Shown: positions 1 to 37,667 of the stretch, piece after piece
Layout: every line of letters begins with the position of its first letter
Position numbering within the stretch: the stretch's first letter is position 1
Origin: Verrucomicrobiota bacterium
GTDB lineage: Bacteria; Verrucomicrobiota; Verrucomicrobiia; Palsa-1439
NCBI GenBank assembly: GCA_016871575.1
Contig: VHCW01000046.1
Coordinates: 1 to 37,667 of the forward strand
Reading direction: 5' to 3'
Length of the DNA stretch: 37,667 bases
Program-made: the position numbers and the translations under genes
The notes under the pieces: generated by a model
What the model was told of the DNA's origin: nothing
Seen by the model: only the letters and a program-made list of their open reading frames with translations
The model's database searches: none

Positions 1-2
1 GC

Positions 3-164
3 TGGCCGATTGGCAGTGGGGCGGTCGAGTCGGTGTGTCGGCAACGACAATGTCGGTTCAAGCGACCGGGACAGTTCTGGACACCGCATGGTCTGCGACA
101 CTTGCTGGCCGTGGTCGAAGCGCAAACCAACGACCACTGGGATGAACTCTGGCAACTGAACTGA
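3..164 (+). CDS. Transposase C-terminal fragment (ISKra4-like), cut by the window edge
   Basis: The frame open from base 3 to a TGA at 162-164 gives 53 residues. It contains PIGSGAVESVCRQRQCRFKR, followed by GQFW and a tail ending HWDELWQLN. The pattern G-S-G-x-x-E-S-x-C-R with a following RxxxxGQFW is typical of the C-terminal catalytic end of ISKra4-like transposases common in Planctomycetes and Verrucomicrobia; this is family recall, not a search. The other two forward frames are less protein-like. The N-terminus lies outside the window, so it cannot be told whether the element is intact. No terminal inverted repeat could be recognised between this stop and infC. Confidence 0.6.
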   Translation, partial: WPIGSGAVESVCRQRQCRFKRPGQFWTPHGLRHLLAVVEAQTNDHWDELWQLN

Positions 165-215
165 CTGTGGCAGTGCCCAAATACGCCCCGCGGCGCTCGA
201 ATGTGAAAAACATTG

Positions 216-244
216 TTGCAATAGCGGGGAAAAGGCTCTAATAG
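216..244 (+). promoter_or_regulatory. Sigma70-like promoter upstream of infC
   Basis: TTGCAA (216-221) is separated by 17 bp from TAATAG (239-244), a good match in sequence and spacing to a housekeeping promoter. Transcription would start near 251 and give a leader of about 155 nt before the proposed infC start. This is a pattern match only, but its place between the transposase stop and the first ribosomal operon gene supports it. Confidence 0.45.
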
Positions 245-304
245 TCCCGTCGCAAAGAGTCTGAATATGTTTCGAACAGGCCACAACCAAGCACAAGTCA
301 GCAC

Positions 305-320
305 CCGCAGACACCTGCGG
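305..320 (+). other. Short hairpin in the infC leader
   Basis: CCGCAG (305-310) and CTGCGG (315-320) form a perfect 6-bp stem with an ACAC loop. No T-tract follows, so it is not a simple intrinsic terminator. In other bacteria infC-rpmI-rplT leaders fold into structures that bind ribosomal protein L20 or control readthrough; such a role here is only a suggestion. Confidence 0.3.
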
Positions 321-393
321 TCGGTGGAGTGTTGTGGTTTGTTGCGTCGCGGTGACGCGCATTCATGAATTCACGCCTGCCAAGGGCCTAACC

Positions 394-408
394 GGAGGAT
401 TGCCCATC
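394..408 (+). promoter_or_regulatory. Shine-Dalgarno and AUC start codon of infC
   Basis: GGAGG at 394-398 is followed by 7 nt and an ATC codon at 406-408, in frame with IF-3 just before its conserved N-domain. An ATG with such a ribosome-binding site is absent here. The alternatives are a GTG at 334 with a shorter GGAG 4 nt away, or a TTG at 400 directly abutting the GGAGG. The infC genes of Enterobacteria and Bacillus use AUU or AUC so that IF-3 can repress its own translation by rejecting non-canonical starts. The site seen here fits that logic. Confidence 0.6.
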
Positions 409-972
409 CAAAACTTTGTTCGTGTCAACCACAAGATTCGCGCCCGCGAAGTGCGGGTCATAGATTCGGATGGAAAACAGGCCGGCATCATGCTGACCAG
501 CCAGGCGTTGGGCTTGGCGCAACAGCGCGGGATGGATTTGGTTGAGATCGCGCCGAATGCCAATCCGCCGGTGTGCAAGGTGGTCGAGTACGGAAAGTTC
601 AAGTACGAGCAGGAGAAGCGGGAGCGCGAGGCGCGCAAGCACCAGCACGCCGACAAGCTCAAGGAGATCAAACTCCGGCTGAACATTGACAACCACGACT
701 ACGAGACGAAAGTCAAGCACGTGCGGGACTTCCTCGAAGATGGGATCAAGGTGAAGGTGTCGTTGTTCTTCCGTGGGCGGGAGATGGGGCACGCGGAGTT
801 CGGCGACAAGTTGATGCAGCGGGTGTTGAACGATTTGACGGGTGTTTGCCATGTGGAGTCGCCGCCGCGGTTGATGGGGCGGACAATTCACATGATGCTC
901 GGCCCCGTGCGCGGCGCGGGACAGAAGCAAAAGCAACAGCCACGGCAAGAGCAGCGCGCCGAAGCGATGTAG
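406..972 (+). CDS. infC: Translation initiation factor IF-3
   Basis: IF-3 binds the 30S subunit, keeps it from joining 50S too early and proofreads the initiator tRNA/start-codon pairing. The 188-residue protein from ATC-406 has both family domains: the N-domain beginning VRVNHKIRAREVRVID and holding the GIM segment, a lysine/arginine-rich helical linker (KYEQEKREREARKHQ), and the C-domain with KEIKLRLNIDNHDYETK and VSLFFRGREMGH. The C-terminal tail is short and Q/R-rich. An upstream GTG at 334 would add 24 residues that look unlike IF-3, so the AUC start with its well-spaced GGAGG is preferred. It heads the conserved infC-rpmI-rplT operon, 25 bp before rpmI. Identity is certain; the start is inferred. 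Confidence 0.97.
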   Translation: MQNFVRVNHKIRAREVRVIDSDGKQAGIMLTSQALGLAQQRGMDLVEIAPNANPPVCKVVEYGKFKYEQEKREREARKHQHADKLKEIKLRLNIDNHDYETKVKHVRDFLEDGIKVKVSLFFRGREMGHAEFGDKLMQRVLNDLTGVCHVESPPRLMGRTIHMMLGPVRGAGQKQKQQPRQEQRAEAM

Positions 973-997
973 GACAATTTCAAAAGGAAAACAAAAC

Positions 998-1213
998 ATG
1001 CCACGTTGGAAACCAGCCAAAACAAAGAAGTCAGCAAAGAAGCGGTTCAAGATCACCGCAACCGGCAAGGTTGTGCATTACGGCGCCGGGAAACGCCACT
1101 TGCTCGGAAACAAATCCTCCAAGCAAAAACGCAGGATGTCGAGAAAACGCGCCATGTCGGAAACGCATCAGCGTCATGTCACCGACGTGATGCCCTTCAG
1201 CCACCGCGGCTAA
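998..1213 (+). CDS. rpmI: Large-subunit ribosomal protein L35
   Basis: A 71-residue, very basic protein beginning [17 protein letters not shown] with the family motif FKITATGKV and a central run containing the KRHLL and KRRM segments. L35 is a small protein of the 50S subunit. AAGGA lies about 12 nt before the ATG. It sits between infC and rplT in the canonical order, with a 37-bp gap to rplT. Length and sequence are ordinary for the family. Confidence 0.97.
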
Positions 1214-1250
1214 ACCGCAGAACTTTCAACCACCAACTCTACCCACTCCC

Positions 1251-1595
1251 ATGCCAAGAGCCACTAATGCCCCCGTCAGTCGCGCCCGCCGCAAACGCAT
1301 GATCAAAGCCGCCAAAGGCTATCGCGGCTGGCGCAGCAAGAAATTCCGTTACGCCAAGAACGCCGTCTGGCACGGCTTGACGTACAGCTTTGCCCATCGC
1401 AAGGACAAGAAGGCCGACTTCCGCGCCATCTGGAACCAGCGCATCAACGCCGCGGTCCGCGCCCGTGGACTGACGTACAGCAAGTTCATCGCCGCGCTGA
1501 AAAAAGCGAAGATCGAACTGGACCGGAAAATTCTTGCTGACCTTGCCGCCAACGACATCAAGGCGTTTGACGTCGTGCTGGCTTCCGTGAAGTAA
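1251..1595 (+). CDS. rplT: Large-subunit ribosomal protein L20
   Basis: The 114-residue protein has the L20 signature: a basic N-terminal extension ([18 protein letters not shown]), then [27 protein letters not shown] and a C-terminal helical domain with [13 protein letters not shown] and [11 protein letters not shown]20 is an early assembly protein of 50S and in several bacteria represses its own operon by binding the leader or an intergenic site. It ends the infC operon. The next gene is convergent, with only 15 bp between stop codons and no visible terminator hairpin. Confidence 0.97.
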
Positions 1596-1610
1596 CGCCG
1601 CGGAATTTGG

Positions 1611-1970
1611 TCAGGCTTCCTGTTGGGGCGTTTGTGAGGGCGCAGCCGCGGTGGGCGCCAGCTTGCGTTTGCGAATCAGGTGAAGGTTGCGCATGTAAAT
1701 GGCAGTGTTCGGCAGGTAGGCCAGAATACCGACAGGATCGCGCTGGAAGATGAAGTACAGACACATGATGATGCTTCCACCGATGCTCCAGTACCAGAAT
1801 GACACGGGAATGACGCTTTCACCTTTCTTCTCCGATGCCCACCACTGGACGAGAAAGCGAGTCGAGAAGATGGCGTTGCCGATCAATCCGAGGATGACGA
1901 GATAGTTCCAGTCAAGGCCAAGGAAACGATGCTCCTTGCCGAAGATTGTGGCCGCGAGTGCGAAATCCAT
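1611..1970 (-). CDS. Small LAB_N-type integral membrane protein
   Basis: 119 residues with three hydrophobic segments (about 23-40, 56-76 and 80-92), the pattern FSTRFLVQWWASE and the segments SVIPVSFWYWSIGGS and RDPVGILAYLPN. This is the N-terminal domain family found fused to or near lipid A disaccharide synthase (LAB_N), also common as a stand-alone partner of dolichyl-phosphate-mannose-type glycosyltransferases. Its biochemical role is not established. The ATG is preceded by AGGAGG at good spacing, and that motif overlaps the end of the glycosyltransferase gene upstream, indicating translational coupling. It is the last gene of the four-gene lipid-modification run. A membrane accessory role for the ArnC-like enzyme is inferred. 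Confidence 0.85.
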   Translation of the reverse strand: MDFALAATIFGKEHRFLGLDWNYLVILGLIGNAIFSTRFLVQWWASEKKGESVIPVSFWYWSIGGSIIMCLYFIFQRDPVGILAYLPNTAIYMRNLHLIRKRKLAPTAAAPSQTPQQEA

Positions 1971-1978
1971 TCTGCCTC

Positions 1979-2710
1979 CTAGTTTTTCGTTTCGGCGACC
2001 CGGTAGCGAAGCTGGCGGGATTTCAGCCAGCGCACGCCGAGCAGGTCGCGGAATGATTTGAACAGACGGTTCCAGACGCCGTAGTGGCTCTGCCCGGCAA
2101 AGCGCGGGTTGTTGCTCACCGGCACCTCCGCGATGGTGAACCCTTCCATCTCGATCAACTGCGGCAGGAACCGGTGCGCTCCCCGCCAGAATTTCACGTT
2201 GGCGATACACTCCCGCTTGAACAGCCGGTACGTGCAGCCGGCGTCGGTGATCTTCTCGTCGCCGCTGAGTTTGCGGCGGACGGCGTTGGCAATGCGCGAG
2301 CTGGCGATGCGAATGAAGTTGTCGCCTTCCGCGCGGGACTGGACGCGCGTTCCGCAGATGCAATCGGCGCGTTTCACGGCATCGAGAAACTTCGGCAAGT
2401 CGCGCGGGTCGTTTTGCAGGTCGGCGTCAATCGTGCAGAGGTATCGCCCGCGCGCCCACTGCATCCCCGCCCAGCTTGCGGCGCTCTCGCCGCAGTTGTA
2501 CTCGAACCGCTGGATGCGCAGTCGCGGGTCTTTTGTTGCGAGTTCCTTCAAGATCGCCCACGAGTTGTCCTGGCTGCAATCATCGGTGATGACGATCTCG
2601 TATTCGATGCCGAGCGGGTCAACCGCGTCATGGACGGCCTTCACGAGCGCGTGAAGGTTGCCCTCCTCGTTGTAGCAGGGAATGACAAGGCTGAGTTCCG
2701 GTTGGCTCAT
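1979..2710 (-). CDS. Family 2 glycosyltransferase, ArnC/dolichol-P-mannose synthase-like
   Basis: 243 residues from the ATG that overlaps the upstream stop (ATGA, 2707-2710). The GT-A fold motifs are clear: LSLVIPCYNEEGNL at the N-terminus, EIVITDDCSQDNSW, then TIDADLQNDP with the DxD-type metal site, and GCTYRLFKRE later. ArnC and DPM1 relatives move a sugar from a nucleotide donor to a polyprenyl phosphate at the inner membrane. Unlike ArnC it lacks a C-terminal pair of membrane helices, which the neighbouring LAB_N protein may provide; that link is inferred. The aminotransferase directly upstream suggests the transferred sugar carries an amino group. An earlier ATG at 2743 would add only an arginine-rich stretch and is rejected. 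Confidence 0.88.
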   Translation of the reverse strand: MSQPELSLVIPCYNEEGNLHALVKAVHDAVDPLGIEYEIVITDDCSQDNSWAILKELATKDPRLRIQRFEYNCGESAASWAGMQWARGRYLCTIDADLQNDPRDLPKFLDAVKRADCICGTRVQSRAEGDNFIRIASSRIANAVRRKLSGDEKITDAGCTYRLFKRECIANVKFWRGAHRFLPQLIEMEGFTIAEVPVSNNPRFAGQSHYGVWNRLFKSFRDLLGVRWLKSRQLRYRVAETKN

Positions 2711-3798
2711 TTCTTTCCGTAGAACTCTGCGACGGCGTCGCAAACGTAGTCAACGTCTTCCAGTGAAAGCTCTCCGTAGATAGGCAGCGAGAGGATTTCT
2801 TTCACGGCCTGCTCGGTGCGCGGCAGCCTGGGAATGTCCGCGAACAGCTTTGTCATCGCCGGTTGCTGGTGGTTGGCAACGGGGTAGTGGATGCCGGTGG
2901 AGATGCCGCGCTCTTTGAGGAACTTGGCAAGCGCATCGCGCTTGTCGCCGCACCGGATGACGTACATGTGATAGACCGCGTAGGCCCAGTCGCGTTCCGT
3001 CGGTGTCGGAACGATGCGCTTGAGCCGCTCGTTGTACCGGGCCACGGCTTTGCGGCGCCCCGTGTTCAACTCGTCGAGGTGCTTCAATCCGACTCGCCCG
3101 ATGGCGGCGTTGATCTCGTTGAAGCGGTGGTTGTAGCCGATTTCGTCGTGGTGATGTTTGTCGAGCCGGCCGTGGTTGCGGAGTTTGCGGAGACGGTCGG
3201 CGATGGCATCGTCGTTGGTGGTGATGCAGCCGCCGTCGCCCATGACGGTGAGGTTCTTGGACGGGAAGAACGAGAACGCGCCGCACAACCCCATCGAGCC
3301 GACGGTTTTTCCCTTGTGCCTGGCGCCTTGCGCTTGGGCGCAATCTTCGATGACCCAGAGGCCGTGTTTCCTGGCAACGTCGAAACAGCGGTCGAGATCG
3401 GCAGGATGCCCGTACAAGTGGACCGGCAGGATGCCCACCGTGCGCGGTGTGATGGCGGTTTCGAGTTTCCCGGCATCGAGGCAGAACGTGTCGTCAATAT
3501 CAATGAAGACCGGTTTCGCGCCCCAGTGACACATCGGTTCGATGGAAGGGAATGCGGTGTGGGATGGAACCAGGATTTCGTCGCCCTTCTTCAGTCCCAA
3601 GGTCTGGAGCAGCATGTGAACGCCGGAGGTCCAGTTGGAGCACAGGACGGCGTGTTTGGTGCCGGTATGCTGGGCCAGTTCAGCCTCGAAAGCTTCGCAT
3701 TCCTTGGCGAGAATGTACCAACCCGATTCTATTGCGCGCAACGCGGCCTGGCGGACTTCATCAGTCAAATAAACTTGGGACAATGGTATCTTTTTCAT
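2707..3798 (-). CDS. DegT/DnrJ/EryC1/StrS sugar aminotransferase (ArnB-like)
   Basis: A 363-residue PLP-dependent aminotransferase that converts a keto-sugar nucleotide to an amino sugar. Visible landmarks are the fold-type I segments LCSNWTSGVHMLL (cofactor phosphate site), VIEDCAQAQGARHKG with the PLP-ring Asp, and the Schiff-base lysine in SFFPSKNLTVMGDGG. The family motif GYNHRFNEINAAIG follows. Length is normal. It overlaps its upstream ArnT-like neighbour and its downstream GT2 neighbour by 4 bp each, so the three are translationally coupled. The ArnB role (UDP-4-keto-pentose) is possible from context, but no ArnA homologue is in the window, so the actual keto-sugar is unknown. Confidence 0.92.
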   Translation of the reverse strand: MKKIPLSQVYLTDEVRQAALRAIESGWYILAKECEAFEAELAQHTGTKHAVLCSNWTSGVHMLLQTLGLKKGDEILVPSHTAFPSIEPMCHWGAKPVFIDIDDTFCLDAGKLETAITPRTVGILPVHLYGHPADLDRCFDVARKHGLWVIEDCAQAQGARHKGKTVGSMGLCGAFSFFPSKNLTVMGDGGCITTNDDAIADRLRKLRNHGRLDKHHHDEIGYNHRFNEINAAIGRVGLKHLDELNTGRRKAVARYNERLKRIVPTPTERDWAYAVYHMYVIRCGDKRDALAKFLKERGISTGIHYPVANHQQPAMTKLFADIPRLPRTEQAVKEILSLPIYGELSLEDVDYVCDAVAEFYGKK

Positions 3799-5339
3799 GG
3801 GCGGTTCGACAGCAACACTCCTTTGCCGTTGCGCTCCAGTTCAAACCATCGCGCACCGGTCAGTTGGCGTATTGTCTCCGCATCGTTGTGGCTTGCAACA
3901 CAAAAAACATGCTGCGTGCCGGTCAGCATCTCCCGATAGCGGGCGGTATCGGTCACGACGAGGGGTGTGCCGGGAGCGGGATGATGGAATTCAAACACGT
4001 GGGTGACATTGGTTGCGCCGGGGTTGTACCACCAGACGGAGGATTGCAGGTAGAACGGCAGTCCGCGCGGGAAAAGCTGGTGGCAGATGACCAGCGCTTC
4101 CCGGTTCGGATCCTCGCGCAGAATCCGCCCGGCAAAGAACTTGGCGGAGGTGTTGTGCAGCAACTTTTGTTCAATACGGGGCAACAGGCTGATCACGGCC
4201 AGCACGACCACCACGAAGGTGGCAACGACAGCATGACGATTGAACAGGCCGACCAACGCGCCCATGACGGCCACTGTGATGAGCGCCGTTCCCCACGGTG
4301 GAGGCAGTCCCCACTGGGTGCGCAGATAGTACACGAGCACGCCCAACGCGGCCGCCAGCGCCACGCCGCTCAACGCTTGGCGCCAGCGGCTCGCCGGGGC
4401 CATTGCCGCCAGCGCCGCCATCGCCGGCATCAGCGCCAGAACGTACGTCGGCAGTTTCGACCGGCTGATGCTAAACAATAAGAGGCCGAGCACAATCCAT
4501 GCAGCGAACATCCTGGTGGCAGGATCGAGTTTGCGCCGGTGAAACACCTGGAACGTCCACGGCATGAACCCGCCGAGCAGCACGGGAATGAAAAACCACC
4601 ATGCTTTGCCGCGTCCGTGTTCCCCGGAGACGACGCGTTGCACGACTTCGCGCACCAGGAAGTATCGCCACAATTCCGGGTTCTGGATGGCGAGGATCAC
4701 AAACCACGGCGCGCAAATCGCCAGGAACACCAACGCGCCGAGACCCCAGCGGAACGCGCGCAGGGGCGGTTGCAAGCCGATCATGGCGAACAGCGGCAAC
4801 ACCACAGCGACCGGTCCTTTCGTCAACATGCCCAGCGCCAGGAACACAAAAAGCCAGTTGCTCCGCCGCCACAATGCCCACACGCTCCACGTGATCCAGC
4901 AGGTCAGCAACATGTCGGGCGTGACGAGCCGCGCGGCAACAAAGAACAACGCGCTCGTGGTCAGCATCACGACCGCCCACAAGGCCGCCCTTTCATCGGC
5001 GGCGCCGCGCACCATCAGGTAGAGGGCCAGCAGTGTGCCGAGCGCCGCGAGGGCCGACGGCAGGCGCGCCGCAAATTCGTTGACCCCGAAAAGTTTGACG
5101 CTGATGCCGATCATCCAGTACGTCAGCGGCGGCTTGGAGAGGTGCGGGATGCCGTTGAGGCGCGGCGTCAGCCAGTCGCCGGTGGCCATCATTTCGTACC
5201 CGACTCCGGCATATCGGCCTTCGTCGGGTTCGTTGAGTGCGCGGGTGCCCAGTTGGTAAAAAAGCGTGAACAATACCAATGCCAGCACAGCCATGTGTGC
5301 CCATCGTGGTGCGGAAGGCGGATTGTGGGTGGTCAGCAT
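3795..5339 (-). CDS. ArnT-like membrane glycosyltransferase (GT83/PMT superfamily)
   Basis: 514 residues from ATG-5339 with about ten to twelve hydrophobic segments. The first periplasmic loop reads NEPDEGRYAGVGYEMMATGD, holding the acidic residues used for catalysis in the GT-C/PMT fold, followed by HLSKPPLTYWM. Family members take a sugar from a polyprenyl-phosphate donor and add it to lipid A or proteins on the outer face of the inner membrane. It is the first gene of the leftward run, so an assignment as the final transferase for the amino sugar made by its neighbours is attractive but inferred. A start 44 codons upstream is open but adds a non-membrane, poorly conserved-looking leader. 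The 74-bp space to the divergent HpnN gene must hold both promoters. Confidence 0.88.
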   Translation of the reverse strand: MLTTHNPPSAPRWAHMAVLALVLFTLFYQLGTRALNEPDEGRYAGVGYEMMATGDWLTPRLNGIPHLSKPPLTYWMIGISVKLFGVNEFAARLPSALAALGTLLALYLMVRGAADERAALWAVVMLTTSALFFVAARLVTPDMLLTCWITWSVWALWRRSNWLFVFLALGMLTKGPVAVVLPLFAMIGLQPPLRAFRWGLGALVFLAICAPWFVILAIQNPELWRYFLVREVVQRVVSGEHGRGKAWWFFIPVLLGGFMPWTFQVFHRRKLDPATRMFAAWIVLGLLLFSISRSKLPTYVLALMPAMAALAAMAPASRWRQALSGVALAAALGVLVYYLRTQWGLPPPWGTALITVAVMGALVGLFNRHAVVATFVVVVLAVISLLPRIEQKLLHNTSAKFFAGRILREDPNREALVICHQLFPRGLPFYLQSSVWWYNPGATNVTHVFEFHHPAPGTPLVVTDTARYREMLTGTQHVFCVASHNDAETIRQLTGARWFELERNGKGVLLSNRP

Positions 5340-5413
5340 GGTGTCTGGGTAACGCAGGGATTTGTGCTGTGCAAGGGCAAAGTGAGTGTGGTAGTCTGAA
5401 GTCACAGAAGCGC

Positions 5414-8164
5414 ATGAGATTTCCGAAACTAAGTTATCGAATGGTGGGAGACCTGATTTGTCGGAGGCCACGGCTATTTGTCGTGCTGGGATTCCTTTTC
5501 GCGGTGTGCGCCGGTCTCTATGCCGCGCGTTATCTCCAGTTCAAGACGAGCCGTAATGACTTGATCGGGCGCGACAGCGAATACTGGCGGCTGTACAGCG
5601 AATACGCCAGCGAGTTCCGCGACGAGGAGGATTACCTTCTGGTCGTCGAAAGCCGGAAACCCGCGCGCAACCGCGAAGTCGTGGACGCCTTGGTCAAGGC
5701 GCTGCTGGCGGCGGAAAACAATCCGCACCCCGCCGATGACAAGGACGCGCAACGCTTTGTCGAGGACGACGTGTTTTACCGTGTCAACTTCGATGCGCTA
5801 CAGCGGCGGTTCCTGTATTTTCTTGCCACAAACGACCTGGCGGAAATCCGCGGTTCGGTCAAGGAGTTCAAGCAACTGGTGGCCGTCCTCGAAGCCAAGC
5901 CTGAGTTGCCGAATTTCTTCGATGCCATGAACCAGATGCTCCAGCAGATGGCCGCCGCGCCCGCCGCTCAACGCGAACGCATGGCGTCCTTCCTGCCAAC
6001 CGTGACCAGCATCGTCAAGCAGATGGCGGCGTTTGAGGGAGCGGATGCCGAGGCGGCGTTTCTGTCGCCGTGGGCGGGCGCTTTTTTCAGCGAGGAGGCC
6101 GTCACCGAGGCGGAACAGCAGATGCAGTGGGAAGGCTACAACGTTTTCGACAAGGGGAACACCTTCATCGTGCTGATCCATCCGCATCCGACGGCGGGCG
6201 CGCCGACGGAAGCGCTGTCGCCGCACGACGCGACAGTGCCCAAGCTGCGGCGCATTGTCCAGGAAGTGCAGGAGCGCTTTCCCGATGTCCGCATCGGGCT
6301 GACCGGCGAACCGGTCCTGGACCTCGATGAAATGGATCAATCGCAGCGCGATGCCACGATGGCAACCATCGTCACGCTGTTGGTGATTGCCGTCTTGTTC
6401 GTCATTAGCTTCCGCGAATGGCTGCGGCCTCTGCTGGCTGTGGTCTGTTTGATGTTGATTGTTGGCGTGAGCATGGGATGGGCGACATTGTCCGTGGGCA
6501 ACCTCAACATGATCACCATTACGTTCGCCGTGATGATCCTTGGCCTGAGCATTGACCTCGGCATCCAGATCATCGCGCGTTACGAGGAAGAGCTTTCCAA
6601 GCCGAACGCCGAACGGCGGGAAGCCATGGCTTCGGCGATTGCCCGCAGTGGTCCGAGCGTTGTGATCGCCGCGTTCACCAACGCCGGCGCGTTCTTGGCG
6701 ATGGCATTGAGCGGGTTCCGCGGCGTGGTCGAACTGGGCATCATCGCCAGCGGCGGCATGGTGCTGGCGCTGGTCGTGATGTTGTTCGTGTTGCCCAGCA
6801 TGATCCTGCTGTTTCGGCGTCAAAAGGAAACCGCCGAGATCCCGGCGCATGACGCGGCCAGCCGGTTTGACCGCGTGCTGTTGCGACATCCGTCGGCCAT
6901 GATGGCCGGCTGCATGGCGCTCACGGTGCTGGGGCTGCTGATGGGGTCGCGCGTCCGTTTCGACTACAACGTGTTGAACCTGCAATCGCGCGGCCTCGAA
7001 TCCGTCGAAGTCGAGAAACGCCTGCTGCGGACGGATGCGCAATCCACCATTTTTGCCGCCGTCGTCTGCGATACCGTGGAGGAGGCGCGCCTCGTCCAAA
7101 CGGCGCTGGAGAAGAAAACCAACGTCGTGTCCAGCGTGGCCAGCATTGCGGCGTTGTTGCCCGAGCAACACGACGCGAAGGCCGCCATTATCCGCGACAT
7201 CCAGCAAGAGTTGGGGCGCCCGCAACTTCCCACGACACGCCGTGCGGTGGACACGACCGCCTTGGACCACGCGTTGCGCTCGTTGCGCGTGCAGGCGTCG
7301 CGGCTCGCCCGCGAATTTGCGGCTGCCGACGCCGCCGCCGCGAAGACGCTCGCCTCGCTGGCGGAATCGCTGACCCAGGCCCGCGAAAAGATGGCGCGCC
7401 CCGGCATCGCGGAGCACATGGCGCTGTATCAATCCCGGTTCTTTGCCGACTTGCAGAAACAACTGGAGATGATGACCTCGCAAATCACCGACAAACCGAT
7501 GACGCTGGAGGAGGTGCCGCGCGAAATCCGCTCCATGCTGATCGGCAAGTCGGGGACGAAGTTCCTGGTGCGCGTGTTTCCACGCGAGAACATCTGGGAG
7601 CGCGAGCCGCTGGTGAAGTTCGTGCGGGAAGTCAAGACGGTGGCGCCGAAAGCGACCGGCACGCCGTTGGGGATTTACGAGTTCGTGGACATTCTCCAGA
7701 AAGGCTACATCCACGCGGCCTGCTGGGCGTTGGTCGTCATCGCGATGCTGGTGTTGCTGGACTTTCGGGGGCTGATTGCCGCTGCGCTGACGCTGGTGCC
7801 GCTGCTGGCCGGTTTCATCTGGATGGTCGGCGCCGTGGCGGTTCTCGGCCTGCAGTTCAACCCGGCCAACATCATGACGTTGCCGCTGCTGGTGGGCATC
7901 GGCGTGGCGTACGGCATCTACGTCGTCCAACGCTATCGCGAGGACGGCGATGCGCGCGTGTTTGGCAAGAGCACCGGGCGCGCCGTGGTGTTGAGCGGCG
8001 TGACCACCATGGTCGGGTTTGGCAGCCTGATGATCGGCAAACACCAGGGCATCTTCAGCCTCGGCGCGGTCATGAGCATCGGCGTCCTCGCCTGCCTGTT
8101 GACCTCGTTGACCCTGTTGCCGGCGCTATTGGAGTTGGCTCGCCGGCGCGGCTGGAAGGTGTAA
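5414..8164 (+). CDS. hpnN: RND/MMPL-superfamily transporter, HpnN-like
   Basis: 916 residues with the MMPL layout: one N-terminal helix, a large periplasmic domain (about 45-330), a five-helix block with GLSIDLGIQIIARYEEEL, a second soluble domain rich in helices (about 480-770), and a C-terminal helix block. HpnN carries hopanoids to the outer membrane. Two points favour HpnN over general MMPL proteins: the phrase FKTSRNDLIG after TM1, and a second helix-4 equivalent reading NPANIMTLPLLVGIGVAYG that lacks the usual Asp, as in HpnN. The nearby phosphorylase fits hopanoid work. Start ATG-5414 has only a weak Shine-Dalgarno; ATG-5441 is possible. Its last 39 nt overlap the convergent phosphorylase gene. 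Confidence 0.8.
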   Translation: MRFPKLSYRMVGDLICRRPRLFVVLGFLFAVCAGLYAARYLQFKTSRNDLIGRDSEYWRLYSEYASEFRDEEDYLLVVESRKPARNREVVDALVKALLAAENNPHPADDKDAQRFVEDDVFYRVNFDALQRRFLYFLATNDLAEIRGSVKEFKQLVAVLEAKPELPNFFDAMNQMLQQMAAAPAAQRERMASFLPTVTSIVKQMAAFEGADAEAAFLSPWAGAFFSEEAVTEAEQQMQWEGYNVFDKGNTFIVLIHPHPTAGAPTEALSPHDATVPKLRRIVQEVQERFPDVRIGLTGEPVLDLDEMDQSQRDATMATIVTLLVIAVLFVISFREWLRPLLAVVCLMLIVGVSMGWATLSVGNLNMITITFAVMILGLSIDLGIQIIARYEEELSKPNAERREAMASAIARSGPSVVIAAFTNAGAFLAMALSGFRGVVELGIIASGGMVLALVVMLFVLPSMILLFRRQKETAEIPAHDAASRFDRVLLRHPSAMMAGCMALTVLGLLMGSRVRFDYNVLNLQSRGLESVEVEKRLLRTDAQSTIFAAVVCDTVEEARLVQTALEKKTNVVSSVASIAALLPEQHDAKAAIIRDIQQELGRPQLPTTRRAVDTTALDHALRSLRVQASRLAREFAAADAAAAKTLASLAESLTQAREKMARPGIAEHMALYQSRFFADLQKQLEMMTSQITDKPMTLEEVPREIRSMLIGKSGTKFLVRVFPRENIWEREPLVKFVREVKTVAPKATGTPLGIYEFVDILQKGYIHAACWALVVIAMLVLLDFRGLIAAALTLVPLLAGFIWMVGAVAVLGLQFNPANIMTLPLLVGIGVAYGIYVVQRYREDGDARVFGKSTGRAVVLSGVTTMVGFGSLMIGKHQGIFSLGAVMSIGVLACLLTSLTLLPALLELARRRGWKV

Positions 8165-8902
8165 CTGCTGGACTGCGGTTTCCAGAAACCGCGCGAGATT
8201 CTCTCCCGCAATCGTGGCGCGGTGACCAAGTCGCGCCAAATCGAAAAGCAAGCGCGGGTTCCGATTGCACGCCGAGAACAATCGTCCCCACTGAAGCTGG
8301 CCGACCATGAAGAAGTCGTCCATCTCCTCCGGCAAATCCTCGCGGTCGGTGTCCGTGATGCAACGGACAGCCAGCATCTCCGTCTTGTGCGCCGCGCACA
8401 CCGCTGCCACCGCGCTGGTTTCCATGTCCACGGCCAGCGCGCCCGTCGCGCGCCCCAAATGTTGCTTGGTGGAGGCGCGTATGATGATGTCATCGGCTGT
8501 CAGGATTGTGCCGCGATGCACCTTGCAGTTGGTGTTGTCCATGGCCAGTTCATCATGCGCGGGCAACGCAAGCGCCGAGCGAAATTTGACCTGCGCGCCC
8601 GAATCGTGGCTCAGGTCGAGCGCTTCCGTGCCGATCACGATGTCGCCGGCGCTGACGGATGGTTGCAGCGCGCCGCCAAACCCGGCGCTGACGACCAGGT
8701 GCGGCCGGTAGGATTTGATGGTGATCTCGGCGGCAATGCGGGCGCAATCCTTGCCCGCGCCGAGCGCCAGCAACGCCACCGGCTGTCCCGCCAATGTGCC
8801 CTCGTGGAAATCGAGGTGCATCTGGCGGACCGTATGGTTCGCGCTGGCCCGTCGCAAGATCGGGTTCAACTCCTGATTGACGGCAACAAGGATTACAATC
8901 AT
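8126..8902 (-). CDS. hpnG: Nucleoside phosphorylase family protein, HpnG-like
   Basis: 258 residues from ATG-8902. Landmarks of the PNP/MTA-SAH nucleosidase fold are LGAGKDCARIAA, VVSAGFGGALQPSVSAGDIVIG and the active-site segment AVDMETSAVAAVCA, where the Met-Glu pair contacts the ribose. ITDTDREDLP supplies the catalytic Asp region. HpnG-type members release adenine from adenosylhopane during hopanoid side-chain formation. The context next to an HpnN-like transporter supports this, but MTA/SAH nucleosidase cannot be excluded from sequence alone. The gene is convergent with the transporter and overlaps it by 39 nt. No squalene-hopene cyclase lies in the window. Confidence 0.75.
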   Translation of the reverse strand: MIVILVAVNQELNPILRRASANHTVRQMHLDFHEGTLAGQPVALLALGAGKDCARIAAEITIKSYRPHLVVSAGFGGALQPSVSAGDIVIGTEALDLSHDSGAQVKFRSALALPAHDELAMDNTNCKVHRGTILTADDIIIRASTKQHLGRATGALAVDMETSAVAAVCAAHKTEMLAVRCITDTDREDLPEEMDDFFMVGQLQWGRLFSACNRNPRLLFDLARLGHRATIAGENLARFLETAVQQLHLPAAPASQLQ

Positions 8903-8987
8903 GGCCCCGCCATTAAACCACCGACGCGCTTTCCATGCAATGCCTGTCTGAGAAAGGGTGCAATTCAAAGACCGATGGTTGGCAACA

Positions 8988-9059
8988 GCTTTTCCCGCGG
9001 CGGAAAAGCGCGGACACAGGACCGTTTTGTGTGTGCCCGAAATGTTTTTGTGGCACACA
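8988..9059. other. Two inverted repeats in the 266-bp divergent gap
   Basis: The space between the phosphorylase start (8902) and the next rightward gene (9169) holds two hairpin-forming repeats. GCTTTTCC at 8988-8995 pairs perfectly with GGAAAAGC at 9002-9009 across 6 nt. TGTGTGCC at 9030-9037 pairs with GGCACACA at 9052-9059 across 14 nt. Neither is followed by a T-run, so they are better candidates for operator or RNA structure than for terminators. Nothing else was recognised in this gap. Confidence 0.4.
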
Positions 9060-9168
9060 TGACGGTCGTGTTGAAGCCCCAACCGCCTTTTCTGTCCCCT
9101 TGAAAGAAGAATTGCCTCGCGGAAGGCAACCCTTTAGAATTCGTTTCCATGAAGCGGAGGATTGGAAT

Positions 9169-9756
9169 ATGAAAACAATTGTTGTCATCGTTCTTGTCGG
9201 GCTTGCCGCCAATCTGTTCGGACAAGCTGTCCATCTCACAGTCACTCCCCTGCCAAGCAAAATCGAGACCACCGCCAATGAGGAAGCACGATTCATCGGC
9301 CCGCCCGGCTCCTTCAGCAAGAAAACCGAACGTGAGGAAGCTCTCAGGATCACCCTCCGCAACACGGCCCCCATCGCCTTCACCTACACCGTCGAATGGA
9401 TGTTCTTCGGTGCCCCCATCAAGGGCGGCCCCTCCCAACCGTTCCATGCCGGGGAAAAACAGATTGCGCTGGAAAAGAACGCCAGCGAGACATTTGAAGT
9501 CCGCTCCTCCAAACTCCAATCCACGCACCTGCATCGCAACATCCGACGCGGCAGCGACGTGGACATTTACGGCGGATCGAAATATGCCGGCTACGTCGTG
9601 CGCGCGAAGATTGACGACAAAGTGTTGGCCGTCGAGGCGCCCGATGCCGCCACCAAACGGCAATATCAAGATCCGAAAGCGAAATGGGGAGCGACCGCCG
9701 AGGCCGCACCTGCACCACGCCCGCCCGTTCCCGGGAAAAAGAAAGCCAAGTCTTAA
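9169..9756 (+). CDS. Secreted protein of unknown function
   Basis: 195 residues from an ATG preceded by GCGGAGG at about 8 nt. A signal peptide is clear: MKTIVVIVLVGLAANLFGQA, with likely cleavage after the first 20 or so residues. The rest is mostly beta-rich by composition, with a segment TLRNTAPIAFTYTVEWMFF resembling an immunoglobulin-like or fibronectin-like strand pattern, and a G-Y-V-V-R-A-K stretch near residue 145. The C-terminus is a proline- and lysine-rich tail. I do not recognise a named family. It stands alone, with divergent and convergent neighbours, and the 150 bp after it hold only a weak 6-bp inverted repeat (9884-9900). Confidence 0.8.
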   Translation: MKTIVVIVLVGLAANLFGQAVHLTVTPLPSKIETTANEEARFIGPPGSFSKKTEREEALRITLRNTAPIAFTYTVEWMFFGAPIKGGPSQPFHAGEKQIALEKNASETFEVRSSKLQSTHLHRNIRRGSDVDIYGGSKYAGYVVRAKIDDKVLAVEAPDAATKRQYQDPKAKWGATAEAAPAPRPPVPGKKKAKS

Positions 9757-9906
9757 TTCCCATGCTCATTCCTGAAGTCATGGTAGCCGAATAACCTCCA
9801 CTACCCTGGACGATGCCATGCACAGTTATCCCGCTTTTTTATGGATGCACGGACATCAAGTCCGCCGTCTTCGACTGCCGTAGCCTTGGGAAGGCCAAGG
9901 AGCATC

Positions 9907-12102
9907 TCACCGGTGTCGTTGGATGTCCTGAAGTAACTGCGTGGCGTCGGGGTGCTTGGGGTGGCGCTGAAGCAAGGCTTGCAGGACACGCTCAGCACCG
10001 GCAACATCGCCTTGCTGCCGGCGGTAAAACGCTTCAGTGTAGGCGTAACGCGGTTCCTCCGGTCGCGCAGCAGCAGCACGGGCACACAAGGCGATGGCTT
10101 CGTCAAGATTGGTGCGGGACACGATGACGGCGAGATTGTAGGCCGCCGGGGCGAATTGCGGGTCGCCTTTGAGCGTGGCGCGCAGGTGGGTTGCTGCGCC
10201 TTTGAAGTCGCCTTTCTCGCCGAGGAGGAGGCCGAGGTTGAAGTTGATTTCGGGACTGGATGCGTCCAGCGAGTTCGCCTTGCGCAACGCCGCCTCAGCC
10301 TCAGCAGTGCGGTTCTGGCGGGCGTAAATGAGCGCGGCGTTGACCAGCGGCGGCACAAAACCCGGTTCAAGCCGCATGGCCGTCTTGAATTGTGCGAGCG
10401 CGTCGTCGGGACGGCCAAGGTTGAGGAAGTGGTTGCCGAGGTTGTAGTGGGCGGCGTGGCTGTCGGGCTGGCTGCGCAACGAATCTTCGTATTCCTTCGT
10501 GGCGCGACGCAGCCGCATGGCGTCCTCGGTTTCAAACATGGTTGGCGGATACGTGTCGAGCGAGGCGGCGGCGCTGATGCGGACAAGGCGAAAATCGTCG
10601 CCAAGAGCCGGCAGGAGGGCGGCGGCATTTTCGGAAGAAAGGTTCTGGCCGAGCGCCGTGGCGGCGGCGCTGCGGACGAGCGGCGACGGATCCTTCAATG
10701 CCTGGCGGAGCGCAGGCCATTTGGAGTCGTGGCCGCACGCTTCGAGGAGACGGATGAGCGAGGTGGCATAAATCTCGTCGCGATCAGGACGCCCGATGTA
10801 GGCGAGCATGTCAGTGCGGCGGGACCAATCGCGCTTCCGTGCGGCGTCCACGAGCGCGGCGCGTTCCAAGACGGGCGCCTGATAATCGCGCTTGTGCCAG
10901 GAACGGACATGTTTGTCCGCCCACGCGGCGTCGCGGTCCGTATGACAAATCGTGCAGGCCAGCGGCGATTTGTAGATGGCCGAGGCGCTCGGTGCCGGCG
11001 GAAGGAAACTGTGGTCGCTGCGAAGCATCCGTCCGAACTCGGTCATCGGGAGATGGCAGGAGTTGCAGGTCGGCGCGTTCTCGCCGGGCTTGTGGCGGGA
11101 GTGCGCGGCGATGTCGGTGACTCTCGCGTCGTGGCACGGACGGCAGGAATCGTTGGGGTTCTTCTCGAAGCGATAGCGTCCGCTGGAGGTGTGGCAGTGC
11201 GTGCAGTCGAACTTGCCGGATTTGGCGCACGGATTCATCCGCCAACCGGTGAAGGTGTAGTTCTCGCCCAGGTCGCGTCCGTCGGGATAGAAGTCAATGT
11301 GCTCGACGCCGACGAGGCCGTAGTGGTCGAAATAGCGGTCGCCGGGCATGAACGTGGTGGTGAGCGTGTTCATCTTGGCGTGGCACGGGGCGCAGAGGTC
11401 GTTGCGCTGCGTGGGCGTCATCGGGGTGGTGCTGATGATCTTCAGGTCGGCGGGCGGTTTTTTGCCGCGGGCGGCCACGCAGACGCGAACGTGTTCGCCG
11501 GCGGGACCGTGACAGGTCTCGCAGTTGATGCCCGGCTCAGTCCACGTCGTGCGGTAGCTGTCGGTGGCCGGATCATAATTTTTGGAAAGCTGGCTGACGT
11601 GGCAATTGAAGCAGGAGGTGTTGAAGGTGAAGGGTCGTTCTGTCCAGTGGAGCAGTTCGTTGGTCACGCCGCTGAAATGCCGGAGCGCGCTGGCGGCGGT
11701 GTCGTACCATTCGTTGCGGCGCACGTCGAAGGCCACTGGCAGCGTCTGCAGCCAGCCGCGGTCCAGTTCGGCAAGAAAATAGTACACATTCTTGCCGCCG
11801 AGGGCGTGGAGCATTTTGTAGCGTTTTTCGCCGGCGGAGGTGCGCTCGATGACGAACGGCACCTCCGCCCGATACCGGGAGCCGCCGATCACGATGTCAT
11901 TGGTGTGCGGCGGGAACGTGGCTGCAAGGTTTGTCGTGAACGGCTGCATCGCGAGGCCGTGGAAGGAGGTCGCCCATTTCTGGTAAAAATCCTCATGGCA
12001 ATCCCGGCACGTGGTCGAGCCGATCCAGTCGGACTTGGGCGCCTCGTTCTTGGAACAGGCGGCCGCCAGCGCGACGGAGGCAATGAGAACAACAAGCCGC
12101 AT
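9907..12102 (-). CDS. Octaheme c-type cytochrome lipoprotein with HEAT and TPR domains
   Basis: 731 residues. The N-terminus MRLVVLIASVALAAAC ends in a lipobox with Cys16, so an exported, lipid-anchored protein is expected. Eight CxxCH heme motifs lie at residues 32-36, 164-168, 194-198, 237-241, 300-304, 320-324, 346-350 and 383-387. They are followed by a HEAT-like stretch (about 457-510) and five or six TPR units (about 555-728). The cytochrome part resembles the multiheme/TPR proteins annotated in Planctomycetes and Verrucomicrobia whose redox partner is unknown. No iron or nitrogen oxidoreductase lies nearby. It starts 1 bp after the purC stop, so the two are probably cotranscribed even though their functions seem unrelated. 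Confidence 0.88.
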   Translation of the reverse strand: MRLVVLIASVALAAACSKNEAPKSDWIGSTTCRDCHEDFYQKWATSFHGLAMQPFTTNLAATFPPHTNDIVIGGSRYRAEVPFVIERTSAGEKRYKMLHALGGKNVYYFLAELDRGWLQTLPVAFDVRRNEWYDTAASALRHFSGVTNELLHWTERPFTFNTSCFNCHVSQLSKNYDPATDSYRTTWTEPGINCETCHGPAGEHVRVCVAARGKKPPADLKIISTTPMTPTQRNDLCAPCHAKMNTLTTTFMPGDRYFDHYGLVGVEHIDFYPDGRDLGENYTFTGWRMNPCAKSGKFDCTHCHTSSGRYRFEKNPNDSCRPCHDARVTDIAAHSRHKPGENAPTCNSCHLPMTEFGRMLRSDHSFLPPAPSASAIYKSPLACTICHTDRDAAWADKHVRSWHKRDYQAPVLERAALVDAARKRDWSRRTDMLAYIGRPDRDEIYATSLIRLLEACGHDSKWPALRQALKDPSPLVRSAAATALGQNLSSENAAALLPALGDDFRLVRISAAASLDTYPPTMFETEDAMRLRRATKEYEDSLRSQPDSHAAHYNLGNHFLNLGRPDDALAQFKTAMRLEPGFVPPLVNAALIYARQNRTAEAEAALRKANSLDASSPEINFNLGLLLGEKGDFKGAATHLRATLKGDPQFAPAAYNLAVIVSRTNLDEAIALCARAAAARPEEPRYAYTEAFYRRQQGDVAGAERVLQALLQRHPKHPDATQLLQDIQRHR

Positions 12103-12103
12103 T

Positions 12104-12979
12104 TCAAGCCGTCAATCGTTGCAGCGCCTCGACGTATTTTTCCGTCGTTCTGCGGACGATTTCGTCGGGCAAAACGGGGCCGGGGTACTGCTTGTTCCAG
12201 TCCAGCGTTTCGAGATAGTCGCGGACGTATTGTTTGTCGAAGCTCGGCTGCGCCCCGCCGGGTTTGTACTGGTCGGCCGGCCAGAACCGGGAACTGTCGG
12301 GCGTCAGCACCTCGTCAATCAAAATGACCTTGTCCCCAAGCAGGCCGAACTCGAACTTGGTGTCGGCGATGATGATGCCGCGCGTGGCGGCATAGTCGCG
12401 CGCAAAACCATAGACGCCCAGCGCCAAGTCCCGCACCGTGGCGGCCAGCGGCGCGCCGAGGATGACGGCAGCCTGCTCGAAACTGATGTTCTCGTCGTGG
12501 CCGGTCTCTGCCTTGGTGGAGGGCGTAAAAATCGCTTCCGGCAGTTTCGACGACTCGACCAGTCCCGCCGGCAGCTTGATGCCGCAGACGGTCTGGGTCT
12601 TTTGGTATTCCTTCCAGCCGGAGCCGCTGAGGTAACCGCGCACGATGCACTCGACGGCGAGCGGCTGGCATTTGCGGACGAGCATTGCGCGTCCTCGCAA
12701 CGACTCGTGCCGGCCAACGCGCTGGGCGATCTGTTCGAAGTCGGAGGTGATGAAGTGGTTCTCGACAATGTGCCCCGTCTTGGCAAACCAAAATTCGCTG
12801 AGCGACGCCAGCACGCGGCCCTTCTCAGGGATGGGCGTGGGCAACACGACATCGAACGCGCTGAGTCGGTCGCTGGCGACGAACAAGAGGACATCGCCAA
12901 GGTCGAAAATCTCGCGCACCTTGCCGCTGCGGGTTTTCTTCAGTCCGGGAATCTCAATGTGGGAAAGGGCGTTGGTCAT
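12104..12979 (-). CDS. purC: Phosphoribosylaminoimidazole-succinocarboxamide synthase (SAICAR synthetase)
   Basis: 291 residues, purine biosynthesis step joining CAIR and aspartate with ATP. Clear family signatures: RSGKVREIFDLGD at the N-terminus (ATP site), ASDRLSAFDVVLP, VRGYLSGSGWKEY and the second signature around IADTKFEFGL, then IDEVLTPDSSRFWP. The length matches the longer eukaryote-like SAICAR synthetases rather than the 240-residue E. coli type. It lies between a GNAT gene (34 bp upstream) and the cytochrome (1 bp downstream). No other pur genes are in the window. Confidence 0.96.
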   Translation of the reverse strand: MTNALSHIEIPGLKKTRSGKVREIFDLGDVLLFVASDRLSAFDVVLPTPIPEKGRVLASLSEFWFAKTGHIVENHFITSDFEQIAQRVGRHESLRGRAMLVRKCQPLAVECIVRGYLSGSGWKEYQKTQTVCGIKLPAGLVESSKLPEAIFTPSTKAETGHDENISFEQAAVILGAPLAATVRDLALGVYGFARDYAATRGIIIADTKFEFGLLGDKVILIDEVLTPDSSRFWPADQYKPGGAQPSFDKQYVRDYLETLDWNKQYPGPVLPDEIVRRTTEKYVEALQRLTA

Positions 12980-13013
12980 GGCGATGGTTCTCTACCAACA
13001 GCGGTCATCTGAC

Positions 13014-13667
13014 TCAAGAAGAATCCAACCCGTAGATGACGGTTTCCTGCGTCCGTCCGCTTTTCGGCAGGCGCATCCGGGGCTGGCGAAACAACGCCTG
13101 AAACCCCATCGCCTCGAAGAAACGACAGCCGTTGGCATTGTCCGCATTGACGCCGGCGTGGACGCCGCGGATGCCGGTCTCGCGGGCGTGATGGAGCCAC
13201 TGTTCGGCCAGCAACTGGCCGATGTGAAGCCCGCGGTAGCTGCGCCGAAGATTCACGTGCAGATGGGCGGGATACTTCTTCAGCGGAATCCGTTGGCCAC
13301 GGAATCCGATGCTGCAATTGGCCCGTAGAAACGCCCGAACCTTGGGATGCCAGAGCACGCCGCGCAGCAGCGCTTTCAGGACGGTGGTCGGCACAATCCA
13401 AAACGCCATTAAACGGCGATACCGCCTCGTGTTGTGGCAGGCCGCCAGATAACCCACGACACGCCCTTCGGCTACCGCGACCCAGAGGGATGCTGGTTCC
13501 CAGTCGGTGTAATAGCGCATCAGCAGGTCGGCGAAAATCTCGCGGTCCGGAAACCACCGGTCCATCGGCTCGCCGCAATCGGCTGTCTCGCAGCAAATCT
13601 GCCGCACCGCCTCGCGGTCGTGCGGTTCGTACCGGCGCAGGAGAAATTTCCGCGGCGCAATTTTCAT
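13014..13667 (-). CDS. GNAT-family N-acetyltransferase
   Basis: 217 residues. The acetyl-CoA-binding core is visible in the segment LHVNLRRSYRGLHIGQLLAEQ (R/Q-x-x-G-x-G/A equivalent: R-R-S-Y-R-G-L-H-I-G), followed by VHAGVNADNANGCRFFEAMGF, the usual C-terminal strand with N-x-x-A and F-Y/F-x-x-x-G-F. An N-terminal half of about 100 residues is longer than in simple GNATs. The substrate cannot be told. The ATG abuts the stop of the queD-like gene with no gap, so it is part of that transcription unit. Confidence 0.85.
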   Translation of the reverse strand: MKIAPRKFLLRRYEPHDREAVRQICCETADCGEPMDRWFPDREIFADLLMRYYTDWEPASLWVAVAEGRVVGYLAACHNTRRYRRLMAFWIVPTTVLKALLRGVLWHPKVRAFLRANCSIGFRGQRIPLKKYPAHLHVNLRRSYRGLHIGQLLAEQWLHHARETGIRGVHAGVNADNANGCRFFEAMGFQALFRQPRMRLPKSGRTQETVIYGLDSS

Positions 13668-14075
13668 TCATGGCTCTGCGCGGTAACTCGCGCAGGAACT
13701 CGGTGTTTCCCACAAGCGAACTTCCCTCACCGGCAGGCCGCGCCCGCTTGCATACTCGAACACCATCTTCGCCAGGTTCTCCGCCGTCGGGTTGAAGTCC
13801 AGCGTCACCAGCACCTCGCCCCGCTCCCGCAACACCGGCACCATCGGGTCTTCCTTCCACAACAACATCCGGTGATCCAGCGTCGCGTCCACCCAACCTT
13901 TCAACGCCTGTTTGATCTCCGAGAAATCCTGCACCATGCCGCGGTTGTCCAGCGATGGCAACGCGATGTCCACCTCCAGCCGTCCGTTGTGCCCGTGCAA
14001 GTGCCGGCACTTGCCCTCGTAGTTCAACAGCCGATGGCCGTAACAAAAATCAATCGTCTTCGTCACTGTAAACAT
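13668..14075 (-). CDS. queD: 6-pyruvoyl/6-carboxy-tetrahydropterin synthase family protein
   Basis: 135 residues of the PTPS/QueD family, which converts dihydroneopterin triphosphate to a 6-substituted tetrahydropterin. Zinc ligands are His14 (in FCYGHRL), His27 and His29, and the motif C-x3-H-G-H (Cys23 to His29) gives the catalytic cysteine. LDHRML and WETPSSCASY supply the other active-site residues and the substrate-anchoring Glu. QueD in queuosine synthesis is the default, but queC, queE and folE are not nearby. The neighbour 3 bp upstream is a pteridine-reductase-like SDR, so a pterin product other than queuosine is worth considering. Confidence 0.88.
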   Translation of the reverse strand: MFTVTKTIDFCYGHRLLNYEGKCRHLHGHNGRLEVDIALPSLDNRGMVQDFSEIKQALKGWVDATLDHRMLLWKEDPMVPVLRERGEVLVTLDFNPTAENLAKMVFEYASGRGLPVREVRLWETPSSCASYRAEP

Positions 14076-14078
14076 GAT

Positions 14079-14810
14079 TCATTCTCCTGCGAGCAACCGT
14101 CCGCCGTCCACGACCAGCACGTGACCGGTCATGAAGTCGCCGTTTTCCAGCAAGAACAACACCGCGCCGACTGCGTCCGCCGGCGAACCGAGCCGCTTGA
14201 CCAGCGTGGCGTTCCGCACCGCCCGTTTTTCCGCCTCCGAAAAATCCGGCGGCAACAATACCGGCCCCGGCGCAACGGCGTTGACCTGAATGTGCGGCGC
14301 CAGTTCCTTCGCCAATGCCTTTGTCAAACAGACCACGCCCGCCTTCGACACCAGATACGGCACGTAGTGGCGGTACGGACGCCAGACCGCCCAGTCGGCG
14401 AAGTTCACAATCTTGCCCCGGCGCATGTGCCGGCTGACTTCCCGCGCAAAAAGAAACGGTCCCTTCAAATTGGCGTTGAGGTGGAAATCCCAGTCCTGTT
14501 CCGTCACGGTTGTCCACGGTGTTTTCTGGTACACGGCGGCGCAATTCACCAGCACATCGATTCCGCCAAACGCTTTCGCGGCCTTCTGCACGGCGTCGCG
14601 CACTTCCCGCGCCTTCGATTGATCCGCCCGCACCGCCATCGCCTCGACGCCAAGCGCCTCGATTTGCGCAACCACGCGGCGCGCGTCCGCCGCCGACGTG
14701 TTGTAGTGGACGACAACATTTGCGCCGCGCCGCGCCAAGGCCATCGCGATCTCTCGCCCGACCCGTTTCGCCGCGCCCGTGACCAATGCCGTCTTGCCGG
14801 AAAGATTCAT
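14079..14810 (-). CDS. Short-chain dehydrogenase with a pteridine-reductase-type D-Y-K triad
   Basis: 243 residues from ATG-14810. The Rossmann motif is TGAAKRVG (11-18) and VNCAA stands for the NAG strand. The catalytic block reads NFADWAVW through YLVSK: Tyr152 and Lys156 are in place, but the position 13 before Tyr, normally Ser, is Asp139. Asp-Tyr-Lys is the arrangement in Leishmania PTR1 and bacterial FolM-type pteridine or dihydromonapterin reductases. ELAPHIQVNAVAPG and the C-terminal GHVLVVDGG are ordinary SDR features. Together with the adjacent PTPS homologue this suggests reduction of a pterin, likely NADPH-dependent given the Arg in the first loop. This function is inferred. It heads the leftward run through cytochrome at 9907. 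Confidence 0.85.
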   Translation of the reverse strand: MNLSGKTALVTGAAKRVGREIAMALARRGANVVVHYNTSAADARRVVAQIEALGVEAMAVRADQSKAREVRDAVQKAAKAFGGIDVLVNCAAVYQKTPWTTVTEQDWDFHLNANLKGPFLFAREVSRHMRRGKIVNFADWAVWRPYRHYVPYLVSKAGVVCLTKALAKELAPHIQVNAVAPGPVLLPPDFSEAEKRAVRNATLVKRLGSPADAVGAVLFLLENGDFMTGHVLVVDGGRLLAGE

Positions 14811-14868
14811 GGCGCACAGTGTACCCTCCGTCATTCTGTCCCGCAACCCCGCACTGCGGGCGCCGCGC

Positions 14869-15753
14869 TCATTTGTTTCTGCGCGGCTTCGGGCCGCCTT
14901 TCTCGTCGAGGTTTTCCTCCATCTCATCGGCGGTCACTGTGGACTGCACGCCGCCCGCGGGCACGTCAACGTGCGCAATCCAGAGGATCGCGTTGAGGAC
15001 GACCTTGCGGAAATCGTCGTGTCCCCAGTTCTTGTGGAAATGGCCGCCGGTGAAGCCGAAGCCGCGTCCGCCGCCCTCGCGCGTGGCCACCCACATCAGG
15101 TGTTGCGCGTCACCTCTGTTGACCGCTTCACGGACAGCAGGATTGCCGCTGTGCGGTCCATCGGGTCGTTTCATCGTCGAAGCAGGTGGCACGGCGGAAA
15201 GAATCGGCGTGACGCCTTTCATTCCTTCGCGGAACCGCATATGGAAATACCACTCGTCGCGGAGTTGAAATCCTTTCACGCCGCGCGTGACCGGATGGCT
15301 GGGTAACGTGGTGAAGTTCGCATCCCAATGCGGATTGACTGACCAGAACGTCTCGAAACAGCCGCCGATCCATTCGATGAACTCCTTGTTGCCTTTCTCC
15401 GTGGTCGGTTCGCAGGCGTAGTGAATGCAGCCGAACCCGACGCCCTTCTTCATGAGCGCCCTGAGTTGTTCGAGCCGGTTTTCCTGAAGCGCGGGATGCC
15501 AGTCGCCGCCGTCACTGTAAATGACAATGGCCGCAGCGCCGTCCAGCGACGCCGGCCACTGCCCGTTGAGGTGGGTTTCGACCGTGATGCCGCGAACGCT
15601 GGCGAGACATTTCTTGAACAGCAACACGCCCGCGTTGTGTTCGTGTTCGCCCGGCGGGTGGCTCGGCGGCCCGGCCAGCAGGACAATCTTCTTGTCGGCA
15701 GCGCAACCTGTCACGGCCACCAGAACTGCCAGCAATAAAGCGGCTGTCCTCAT
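14869..15753 (-). CDS. ThuA-like domain lipoprotein
   Basis: 294 residues beginning with a lipoprotein signal (MRTAALLLAVLVAVTGC, lipobox Cys17). The ThuA (glutamine amidotransferase-like, trehalose utilisation) fold shows in IVLLAGPPSHPPGEHEHNAG, VIYSDGGDWHP, a GVGFGCIHYACEP nucleophile-elbow-like segment, and RGKG/F-type endings such as GFGFTGGHFHKNWG. The C-terminal 25 residues are charged. ThuA proteins are abundant in Planctomycetes and Verrucomicrobia and are usually linked to sugar metabolism, but their reaction is unproven. It is separated by 58 bp from the SDR gene and is transcribed away from the palindrome region. Confidence 0.87.
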   Translation of the reverse strand: MRTAALLLAVLVAVTGCAADKKIVLLAGPPSHPPGEHEHNAGVLLFKKCLASVRGITVETHLNGQWPASLDGAAAIVIYSDGGDWHPALQENRLEQLRALMKKGVGFGCIHYACEPTTEKGNKEFIEWIGGCFETFWSVNPHWDANFTTLPSHPVTRGVKGFQLRDEWYFHMRFREGMKGVTPILSAVPPASTMKRPDGPHSGNPAVREAVNRGDAQHLMWVATREGGGRGFGFTGGHFHKNWGHDDFRKVVLNAILWIAHVDVPAGGVQSTVTADEMEENLDEKGGPKPRRNK

Positions 15754-15841
15754 TGCGTCTGAATTGTTCCTTCAGCTTGTTTCATCACGACGGTTTTCGG
15801 GCAGGACGGTGCTGTGCGTCAAGCGTGATTTCCCCGCACAC

Positions 15842-15863
15842 GCCATTTGCGCGCGCAAATGGC
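15842..15863. repeat. Perfect 22-bp palindrome
   Basis: GCCATTTGCGC (15842-15852) is directly followed by its exact reverse complement (15853-15863). It lies 88 bp upstream of the ThuA start and 28 bp before the larger palindrome. The base just outside each end breaks the symmetry. A dimeric regulator site or a hairpin are the natural readings; no copy elsewhere in the window was seen. Confidence 0.8.
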
Positions 15864-15891
15864 AGTAGGGGATCCACCAGCAGTTGTCCGT

Positions 15892-15933
15892 GTGTAAACT
15901 CTTTTGAGACGATCGTCTCAAAAGAGTTTACAC
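15892..15933. repeat. Perfect 42-bp palindrome, copy 1 of a dispersed pair
   Basis: Each arm is 21 nt. The inner left arm TGTAAACTCTTTTGAGACGA (15893-15912) is followed without spacer by its exact reverse complement. The central 22 bp, TTTTGAGACGA plus its complement, are identical to the centre of the palindrome at 22216-22253. It lies between the divergent ThuA (start 15753) and PQQ-propeller (start 16013) genes. Both could read through its hairpin, or a dimeric protein could bind it. The 259-bp gap otherwise holds only the 22-bp palindrome and a poor -35-like TTGACG at 15975. Confidence 0.9.
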
Positions 15934-16012
15934 CCCGTTCTTCCGTATGTCGTCGGTGTGCCGACGGGATACAGTTGACGAAAGACCTGTGATTGGTGGA
16001 TATGATGAGGCC

Positions 16013-17731
16013 ATGCGAAGCCAATTTTGTCGTGCGAGCATTTTGTCGCTCATCATCGCTGCCACCGGGTTGGCTGCGACTCCATCGGTGGACGATCTGA
16101 TCCGCGACCTCCGCACCGGCACGCCACAACAACAAGTCGCCGCCGCTGATCAACTTGCTCACATGGGCGCCGCCGCCACACCGGCCATTCCAGCGTTGCT
16201 CAATGCGATGGCCGGGCCATCACCGTGGGTCGGTCTTGCGATGATGGATGCGCTTGCCGAATTGCATGCCGTGTCACTGCCTGTCCTTGTCGAAATGTTC
16301 ACAGACGCCGATGTTGCCCAACGTCTTCGCATCATCCGCGCTTTTTGGAGTATGGGAGCCAGGGCCAAGGAGGTGCGTCCGTTGATGGTCAAGTTGCTCA
16401 ACGACGAGAATACCGAAGTGCGTCGCCGCGCCCAGATGACGATCGCCAAGATTGACGCGGAAGTAGCGGAAGCAAATGTCGCTGCGCCGGTTCGCGCCGC
16501 TGAACGAATCGCTGTGGCAGCATCACCAGTGACGGCGCGGGACTGGCCGGGTTTTCGCGGGCCACGCCGCGATGGCCTTTGCAACGAAACCGGCCTGCTG
16601 AAAGAGTGGCCCTCCGACGGGCCAAAACTCCTGTGGCAGTTGGACTCGCTCGGTCGCGGCCACTCCACGATTGCCATCGCCGATGGCCGATTCTTCACCA
16701 CCGGTGACCGCGACCAATCGCAGTTCCTTCTCGCGTATGACCTGGCCACGCGCGCCGAACTCTGGGCCGTTCGGATTGGCGCCGCTTACCCCGAGTACGG
16801 TGCGCTCTCGACGCCCACGATTGACGGCGATGTGCTCTACGTTGTCAGCACGGACGGCGATCTTCTCTGCCTCGAAACCGGCGCCGGCAAGATTCGATGG
16901 CAACACAATTTCACCAATGCATTTGCCGGCAAAATGATGTCCGCCTGGAAATACAGCGAGTCACCGCTCGTGGACGGCGAGCGTCTGATCGCGACGCCCG
17001 GCGGGAAAGATGCGATGATGGTCGCGTTCAACAAACACACCGGCGGCGTTCTCTGGAAATGCGCCATACCCGCCCTTGGCGAGCGAGGTTCCGAGGGCGC
17101 CGCGTACTCGTCGGCCGTCGTCGCCGACATTGGCGGCGTTCGCCAATACATCCAAGTCGTCGGTCGGGGAATCATTGGCGTTGCCGCGGAGACCGGCGAG
17201 TTTCTGTGGGGCTACAATCGTCTGGCCAATACCATTGCCAGCATCACGACCCCGGTGGTGCGGGGCAACCACGTTTTCACCGCCAACAGCTACAACACCG
17301 GCAGCGCGCTGCTCGAAATCAAACGCAACGGGACCAAGTGGGATGCCGTCGAGAGTTATCTTCTCCCTGCGAAAACCTTCGAGAACCACCACGGCGGCAT
17401 CGTCTTGGTCGGCGATCACCTTTACGGCGGGAGCGGTTTGAACAAGGGCGACCCAGCCTGCCTTGAGTTTGCCACTGGCAAGCTCTTGTGGAAACCAAAG
17501 GCGCCCGCCGCTGGTTCCGCCTGTGTGCTGTATGCGGACGGTCATCTCATCTACCGGTACGACCGCGGCTTGGTGATTCTCGTCGAGGCAACGCCGGGCG
17601 ACTTTCGCATCAAATCGCGGTTCACTCCGCAGCGCACCAACAGCCCTGCGTGGGCGTATCCGGTCATCCATAACCGCAAACTTTATCTCCGCGACCAGCA
17701 ACTGTTGTTCTGCTACGACCTCGCGCGGTAG
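16013..17731 (+). CDS. Secreted HEAT-repeat plus PQQ-like beta-propeller protein
   Basis: 572 residues from ATG-16013. An N-terminal signal segment (SILSLIIAATGLAATP) is followed by three or so HEAT-type repeats (about 25-150, e.g. QVAAADQLAHMGAAATPAIPALL), then a propeller from about residue 185 that opens DWPGFRGPRRDGLCNE, the hallmark of PQQ-like/outer-membrane-protein-like WD repeats in PVC bacteria. Blade motifs such as GKIRWQHNF, GGVLWKCA, GEFLWGYN and GKLLWKPK show the tryptophan-docking repeats. Such proteins are usually annotated as PQQ-binding-like; actual cofactor binding is not implied. It converges on the nucleotidyltransferase gene with a 9-bp gap. Confidence 0.88.
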   Translation: MRSQFCRASILSLIIAATGLAATPSVDDLIRDLRTGTPQQQVAAADQLAHMGAAATPAIPALLNAMAGPSPWVGLAMMDALAELHAVSLPVLVEMFTDADVAQRLRIIRAFWSMGARAKEVRPLMVKLLNDENTEVRRRAQMTIAKIDAEVAEANVAAPVRAAERIAVAASPVTARDWPGFRGPRRDGLCNETGLLKEWPSDGPKLLWQLDSLGRGHSTIAIADGRFFTTGDRDQSQFLLAYDLATRAELWAVRIGAAYPEYGALSTPTIDGDVLYVVSTDGDLLCLETGAGKIRWQHNFTNAFAGKMMSAWKYSESPLVDGERLIATPGGKDAMMVAFNKHTGGVLWKCAIPALGERGSEGAAYSSAVVADIGGVRQYIQVVGRGIIGVAAETGEFLWGYNRLANTIASITTPVVRGNHVFTANSYNTGSALLEIKRNGTKWDAVESYLLPAKTFENHHGGIVLVGDHLYGGSGLNKGDPACLEFATGKLLWKPKAPAAGSACVLYADGHLIYRYDRGLVILVEATPGDFRIKSRFTPQRTNSPAWAYPVIHNRKLYLRDQQLLFCYDLAR

Positions 17732-17740
17732 CCGGCTTCT

Positions 17741-18457
17741 CTAAAACCCGCGCAGACCGGTGCTTGAGCGTTTCAGCAGGCCGTCCTTCGGTGTGCGTTG
17801 CAGCACGACGTATTGGATGCCGTGCCTGGCGCAGAACTCGCGTTTCTCCGGTCTGTCGCCGTCTTCATTCACGGCGTAGATGTCGGGCTTGATCTCGTAC
17901 ATTTCCGGTTCCGCGTCCAACCAGCCGGTGCCGGTGTTGATCCGACACTCCTTCACGTGCCGAACGGAACCAATCACGTAGCGGCGCTCCTCCTGCTGGA
18001 AGAACGGATGCCCGATGCCTTTGAGCAGTTCGATGTTCGCGTCGTTGCCGATGCAGACGTACAAGTCGCCGAGTTGCGAGACTTCCTCGAAGAACCGAAC
18101 ATGGCCGGAGTGAAACCAATCGTAACAGCCGGTCACAATCACTTTCTTGCGTCCCGGCAGCGAGGGCATCGGCGGCGGGACGGGAAAGCCGTCCAGTTTC
18201 AAGGTGTCTTCATTTGCCCAGAGGTCGGGCTTGATCGGGCCGGTGTCACTTGGATCATTGACGATACGGACAGAGCTGACGTAGCGGATGGCTTGCACCA
18301 AATAAAGCCGCTCCGCTTCAGGGAACTTCGGGTTGCCGGCGAGTCTGTCGGACCAGAGTAGGACGTGAAGTTCGCCAAGCTTGGACGCTTCCTCCAGCAA
18401 GCGGATGTGGCGCGACTTCAGATCGTCAAAGCTGCCGGTGATGATGACTTGTTTCAT
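17741..18457 (-). CDS. Tandem cytidylyltransferase-like nucleotidyltransferase
   Basis: 238 residues made of two similar nucleotidyltransferase domains. The second (about 105-238) is active-looking: VIVTGCYDWFHSGHVRFFEE carries the HxGH motif (His116-His119), and KRSSTGLR near 229-236 matches the second nucleotide-binding signature. The first (1-100) starts VIITGSFDDLKSRHIRLLEE, where Lys14 and Arg16 replace the first His and the Gly of HxGH, so it is probably inactive. Relatives include glycerol-3-phosphate cytidylyltransferase and the HldE C-terminal domain, which load a sugar-1-phosphate with a nucleotide. It ends the six-gene sugar cassette and overlaps the GHMP kinase by 4 bp. Nucleotide and sugar are unknown. 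Confidence 0.85.
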   Translation of the reverse strand: MKQVIITGSFDDLKSRHIRLLEEASKLGELHVLLWSDRLAGNPKFPEAERLYLVQAIRYVSSVRIVNDPSDTGPIKPDLWANEDTLKLDGFPVPPPMPSLPGRKKVIVTGCYDWFHSGHVRFFEEVSQLGDLYVCIGNDANIELLKGIGHPFFQQEERRYVIGSVRHVKECRINTGTGWLDAEPEMYEIKPDIYAVNEDGDRPEKREFCARHGIQYVVLQRTPKDGLLKRSSTGLRGF

Positions 18458-19221
18458 TTGGCAATGCGGACTTTCACGGTGAAGGTGCCGGGGACCGGAT
18501 CCTCGGATGCGATGAAGAGATAGCCGCCGCCGCAACCGCTGTACATGGCGCCGTCGTATTTCGATTGGTGCCACTTGAGGATGGCGACAAGGTCGGTTTT
18601 GATGGCCGGATGGCGGACAGTGTGCGGCAAGATGGTTTCCCAGCAAGCCATGCAGTCGTTCAACGATTTGCCGAGACGTTTTACGTTGCGGGCAAGAATG
18701 GCATTAAAACAATCTTTTCCGGTCTGGCCGAGCCGCTGGATCCATGCCGGGTCGGGATTCTTCACGCCGAGCGGACTGTAGCCGTCGGGACGAGGCGCGA
18801 CGGGCAACACGTGGATGATCTTCTCGATCCAGCGCGCAATCTTCGGGTCGTTGTTCGACTCGATGTGGCACGGGAAAAATCCGCCGTCGTAATCGAGCCG
18901 GCAAACGCCAGGGTAAATCAGGCCGATCATGTCCTGCGAACCGGACGGATCGGTTTTGCCTTTATTCTCGGCCTCGTACAATTCCTGGACCAACTGCTTC
19001 GGGTTGCCTTTGGGCAAGCGCCCCCAACGTTCCAGCGCGACGCGTCGCGTGCTGCTGGCGATGCCGCAACGATCCATCCACGGAAACGCCGGTTCAATGC
19101 TGATGACAACCATCGAGCCGGGCGGCGCTGGGTTGTGTTTCGAAACGAACGGCTGGTCAATCCAACCGCCGGCCAGCGCGATCCGATAGGGGAAGTTGCC
19201 GATGATGTCCGTGAGGCGCAT
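18454..19221 (-). CDS. GHMP-family sugar kinase-like protein
   Basis: 255 residues. GHMP motifs are recognisable: PYRIALAGGWIDQPF (12-25, compare RxSxxGGxTDxP), a shortened CGIASSTR (52-59) in place of the P-x-G-L-G-S-S-S-A ATP loop, GSQDMIGLIYPGVCRLDYD, and SGCGGGY (228-234) for motif 3. The family includes D-glycero-D-manno-heptose-7-phosphate 1-kinase (HddA), fucokinase and similar anomeric kinases. At 255 residues it is about 70-80 residues shorter than those, and the ATP loop is abbreviated, so activity should be tested rather than assumed. It is 3 bp after the epimerase and overlaps the nucleotidyltransferase start. Confidence 0.8.
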   Translation of the reverse strand: MRLTDIIGNFPYRIALAGGWIDQPFVSKHNPAPPGSMVVISIEPAFPWMDRCGIASSTRRVALERWGRLPKGNPKQLVQELYEAENKGKTDPSGSQDMIGLIYPGVCRLDYDGGFFPCHIESNNDPKIARWIEKIIHVLPVAPRPDGYSPLGVKNPDPAWIQRLGQTGKDCFNAILARNVKRLGKSLNDCMACWETILPHTVRHPAIKTDLVAILKWHQSKYDGAMYSGCGGGYLFIASEDPVPGTFTVKVRIAK

Positions 19222-19224
19222 CGT

Positions 19225-20241
19225 TCAAATGGTGTCGCGGACAGTCTCTTTGCCGGCTTTGCGGTCGTCATACTGTTGTTCGATCCACTGGTAGGTCGTC
19301 ACCAGCCCCTTGCGGATCGGCGTGTCCGGCTCCCATCCGAGCATCTTCTTGATGAACGTGTTGTCGCTGTTGCGCCCGGCAACGCCGCGCGGGGCGTTGA
19401 GATCGTAACGCCGCTTCAATTTCACGCCGCCGATTGTTTCGGCGAGGCTGACAAGGTCGTTGATCGAAATCATCTCGCTGGTGCCAAGATTGACCGGCGT
19501 TGCGATGAGATTGTCGGCGTGCATGATCTTGTCAATGCCGAGCACGCAGTCATCAATGTACATGAAGCTGCGGGTCTGATGGCCATCGCCCCAGATGACG
19601 ATCTCCTTGTTGCCGGTGTCTTTCGCCTCGATGACTTTGCGGCAAATCGCCGCGGGCGCCTTCTCACGACCGCCGTCCCACGTGCCCCACGGACCATAGA
19701 CGTTGTGGAACCGCGCGATGGCCGTCCTCATTTTGCGCTCGGCCCAATACTCCTGACAGAACATTTCCGAAATCAGTTTCTCCCAGCCGTACCCGCGCTC
19801 GGCATAGGCGGGATAGGCGTCCGACTCCTTCAATGCGCGGCAGTTCGGATCTTCCTGGAGTTTGACGTTGTAGGCGCAGGCTGACGACGAAAAGAAATAG
19901 CGCTGGCAACCCGCGCGGTAGGCGGCTTCGATCATGTGGGTGTTGATGAGGACGCTCCGCAAACACTCGATGCGAAACCGCTCGATGAATCCCATCCCGC
20001 CCATGTCGGCAGCGAGTTGATAGACCTCGACCGCGCCCTCGGCGGCCTTGACGCAATTGTCTTTTTCACACAAGTCGAGGCAAAGGTTCTCGACATCCGG
20101 TATTCGCTGATACCACATCGGCAGCGGTTTCTTGTCCACCGCCCGGATGCGGGTAAATCCTTTCTTTCGAAAATAACGTATCAACGCCCCGCCGATGAAT
20201 CCACCGGCGCCGGTGACCAGGATAAGATCATTGTTCTTCAT
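19225..20241 (-). CDS. GDP-mannose 3,5-epimerase-like extended SDR
   Basis: 338 residues, very close in pattern to plant GDP-mannose 3,5-epimerase (GDP-mannose to GDP-L-galactose/GDP-L-gulose). NAD site VTGAGGFIGGAL (9-20), then YQLAADMGGMGFI and the active-site FFSSSACAYN with Cys122. Tyr151-x3-Lys155 (RGYGWEKL) and FHNVYGPWGTWDGGREKAP with Lys194 complete the set: Cys, Tyr and both Lys residues used by the plant enzyme are all present. RGVAGRNSDNTFIKKMLGW matches the C-terminal substrate loop. GME homologues are known in Methylacidiphilum, so a verrucomicrobial member is expected. Whether the natural substrate here is GDP-mannose or a heptose analogue is open. Confidence 0.88.
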   Translation of the reverse strand: MKNNDLILVTGAGGFIGGALIRYFRKKGFTRIRAVDKKPLPMWYQRIPDVENLCLDLCEKDNCVKAAEGAVEVYQLAADMGGMGFIERFRIECLRSVLINTHMIEAAYRAGCQRYFFSSSACAYNVKLQEDPNCRALKESDAYPAYAERGYGWEKLISEMFCQEYWAERKMRTAIARFHNVYGPWGTWDGGREKAPAAICRKVIEAKDTGNKEIVIWGDGHQTRSFMYIDDCVLGIDKIMHADNLIATPVNLGTSEMISINDLVSLAETIGGVKLKRRYDLNAPRGVAGRNSDNTFIKKMLGWEPDTPIRKGLVTTYQWIEQQYDDRKAGKETVRDTI

Positions 20242-20251
20242 GGCTCGCACT

Positions 20252-21247
20252 CTAGCGGCGACGCTTCGGTCGCACAATAGACGTTCTTGACTCTGTCATG
20301 GCTATTCTTGACTTCAGTTCCCGCACGGTAGCCGTGCCGGTGGTGCCGAGTTTGTGAATGACCACCGACGCAGCGGCGTTGGCCAACTCCAACGCTTCGC
20401 GCAATGTCGCGCCTGCCGCCAACGACGCAGCGAGGTTCGCCGTCACGGCGTCGCCGGCGCCGACGATGTCAATCGGGCCGCGCACCGGCAACGCGGGAAC
20501 CTGCTCGACGGTGCCGTCAGGCAACGCGCCAATGATGCCTTTCTCGGCAAGCGTCACAAACACCGGGCATTTGTTCCGACACGCCAGTTCGGCGGCGGAG
20601 CCGCAACCGGTTGCAACGAGTTCGTTGGCGTTCATTTTCAACGCAATCGGCGGCCAGCCGCGCACGCCGCGCCGGCTGTCGCCGATGATGAAATGCTTCG
20701 AGGCCAATTGGTGAATCGCCGACAAAAGCCTTTTCGTCACAACGCCGGTCTCGGCGACGTCCACTTGGTCGAGCAGAATTATTGCGTCAACCTTCGGCGC
20801 AAGTTCGCGGACAGACTTGATGATCGCGCTCTGGACGGCAACCGGCGTGGGCGTCCAGTTTTTCGTGTCGAGCCGGTTCAGTTCTTTGCCGGCGAGCATC
20901 GGTTTGCAGTAGGTGAACGTGCGGCGTTGGCGGGTCTGGAAAAAATGGTCGAGCGGCAGTCCGTCGAGGGCGCGGCGCAACTCGTAGCCTTCGCCGTCAT
21001 CCCCGCAGAAACCCACCGGCCAGATCGTGCCAATGCCGAGGGCGACAAGGTTGTTGAGAATGGTGCCGGCGCCGCCGGGCTGCGCGCGGGTGGCCACGAC
21101 ATTATGGACGGGCAGACCCGTTTCGAGGGAGGTCTCGCGCTTGGAAGGATCAATTTCGAGGTAACGGTCGAGACAAAAGTCGCCGACGACAGCGATGCGA
21201 AGTTTCCGGTAGCGACTGGTGATCGCGTTAAAGCGCGTAGAGTTCAT
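20252..21247 (-). CDS. PfkB-family carbohydrate kinase, HldE-kinase-domain-like
   Basis: 331 residues from ATG-21247. Ribokinase-fold motifs: RIAVVGDFCLDRYLEID at the N-terminus, QPGGAGTILNNLVALG (sugar-binding GG region) and GPIDIVGAGDAVTANLAASL with the catalytic Asp266. The opening and the PGGAG segment are closest to the heptose-7-phosphate kinase domain of HldE, here as a separate protein without its nucleotidyltransferase half, which in this cassette is a separate gene. It overlaps the upstream gene by 20 bp and precedes the epimerase by 10 bp. Confidence 0.87.
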   Translation of the reverse strand: MNSTRFNAITSRYRKLRIAVVGDFCLDRYLEIDPSKRETSLETGLPVHNVVATRAQPGGAGTILNNLVALGIGTIWPVGFCGDDGEGYELRRALDGLPLDHFFQTRQRRTFTYCKPMLAGKELNRLDTKNWTPTPVAVQSAIIKSVRELAPKVDAIILLDQVDVAETGVVTKRLLSAIHQLASKHFIIGDSRRGVRGWPPIALKMNANELVATGCGSAAELACRNKCPVFVTLAEKGIIGALPDGTVEQVPALPVRGPIDIVGAGDAVTANLAASLAAGATLREALELANAAASVVIHKLGTTGTATVRELKSRIAMTESRTSIVRPKRRR

Positions 21248-22202
21248 GGAGGAGGTTGTGGAGGAAAGCGACATTGTCGCTTTGGACGTAGTGCATCGTG
21301 CCGCCCATGCGGGAGAAACTTTTGCAGAAACGGAGGTAGTAGGCGGGGTTGGTCTTCGGCGGTTCGCCGGCGGACCAATCCCAGTTGCCGCCGTCCTGAA
21401 TGTCCACGACATAGATGGCGTGGCCGCTGACGATGGGACGGCCGGCTTGCAGGCGGAGATTGTTGACACAACTCAGCGCTTTCTCGAAGACCTGCGGCGC
21501 CATAACAGCGGAGCCGATGGAAAGCACCACACCGCCATCGAGTGTGTCAATGGACGCGGCGAGCAACCGGAAATCCACAGCGGCGGCTTGGCCAATAACG
21601 GCGCCATCGAAGTTCGGATGGCAAGCGATGATGTCGTAGCCGATGCCGGGATGAACGGTCATTGGGACACCGTGGCGAAACGCGGACGAGAGGATCGAGG
21701 CGTGTTTCCAGCGATGCTGGGTGACTGTGTCCTCGGCGATGAACCGTCCGAGGGCAGCGCCGTAGCCTTCGCCGCGCTGGTTGCCGGTTTGGAGCGCGAG
21801 GTGGAGGTAGCGGCCGGTTTCGTCCCAGGCGCCGAAGGTGCCGGTGACGACGTTCTTGCGGACGCTTTCGGTCGAGCGTCCGAGCCATGCGTATTCCCAA
21901 TCGTGGATCGAGCCGGCACCGTTGGTGGCGAGGTGGGTGAGAAGGCCGCGCGCCATCATGCGGTCGAGAAGTAACGCGGCGCCGTTCCGCAACAGGTGTG
22001 CGCCGTACAGCAACATGACACCCGCGCCGCGTTTGCGGGCGGCGATGATTTTGGTAGCGCAATCGCGCACGCGCGCCATTGCGGAACACGGCGGAGGCGG
22101 CGCGTCGGGCGCGACCAGGATATCCTCGACGCGGGTGAGGCTTTCGCGCTCGGCAAGCGGGCGTACCTTGAGTTTCGTGATGTTGAGAGGCGTGAGTTTC
22201 AT
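21228..22202 (-). CDS. Conserved-looking protein of unknown function in the sugar cassette
   Basis: 324 residues from ATG-22202; an ATG at 22220 is also possible but would start inside the palindrome. I do not recognise a characterised family. Strong motif-like segments suggest an enzyme: GVMLLYGAHLLRNGAALLLD, THLATNGAGSIHDWEYAWLG, GNQRGEGYGAALGRFIAED, VPMTVHPGIGYDIIACHP and GGVVLSIGSAVMAPQVFEKAL. The G-A-H, N-G-A-G-S-I-H-D and G-S-A-V repeats resemble a Rossmann-like fold, perhaps distantly like deoxyhypusine synthase; this is a weak guess. It sits between HAD and PfkB genes and is translationally coupled to PfkB. The start has no Shine-Dalgarno; a perfect palindrome lies 13 nt upstream. Confidence 0.8.
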   Translation of the reverse strand: MKLTPLNITKLKVRPLAERESLTRVEDILVAPDAPPPPCSAMARVRDCATKIIAARKRGAGVMLLYGAHLLRNGAALLLDRMMARGLLTHLATNGAGSIHDWEYAWLGRSTESVRKNVVTGTFGAWDETGRYLHLALQTGNQRGEGYGAALGRFIAEDTVTQHRWKHASILSSAFRHGVPMTVHPGIGYDIIACHPNFDGAVIGQAAAVDFRLLAASIDTLDGGVVLSIGSAVMAPQVFEKALSCVNNLRLQAGRPIVSGHAIYVVDIQDGGNWDWSAGEPPKTNPAYYLRFCKSFSRMGGTMHYVQSDNVAFLHNLLHELYAL

Positions 22203-22215
22203 GGCAGGAAAAAGC

Positions 22216-22253
22216 GTCAACTATTTTGAGACGATCGTCTCAAAATAGTTGAC
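22216..22253. repeat. Perfect 38-bp palindrome, copy 2 of a dispersed pair
   Basis: Arms of 19 nt (left arm GTCAACTATTTTGAGACGA) without spacer. Against copy 1 the inner 22 bp are identical, and the only differences in the outer arms are an A-to-C and a C-to-A on the left with the matching T-to-G and G-to-T on the right, so both copies stay perfectly symmetric. This copy covers the stop codon and last dozen codons of the HAD gene and ends 13 nt before the start of the next gene. Confidence 0.9.
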
Positions 22254-23077
22254 AGCAGTGAAATGGCATCGCGGAAATCGGGGATGACGATGTCGGCGCC
22301 AACGCCGAGGAGGCGCTGACGTTTCCATTCGTCGAACTGGCCGGAGCCGTTGTGGGCTTCGTCGCTGGCGACGGCGACGGCGAGACCGCCGACTTCCTTG
22401 GTGTTCTCGATCTCGACATAGCCGTCGCCGAAGGAGAGAAGTTGTTCTCCGTAGATGTTGTTTTCGCGGAGGATGCGTTCGATGACCATTTTCTTGGAAA
22501 ACTTCTTATAATCATCGAGCGCGCCGTAGATGCGCGTGCCAAAGTAGCGAGTGACATCGAGGAGGTCGGCTTCCTGTTTGACGAATTGTTCGTCGGTGCC
22601 GCTGGCGAGGTAGAGCGGCAGGCCGCGGCGCTGGATTTCTTCGAGCAACGGTCGAGCGGCGTGGACAAGCAAGTCATCGGGCTTGATCTCGCCGTTGCGG
22701 AGCTTCTCGATGCGTGACTGGATGCGCTCGTTCAGGCGGCGAAGATACTCGTGTTTATACCAAAGCGGCTCGCGCGGTTCGCCGCCGCGTTCGCGGATGC
22801 GCTCGGCAAGCTGGATCATCTGGTAGATGGTCTGTTTGCCGTTGAGGCGCATGATGTCGTCGAGGGCGAGACGGAGCCTGTCGGCGTCGGTTTCACCGGG
22901 CAGTGACGGCAGCATTTCAGCGAACATGGGGGCCATGACATCGGGCCAGCCTTCGCGGATCAGCGAGAGCGTGCCGTCGAAGTCGAAGAGCACGTGGCTG
23001 ATTTCGGGCCTCGGCGCGAAACTTGGTGCAAATTCGATGTGTCCGGTGGCGATCACAATCCGAGTGAGTAGCGACAC
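22217..23077 (-). CDS. HAD-superfamily phosphatase
   Basis: 286 residues from a GTG at 23077 (a GTG at 23056 is an alternative; neither has a clear Shine-Dalgarno). HAD motifs: VLFDFDGTLSLIREGW (motif I, Asp32 and Asp34), LPLYLASGTDEQF (motif II), a Lys-rich KKFSKKMVIER (motif III) and FGDGYVEIENT (motif IV). A helical cap domain lies between I and II, as in phosphoglycolate or beta-phosphoglucomutase-type enzymes. As first gene of the sugar cassette it may remove a phosphate from a bis-phosphorylated sugar, the job GmhB does in heptose synthesis; that is inferred. The last dozen codons, after DAISLLS, are written by the palindrome at 22216-22253, so the C-terminus may have been altered by its insertion. 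Confidence 0.85.
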   Translation of the reverse strand: MSLLTRIVIATGHIEFAPSFAPRPEISHVLFDFDGTLSLIREGWPDVMAPMFAEMLPSLPGETDADRLRLALDDIMRLNGKQTIYQMIQLAERIRERGGEPREPLWYKHEYLRRLNERIQSRIEKLRNGEIKPDDLLVHAARPLLEEIQRRGLPLYLASGTDEQFVKQEADLLDVTRYFGTRIYGALDDYKKFSKKMVIERILRENNIYGEQLLSFGDGYVEIENTKEVGGLAVAVASDEAHNGSGQFDEWKRQRLLGVGADIVIPDFRDAISLLSTILRRSSQNS

Positions 23078-23080
23078 CCG

Positions 23081-23122
23081 GCACAGAAGTCAACCCTGTG
23101 TATTCTTGACTTCCATTTGTGC
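23081..23122. promoter_or_regulatory. Operator-like inverted repeat between HAD and AraC genes
   Basis: GAAGTCAA (23086-23093) and TTGACTTC (23106-23113) form a perfect 8-bp inverted repeat with a 12-nt centre, flanked by a second matching pair GCACA (23081-23085) and TGTGC (23118-23122). Both arms contain TTGACT facing outward, matching -35 boxes; on the minus strand a TACTCA follows 17 nt later. The site sits exactly between the divergent sugar cassette and the AraC-family gene and could be the regulator's own binding site. Confidence 0.45.
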
Positions 23123-23142
23123 GTCGTGGAATCTCGAACGCT

Positions 23143-24015
23143 GTGAAGCAAACAACACAACCGGATTTCTTTTCGGCGCAGATTTCAGAGGCGAGACGGT
23201 TTTATCTTGATCTGAATCCGCAGCGCAGGGTGTCGCTGGCGGTGGTGTGCGGCGGCTGCGAGCATTGCGCGGCGGATTACGAGATTCACCGGCGCAGTTT
23301 CCCGTATTGGTCCATCGAGTTCGTGGCGCGAGGCAAAGGGACGCTGACGTTGGGAGGACGTCCGCACATGTTGATGCCGGGGACGCTGTTTGCCTACGGG
23401 CCGGGCATTGCGCAACACATTGCGTCGGACCCACGGGAGCGATTGGTGAAGTATTTCGTGGATGTTGCGGGGACGCGGGCCGAGTCGCTCTTGACGCGAA
23501 ACGCGCCGAAGCCGGGCCAGGTGATTCAAACCTCAGCGCCGAGCGAGGTGGCGGCGTTGTTTGACGGCCTGATCCGCAACGGGCTGCGTGCGACGCCGTT
23601 CACGGCGCGGATTCTGGCAGTCCAGGTCGAGTTGCTGGCGCTCAAGATTGCTGAGACGGAAATTCCGCCGGGTTCGGCGGCCACGCGCGCTTTTGCGACG
23701 TATGAGCGCTGCCGCGAATACATCGAGGCGGCCCACCGCACGCTGCGGACGGTCGAGGAACTGTCGGCAGCCTGCCACGTTGAGCAGGCGTACCTGTGCC
23801 GGTTGTTCCGCCGGTTCGGGCACAGCAGCCCGTACCAGCACTTGTTGCGGTTGAAAATGAACCGGGCGGCCGATTTGTTGTTGAACTCGAACAAACTGGT
23901 GAAGGAGGTCGCGGTGGAAACCGGGTTTGCCGATGCGTATCATTTCTCGCGGGCGTTCAAGAAAGTCCACGGGCTGGCGCCGTCGCAATTCGTAGCCGGA
24001 GGACGACGGAGTTGA
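23143..24015 (+). CDS. AraC-family transcriptional regulator
   Basis: 290 residues from GTG-23143; a GTG at 23119 would add eight residues but overlaps the operator-like repeat. The N-terminal half is a cupin-type sensing domain (SIEFVARGKGTLTLGG, MLMPGTLFAYGPG). The C-terminal half has two AraC HTH motifs: RTVEELSAACHVEQAYLCRL and VKEVAVETGFADAYHFSRAF, ending KKVHGLAPSQF. It is transcribed divergently from the sugar cassette and so is a likely regulator of it, responding to a sugar; that is inferred from position. Its stop overlaps the start of trmB. Confidence 0.9.
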   Translation: MKQTTQPDFFSAQISEARRFYLDLNPQRRVSLAVVCGGCEHCAADYEIHRRSFPYWSIEFVARGKGTLTLGGRPHMLMPGTLFAYGPGIAQHIASDPRERLVKYFVDVAGTRAESLLTRNAPKPGQVIQTSAPSEVAALFDGLIRNGLRATPFTARILAVQVELLALKIAETEIPPGSAATRAFATYERCREYIEAAHRTLRTVEELSAACHVEQAYLCRLFRRFGHSSPYQHLLRLKMNRAADLLLNSNKLVKEVAVETGFADAYHFSRAFKKVHGLAPSQFVAGGRRS

Positions 24016-24608
24016 ATGCGTTTGCGACGGCGATTTACAAGCCCGCCAGCTATCTGGATCCGTTGGAGTGGGGCAGTGTGTTTGGCAGGAGCGCGCCCGT
24101 GGAGATTGACGTGGGTTGCGGCAAGGGCAACTTTTTGGCGTGGATGGCCGGGACAAAACCGGAACGCAACTTTCTCGGCGTGGACCGTCAACTGGTCCGG
24201 TTGCGCAAGGTGGACAAGAAGGTGCAGCGCGCCGGGTTGACGAACGTGCGGCTGTTGCGATTGGAGTTCAGCTACGTCATCGCCAAGCTGATCCCCTCGG
24301 CCAGCGTGACGTCGTATTACGTCTTCTTCCCGGATCCGTGGCCAAAGCGGCGTCACGAGAAAAAGCGGCTGTTCAATCCGGAGTTTATCGGCGAACTGCG
24401 ACGGACGCTGGCGAGCGGCGGAACAGTCAACGTGGCCACAGACAACGCGCCGTACTTTGAGCAGATTGTCGGGTTGATGAGCGGGTTTGAGAGGGAGCCG
24501 CCGGTGCCGTTGCCGGAAGAGGCGCGGACGGAATTTGAGAAGATTTTTCTGGCGAAGGGCGACCCGGTTTACCGCGCGCGCTGGAGAAAGGCGGTGGTTA
24601 CGGCTTAA
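24012..24608 (+). CDS. trmB: tRNA (guanine-N7-)-methyltransferase
   Basis: 198 residues. TrmB methylates guanine 46 of tRNA with S-adenosylmethionine. Motifs: VEIDVGCGKGNFLAWMA (SAM loop), NFLGVDRQLVRLRK (acidic loop), and the family signature FFPDPWPKRRHEKKRLFNPEF, then VNVATDNAPYFEQI. The start is a TTG at 24012 whose last bases form the TGA stop of the AraC gene, with GGAGGA at 23998-24003 and an 8-nt spacer. No in-frame ATG lies near. Such coupling ties a tRNA-modification gene to a regulator's translation. The last 11 nt overlap the convergent roadblock gene. Confidence 0.93.
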   Translation: MNAFATAIYKPASYLDPLEWGSVFGRSAPVEIDVGCGKGNFLAWMAGTKPERNFLGVDRQLVRLRKVDKKVQRAGLTNVRLLRLEFSYVIAKLIPSASVTSYYVFFPDPWPKRRHEKKRLFNPEFIGELRRTLASGGTVNVATDNAPYFEQIVGLMSGFEREPPVPLPEEARTEFEKIFLAKGDPVYRARWRKAVVTA

Positions 24609-25089
24609 GCGTGGTGCCGTCGAAGACTTCAGGGGCTGCGCTGAGGTCTGCTTCGGTGAAGATCGGCTGTGCGTCGTCGCCGCCGGCGCGCAGTTCCTGC
24701 ATCTGGATGGCGATCTGGTCGGCGGTGCGGGCGGCGTAAAACCGGACGAGGCCGACAGTGGTCTGAGTGCCGAAGATGGTGACGAGCATGGTGTCGTCGT
24801 CCGCCGCGTTCATGAGGATGTGGAAATGGCTGCCTTGTTGGTAGAGCGCGTTGAACTCGGATTCGCCGACGCGCGTGGCCAGTTCGCGGGTGGCGGCGAA
24901 ACTGCCGGCGGCCAGCGCGGCGAGCACGGTGATGTCGGCGGTCTCGGGTGCCCGCCCGGTCTGGCTGAGGATGGTGCCGCCCCGGTCAATGATCATGGCG
25001 AAGAGCCCCTCGCACTTGTCGAGGAATTCCTCCAAGGTTTTCAGCAGTTTTTCCGCGGCAGCAAGGGTGACAATGGGGGTGGGGTGCAT
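24598..25089 (-). CDS. Roadblock/LC7-domain protein (MglB-like)
   Basis: 163 residues. The roadblock fold is suggested by KLLKTLEEFLDKCEGLFAMII, DRGGTILSQTG, TVLAALAAGSFAATREL and FHILMNAADDDTMLVTIFG, the alternation of helices and strands seen in MglB, the GTPase-activating partner of MglA. The C-terminal 35 residues extend beyond the domain. It begins 1 bp after the MglA-like GTPase gene, the same pairing as mglBA in reversed order. Partnership with the adjacent GTPase is well supported by context; GAP activity is inferred. Confidence 0.85.
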   Translation of the reverse strand: MHPTPIVTLAAAEKLLKTLEEFLDKCEGLFAMIIDRGGTILSQTGRAPETADITVLAALAAGSFAATRELATRVGESEFNALYQQGSHFHILMNAADDDTMLVTIFGTQTTVGLVRFYAARTADQIAIQMQELRAGGDDAQPIFTEADLSAAPEVFDGTTLKP

Positions 25090-25090
25090 A

Positions 25091-25774
25091 TTAGCGCAGG
25101 GACTGGTGGTCGCGCACACCGGCCGCGATGCCCGCCATCGGGCTGGCGGCGGCAGCAGAACGCGATTTGATGGCGGCGGCTTCCGCTTCGCGCGCAAACT
25201 TCACCAACAACAGGCGGGAAACGGTGTTGAGCGTTTCAAAGACGCCTTCGCCGGTGGTGGCGCAGGCTTCAACACTTGGGACGCGAACGGCACGGTCGTT
25301 GAGGAGAAAGTCAATGTAATGAACCGGAGCGATGCTGGGCATGTCGCGTTTGTTGTGCTGGATCACGTAGGGAATGGTGTCCAGGCTGTGTCCTTGGCGG
25401 GCGAGGTTTTCTTCGAGGTTGCGGAAGCTCTCGATGTTTTCCTCCATCTTGTCCCACTGGGAATCGGCGACGAAAACGATGCCGTCCACGCTGCGCAAGA
25501 CGAGTTGGCGGGTGGCGTTGTAGATGACTTGGCCGGGGACTGTGTAGAGCTGGAATTTTGTTTTGAAGTTGCGGATGACGATGGCATTGAGCGGGAGGAA
25601 GTCGAAGAAGAGCGTTCGGTCGGCGGCGGTCGCGAGGGAGACGAGTTCGCCCTTGTTGCTTTCGGTGATCTGGCTGTGGATGTAGGCGAGGTTGGTGGTC
25701 TTGCCGCACAGGGCAGGACCGTAATAGACAATTTTGAACTGAACTTCTTTGTTGGCGTAGTTGATGATGGCCAT
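25091..25774 (-). CDS. mglA: MglA-like small Ras-family GTPase
   Basis: 227 residues. G-motifs: YGPALCGKTTNL (P-loop, 18-29), ADRTLFFDFLP (switch I with Thr54), YTVPGQVIYNATRQLVLR (switch II; the V-P-G form typical of MglA replacing D-x-x-G), HNKRD (141-144) and an ATTGEGV box. MglA sets cell polarity and motility direction by controlling type IV pili and related machines. The C-terminus carries an extra alanine-rich tail of about 30 residues compared with the 195-residue Myxococcus protein. It lies in a leftward run with a PilB-type ATPase and two roadblock proteins, which strongly supports a pilus/polarity role. Confidence 0.93.
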   Translation of the reverse strand: MAIINYANKEVQFKIVYYGPALCGKTTNLAYIHSQITESNKGELVSLATAADRTLFFDFLPLNAIVIRNFKTKFQLYTVPGQVIYNATRQLVLRSVDGIVFVADSQWDKMEENIESFRNLEENLARQGHSLDTIPYVIQHNKRDMPSIAPVHYIDFLLNDRAVRVPSVEACATTGEGVFETLNTVSRLLLVKFAREAEAAAIKSRSAAAASPMAGIAAGVRDHQSLR

Positions 25775-25785
25775 ACGGGAGCCTT

Positions 25786-27405
25786 TCAGACGGTGGTGCG
25801 TTGGCGGCAGAGCCGGGCAATTTCAAGGCTGATTCGTTCGCAGAGGCGGAGCAGCCGTTTGCTGAAATGTTTCGAGTCGTGCAGCACAACAAGGAAAACG
25901 TCTTCCGCCCCGAAGATGCTGACCGGTAATTGGTCGGTGAAAAGGGTGAAGCGCTGCACCTGTCCGACCTTGAGTTCCTTCGTGTAGCGGGCGACGCGAC
26001 GGAACAGTTGCGGGGCGAAGACGCTGATTGCTTCCTTGTCGAGATGGGGCGGCACTTCGCCGGTCAGGAGGAGACCGTCGGCGGTGGCCAGCATGCAGCC
26101 TTGCAGTCCCGGCAGCTTGCTGGTCAGGCGCACGATTTCCTGCAGCGTCAACTCGCGGTCGTCAGTGACGCCGAGCAGGCGGTTGAGCGCCCCCGGTCGC
26201 GCGCCGGTCAGCGCACGGAGCGTCTTGCGGCCAACACCCGGCACATCGCGCAATTCATCGAGCGAGTTGAAGCGACCGTGCTCCGCGCGCCACGCGATGA
26301 TGCGTTGGGCGAGCGAGGGGCCGACCCCTTTGATGGCGAGCAGGTCCTCGACGCTGCAGCGGTTGAGATTGATGAGGTATTTCTTCTCGTCCGTCGGCGC
26401 TGGCTCGGTGGAGGCGGCCACTTCGACCGTCGCAGGTGCCGTCGGTTCTGGAGGAGGCGGCGCGACGGGAGTTGCTGGAGCAACGGCAACCGGCTCGATG
26501 ACCGGTTCCATCGGTGGTGCTGGCGCCTCGATCACCACCGGAGCCGGTGCTGGGGTGGGTGGCTCGACACAAGCCGGCGGCGGAGGCGGTGGCGTGACCG
26601 GTTTCGGTTCCGGTGGGGCCATGGGTTCGCCCGCAACCGGTGTTGGCGCCATCGCGGGGGAGGTGATGACCGGGGAAGGCGGAGGCGGTGCCGCCGGTGT
26701 TGGTTCCGGCTGTGGAATGACCGGTTTCGGCGCGGGTGGCGGCGCAACGGCCTGCACCGGTTGGGGGGTGAAAATTGGTTTCGGTGGCGGAACGACAACA
26801 GGCGCTTCTTCCGCAATCGGCATGACGGGGCGCGGCGGGGGCACGGGTTTTCGTTCCTGGAAGGGGGCAGGAATATCGGCGCCGATTTCTGAAACAGTGC
26901 GCTGGCTGAGACGGGCGGTGAAAAATCGCGGAGGCAGTTGGGAGACGATTTCATGCAACGGCAACGTCACCGTGGTGGCGCCCGGATCGGGGCGCGTGGG
27001 GCTGAGGATTTCAGCGGGAATCGCGTCGAGGACAGTGGCGAGCAACATGGTGACGCGAGCGCTTGCCAGTTGCGGGATGATGATGTCCGTGGGTAAACCA
27101 ACCGGTTGTTCCAGGTTGATGTGCGGGGGTATCTGGTTGCGCGGAAAGGCGAGCATCTTGTCCGGCAGCAGGGCAAGGAGCGAGCGGAGCTTGAATTGGA
27201 CTTGAGGTGGAATATCCACTCCGATTGTCGAGGCGCTTCGCAAAGAGGAAGTCGCAGGTCGCGTTGCCGGTGCTGCGGTGCCCGTTGGCGGACGAAGCGA
27301 ACTTGCCACGGGTTGCGGGGACGGCGTGGGTGCTGGCGGGCGCGACGGCGGTGGCGCAGGTGGAGTTTGCGTTTGACGGTTGCTTTGGAAGAACGGGAAT
27401 TTCAT
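25786..27405 (-). CDS. Proline-rich protein with ComEA-like HhH and C-terminal roadblock domains
   Basis: 539 residues in four parts. A short basic start (MKFPFFQSNRQTQTPP) and a Pro-rich stretch (about 10-55). A domain at about 60-190 with two similar helix/strand units (VQFKLRSLLALLPDKML; LPLHEIVSQLPPRFF). A long Pro/Ala-rich linker (about 190-340). Then INLNRCSVEDLLAIKGVGPS to GRKTLRAL (345-399), a helix-hairpin-helix pair like ComEA, and a roadblock-like end (about 420-515: LQEIVRLTSKLPGLQGCMLA, GLLLTGEVP, QVQRFTLFTDQLPVSIFG). Roadblock plus HhH in one chain is unusual. The next gene (11 bp away) is MglA and the previous one is PilB, so this is a probable adaptor between GTPase and pilus or DNA; that is inferred. 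Confidence 0.82.
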   Translation of the reverse strand: MKFPFFQSNRQTQTPPAPPPSRPPAPTPSPQPVASSLRPPTGTAAPATRPATSSLRSASTIGVDIPPQVQFKLRSLLALLPDKMLAFPRNQIPPHINLEQPVGLPTDIIIPQLASARVTMLLATVLDAIPAEILSPTRPDPGATTVTLPLHEIVSQLPPRFFTARLSQRTVSEIGADIPAPFQERKPVPPPRPVMPIAEEAPVVVPPPKPIFTPQPVQAVAPPPAPKPVIPQPEPTPAAPPPPSPVITSPAMAPTPVAGEPMAPPEPKPVTPPPPPPACVEPPTPAPAPVVIEAPAPPMEPVIEPVAVAPATPVAPPPPEPTAPATVEVAASTEPAPTDEKKYLINLNRCSVEDLLAIKGVGPSLAQRIIAWRAEHGRFNSLDELRDVPGVGRKTLRALTGARPGALNRLLGVTDDRELTLQEIVRLTSKLPGLQGCMLATADGLLLTGEVPPHLDKEAISVFAPQLFRRVARYTKELKVGQVQRFTLFTDQLPVSIFGAEDVFLVVLHDSKHFSKRLLRLCERISLEIARLCRQRTTV

Positions 27406-27481
27406 GGGTCAAGTGACTTGTTTTAGCAACGGGTGTGCCATTGTTCCGTTTGGGGGCTGAAAATCTCAAAGATGCAACAAA

Positions 27482-29191
27482 TCATGTGTTTCCAGTAACG
27501 CGCAGGACCTCATCCACCGAAGTGAGGCCGGCTTTTGCCTTGTTCAAGCCGGCTGTTTTGAGAGTTTTCATGCCCTCCTTGAGTGCCAGTTCTCGCACCA
27601 CTTGGGCGCTGGTGTTGTGAAGAATCTGTTCGCGCATGGCATCGGTGACGGAAAGAACTTCAAGAATCGCCATGCGCCCCATGAAACCAGTCTCCTTGCA
27701 GCGTGAACAACCGTGCCCGCGGTAGAAGGTCGAACCGGCAACCTCATTGGGACTGAGTCCCAGCCGTTTGATGGCGTCCGGAGGAACTTGAATGGCTTCC
27801 TTGCAATGCGGGCAGATTTTGCGCATGAGACGCTGCGCGCAGACCATGAGCAATGAGGAACTGACCAAAAACGGCTCAATCCCCATGTCCACCAAACGGG
27901 CGATGGCGCCGGGCGCGTCGTTGGTGTGCAGCGTCGAAAGCACCAAGTGGCCGGTCAAAGCGGCCTTGACGGCGATGTCAGCCGTCTCGGAGTCGCGGAT
28001 TTCACCGACCATGACGATATCGGGGTCTTGACGGAGGATGGATCGGAGACCGCTGGCGAAGGTCAGGCCGATTTCTGGTTTGACCTGCACCTGGTTGATC
28101 CCGAGCATCTGGTACTCAACCGGGTCTTCGACCGTGATGATGTTGACGTCGGGCGTGTTGAGTTGGGTCAGCACGGCATAGAGCGTCGAGGTTTTGCCCG
28201 ATCCCGTCGGTCCGGTCATCAACATCATCCCGTGCGGCGCATCAATGGCCATCTTGAACCTGGCGAGATCGTCGGGATCCATCCCAAACGAGTCCAAGTT
28301 GGTGTTGAGCGTCCCCTTGTCGAGGACGCGCATGACGATTTTCTCGCCGTGCACCGTCGGCAACACCGACACGCGCAAATCCACGTCGCGTCCGCCAATT
28401 CGGATGCGGAACCGGCCGTCCTGCGGCAGCCGTCGCTCGGCGATGTCGAGCGTGGACATGATCTTGATGCGGGAGGTCAACGCCGATTGAATTGACTTGG
28501 GTGGCGCGGTTGAATCGTAAAGCACGCCGTCAATGCGGTAGCGCAGCCGCAGTTGTTTCTCGAACGGCTCGATGTGAATGTCGCTCGCCCGGTCCTTGAT
28601 CGCTTGGACGAGCATGAGGTTGACGAGCTTGATGACGGGGGCTTCCTCGCTGCTCTCCACGAGCTTGTCGAGGTTGATTTCTTCTTCTTGCTGCTTGGCA
28701 AGCTCAACGTCAGAGACATCCACGTCCTTCAGAATCTCGTCAATGCCTTCCTTGACCTGCGTGGTGGATGCGTTGAGGAAATCGGTGACGGCCTTCTCCG
28801 TGGTGATCAGCGGGATGATCTCCAGATTCGGACGGTCGCGGCGCAGGTCGTCCATGGCGAGCACGTTGAGCGGGTCTGCCATGGCAATGAAGAGCTTTTT
28901 GCCAACGCGCGCCACCGGCACCATCTTGTACATCTGGATCATCTCTTTGGGAATCAGGTCGAGAACCTCGGAAGGCACATGCATCTTCGGCAGCGTCACC
29001 GGCGGCGTCTTCAGGCAGCGCGCCATCCCGATCATCATATCCTGTTCGGTGACCGTGCGCCGTTCCAAGAGCAGTTTCAGCAGGCGTCCCCCCTGTTTTT
29101 GCTGAAGATCAATCGTCTCCTGGAGCTGCGCTTGCGTCAGGAGTCCATCCGCAATCAATGCGTCCGTGATTCGTTCGCTGAATGACTTCAT
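27482..29191 (-). CDS. PilB/GspE-type secretion or pilus-extension ATPase
   Basis: 569 residues. An N-terminal MshEN-like region (1-140), a linker with acidic repeats, then the ATPase: Walker A GPTGSGKT (327-334), Asp box around ITVEDPVEYQ, Walker B with DIVMVGEIRDSETADIA, His box LVLSTLHTNDAPG, and a zinc tetracysteine at CPHC (460-463) and CSRC (495-498). The tetracysteine is typical of PilB and GspE, not of the retraction ATPase PilT. ATG-29191 overlaps the stop of the TPR-MshEN gene. Neighbouring MglA-type genes favour a type IV pilus assembly role over type II secretion; no pilC, pilM or pilin genes are in the window. Confidence 0.93.
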   Translation of the reverse strand: MKSFSERITDALIADGLLTQAQLQETIDLQQKQGGRLLKLLLERRTVTEQDMMIGMARCLKTPPVTLPKMHVPSEVLDLIPKEMIQMYKMVPVARVGKKLFIAMADPLNVLAMDDLRRDRPNLEIIPLITTEKAVTDFLNASTTQVKEGIDEILKDVDVSDVELAKQQEEEINLDKLVESSEEAPVIKLVNLMLVQAIKDRASDIHIEPFEKQLRLRYRIDGVLYDSTAPPKSIQSALTSRIKIMSTLDIAERRLPQDGRFRIRIGGRDVDLRVSVLPTVHGEKIVMRVLDKGTLNTNLDSFGMDPDDLARFKMAIDAPHGMMLMTGPTGSGKTSTLYAVLTQLNTPDVNIITVEDPVEYQMLGINQVQVKPEIGLTFASGLRSILRQDPDIVMVGEIRDSETADIAVKAALTGHLVLSTLHTNDAPGAIARLVDMGIEPFLVSSSLLMVCAQRLMRKICPHCKEAIQVPPDAIKRLGLSPNEVAGSTFYRGHGCSRCKETGFMGRMAILEVLSVTDAMREQILHNTSAQVVRELALKEGMKTLKTAGLNKAKAGLTSVDEVLRVTGNT

Positions 29192-30096
29192 TGGGGCGCC
29201 ACAGGTTTGGTTCCGGCCTCAAGGCGATGGGCGCGTTTCAACACGGTGGTAATCTCCGCGGGCGTGGACACGTACCAAAAGACGTTGGCTTTCAGTTTGG
29301 TTTCCATCGTGCGTTTGGCGGCGGCCTGAAATGGATTGGCCGTGGCCACGAGGACGCTGCGACTGATCTGGTCGAATGGCACGGCGCAAAACTGCCAGCC
29401 CAAATCCAACGGCAATAAACAGGCGATCTCGCGGTCCACGTCGTAGTTCGCCAACGGCAGGTAGGGCAGCATGGATTTATTGAGCATCACCGTCAACACA
29501 TCCTCCAGCTTGGCGAACTGCTCGTTGACGACCATTTGCGCCAGCGAGAGGGGCAACCCTCGTTCCGGGTGGGGGACATTCCGCATCGCTTGCAACTGTT
29601 GCAGCAGCGGCTGTAATGCCTGCGCGGTCGCCAGTTTTTCCGTGACCAGTATATTGGCCAGCGCCCGGTCGCCTTCGTTCGCCTGCTGGATCGGCGTCAA
29701 GACAACAGGCGGCTCCATTGTCGGTTTCGCTGCCGGCTTGGCTTCCACCATAGGGGGCGACGGCGGGACAGGAACGGTTTCACCGACCGCCTGCTTGGCT
29801 TGAATTTCCAGGCGCGCCAACCGTTTGTGGACATCGTCTTCGCCGGGAGACTCCTGAAGAATCCCTTCGCATTCGAGGATCGCCTTGAAGACTTGGCCGT
29901 TTTTCTCATACGCATCGGCCAGTTTCGAGGAGATGCGCAACGAATCCGTCTTCTGCCCCAGATTCGTATAGGCTTCCTTGAGAATCTCCAGCGATTGATA
30001 ATCGTCCGGCTGCGCTTGCGTGATGGCCTCAAACATCTCCACCGTCCGCTGCAATTGCTGGACTTCCTCTTCCGAGATGTGGACGGACTTCGACAT
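29188..30096 (-). CDS. TPR plus MshEN-domain protein (c-di-GMP-binding-like)
   Basis: 302 residues from ATG-30096. Residues 10-110 form TPR-like helices (TVEMFEAITQAQPDDYQSLE, LKEAYTNLGQKTDSLRISSK, KNGQVFKAILECEGILQESP), followed by a Pro-rich linker and a C-terminal 130-residue domain resembling the MshEN/GSPII_E N-domain found before PilB (LPLSLAQMVV, DVDREIACLLPLDLGWQFCA, RSVLVATANPFQA). MshEN domains in T4P ATPases bind c-di-GMP; the signature pattern R-L-G-x-x-L is not clear here, so binding is uncertain. It is coupled to the PilB-type gene by an ATGA overlap and heads the run. The 210-bp divergent gap upstream holds no feature I recognise. Confidence 0.8.
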   Translation of the reverse strand: MSKSVHISEEEVQQLQRTVEMFEAITQAQPDDYQSLEILKEAYTNLGQKTDSLRISSKLADAYEKNGQVFKAILECEGILQESPGEDDVHKRLARLEIQAKQAVGETVPVPPSPPMVEAKPAAKPTMEPPVVLTPIQQANEGDRALANILVTEKLATAQALQPLLQQLQAMRNVPHPERGLPLSLAQMVVNEQFAKLEDVLTVMLNKSMLPYLPLANYDVDREIACLLPLDLGWQFCAVPFDQISRSVLVATANPFQAAAKRTMETKLKANVFWYVSTPAEITTVLKRAHRLEAGTKPVAPQ

Positions 30097-30306
30097 TGCA
30101 AAGAACTTTAGCAGAGCGCGTGCCACAAAGAAAGCAGAAACACGGCCTGTCTTGCGTGGACGAGGATGTTCGCCTCGACAATGATCTCGTTCGCGTGGAG
30201 AAAAAATACGAAGTGGTGGGACACGCTGCCTTGTTCCCGCGAACACAGCGCCAACTTCCTTCGCGGCATTCTCGAAAACCGGAGCCGGCTCTGCTATTGT
30301 CCTGCC

Positions 30307-31821
30307 ATGAAAATCCTCAGTCTCCTTCTGTTCGGCGTTGCGATGACGACGCTCGCGGCACCGGTCGAGCGTCCGCGGTTGCGCGCGGCGTCACTTGAGT
30401 TCGGCATCACGCCCGTTGCCGGCGGGCCGACCTCCAGCAAGACAGCGGCGGTGGTGGAGAAGGTGGCGGGGCCGTTGAAGAGCAGCGTCGTGCTGTTGGA
30501 GGAGGGCGAACTGCGGTTGTGTTTGGTGACGACGCATCTGAACTCGCCGAAGGCCGCCAACGTGAGCGCGATGTTCCGGCAGGCGATTGCCGATGACCTG
30601 AAGCTGCCCGTGTCGAACGTCATCCTGTTCGTCTCGCACAATCACACGGACGCGAAGGTGAGCAGCAATCACGTGGAGGCTTACGAGGCGTATCATTTGC
30701 CGCAGTTGCCAGTAGCGAAGCTGTTGCCGCTGGGGGAAGAGTTGCTCGCCCAACTCCGCAGCCACGCCAAACGTCTGCCCGCAATGCTTCAGCCGGTGAC
30801 GGTCTGGTGGGCCGAAGGCACCGAAGGCCGAATCACGTACAACCGCAAAGGCCGGCGCGCCGATGGTTCGACTTATCTGATGCGCGAGGAAGACCGTGAC
30901 TTGATGGGCGTGGATTTCAATGGTGACATTGACCGTCAGGCGCCCATCGTCGTGCTCAAGAACGCGGAAGGCAAACCGGTCGCCGCGCTGGCACAGTTCA
31001 CCGGGCATCCGTGTAGTTGTTATCATCCGGAGAAGCCGGTGGTGTTCGGTGATTGGCCGCAAGTGGCCTGCGATGTGGTGGCCAGGCATCTGTCGCCCAC
31101 GAAGCCGTTGGTGGTCAGTTTCCTGCAAGGCTGCGCCGGTGAGGTGAATTCCAAAGGCATGTTCCGGGGCGATGTCGTGCTCTCGGAGAAATACGGGCAG
31201 ATGCTCGGCGGGAGTTACATCAAGGCGCTCGACAATCTGAAGCCTTCCCAACGTGACGGCCTGAATTTCGCCGCGGAGGATGTTCGGATACCGCTCGGCC
31301 CGCTTCCCTCCGAGAAAGCCCTGAAAGCCGAGATTGCCGAGATGGAAGACTTCATCCGTCGCGCCGCCGCCGGCGACCAGAATACATTGGCTTGCGTGGG
31401 ACTGAACTTCCCCAGGGAACTGACGCCCGCGTATCGCGGCAAATTGATCGAGGCTGTCCTGCCGTGGAGCAAGTGGGCGCTGGAGTTGCGGCAGAGCGGC
31501 AAGGCTGACTCGGTGCCGAAGTATTTGCAGGTGGAGATTCAGGTTCTGCGGATTGGTGATGTTGGGATCATCGGCATGCCGTTCGAGCCGTTTCAGGGAA
31601 TCGGGCGACAGATTCGCGCGCGGTCACCGTTGCCGCTGGCGATTCCGTGCGGGTATGTCAATGCTTCGCACGGTTACCTGACCGATGGCCCGAACACCGG
31701 TGACCGCGAGTATATGAGCGCCCACTACCGCTACACGAAGTTCCGTCCGCCGTTCAAGAAACCCGCCGGCGATGTCATAGCCGACAAGGCAATCGAGATC
31801 CTCAACCGTTTCGCGAAATGA
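30307..31821 (+). CDS. Secreted neutral/alkaline ceramidase-like protein
   Basis: 504 residues from ATG-30307 with a signal peptide (MKILSLLLFGVAMTTLAAP). Landmarks of the neutral ceramidase-like fold: FGITPVAGG near the N-terminus, VILFVSHNHTDAKVSS (metal-binding histidines), FTGHPCSCY with the second histidine, then VVSFLQGCAGEVN. In PVC bacteria these proteins are numerous and their substrates are mostly unknown, so the ceramidase name indicates fold only. A related but divergent fragment lies at 35651-36190. It overlaps the acyltransferase gene by 4 bp. Confidence 0.85.
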   Translation: MKILSLLLFGVAMTTLAAPVERPRLRAASLEFGITPVAGGPTSSKTAAVVEKVAGPLKSSVVLLEEGELRLCLVTTHLNSPKAANVSAMFRQAIADDLKLPVSNVILFVSHNHTDAKVSSNHVEAYEAYHLPQLPVAKLLPLGEELLAQLRSHAKRLPAMLQPVTVWWAEGTEGRITYNRKGRRADGSTYLMREEDRDLMGVDFNGDIDRQAPIVVLKNAEGKPVAALAQFTGHPCSCYHPEKPVVFGDWPQVACDVVARHLSPTKPLVVSFLQGCAGEVNSKGMFRGDVVLSEKYGQMLGGSYIKALDNLKPSQRDGLNFAAEDVRIPLGPLPSEKALKAEIAEMEDFIRRAAAGDQNTLACVGLNFPRELTPAYRGKLIEAVLPWSKWALELRQSGKADSVPKYLQVEIQVLRIGDVGIIGMPFEPFQGIGRQIRARSPLPLAIPCGYVNASHGYLTDGPNTGDREYMSAHYRYTKFRPPFKKPAGDVIADKAIEILNRFAK

Positions 31822-32492
31822 GCACAACACCCTTTTACAAAATCGGTCACCGCGCGCAGGTGGACGAGGACGTTGTCCTCGGCTACCGGTATCCCGGCGA
31901 TTCGCAGCCGACGCGGATTGGCGACTACGCCATCATCCGGTCGGGAACGATCATCTACGCGAACACCACCATCGGCCATCGTTTCCAATGCGGGCATCAG
32001 GTGTTGATCCGCGCCGAGGTGACCATCGGCAATCGCTGCGTCGTCCATCACAAGTGCACGCTGGAAGGACGCATCCGCATTGGCAACGGCGTGAAGATTA
32101 TGGCACACGTCTATATTCCGAGCACCACAGTGATTGGCAACATGGTGTTCATCGGACCGGGCACGACCTTCCTGAACGCCAAGTATCCCATGCGCCAACC
32201 CGGCGTCCAAGGCGCGCGGATCGAAGACCACGTCTGCATCGGTGGTGGCGTGACCATCTGCCCCGGCGTCACGATCGGACGCAACTCCTTCATCGGCGCC
32301 GGTTCGGTGGTGAACAAGGACGTGCCGCCCGACACGCTGGCCTACGGCGTGCCCGCCCGTCATCATCCGTTGCCCGAGGATATTTCACACGGCAATCTGC
32401 CCGAACAACTCTTGCCGCAGACCGACCTCTGGGGCGCGCAGCACGACGATTCGTGGAAAGATGAAATGGGAGATGCGTTCCCGCGAAAATGA
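31818..32492 (+). CDS. Left-handed beta-helix (hexapeptide) acetyltransferase-like protein
   Basis: 224 residues. Hexapeptide repeats are plain: RIGDYAIIRSGTIIYANTTIG, VTIGNRCVVHHKCTLEGRI, VTIGRNSFIGAGSVVNKDVPP, and the closing YGVPARHH. This is the WbbJ/NodL/VatD-like acyl-CoA acyltransferase fold that modifies sugars, with the catalytic His probably in the CVVHHKCT region. It overlaps the ceramidase-like gene by 4 bp (ATGA). The last 24 nt of its C-terminal coding region are almost repeated at 34899-34922. The acceptor sugar is unknown. Confidence 0.87.
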   Translation: MSTTPFYKIGHRAQVDEDVVLGYRYPGDSQPTRIGDYAIIRSGTIIYANTTIGHRFQCGHQVLIRAEVTIGNRCVVHHKCTLEGRIRIGNGVKIMAHVYIPSTTVIGNMVFIGPGTTFLNAKYPMRQPGVQGARIEDHVCIGGGVTICPGVTIGRNSFIGAGSVVNKDVPPDTLAYGVPARHHPLPEDISHGNLPEQLLPQTDLWGAQHDDSWKDEMGDAFPRK

Positions 32493-32532
32493 GCAGGCCA
32501 CCCAACCAAGAAACAACCGCAACGACTTCAAG

Positions 32533-33672
32533 ATGAAAACATTCTCCCCCGCCATCTTTCTGTTGGCATTGGTGCTGCAGCTCACTTCGCACGCTGAACC
32601 GCCCAAGCCGTCACGCTTTGATTTCCATGAGCGTTTTATTGCGATTGATGGGGCCTGCGGTTGGCCGAACCTGAACCGGTTGCCAGACGGGAAACTTGCC
32701 GTCCTCATCTGGCCGTACAACAATCATGGCGTCACGGAAGGTTCGGCTGAGTGCTGGCTCAGCGACGACGGAAGTCATTGGCGGAAATCCAGTGTTCCAG
32801 TTCCGCACGCGGCGGGAATGAACCGCATGAATCTCGCGGCGGGTGTTGTGGACGAGAAGTGTTTCGCCATCGTCGGCGGGTGGGACAAGCGTATCCCCTA
32901 CACGGCAGGACCAAGTCGGGGGCCTCAAAAGGAAGGCGCGCTGACGATTCAGCCCATTGCGGCTGTCTCCGTGGATTCCGGCAAGAGTTGGCGACAGTTC
33001 CCCGAACTGGGGTTGCCCAAGAGAAGCGATGGGAAGAGCTTGGTTCCCTATGGCCGCATCGCAAAACTGGCTGACGGCGAGTATGGTGTTTGCTTCTACG
33101 GTGGCGCGGTTTATTTCTACACGACGGCAGACGGCGGAAACACGTGGACGTTGCGTGGAACCATCGTGGACAAGCCCACGCACAACGAGACGACCTGGGT
33201 GCAGCTTGACAATGGCGACTTGTTTGCCGCTGCCCGCACGACGAGCGAGATGCGGTTGGACGGGTTTCGTTCCACTGATGGCGGTCGCACTTGGACATCA
33301 GAAGGTCCGCTGACATTGGCCCGTCAACATCCCGCCGATTTGCTCAAGTTATCCGATGGGCGCGTGCTTCTCTCCTACGCGTCCCGCAACGTCGGCCTCT
33401 ACGCGATCTGGGTGCAGATGGGGAAGCGTGACCTCAAAGCCTGGTCGGCTCCGATGATGTTGGTTGATTTGGAGGGTTCCTCGGAGTTTCAACACACGCC
33501 GGCTCCCAGCAGCGATGGTGGGTATCCCTCCACGGTTCAGACGGCGGATGGGACATTTGTTACCGCCTACTACAGTCGCGGCGTGCCGGCCCATCAACGT
33601 TACCACGTGGGAGTCATCCGCTGGCGGCCATCGAAAACCGCTTTTCCCATCGTCCCACCCACTCCGCGATGA
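32533..33672 (+). CDS. Secreted sialidase-family (Asp-box) beta-propeller protein
   Basis: 379 residues from ATG-32533 with a signal peptide (MKTFSPAIFLLALVLQLTSHA). Three Asp boxes of the S-x-D-x-G-x-x-W type are visible: SVDSGKSW, TADGGNTW and STDGGRTW. They mark exo-sialidase-like or BNR-repeat propellers, but the catalytic Arg triad and Tyr/Glu pair of true sialidases could not be confirmed, so the substrate may be another glycan. It is followed by the Kelch gene with a 4-bp overlap, a pairing reminiscent of sialic-acid utilisation genes. Confidence 0.83.
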   Translation: MKTFSPAIFLLALVLQLTSHAEPPKPSRFDFHERFIAIDGACGWPNLNRLPDGKLAVLIWPYNNHGVTEGSAECWLSDDGSHWRKSSVPVPHAAGMNRMNLAAGVVDEKCFAIVGGWDKRIPYTAGPSRGPQKEGALTIQPIAAVSVDSGKSWRQFPELGLPKRSDGKSLVPYGRIAKLADGEYGVCFYGGAVYFYTTADGGNTWTLRGTIVDKPTHNETTWVQLDNGDLFAAARTTSEMRLDGFRSTDGGRTWTSEGPLTLARQHPADLLKLSDGRVLLSYASRNVGLYAIWVQMGKRDLKAWSAPMMLVDLEGSSEFQHTPAPSSDGGYPSTVQTADGTFVTAYYSRGVPAHQRYHVGVIRWRPSKTAFPIVPPTPR

Positions 33673-34865
33673 ACACGCATTGCTTCTGCCAACACCAGTG
33701 GTGGAAATGGGTCGGGGTCTGTGGATTGATGCTGTCACTGGCAGGGGCCGCCGAAGATCCCCGACTGGAAGCCCGCAAACGGACACGCGAATCGGAGGTC
33801 CAGCGGGCTGGAGTGTCGAGGGCGTTGTCGAAGGAGATGCCGGCCTCGGTGAAGGAGTTGCCGGTCTTTGGCAACATCGAGTGGACGTTGAAGGAACTGC
33901 CGTTCGTCGCGAAAGGGCCGCACGGCGGTATCAGTGGCGCCGGCATGGTGGCGGTGGAAGAACAGATTTACCTGATGGGCGGTTTCATTCCCGCAGGTGA
34001 TGAAACGGAAGATGTTGGTCGCCGCACGTCGCGCTGGGCGCACTGTTATGATCCGAAGACCGACCGGTGGACGCGGCTTCCTGATCTGCCGGGGCGTCGT
34101 GAATACACGCGGGCAATGGCGTTTGGTCGCTCGGTCTATCTGCTCGGTGGCGGCGCACAGATGCGGCCTTACGTGCCGTTTGCCGATGTCTTCCGTCTGG
34201 ACTCGACGCAGACGCCGTTGCAATGGCGGCCGCTGCCGCCGATGACTGTCCCGCGCACGCATTTGTCAGTGGGCGTCATCGGTAGTCAACTAATCGCTGC
34301 GGGAGGGAACAAGTATGATTTAGCGGTGAAGGGCTACAGCTACCGCACGATCCAGAACATCACCGAGCGGTTGGACTTGAACCAGCCGCAAACCGGCTGG
34401 CAGAAGTGTGCCCCGATTCCCGGAAGTCCTCGCGGTTGGTGTGCGACCTCCGTGGTGGATGGAAAACTCTACCTCCTCGGCGGTGTGACTTGGACTGCGA
34501 CGGCACGAGAACGCCTCTCGGAGTCCTTGTGCTACGACCCGTCGCGCGATCAATGGAAACGGCTCGCCGACTTTCCGACTCCCATGTCGGGTTGGGCGAG
34601 TGATGTCTTTGAGCGTCGTTACATCATCGTTGTCGGTGGAGCAGGGAGCCGCTGGAATGATGTGCCGTTTGTCTATGACACTCAGTCGGACCGCTGGATG
34701 CGGATCGCCAGCCCGCTCCCGCCCGGCGGGCTGTTCAACGATCCCGGCGTCTGCATCATCGGCGACAGGATTTTTGTCGTTGGCGGCGAAGGCCCCGGCG
34801 GAAGTCACTTCAACTATTTCCTGACCGGCAAGATCAAGTCGCACCCCGTGGGAGATACTCGGTAA
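33669..34865 (+). CDS. Secreted Kelch-repeat protein, NanM-like propeller
   Basis: 398 residues with an export signal near residues 14-28 (WVGVCGLMLSLAGAAE). Kelch blades read IYLMGGFIPAG, SVYLLGGGAQM, QLIAAGGNKYD, KLYLLGGVTW, YIIVVGGAGS and IFVVGGEGPGG, i.e. six repeats. The same fold forms sialate mutarotase NanM in E. coli, so sialic-acid handling is one option beside the sialidase-like neighbour; other propeller functions are equally possible. The 3' end (from base 34707) is duplicated at 36191-36340. Confidence 0.85.
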   Translation: MNTHCFCQHQWWKWVGVCGLMLSLAGAAEDPRLEARKRTRESEVQRAGVSRALSKEMPASVKELPVFGNIEWTLKELPFVAKGPHGGISGAGMVAVEEQIYLMGGFIPAGDETEDVGRRTSRWAHCYDPKTDRWTRLPDLPGRREYTRAMAFGRSVYLLGGGAQMRPYVPFADVFRLDSTQTPLQWRPLPPMTVPRTHLSVGVIGSQLIAAGGNKYDLAVKGYSYRTIQNITERLDLNQPQTGWQKCAPIPGSPRGWCATSVVDGKLYLLGGVTWTATARERLSESLCYDPSRDQWKRLADFPTPMSGWASDVFERRYIIVVGGAGSRWNDVPFVYDTQSDRWMRIASPLPPGGLFNDPGVCIIGDRIFVVGGEGPGGSHFNYFLTGKIKSHPVGDTR

Positions 34866-34898
34866 CCTGCGGTGCATTTATCATCGTCGTTCTGTTGA

Positions 34899-34934
34899 CA
34901 CGACGATTCGTGGAAGGATGAAGCCAGAGCTTGA
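34899..34934 (+). pseudogene. Twelve-codon remnant of an acyltransferase-like gene
   Basis: Bases 34899-34922 match 32442-32465 (end of the acyltransferase gene) at 23 of 24 positions. The frame reads HDDSWKDEARA and then a stop, against HDDSWKDEMGD in the intact gene. It is a small relic and only the order of fragments nearby makes it convincing. Confidence 0.5.
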
Positions 34935-35019
34935 ATCACCAAAGCGAACGAATGAAGCTTGCCTTGTGGAGAGATGCGGCAGTACCATGCGGCTGAATGG
35001 CAGTGTGTTCCGGTGATAG

Positions 35020-35292
35020 ATGATTGATAGCATTCGCAAGAAACTGGTGGCAGGCGACTACGAGATGACCATTCCGCATTTCATTGAGGAAATGGCGGAG
35101 GACAACTTGGTGTTTGCCGACATCGAGATGGCGATTAGCAACGGCAAAGTGCGCCGTCGTTTCAGGCGTGACCCGCGTGGCACGCGGTACGAAATCGTCG
35201 GCCCGTCTGGGGATGGCCGTCCGATTGCCGTTGTGTGCCGCATCAAGAGCACTGGTAAACTCTTGCTCATCACCACATATGCGTTAGACTAA
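35020..35292 (+). CDS. DUF4258-type toxin-like protein
   Basis: 90 residues. The family pattern is there: YEMTIPHFIEEMAEDNLVFADIE (replacing the usual H-A-x-x-R/E-M-x-E-R), ISNGKVRRRFRRDPRGTRY, and RPIAVVCRIKSTGKLLLITTYAL. DUF4258 proteins occur with YgiT-type zinc fingers in presumed toxin-antitoxin pairs; toxin activity is inferred from family and partner, not seen. The zinc-finger gene follows after 4 bp. The Shine-Dalgarno is weak (GGTGA). Confidence 0.75.
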   Translation: MIDSIRKKLVAGDYEMTIPHFIEEMAEDNLVFADIEMAISNGKVRRRFRRDPRGTRYEIVGPSGDGRPIAVVCRIKSTGKLLLITTYALD

Positions 35293-35296
35293 CAAC

Positions 35297-35557
35297 ATGA
35301 AGACGAAACTGAGCCGGTATGATTATGGCGAGTGTGAGGTGTGCGACACACCGCTCGTGGAGAAGCGGATCAATCAGGACTTTTGGATCGGCGGCCAACT
35401 GATTGTCGTGGAGAACGTCCCGGCGGGAGTTTGTCCGCAATGCGGCGCGAAGGTTGTCAATGCCACCGTTGGTCGTCATCTGGCTGAATTGGTGCGCGAC
35501 AAGAAACGGATCGCAGAAGCTATTCAGATCAGTGTGCCGGCTCTGGCGTATCACTGA
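35297..35557 (+). CDS. YgiT-type zinc-finger antitoxin-like protein
   Basis: 86 residues. Zinc ligands are two CxxC pairs: CEVC near the start (with GECEVCDTPLVEK) and CPQC about 35 residues later, with the VENVPAGVC segment typical of the MqsA/YgiT N-domain. The usual C-terminal helix-turn-helix of MqsA is missing: the protein ends after a short helix (VGRHLAELVRDKKRI). As the second gene of the pair, it is likely the antitoxin and could autoregulate only with help. The pair sits in a scarred region, which fits a mobile or selfish module. Confidence 0.78.
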   Translation: MKTKLSRYDYGECEVCDTPLVEKRINQDFWIGGQLIVVENVPAGVCPQCGAKVVNATVGRHLAELVRDKKRIAEAIQISVPALAYH

Positions 35558-35650
35558 CGACGAACAGTAGCTGCGGACGCTTGTAATTGCCGGAACAAGC
35601 CGAGTTTGACGAGACGCCGTCTGCGGCAAACCGGAACATTTCTCGCCGCT

Positions 35651-36190
35651 TCAATCCGCGCGCAACTGCTTCAGGAGAGCGGCAACTTCTTTGATCGCGA
35701 TATCGGCGGCTTCGGGCGCGAAATGAGTGGTATTCACTTCGTAGCCGCCTTCAGGATAAGCTTCCTTCACGACGAGATAACCGCGCCACCGTTGCAGTGG
35801 GTGATGATGAAGGTGTGCGGGAAGGGCGACGCCTTCTTGATTGCGCAGCCAATCTCGTGAAACACCTCGCCGCCCAAGCCGACAAACGCCACGTTGCCGG
35901 CGCGAGCCACGGTGATGGCCATCGGAACTGTCTCGGTCTGGTTCGTCTTCGCCGGTAGCTCAACGGTCTTGATGATGGAGTTCACCGGGCCGTCTTGCGT
36001 GAAGTCGAGAATCTTGTTCGATGTGTGAACCACTTCCTCGCCCAACATCGTGCCGAGCAGGACCGGTTCAGGAATCCATCCGTTGGTCGTCTTGATTTCC
36101 GGCAGCACGCGGAACCACGGATCAATGTCACCCGAGGCACCGGCAAATCCGGGTGCAGTGATGCCGAGGTGTTTCTTGACGAACTGCTCG
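35651..36190 (-). pseudogene. Broken C-terminal fragment of a ceramidase-like protein (other paralogue)
   Basis: Read on the minus strand, bases 36190-35790 encode GLAEQFVKKHLGITAPGF, DIDPWFRVLPEIKTTNG and FIITHCNGG, typical of neutral ceramidase-like proteins. After CNGG the frame shifts: the next bases read GAVISS and stop in one frame, but YLVVKEAYPEGGYE and LLKQLRAD, ending at a TGA at 35651-35653, in the next. A single-base deletion near 35784 explains this. There is no start or N-terminal half; the fragment ends at a breakpoint at about 36190 with a Kelch fragment on the other strand. It differs from the intact ceramidase-like protein upstream, so it is a separate paralogue. Confidence 0.8.
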
Positions 36191-36340
36191 GCCAGCCCGT
36201 TGCCGCCGGGTGGGTTGTTCAACGATCCCGGTGTCTGCATCATCGGCGATACGATCTACGTTGCCGGTGGCGAAGGCCCCGGCGGAAGTCACTTCAACCA
36301 TTTCCTGATCGGGAAAATCAAGCTCCGACCTGCGGCATAA
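36191..36340 (+). pseudogene. Duplicated 3' end of a Kelch-repeat gene
   Basis: The + strand reads ASPLPPGGLFNDPGVCIIGD, then VAGGEGPGGSHFNHF and IGKIKLRPAA with a TAA at 36338-36340, matching residues near the end of the intact Kelch protein. Bases 36269-36298 are identical over 30 positions to 34785-34814. No start or signal peptide exists. The left end, at 36191, is the same point where homology to the inverted ceramidase-like fragment ends. Confidence 0.85.
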
Positions 36341-36366
36341 GCAGAATCGGTGTGCAGAATCGGTGT
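36341..36366 (+). repeat. Tandem 13-bp direct repeat
   Basis: GCAGAATCGGTGT occurs twice back to back (36341-36353, 36354-36366), right after the Kelch-remnant stop and ending on the -35 box of the next promoter. It may be a duplication from the rearrangement or a regulator site. Confidence 0.75.
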
Positions 36367-36393
36367 TGACTTGAGGCGGGGAAAACCTACACT
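36366..36393 (+). promoter_or_regulatory. Sigma70-like promoter of the MFS gene
   Basis: TTGACT (36366-36371) and TACACT (36388-36393) are spaced by 16 bp. A start near 36400 would give a leader of about 28 nt before the ATG at 36428, containing AGGAGA some 9 nt upstream of it. Sequence match only. Confidence 0.5.
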
Positions 36394-36427
36394 GGCGCGC
36401 ACAACCAACTTCTAGGAGAAGAACACG

Positions 36428-37603
36428 ATGAGCACGACATTGTACATGCAACTGAGCGCGTTGATGTTTTTGGAGTATGCGGTGTGGGGGGCTTGGATGC
36501 CCGTGCTGGCGGCGCGGTTGCTCGGCCCGCTCCAGATGACCGGCAAACAAACCGGCTGGATTTATGCGACGTTGCCTCTGGCCAGCATGATCTCGCCGTT
36601 GTTCGGCGGCTGGCTCGCCGACAAATACGTGGACACCGGGCACATCCTCGCCTTCTGCCACGGCGTCGGCGTCGTGCTGCTGTTCGTCGCGGCGAAGATC
36701 AAGAAGTTTTCGACGATGTTTCTTGTGATGCTGGTTTATTCGATGTTGTTTGGCGCAACGATTCCGCTGGTGAACTCGCTGATGTTCAGCCATCTCACCG
36801 ACGCCGCCAAGCAGGCGCCCAACATTTTCATCTGGGCGCCGGTGGCGTGGTCGGTGATCGGCATGGCGCTCACCGGTTATCGCAACCTCCGCAAGGCCGA
36901 AGGCGACGGCAGTGACTGCCTGAAGTTTGCCGCGCTGCTCTCGATCGCGATGATGGTGATTTGCCTCATGCAGCCCGCGACGCCCCCGAAGGGAACCGGT
37001 TCGGGGTCGCCCGTGTTGCAGGCGATTGGGTTGATGTCGGACCCGAAGTTCGCGGTGTTCATCGTCACCTCGATGGTGGTGGCCGGCATGATGCAGTTCT
37101 ACTTCCTCGGCACGGCCCGGTTCATGGGTGACCTCGGCATTTCGGGCAAGAACATCCCGGCCGCCATGGGCATCGCACAGGCGGCGCAGGCGCTGGCGAC
37201 GTTCTTTTTGCTCGGCTTGTTGTTTGACGACAAGATGCTCGGCGCGAAGTGGACCATCACGCTCGGCGCGGCGAGTTGGATGGTGCTCTATCTGATTTAC
37301 ATGTTGAAACTGCCGAAGGCCGTAATCGTCGTGTCGCAGGTGTTCCACGGGTTGGCCTACGTGTTCTTCATGATCGCCGGGCAGATGTACGTCGGCAAGG
37401 TGGCGCCGAAGGAGATTGCCGGGTCGGCGCAGTCGCTGATCATTCTCGTGACAGTCGGCATCGGTATGTTCCTCGGCACGCCGTTGGCGGGCTGGGCGAT
37501 GGACAAGTTCTCGGTGGACGGGAAGTTCAACTGGACCAAGGTGTTCGCGGTGCCGATGCTCTTGACGCTGGCCGGCGTGCTCGCGCTGGTGTTCGCGTTC
37601 TAG
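36428..37603 (+). CDS. MFS transporter, nucleoside:H+ symporter (NHS)-like
   Basis: 391 residues with about twelve hydrophobic helices. The N-terminus LSALMFLEYAVWGAWMPVLA and the loop GWLADKYVDTG after helix 2 are typical of NupG/XapB-type nucleoside:H+ symporters and of their many PVC homologues. These relatives carry nucleosides or sugars by proton symport. The nearest neighbours are secreted glycan-related proteins, so uptake of a released sugar or nucleoside is a reasonable but unproven role. The ribosome-binding site AGGAGA is well placed. Confidence 0.85.
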   Translation: MSTTLYMQLSALMFLEYAVWGAWMPVLAARLLGPLQMTGKQTGWIYATLPLASMISPLFGGWLADKYVDTGHILAFCHGVGVVLLFVAAKIKKFSTMFLVMLVYSMLFGATIPLVNSLMFSHLTDAAKQAPNIFIWAPVAWSVIGMALTGYRNLRKAEGDGSDCLKFAALLSIAMMVICLMQPATPPKGTGSGSPVLQAIGLMSDPKFAVFIVTSMVVAGMMQFYFLGTARFMGDLGISGKNIPAAMGIAQAAQALATFFLLGLLFDDKMLGAKWTITLGAASWMVLYLIYMLKLPKAVIVVSQVFHGLAYVFFMIAGQMYVGKVAPKEIAGSAQSLIILVTVGIGMFLGTPLAGWAMDKFSVDGKFNWTKVFAVPMLLTLAGVLALVFAF

Positions 37604-37624
37604 TCGGGAGGCGCGAGCAGCAAC

Positions 37625-37667
37625 ATGACACGTCGAGAGTTTCTTGGGACTAGTGCCGTTGCAGTTA
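37625..37667 (+). CDS. Tat-signal protein, N-terminus only (cut by the window edge)
   Basis: The frame from ATG-37625 reads MTRREFLGTSAVAV before the window ends. The twin-arginine motif RREFLG is a classic Tat export signal, common to secreted oxidoreductases, sulfatases and DUF1501 proteins. A GGGAGG lies 13 nt upstream. Nothing more of the product can be told from 14 residues. Confidence 0.6.
   Translation, partial: MTRREFLGTSAVAV

Follow-up and report, generated by a model that had tools for sequence, protein, structure and literature searches.

A REP-like association between dispersed palindromes and genes for a Cas2-like relative of PaaX in Verrucomicrobiota

Introduction

The RAYT tyrosine transposases are the known example of a dedicated gene that partners dispersed palindromes, and elements of the Y1 type move without target-site duplication. 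We know of no system in which an enzyme with the Cas2-like fold serves dispersed palindromes. An unpaired GTAG or CGTC tag at one end is a feature of REP sequences, and the CGTC-tagged REPs are said to be apparently without a dedicated transposase (PMC3733652).

Here we describe palindromes that resemble REPs in their arrangement and that accompany a different protein. The window, a stretch of 37,667 nucleotides, is contig C46 of a 5.19-Mb, 257-contig MAG of a Verrucomicrobiota bacterium. A sequence-only reading of the window had drawn attention to two palindromes in it, and we have followed these through the host genome, its congeners and the phylum.

Results

Two perfect palindromes in the window

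The palindrome at 15892..15933 (42 bp; F1 family variant A, arm GTGTAAACTCTTTTGAGACGA) is a solo in a divergent intergenic region, and the one at 22216..22253 (38 bp; F1 family variant B, arm GTCAACTATTTTGAGACGA) is a solo between two minus-strand genes. No other short-range inverted repeat in the window comes near them in quality. The sequence-only reading held that both are perfect and spacerless, that they share an identical 22-bp core and that their arm differences are symmetric, and it was right on each point: the arms of 21 nt (15892-15933) and 19 nt (22216-22253) are 100% complementary with a gap of 0 nt, the core TTTTGAGACGATCGTCTCAAAA stands at 15902..15923 and again at 22224..22245, and every change between GTGTAAACTCTTTTGAGACGA and GTCAACTATTTTGAGACGA is mirrored in the partner arm. 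A perfect spacerless palindrome of 19-21 pairs is not expected to arise by chance in 38 kb. The RNA folding of both sequences is far stronger than that of shuffles (z -9.7 for 15892-15933 and -8.4 for 22216-22253).

The second palindrome reaches into a gene. The HAD-like hydrolase ORF at 22217..23077 (minus strand) takes its final codons and its stop from the palindrome, terminating ...AISLLSTILRRSSQNS* within it, and the next gene (21228..22202, minus strand) starts 13 bp past it. The same two genes are syntenic in G006, where the palindrome is absent and the HAD ortholog, with the C-terminus ...AVLQLLGVKPR*, overlaps the next start codon.

A dispersed family in the host genome

Close copies of the window palindromes number six in the host genome. 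The core is exact at C46 (2), C6 and C17 and has 1 mismatch at C4; the sixth copy, also on C4, has different arms. Variant A recurs as an identical 40-bp copy at G000:C17:42572-42611, and no exact element copy of it is present in the host assembly. Variant B recurs as a solo at C6:4878-4917 and at C4:36451-36490, where it is the upstream palindrome of a Cas2-like gene (L093); this gene is the F1 partner, and its downstream palindrome is a third F1 variant.

A scan for near-spacerless palindromes in 1.64 Mb (32%) of the host genome found at least 26 solos of ~40 bp, so that a genome-wide number of ~80 is an extrapolation from that portion. Together with the six close copies, these bear out the earlier expectation of more than two copies. 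The members of this wider population differ in sequence and share one anatomy, with ~20-bp arms and a core near the centre (TGAGACGA, TGAAACAT, TTGTTATAA, GTGAAATAG, TGAAACAA, GTGTAACAG, GGAACGA or GCTACAT). The palindromes are dispersed ~40-bp extragenic elements: 24 of the 26 solos are intergenic, and intergenic DNA makes up ~8% of the host sequence scanned. Their orientation classes (3 divergent, 5 convergent and 16 tandem, intergenic DNA being 27/15/59%) resemble random intergenic DNA and lack a promoter bias. We found no conserved one-sided tag in the palindromes of the host genome, G262 or G303, the arms being symmetric to the centre.

Several other origins were considered and set aside. 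The half-site, with 3 mismatches allowed, was never found outside palindromes in the host genome, and no single spaced inverted repeat came to light; the palindromes are therefore not the ends of a spaced, intact IS. Plasmid matches to the core are partial (E >= 0.5), and a match in IMG/VR lacks the palindromic arms and is no real relative. An assembly artefact was rejected on finding members in one-contig genomes (G092 L100 and G431 L141) and the same pattern in unrelated genomes.

Some further repeat features were seen in passing. One F3 solo, at L061:11623-11662, lies within a predicted coding region (a TilS-like ORF), and F4 solos occur as pairs ~160-330 bp apart at L055:11000-11363 and L175:8780-8985, reminiscent of REP doublets. 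Both flanks of the 26 host solos are C-rich when followed in the direction of the palindrome centre (~40% C vs 20% G), as are those of 20 solos of G262/G303; the local strand bias thus flips at the palindrome, perhaps reflecting a target preference. A composite stem-loop of the form TGTGGGGCAGGTTTGCAACCTGCC-N10-GGCAGGTTGCAAACCTGCCCCACA, unrelated to the palindromes, has at least 2 copies (L034:18081-18138 and L035:16120-16177). Stem-loop repeats that are rich in GC form further families (AGTACTCATCACGCTCCGCGTGATG... and GGCCGCGTCACCCGACGCGGC...; L025:19364, L061:323, L046:4588/10548/11661 and L184:8280) and are possibly the ordinary REP-like sequences of the host genome. Short palindromes with no link to a Cas2-like gene were also seen, of the AAAGATTCGCCCCGAAAGG type and, in G010, the GGGTTCGTTTTC type (L033:10309-10344, L075:19366 and L076:13525).

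Cas2-like genes bracketed by palindromes

Three palindromes adjoin genes for ~260-aa proteins with Pfam PaaX_M, described there as a 'central Cas2-like domain'. The host genome has 15 diverged ~260-aa genes of this kind (PF20803), encoding a winged-helix domain and the PaaX_M (Cas2-like) domain, and most of them have a palindrome just upstream and another, of matching type, directly past the stop. The bracketing palindromes lie ~0-90 bp from the coding region, with their centres ~820-940 bp apart (~860 bp for host pairs). Nearly all solo types of the host genome recur beside resident Cas2-like genes: F1 with L093, F2 with L097, F3 with L096, F4 with L098/L099, F5 with L094, F7 with L090, F8 with L086 and F9 with L087. 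G262, a genome of another class, has a single element, the arms of which are TGTTTCATTTAGCGTCACGA, and its ~15 solos are all of this one type, their 20-bp arms being sharply delimited.

A phylum-wide gene search that was blind to palindromes, pooled with earlier matches, gave 54 distinct genes. In 41 of the 54, at least one side has a palindrome with 12 or more net pairs, and in 29 both sides have one with 10 or more; among random control windows from the same loci, 4 of 586 reach 12 net pairs. The genes at L089, L107, L114, L142 and L145 have no clear palindromes. A search with a subfamily alignment returned four loci, all in MAGs of Verrucomicrobia or Lentisphaerae, and five canonical PaaX-like regulator loci on actinobacterial plasmids have no flanking palindromes of the kind. 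We regard the association of the palindromes with the Cas2-like genes as firm. Searches of an open-access library turned up no account of palindromes flanking PaaX or Cas2-like genes. The core TTTTGAGACGATCGTCTCAAAA itself is absent from 92 relatives and 387 phylum genomes. The sequence-only reading had proposed a new palindromic element of this lineage; this proposal is supported, and the system is phylum-wide, so that its restriction to the lineage falls away.

Mirrored change in the arms

The palindromes are symmetric over all 20 bp of the arm, and the variable linker is no exception. Under random re-pairing of arms within families, solos with identical arms are in excess both in the host genome (10 of 26, 5.7 expected, p 0.006) and in an unrelated genome (6 of 16, 1.9 expected, p 0.004). 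Arms agree better with their own partner than with the arms of fellow family members, the scores being 483 vs 455 expected for solos and 426 vs 367 for elements, and none of 2000 shuffles was as high. The agreement with the own partner and the excess of identical arms in two unrelated genomes make mirrored change a property of the class that extends beyond the pair in the window. The symmetry is nevertheless incomplete: arm mismatches per 20 average 3.0 in element-flanking copies and 1.4 in solos, the detection of which favoured good palindromes. Either selection or templated copying could produce this symmetry.

Occupied and empty sites

Empty-site alleles in relatives had been named in advance as a mark of such an element, and we found them in the congeners of G303, both at a solo site and at an element locus. 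At the solo site five congeners have, in the corresponding intergenic position, a palindrome whose type is that of their own elements, and other congeners have a short empty junction. At the element locus an element stands at the orthologous place in eight congeners; G184, G126, G150 and G447 lack both palindromes and the gene, and G442 has an apparent palindrome remnant. The orthology of one-locus elements across about nine congeners indicates that the genes are also stably inherited. In G283, the locus where congeners carry the element holds ~1.7 kb of different DNA (G283:C132:47638-49368). The insertion boundaries are not base-precise because the congeners are 75-80% identical, and direct repeats of 3-5 bp, such as would mark a target-site duplication, are not in excess at the flanks. 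What the ortholog comparisons document is that palindromes are gained or lost and change together with the protein, rather than a transposition event caught in the act or exact ends.

A PaaX-like protein that keeps the Cas2 Asp

The protein has three domains: a winged helix at the N-terminus, a Cas2-like domain in the middle and a PaaX-like domain at the C-terminus. PaaX_M and PaaX_C are recognised by Pfam, PF20803 scores above cut-off and no Y1 domain is detected by Pfam, while TIGR02277, the NCBIfam PaaX equivalog, gives 29.8-41.4 bits against a cut-off of 264.55. A structure model built from 25 sequences (pLDDT 84) predicts a fold that as a whole matches E. coli PaaX (8a39; Foldseek E 1.3e-9) and Rv0674, and a middle domain for which Foldseek returns Cas2 and VapD structures. 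The Asp of an FDLP motif after strand 1, the active-site position of Cas2, is kept in 54/54 family proteins and replaced in 5/5 canonical PaaX-like regulators, a small control set; E. coli PaaX and Rv0674 likewise lack it. The retained Asp suggests that the nuclease is active here and that the corresponding domain of the repressors is dead. Among the orthologous proteins at the G303 element locus, codon positions reveal purifying selection, with the Cas2 part the most conserved, and between G303 and its congeners the winged-helix part diverges more than the Cas2 part.

Discussion

Our findings make it probable that these palindromes and genes form a system like REP/RAYT, but with a Cas2-like nuclease that has no relation to RAYT, that binds the palindromes and that probably mobilises them. 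We infer the mobility from the palindrome-bracketed genes, the cognate types of the solos, the predicted fold and the retained Asp, the occupied and empty sites, the random-like orientation classes of the solos, the lack of a target-site duplication and the mirrored arms. In such a system the winged helix would bind the palindrome arms as a symmetric dimer, and a dimer of the Cas2-like domain would nick or cleave the palindrome at its centre, the substrate probably being a hairpin, either extruded or single-stranded. Cleavage at the centre could then let the palindrome alone, or the unit of palindrome, gene and palindrome, be copied into new intergenic sites. The solos, including the two in the window, would be non-autonomous copies served in trans, as REPs are by RAYTs. 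During mobilisation, or when a hairpin is repaired, one arm may serve as the template for the other; this would account for the perfect arms and for substitutions that are mirrored. A bolder proposal, which we put forward tentatively and with some doubt, is that the winged-helix/Cas2 nuclease is the mobility enzyme of an undescribed superfamily of palindromic elements, cutting the centre and copying the second arm from the first, and that the PaaX repressors are its exapted, catalytically dead relatives.

Not all of the data favour mobility. The palindrome type at one orthologous solo site varies by species and tracks the protein type of each genome, as selected binding sites would. This behaviour, the fold shared with the E. 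coli PaaX repressor, the palindrome just upstream of most of the genes and the greater divergence of the winged-helix part relative to the Cas2 part between G303 and its congeners would all suit PaaX-type transcriptional regulators whose operators are the palindromes, one autoregulatory and the rest a scattered regulon. We nevertheless think it unlikely that this is their role: it leaves the second palindrome, directly after the stop codon, unexplained, the solos do not favour promoters (3 divergent, 5 convergent, 16 tandem), the symmetry covers the full 20-bp arm with its variable linker, the Asp is invariant here and lost in regulators, and canonical PaaX-like genes are without such flanking palindromes.

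The palindrome might instead be a recombination site, at the centre of which a gene circle with one palindrome integrates into a resident solo, the solos being empty or excised sites. The inner arms of L086 and of L090 are identical and their outer arms alike, as a crossover at the centre would give, but this suggestive pattern is unsupported across 29 elements (inner-inner 3.2 vs within-palindrome 2.7-3.0 mismatches per 18). The two palindromes of L093 differ and each is self-complementary, and the empty orthologous sites of the L148 locus lack a palindrome, save for the one remnant in G442; all of this makes a recombination site improbable. Chances are slimmer still that the main role of the palindromes is that of a hairpin, in RNA or DNA, in termination or in the protection of mRNA 3' ends, with the gene association secondary. 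Although the hairpins are very stable and many solos lie between tandem or convergent genes, a U-tract is absent, palindromes occur also in divergent promoter regions and within genes, their types are specific to the resident Cas2-like genes, and G001, a congener without the gene, has zero copies.

If the protein does mobilise the palindromes, as the REP/RAYT-like reading holds, then Cas2-type nucleases are capable of moving DNA without the help of Cas1, and annotations of 'PaaX family regulator' across the phylum conceal a class of elements. The mirrored substitutions offer a direct handle on how palindrome symmetry is kept up.

Comparison with known systems

The absence of a target-site duplication sets the palindromes apart from DDE-type MITEs and is shared with IS200/IS605 elements, which also have one small gene between two hairpin ends. 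However, the present elements lack the Y1 HUH transposase, their palindromes are terminal and symmetric, and their solo hairpins are dispersed. They differ from a casposon in having no Cas1 homologue and room for one ~260-aa gene between the palindromes. The ferredoxin-like middle domain, with FDLP after strand 1, is like CRISPR-adaptation Cas2 and VapD-like nucleases, but here it is part of a fusion with a winged helix and a C-terminal PaaX domain, in a single-gene element without Cas1. The three-domain architecture and fold are those of the PaaX repressors (E. coli PaaX, PDB 8a39; Rv0674, PDB 3kfw), from which the present proteins are separated by the Cas2 Asp, kept here and lost there, by a TIGR02277 score far below cut-off, by flanking palindrome pairs that none of five canonical loci has, and by solos that, unlike repressor sites, are not concentrated at promoters. 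The CGTC-tagged REPs are likewise REP-like palindromes; they differ in their one-sided unpaired CGTC tag and in being found mainly in Alphaproteobacteria, and the available part of their description mentions no link to a PaaX-like gene (PMC3733652).

The closest likeness in organisation is to REP/RAYT (REPtron, TnpA_REP Y1 transposases). In both, extragenic palindromes of 20-40 bp are dispersed as solos, a cognate gene lies between its own palindromes, palindromes and resident protein correspond in type, the gene is vertically kept and a target-site duplication is absent; on these grounds the present system appears to work like REP/RAYT. In contrast to REP/RAYT, a winged-helix/Cas2-like relative of PaaX takes the place of the Y1 HUH enzyme, the symmetry of the palindromes runs through the centre without an unpaired GTAG or CGTC tag, and copies number in the tens here and in the hundreds there. 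Thus, with neither the enzyme nor the tag, the system is not a member of REP/RAYT, and what appears to be new in it is a REP-like architecture tied to an unrelated protein that has the Cas2 fold and keeps its active-site Asp.
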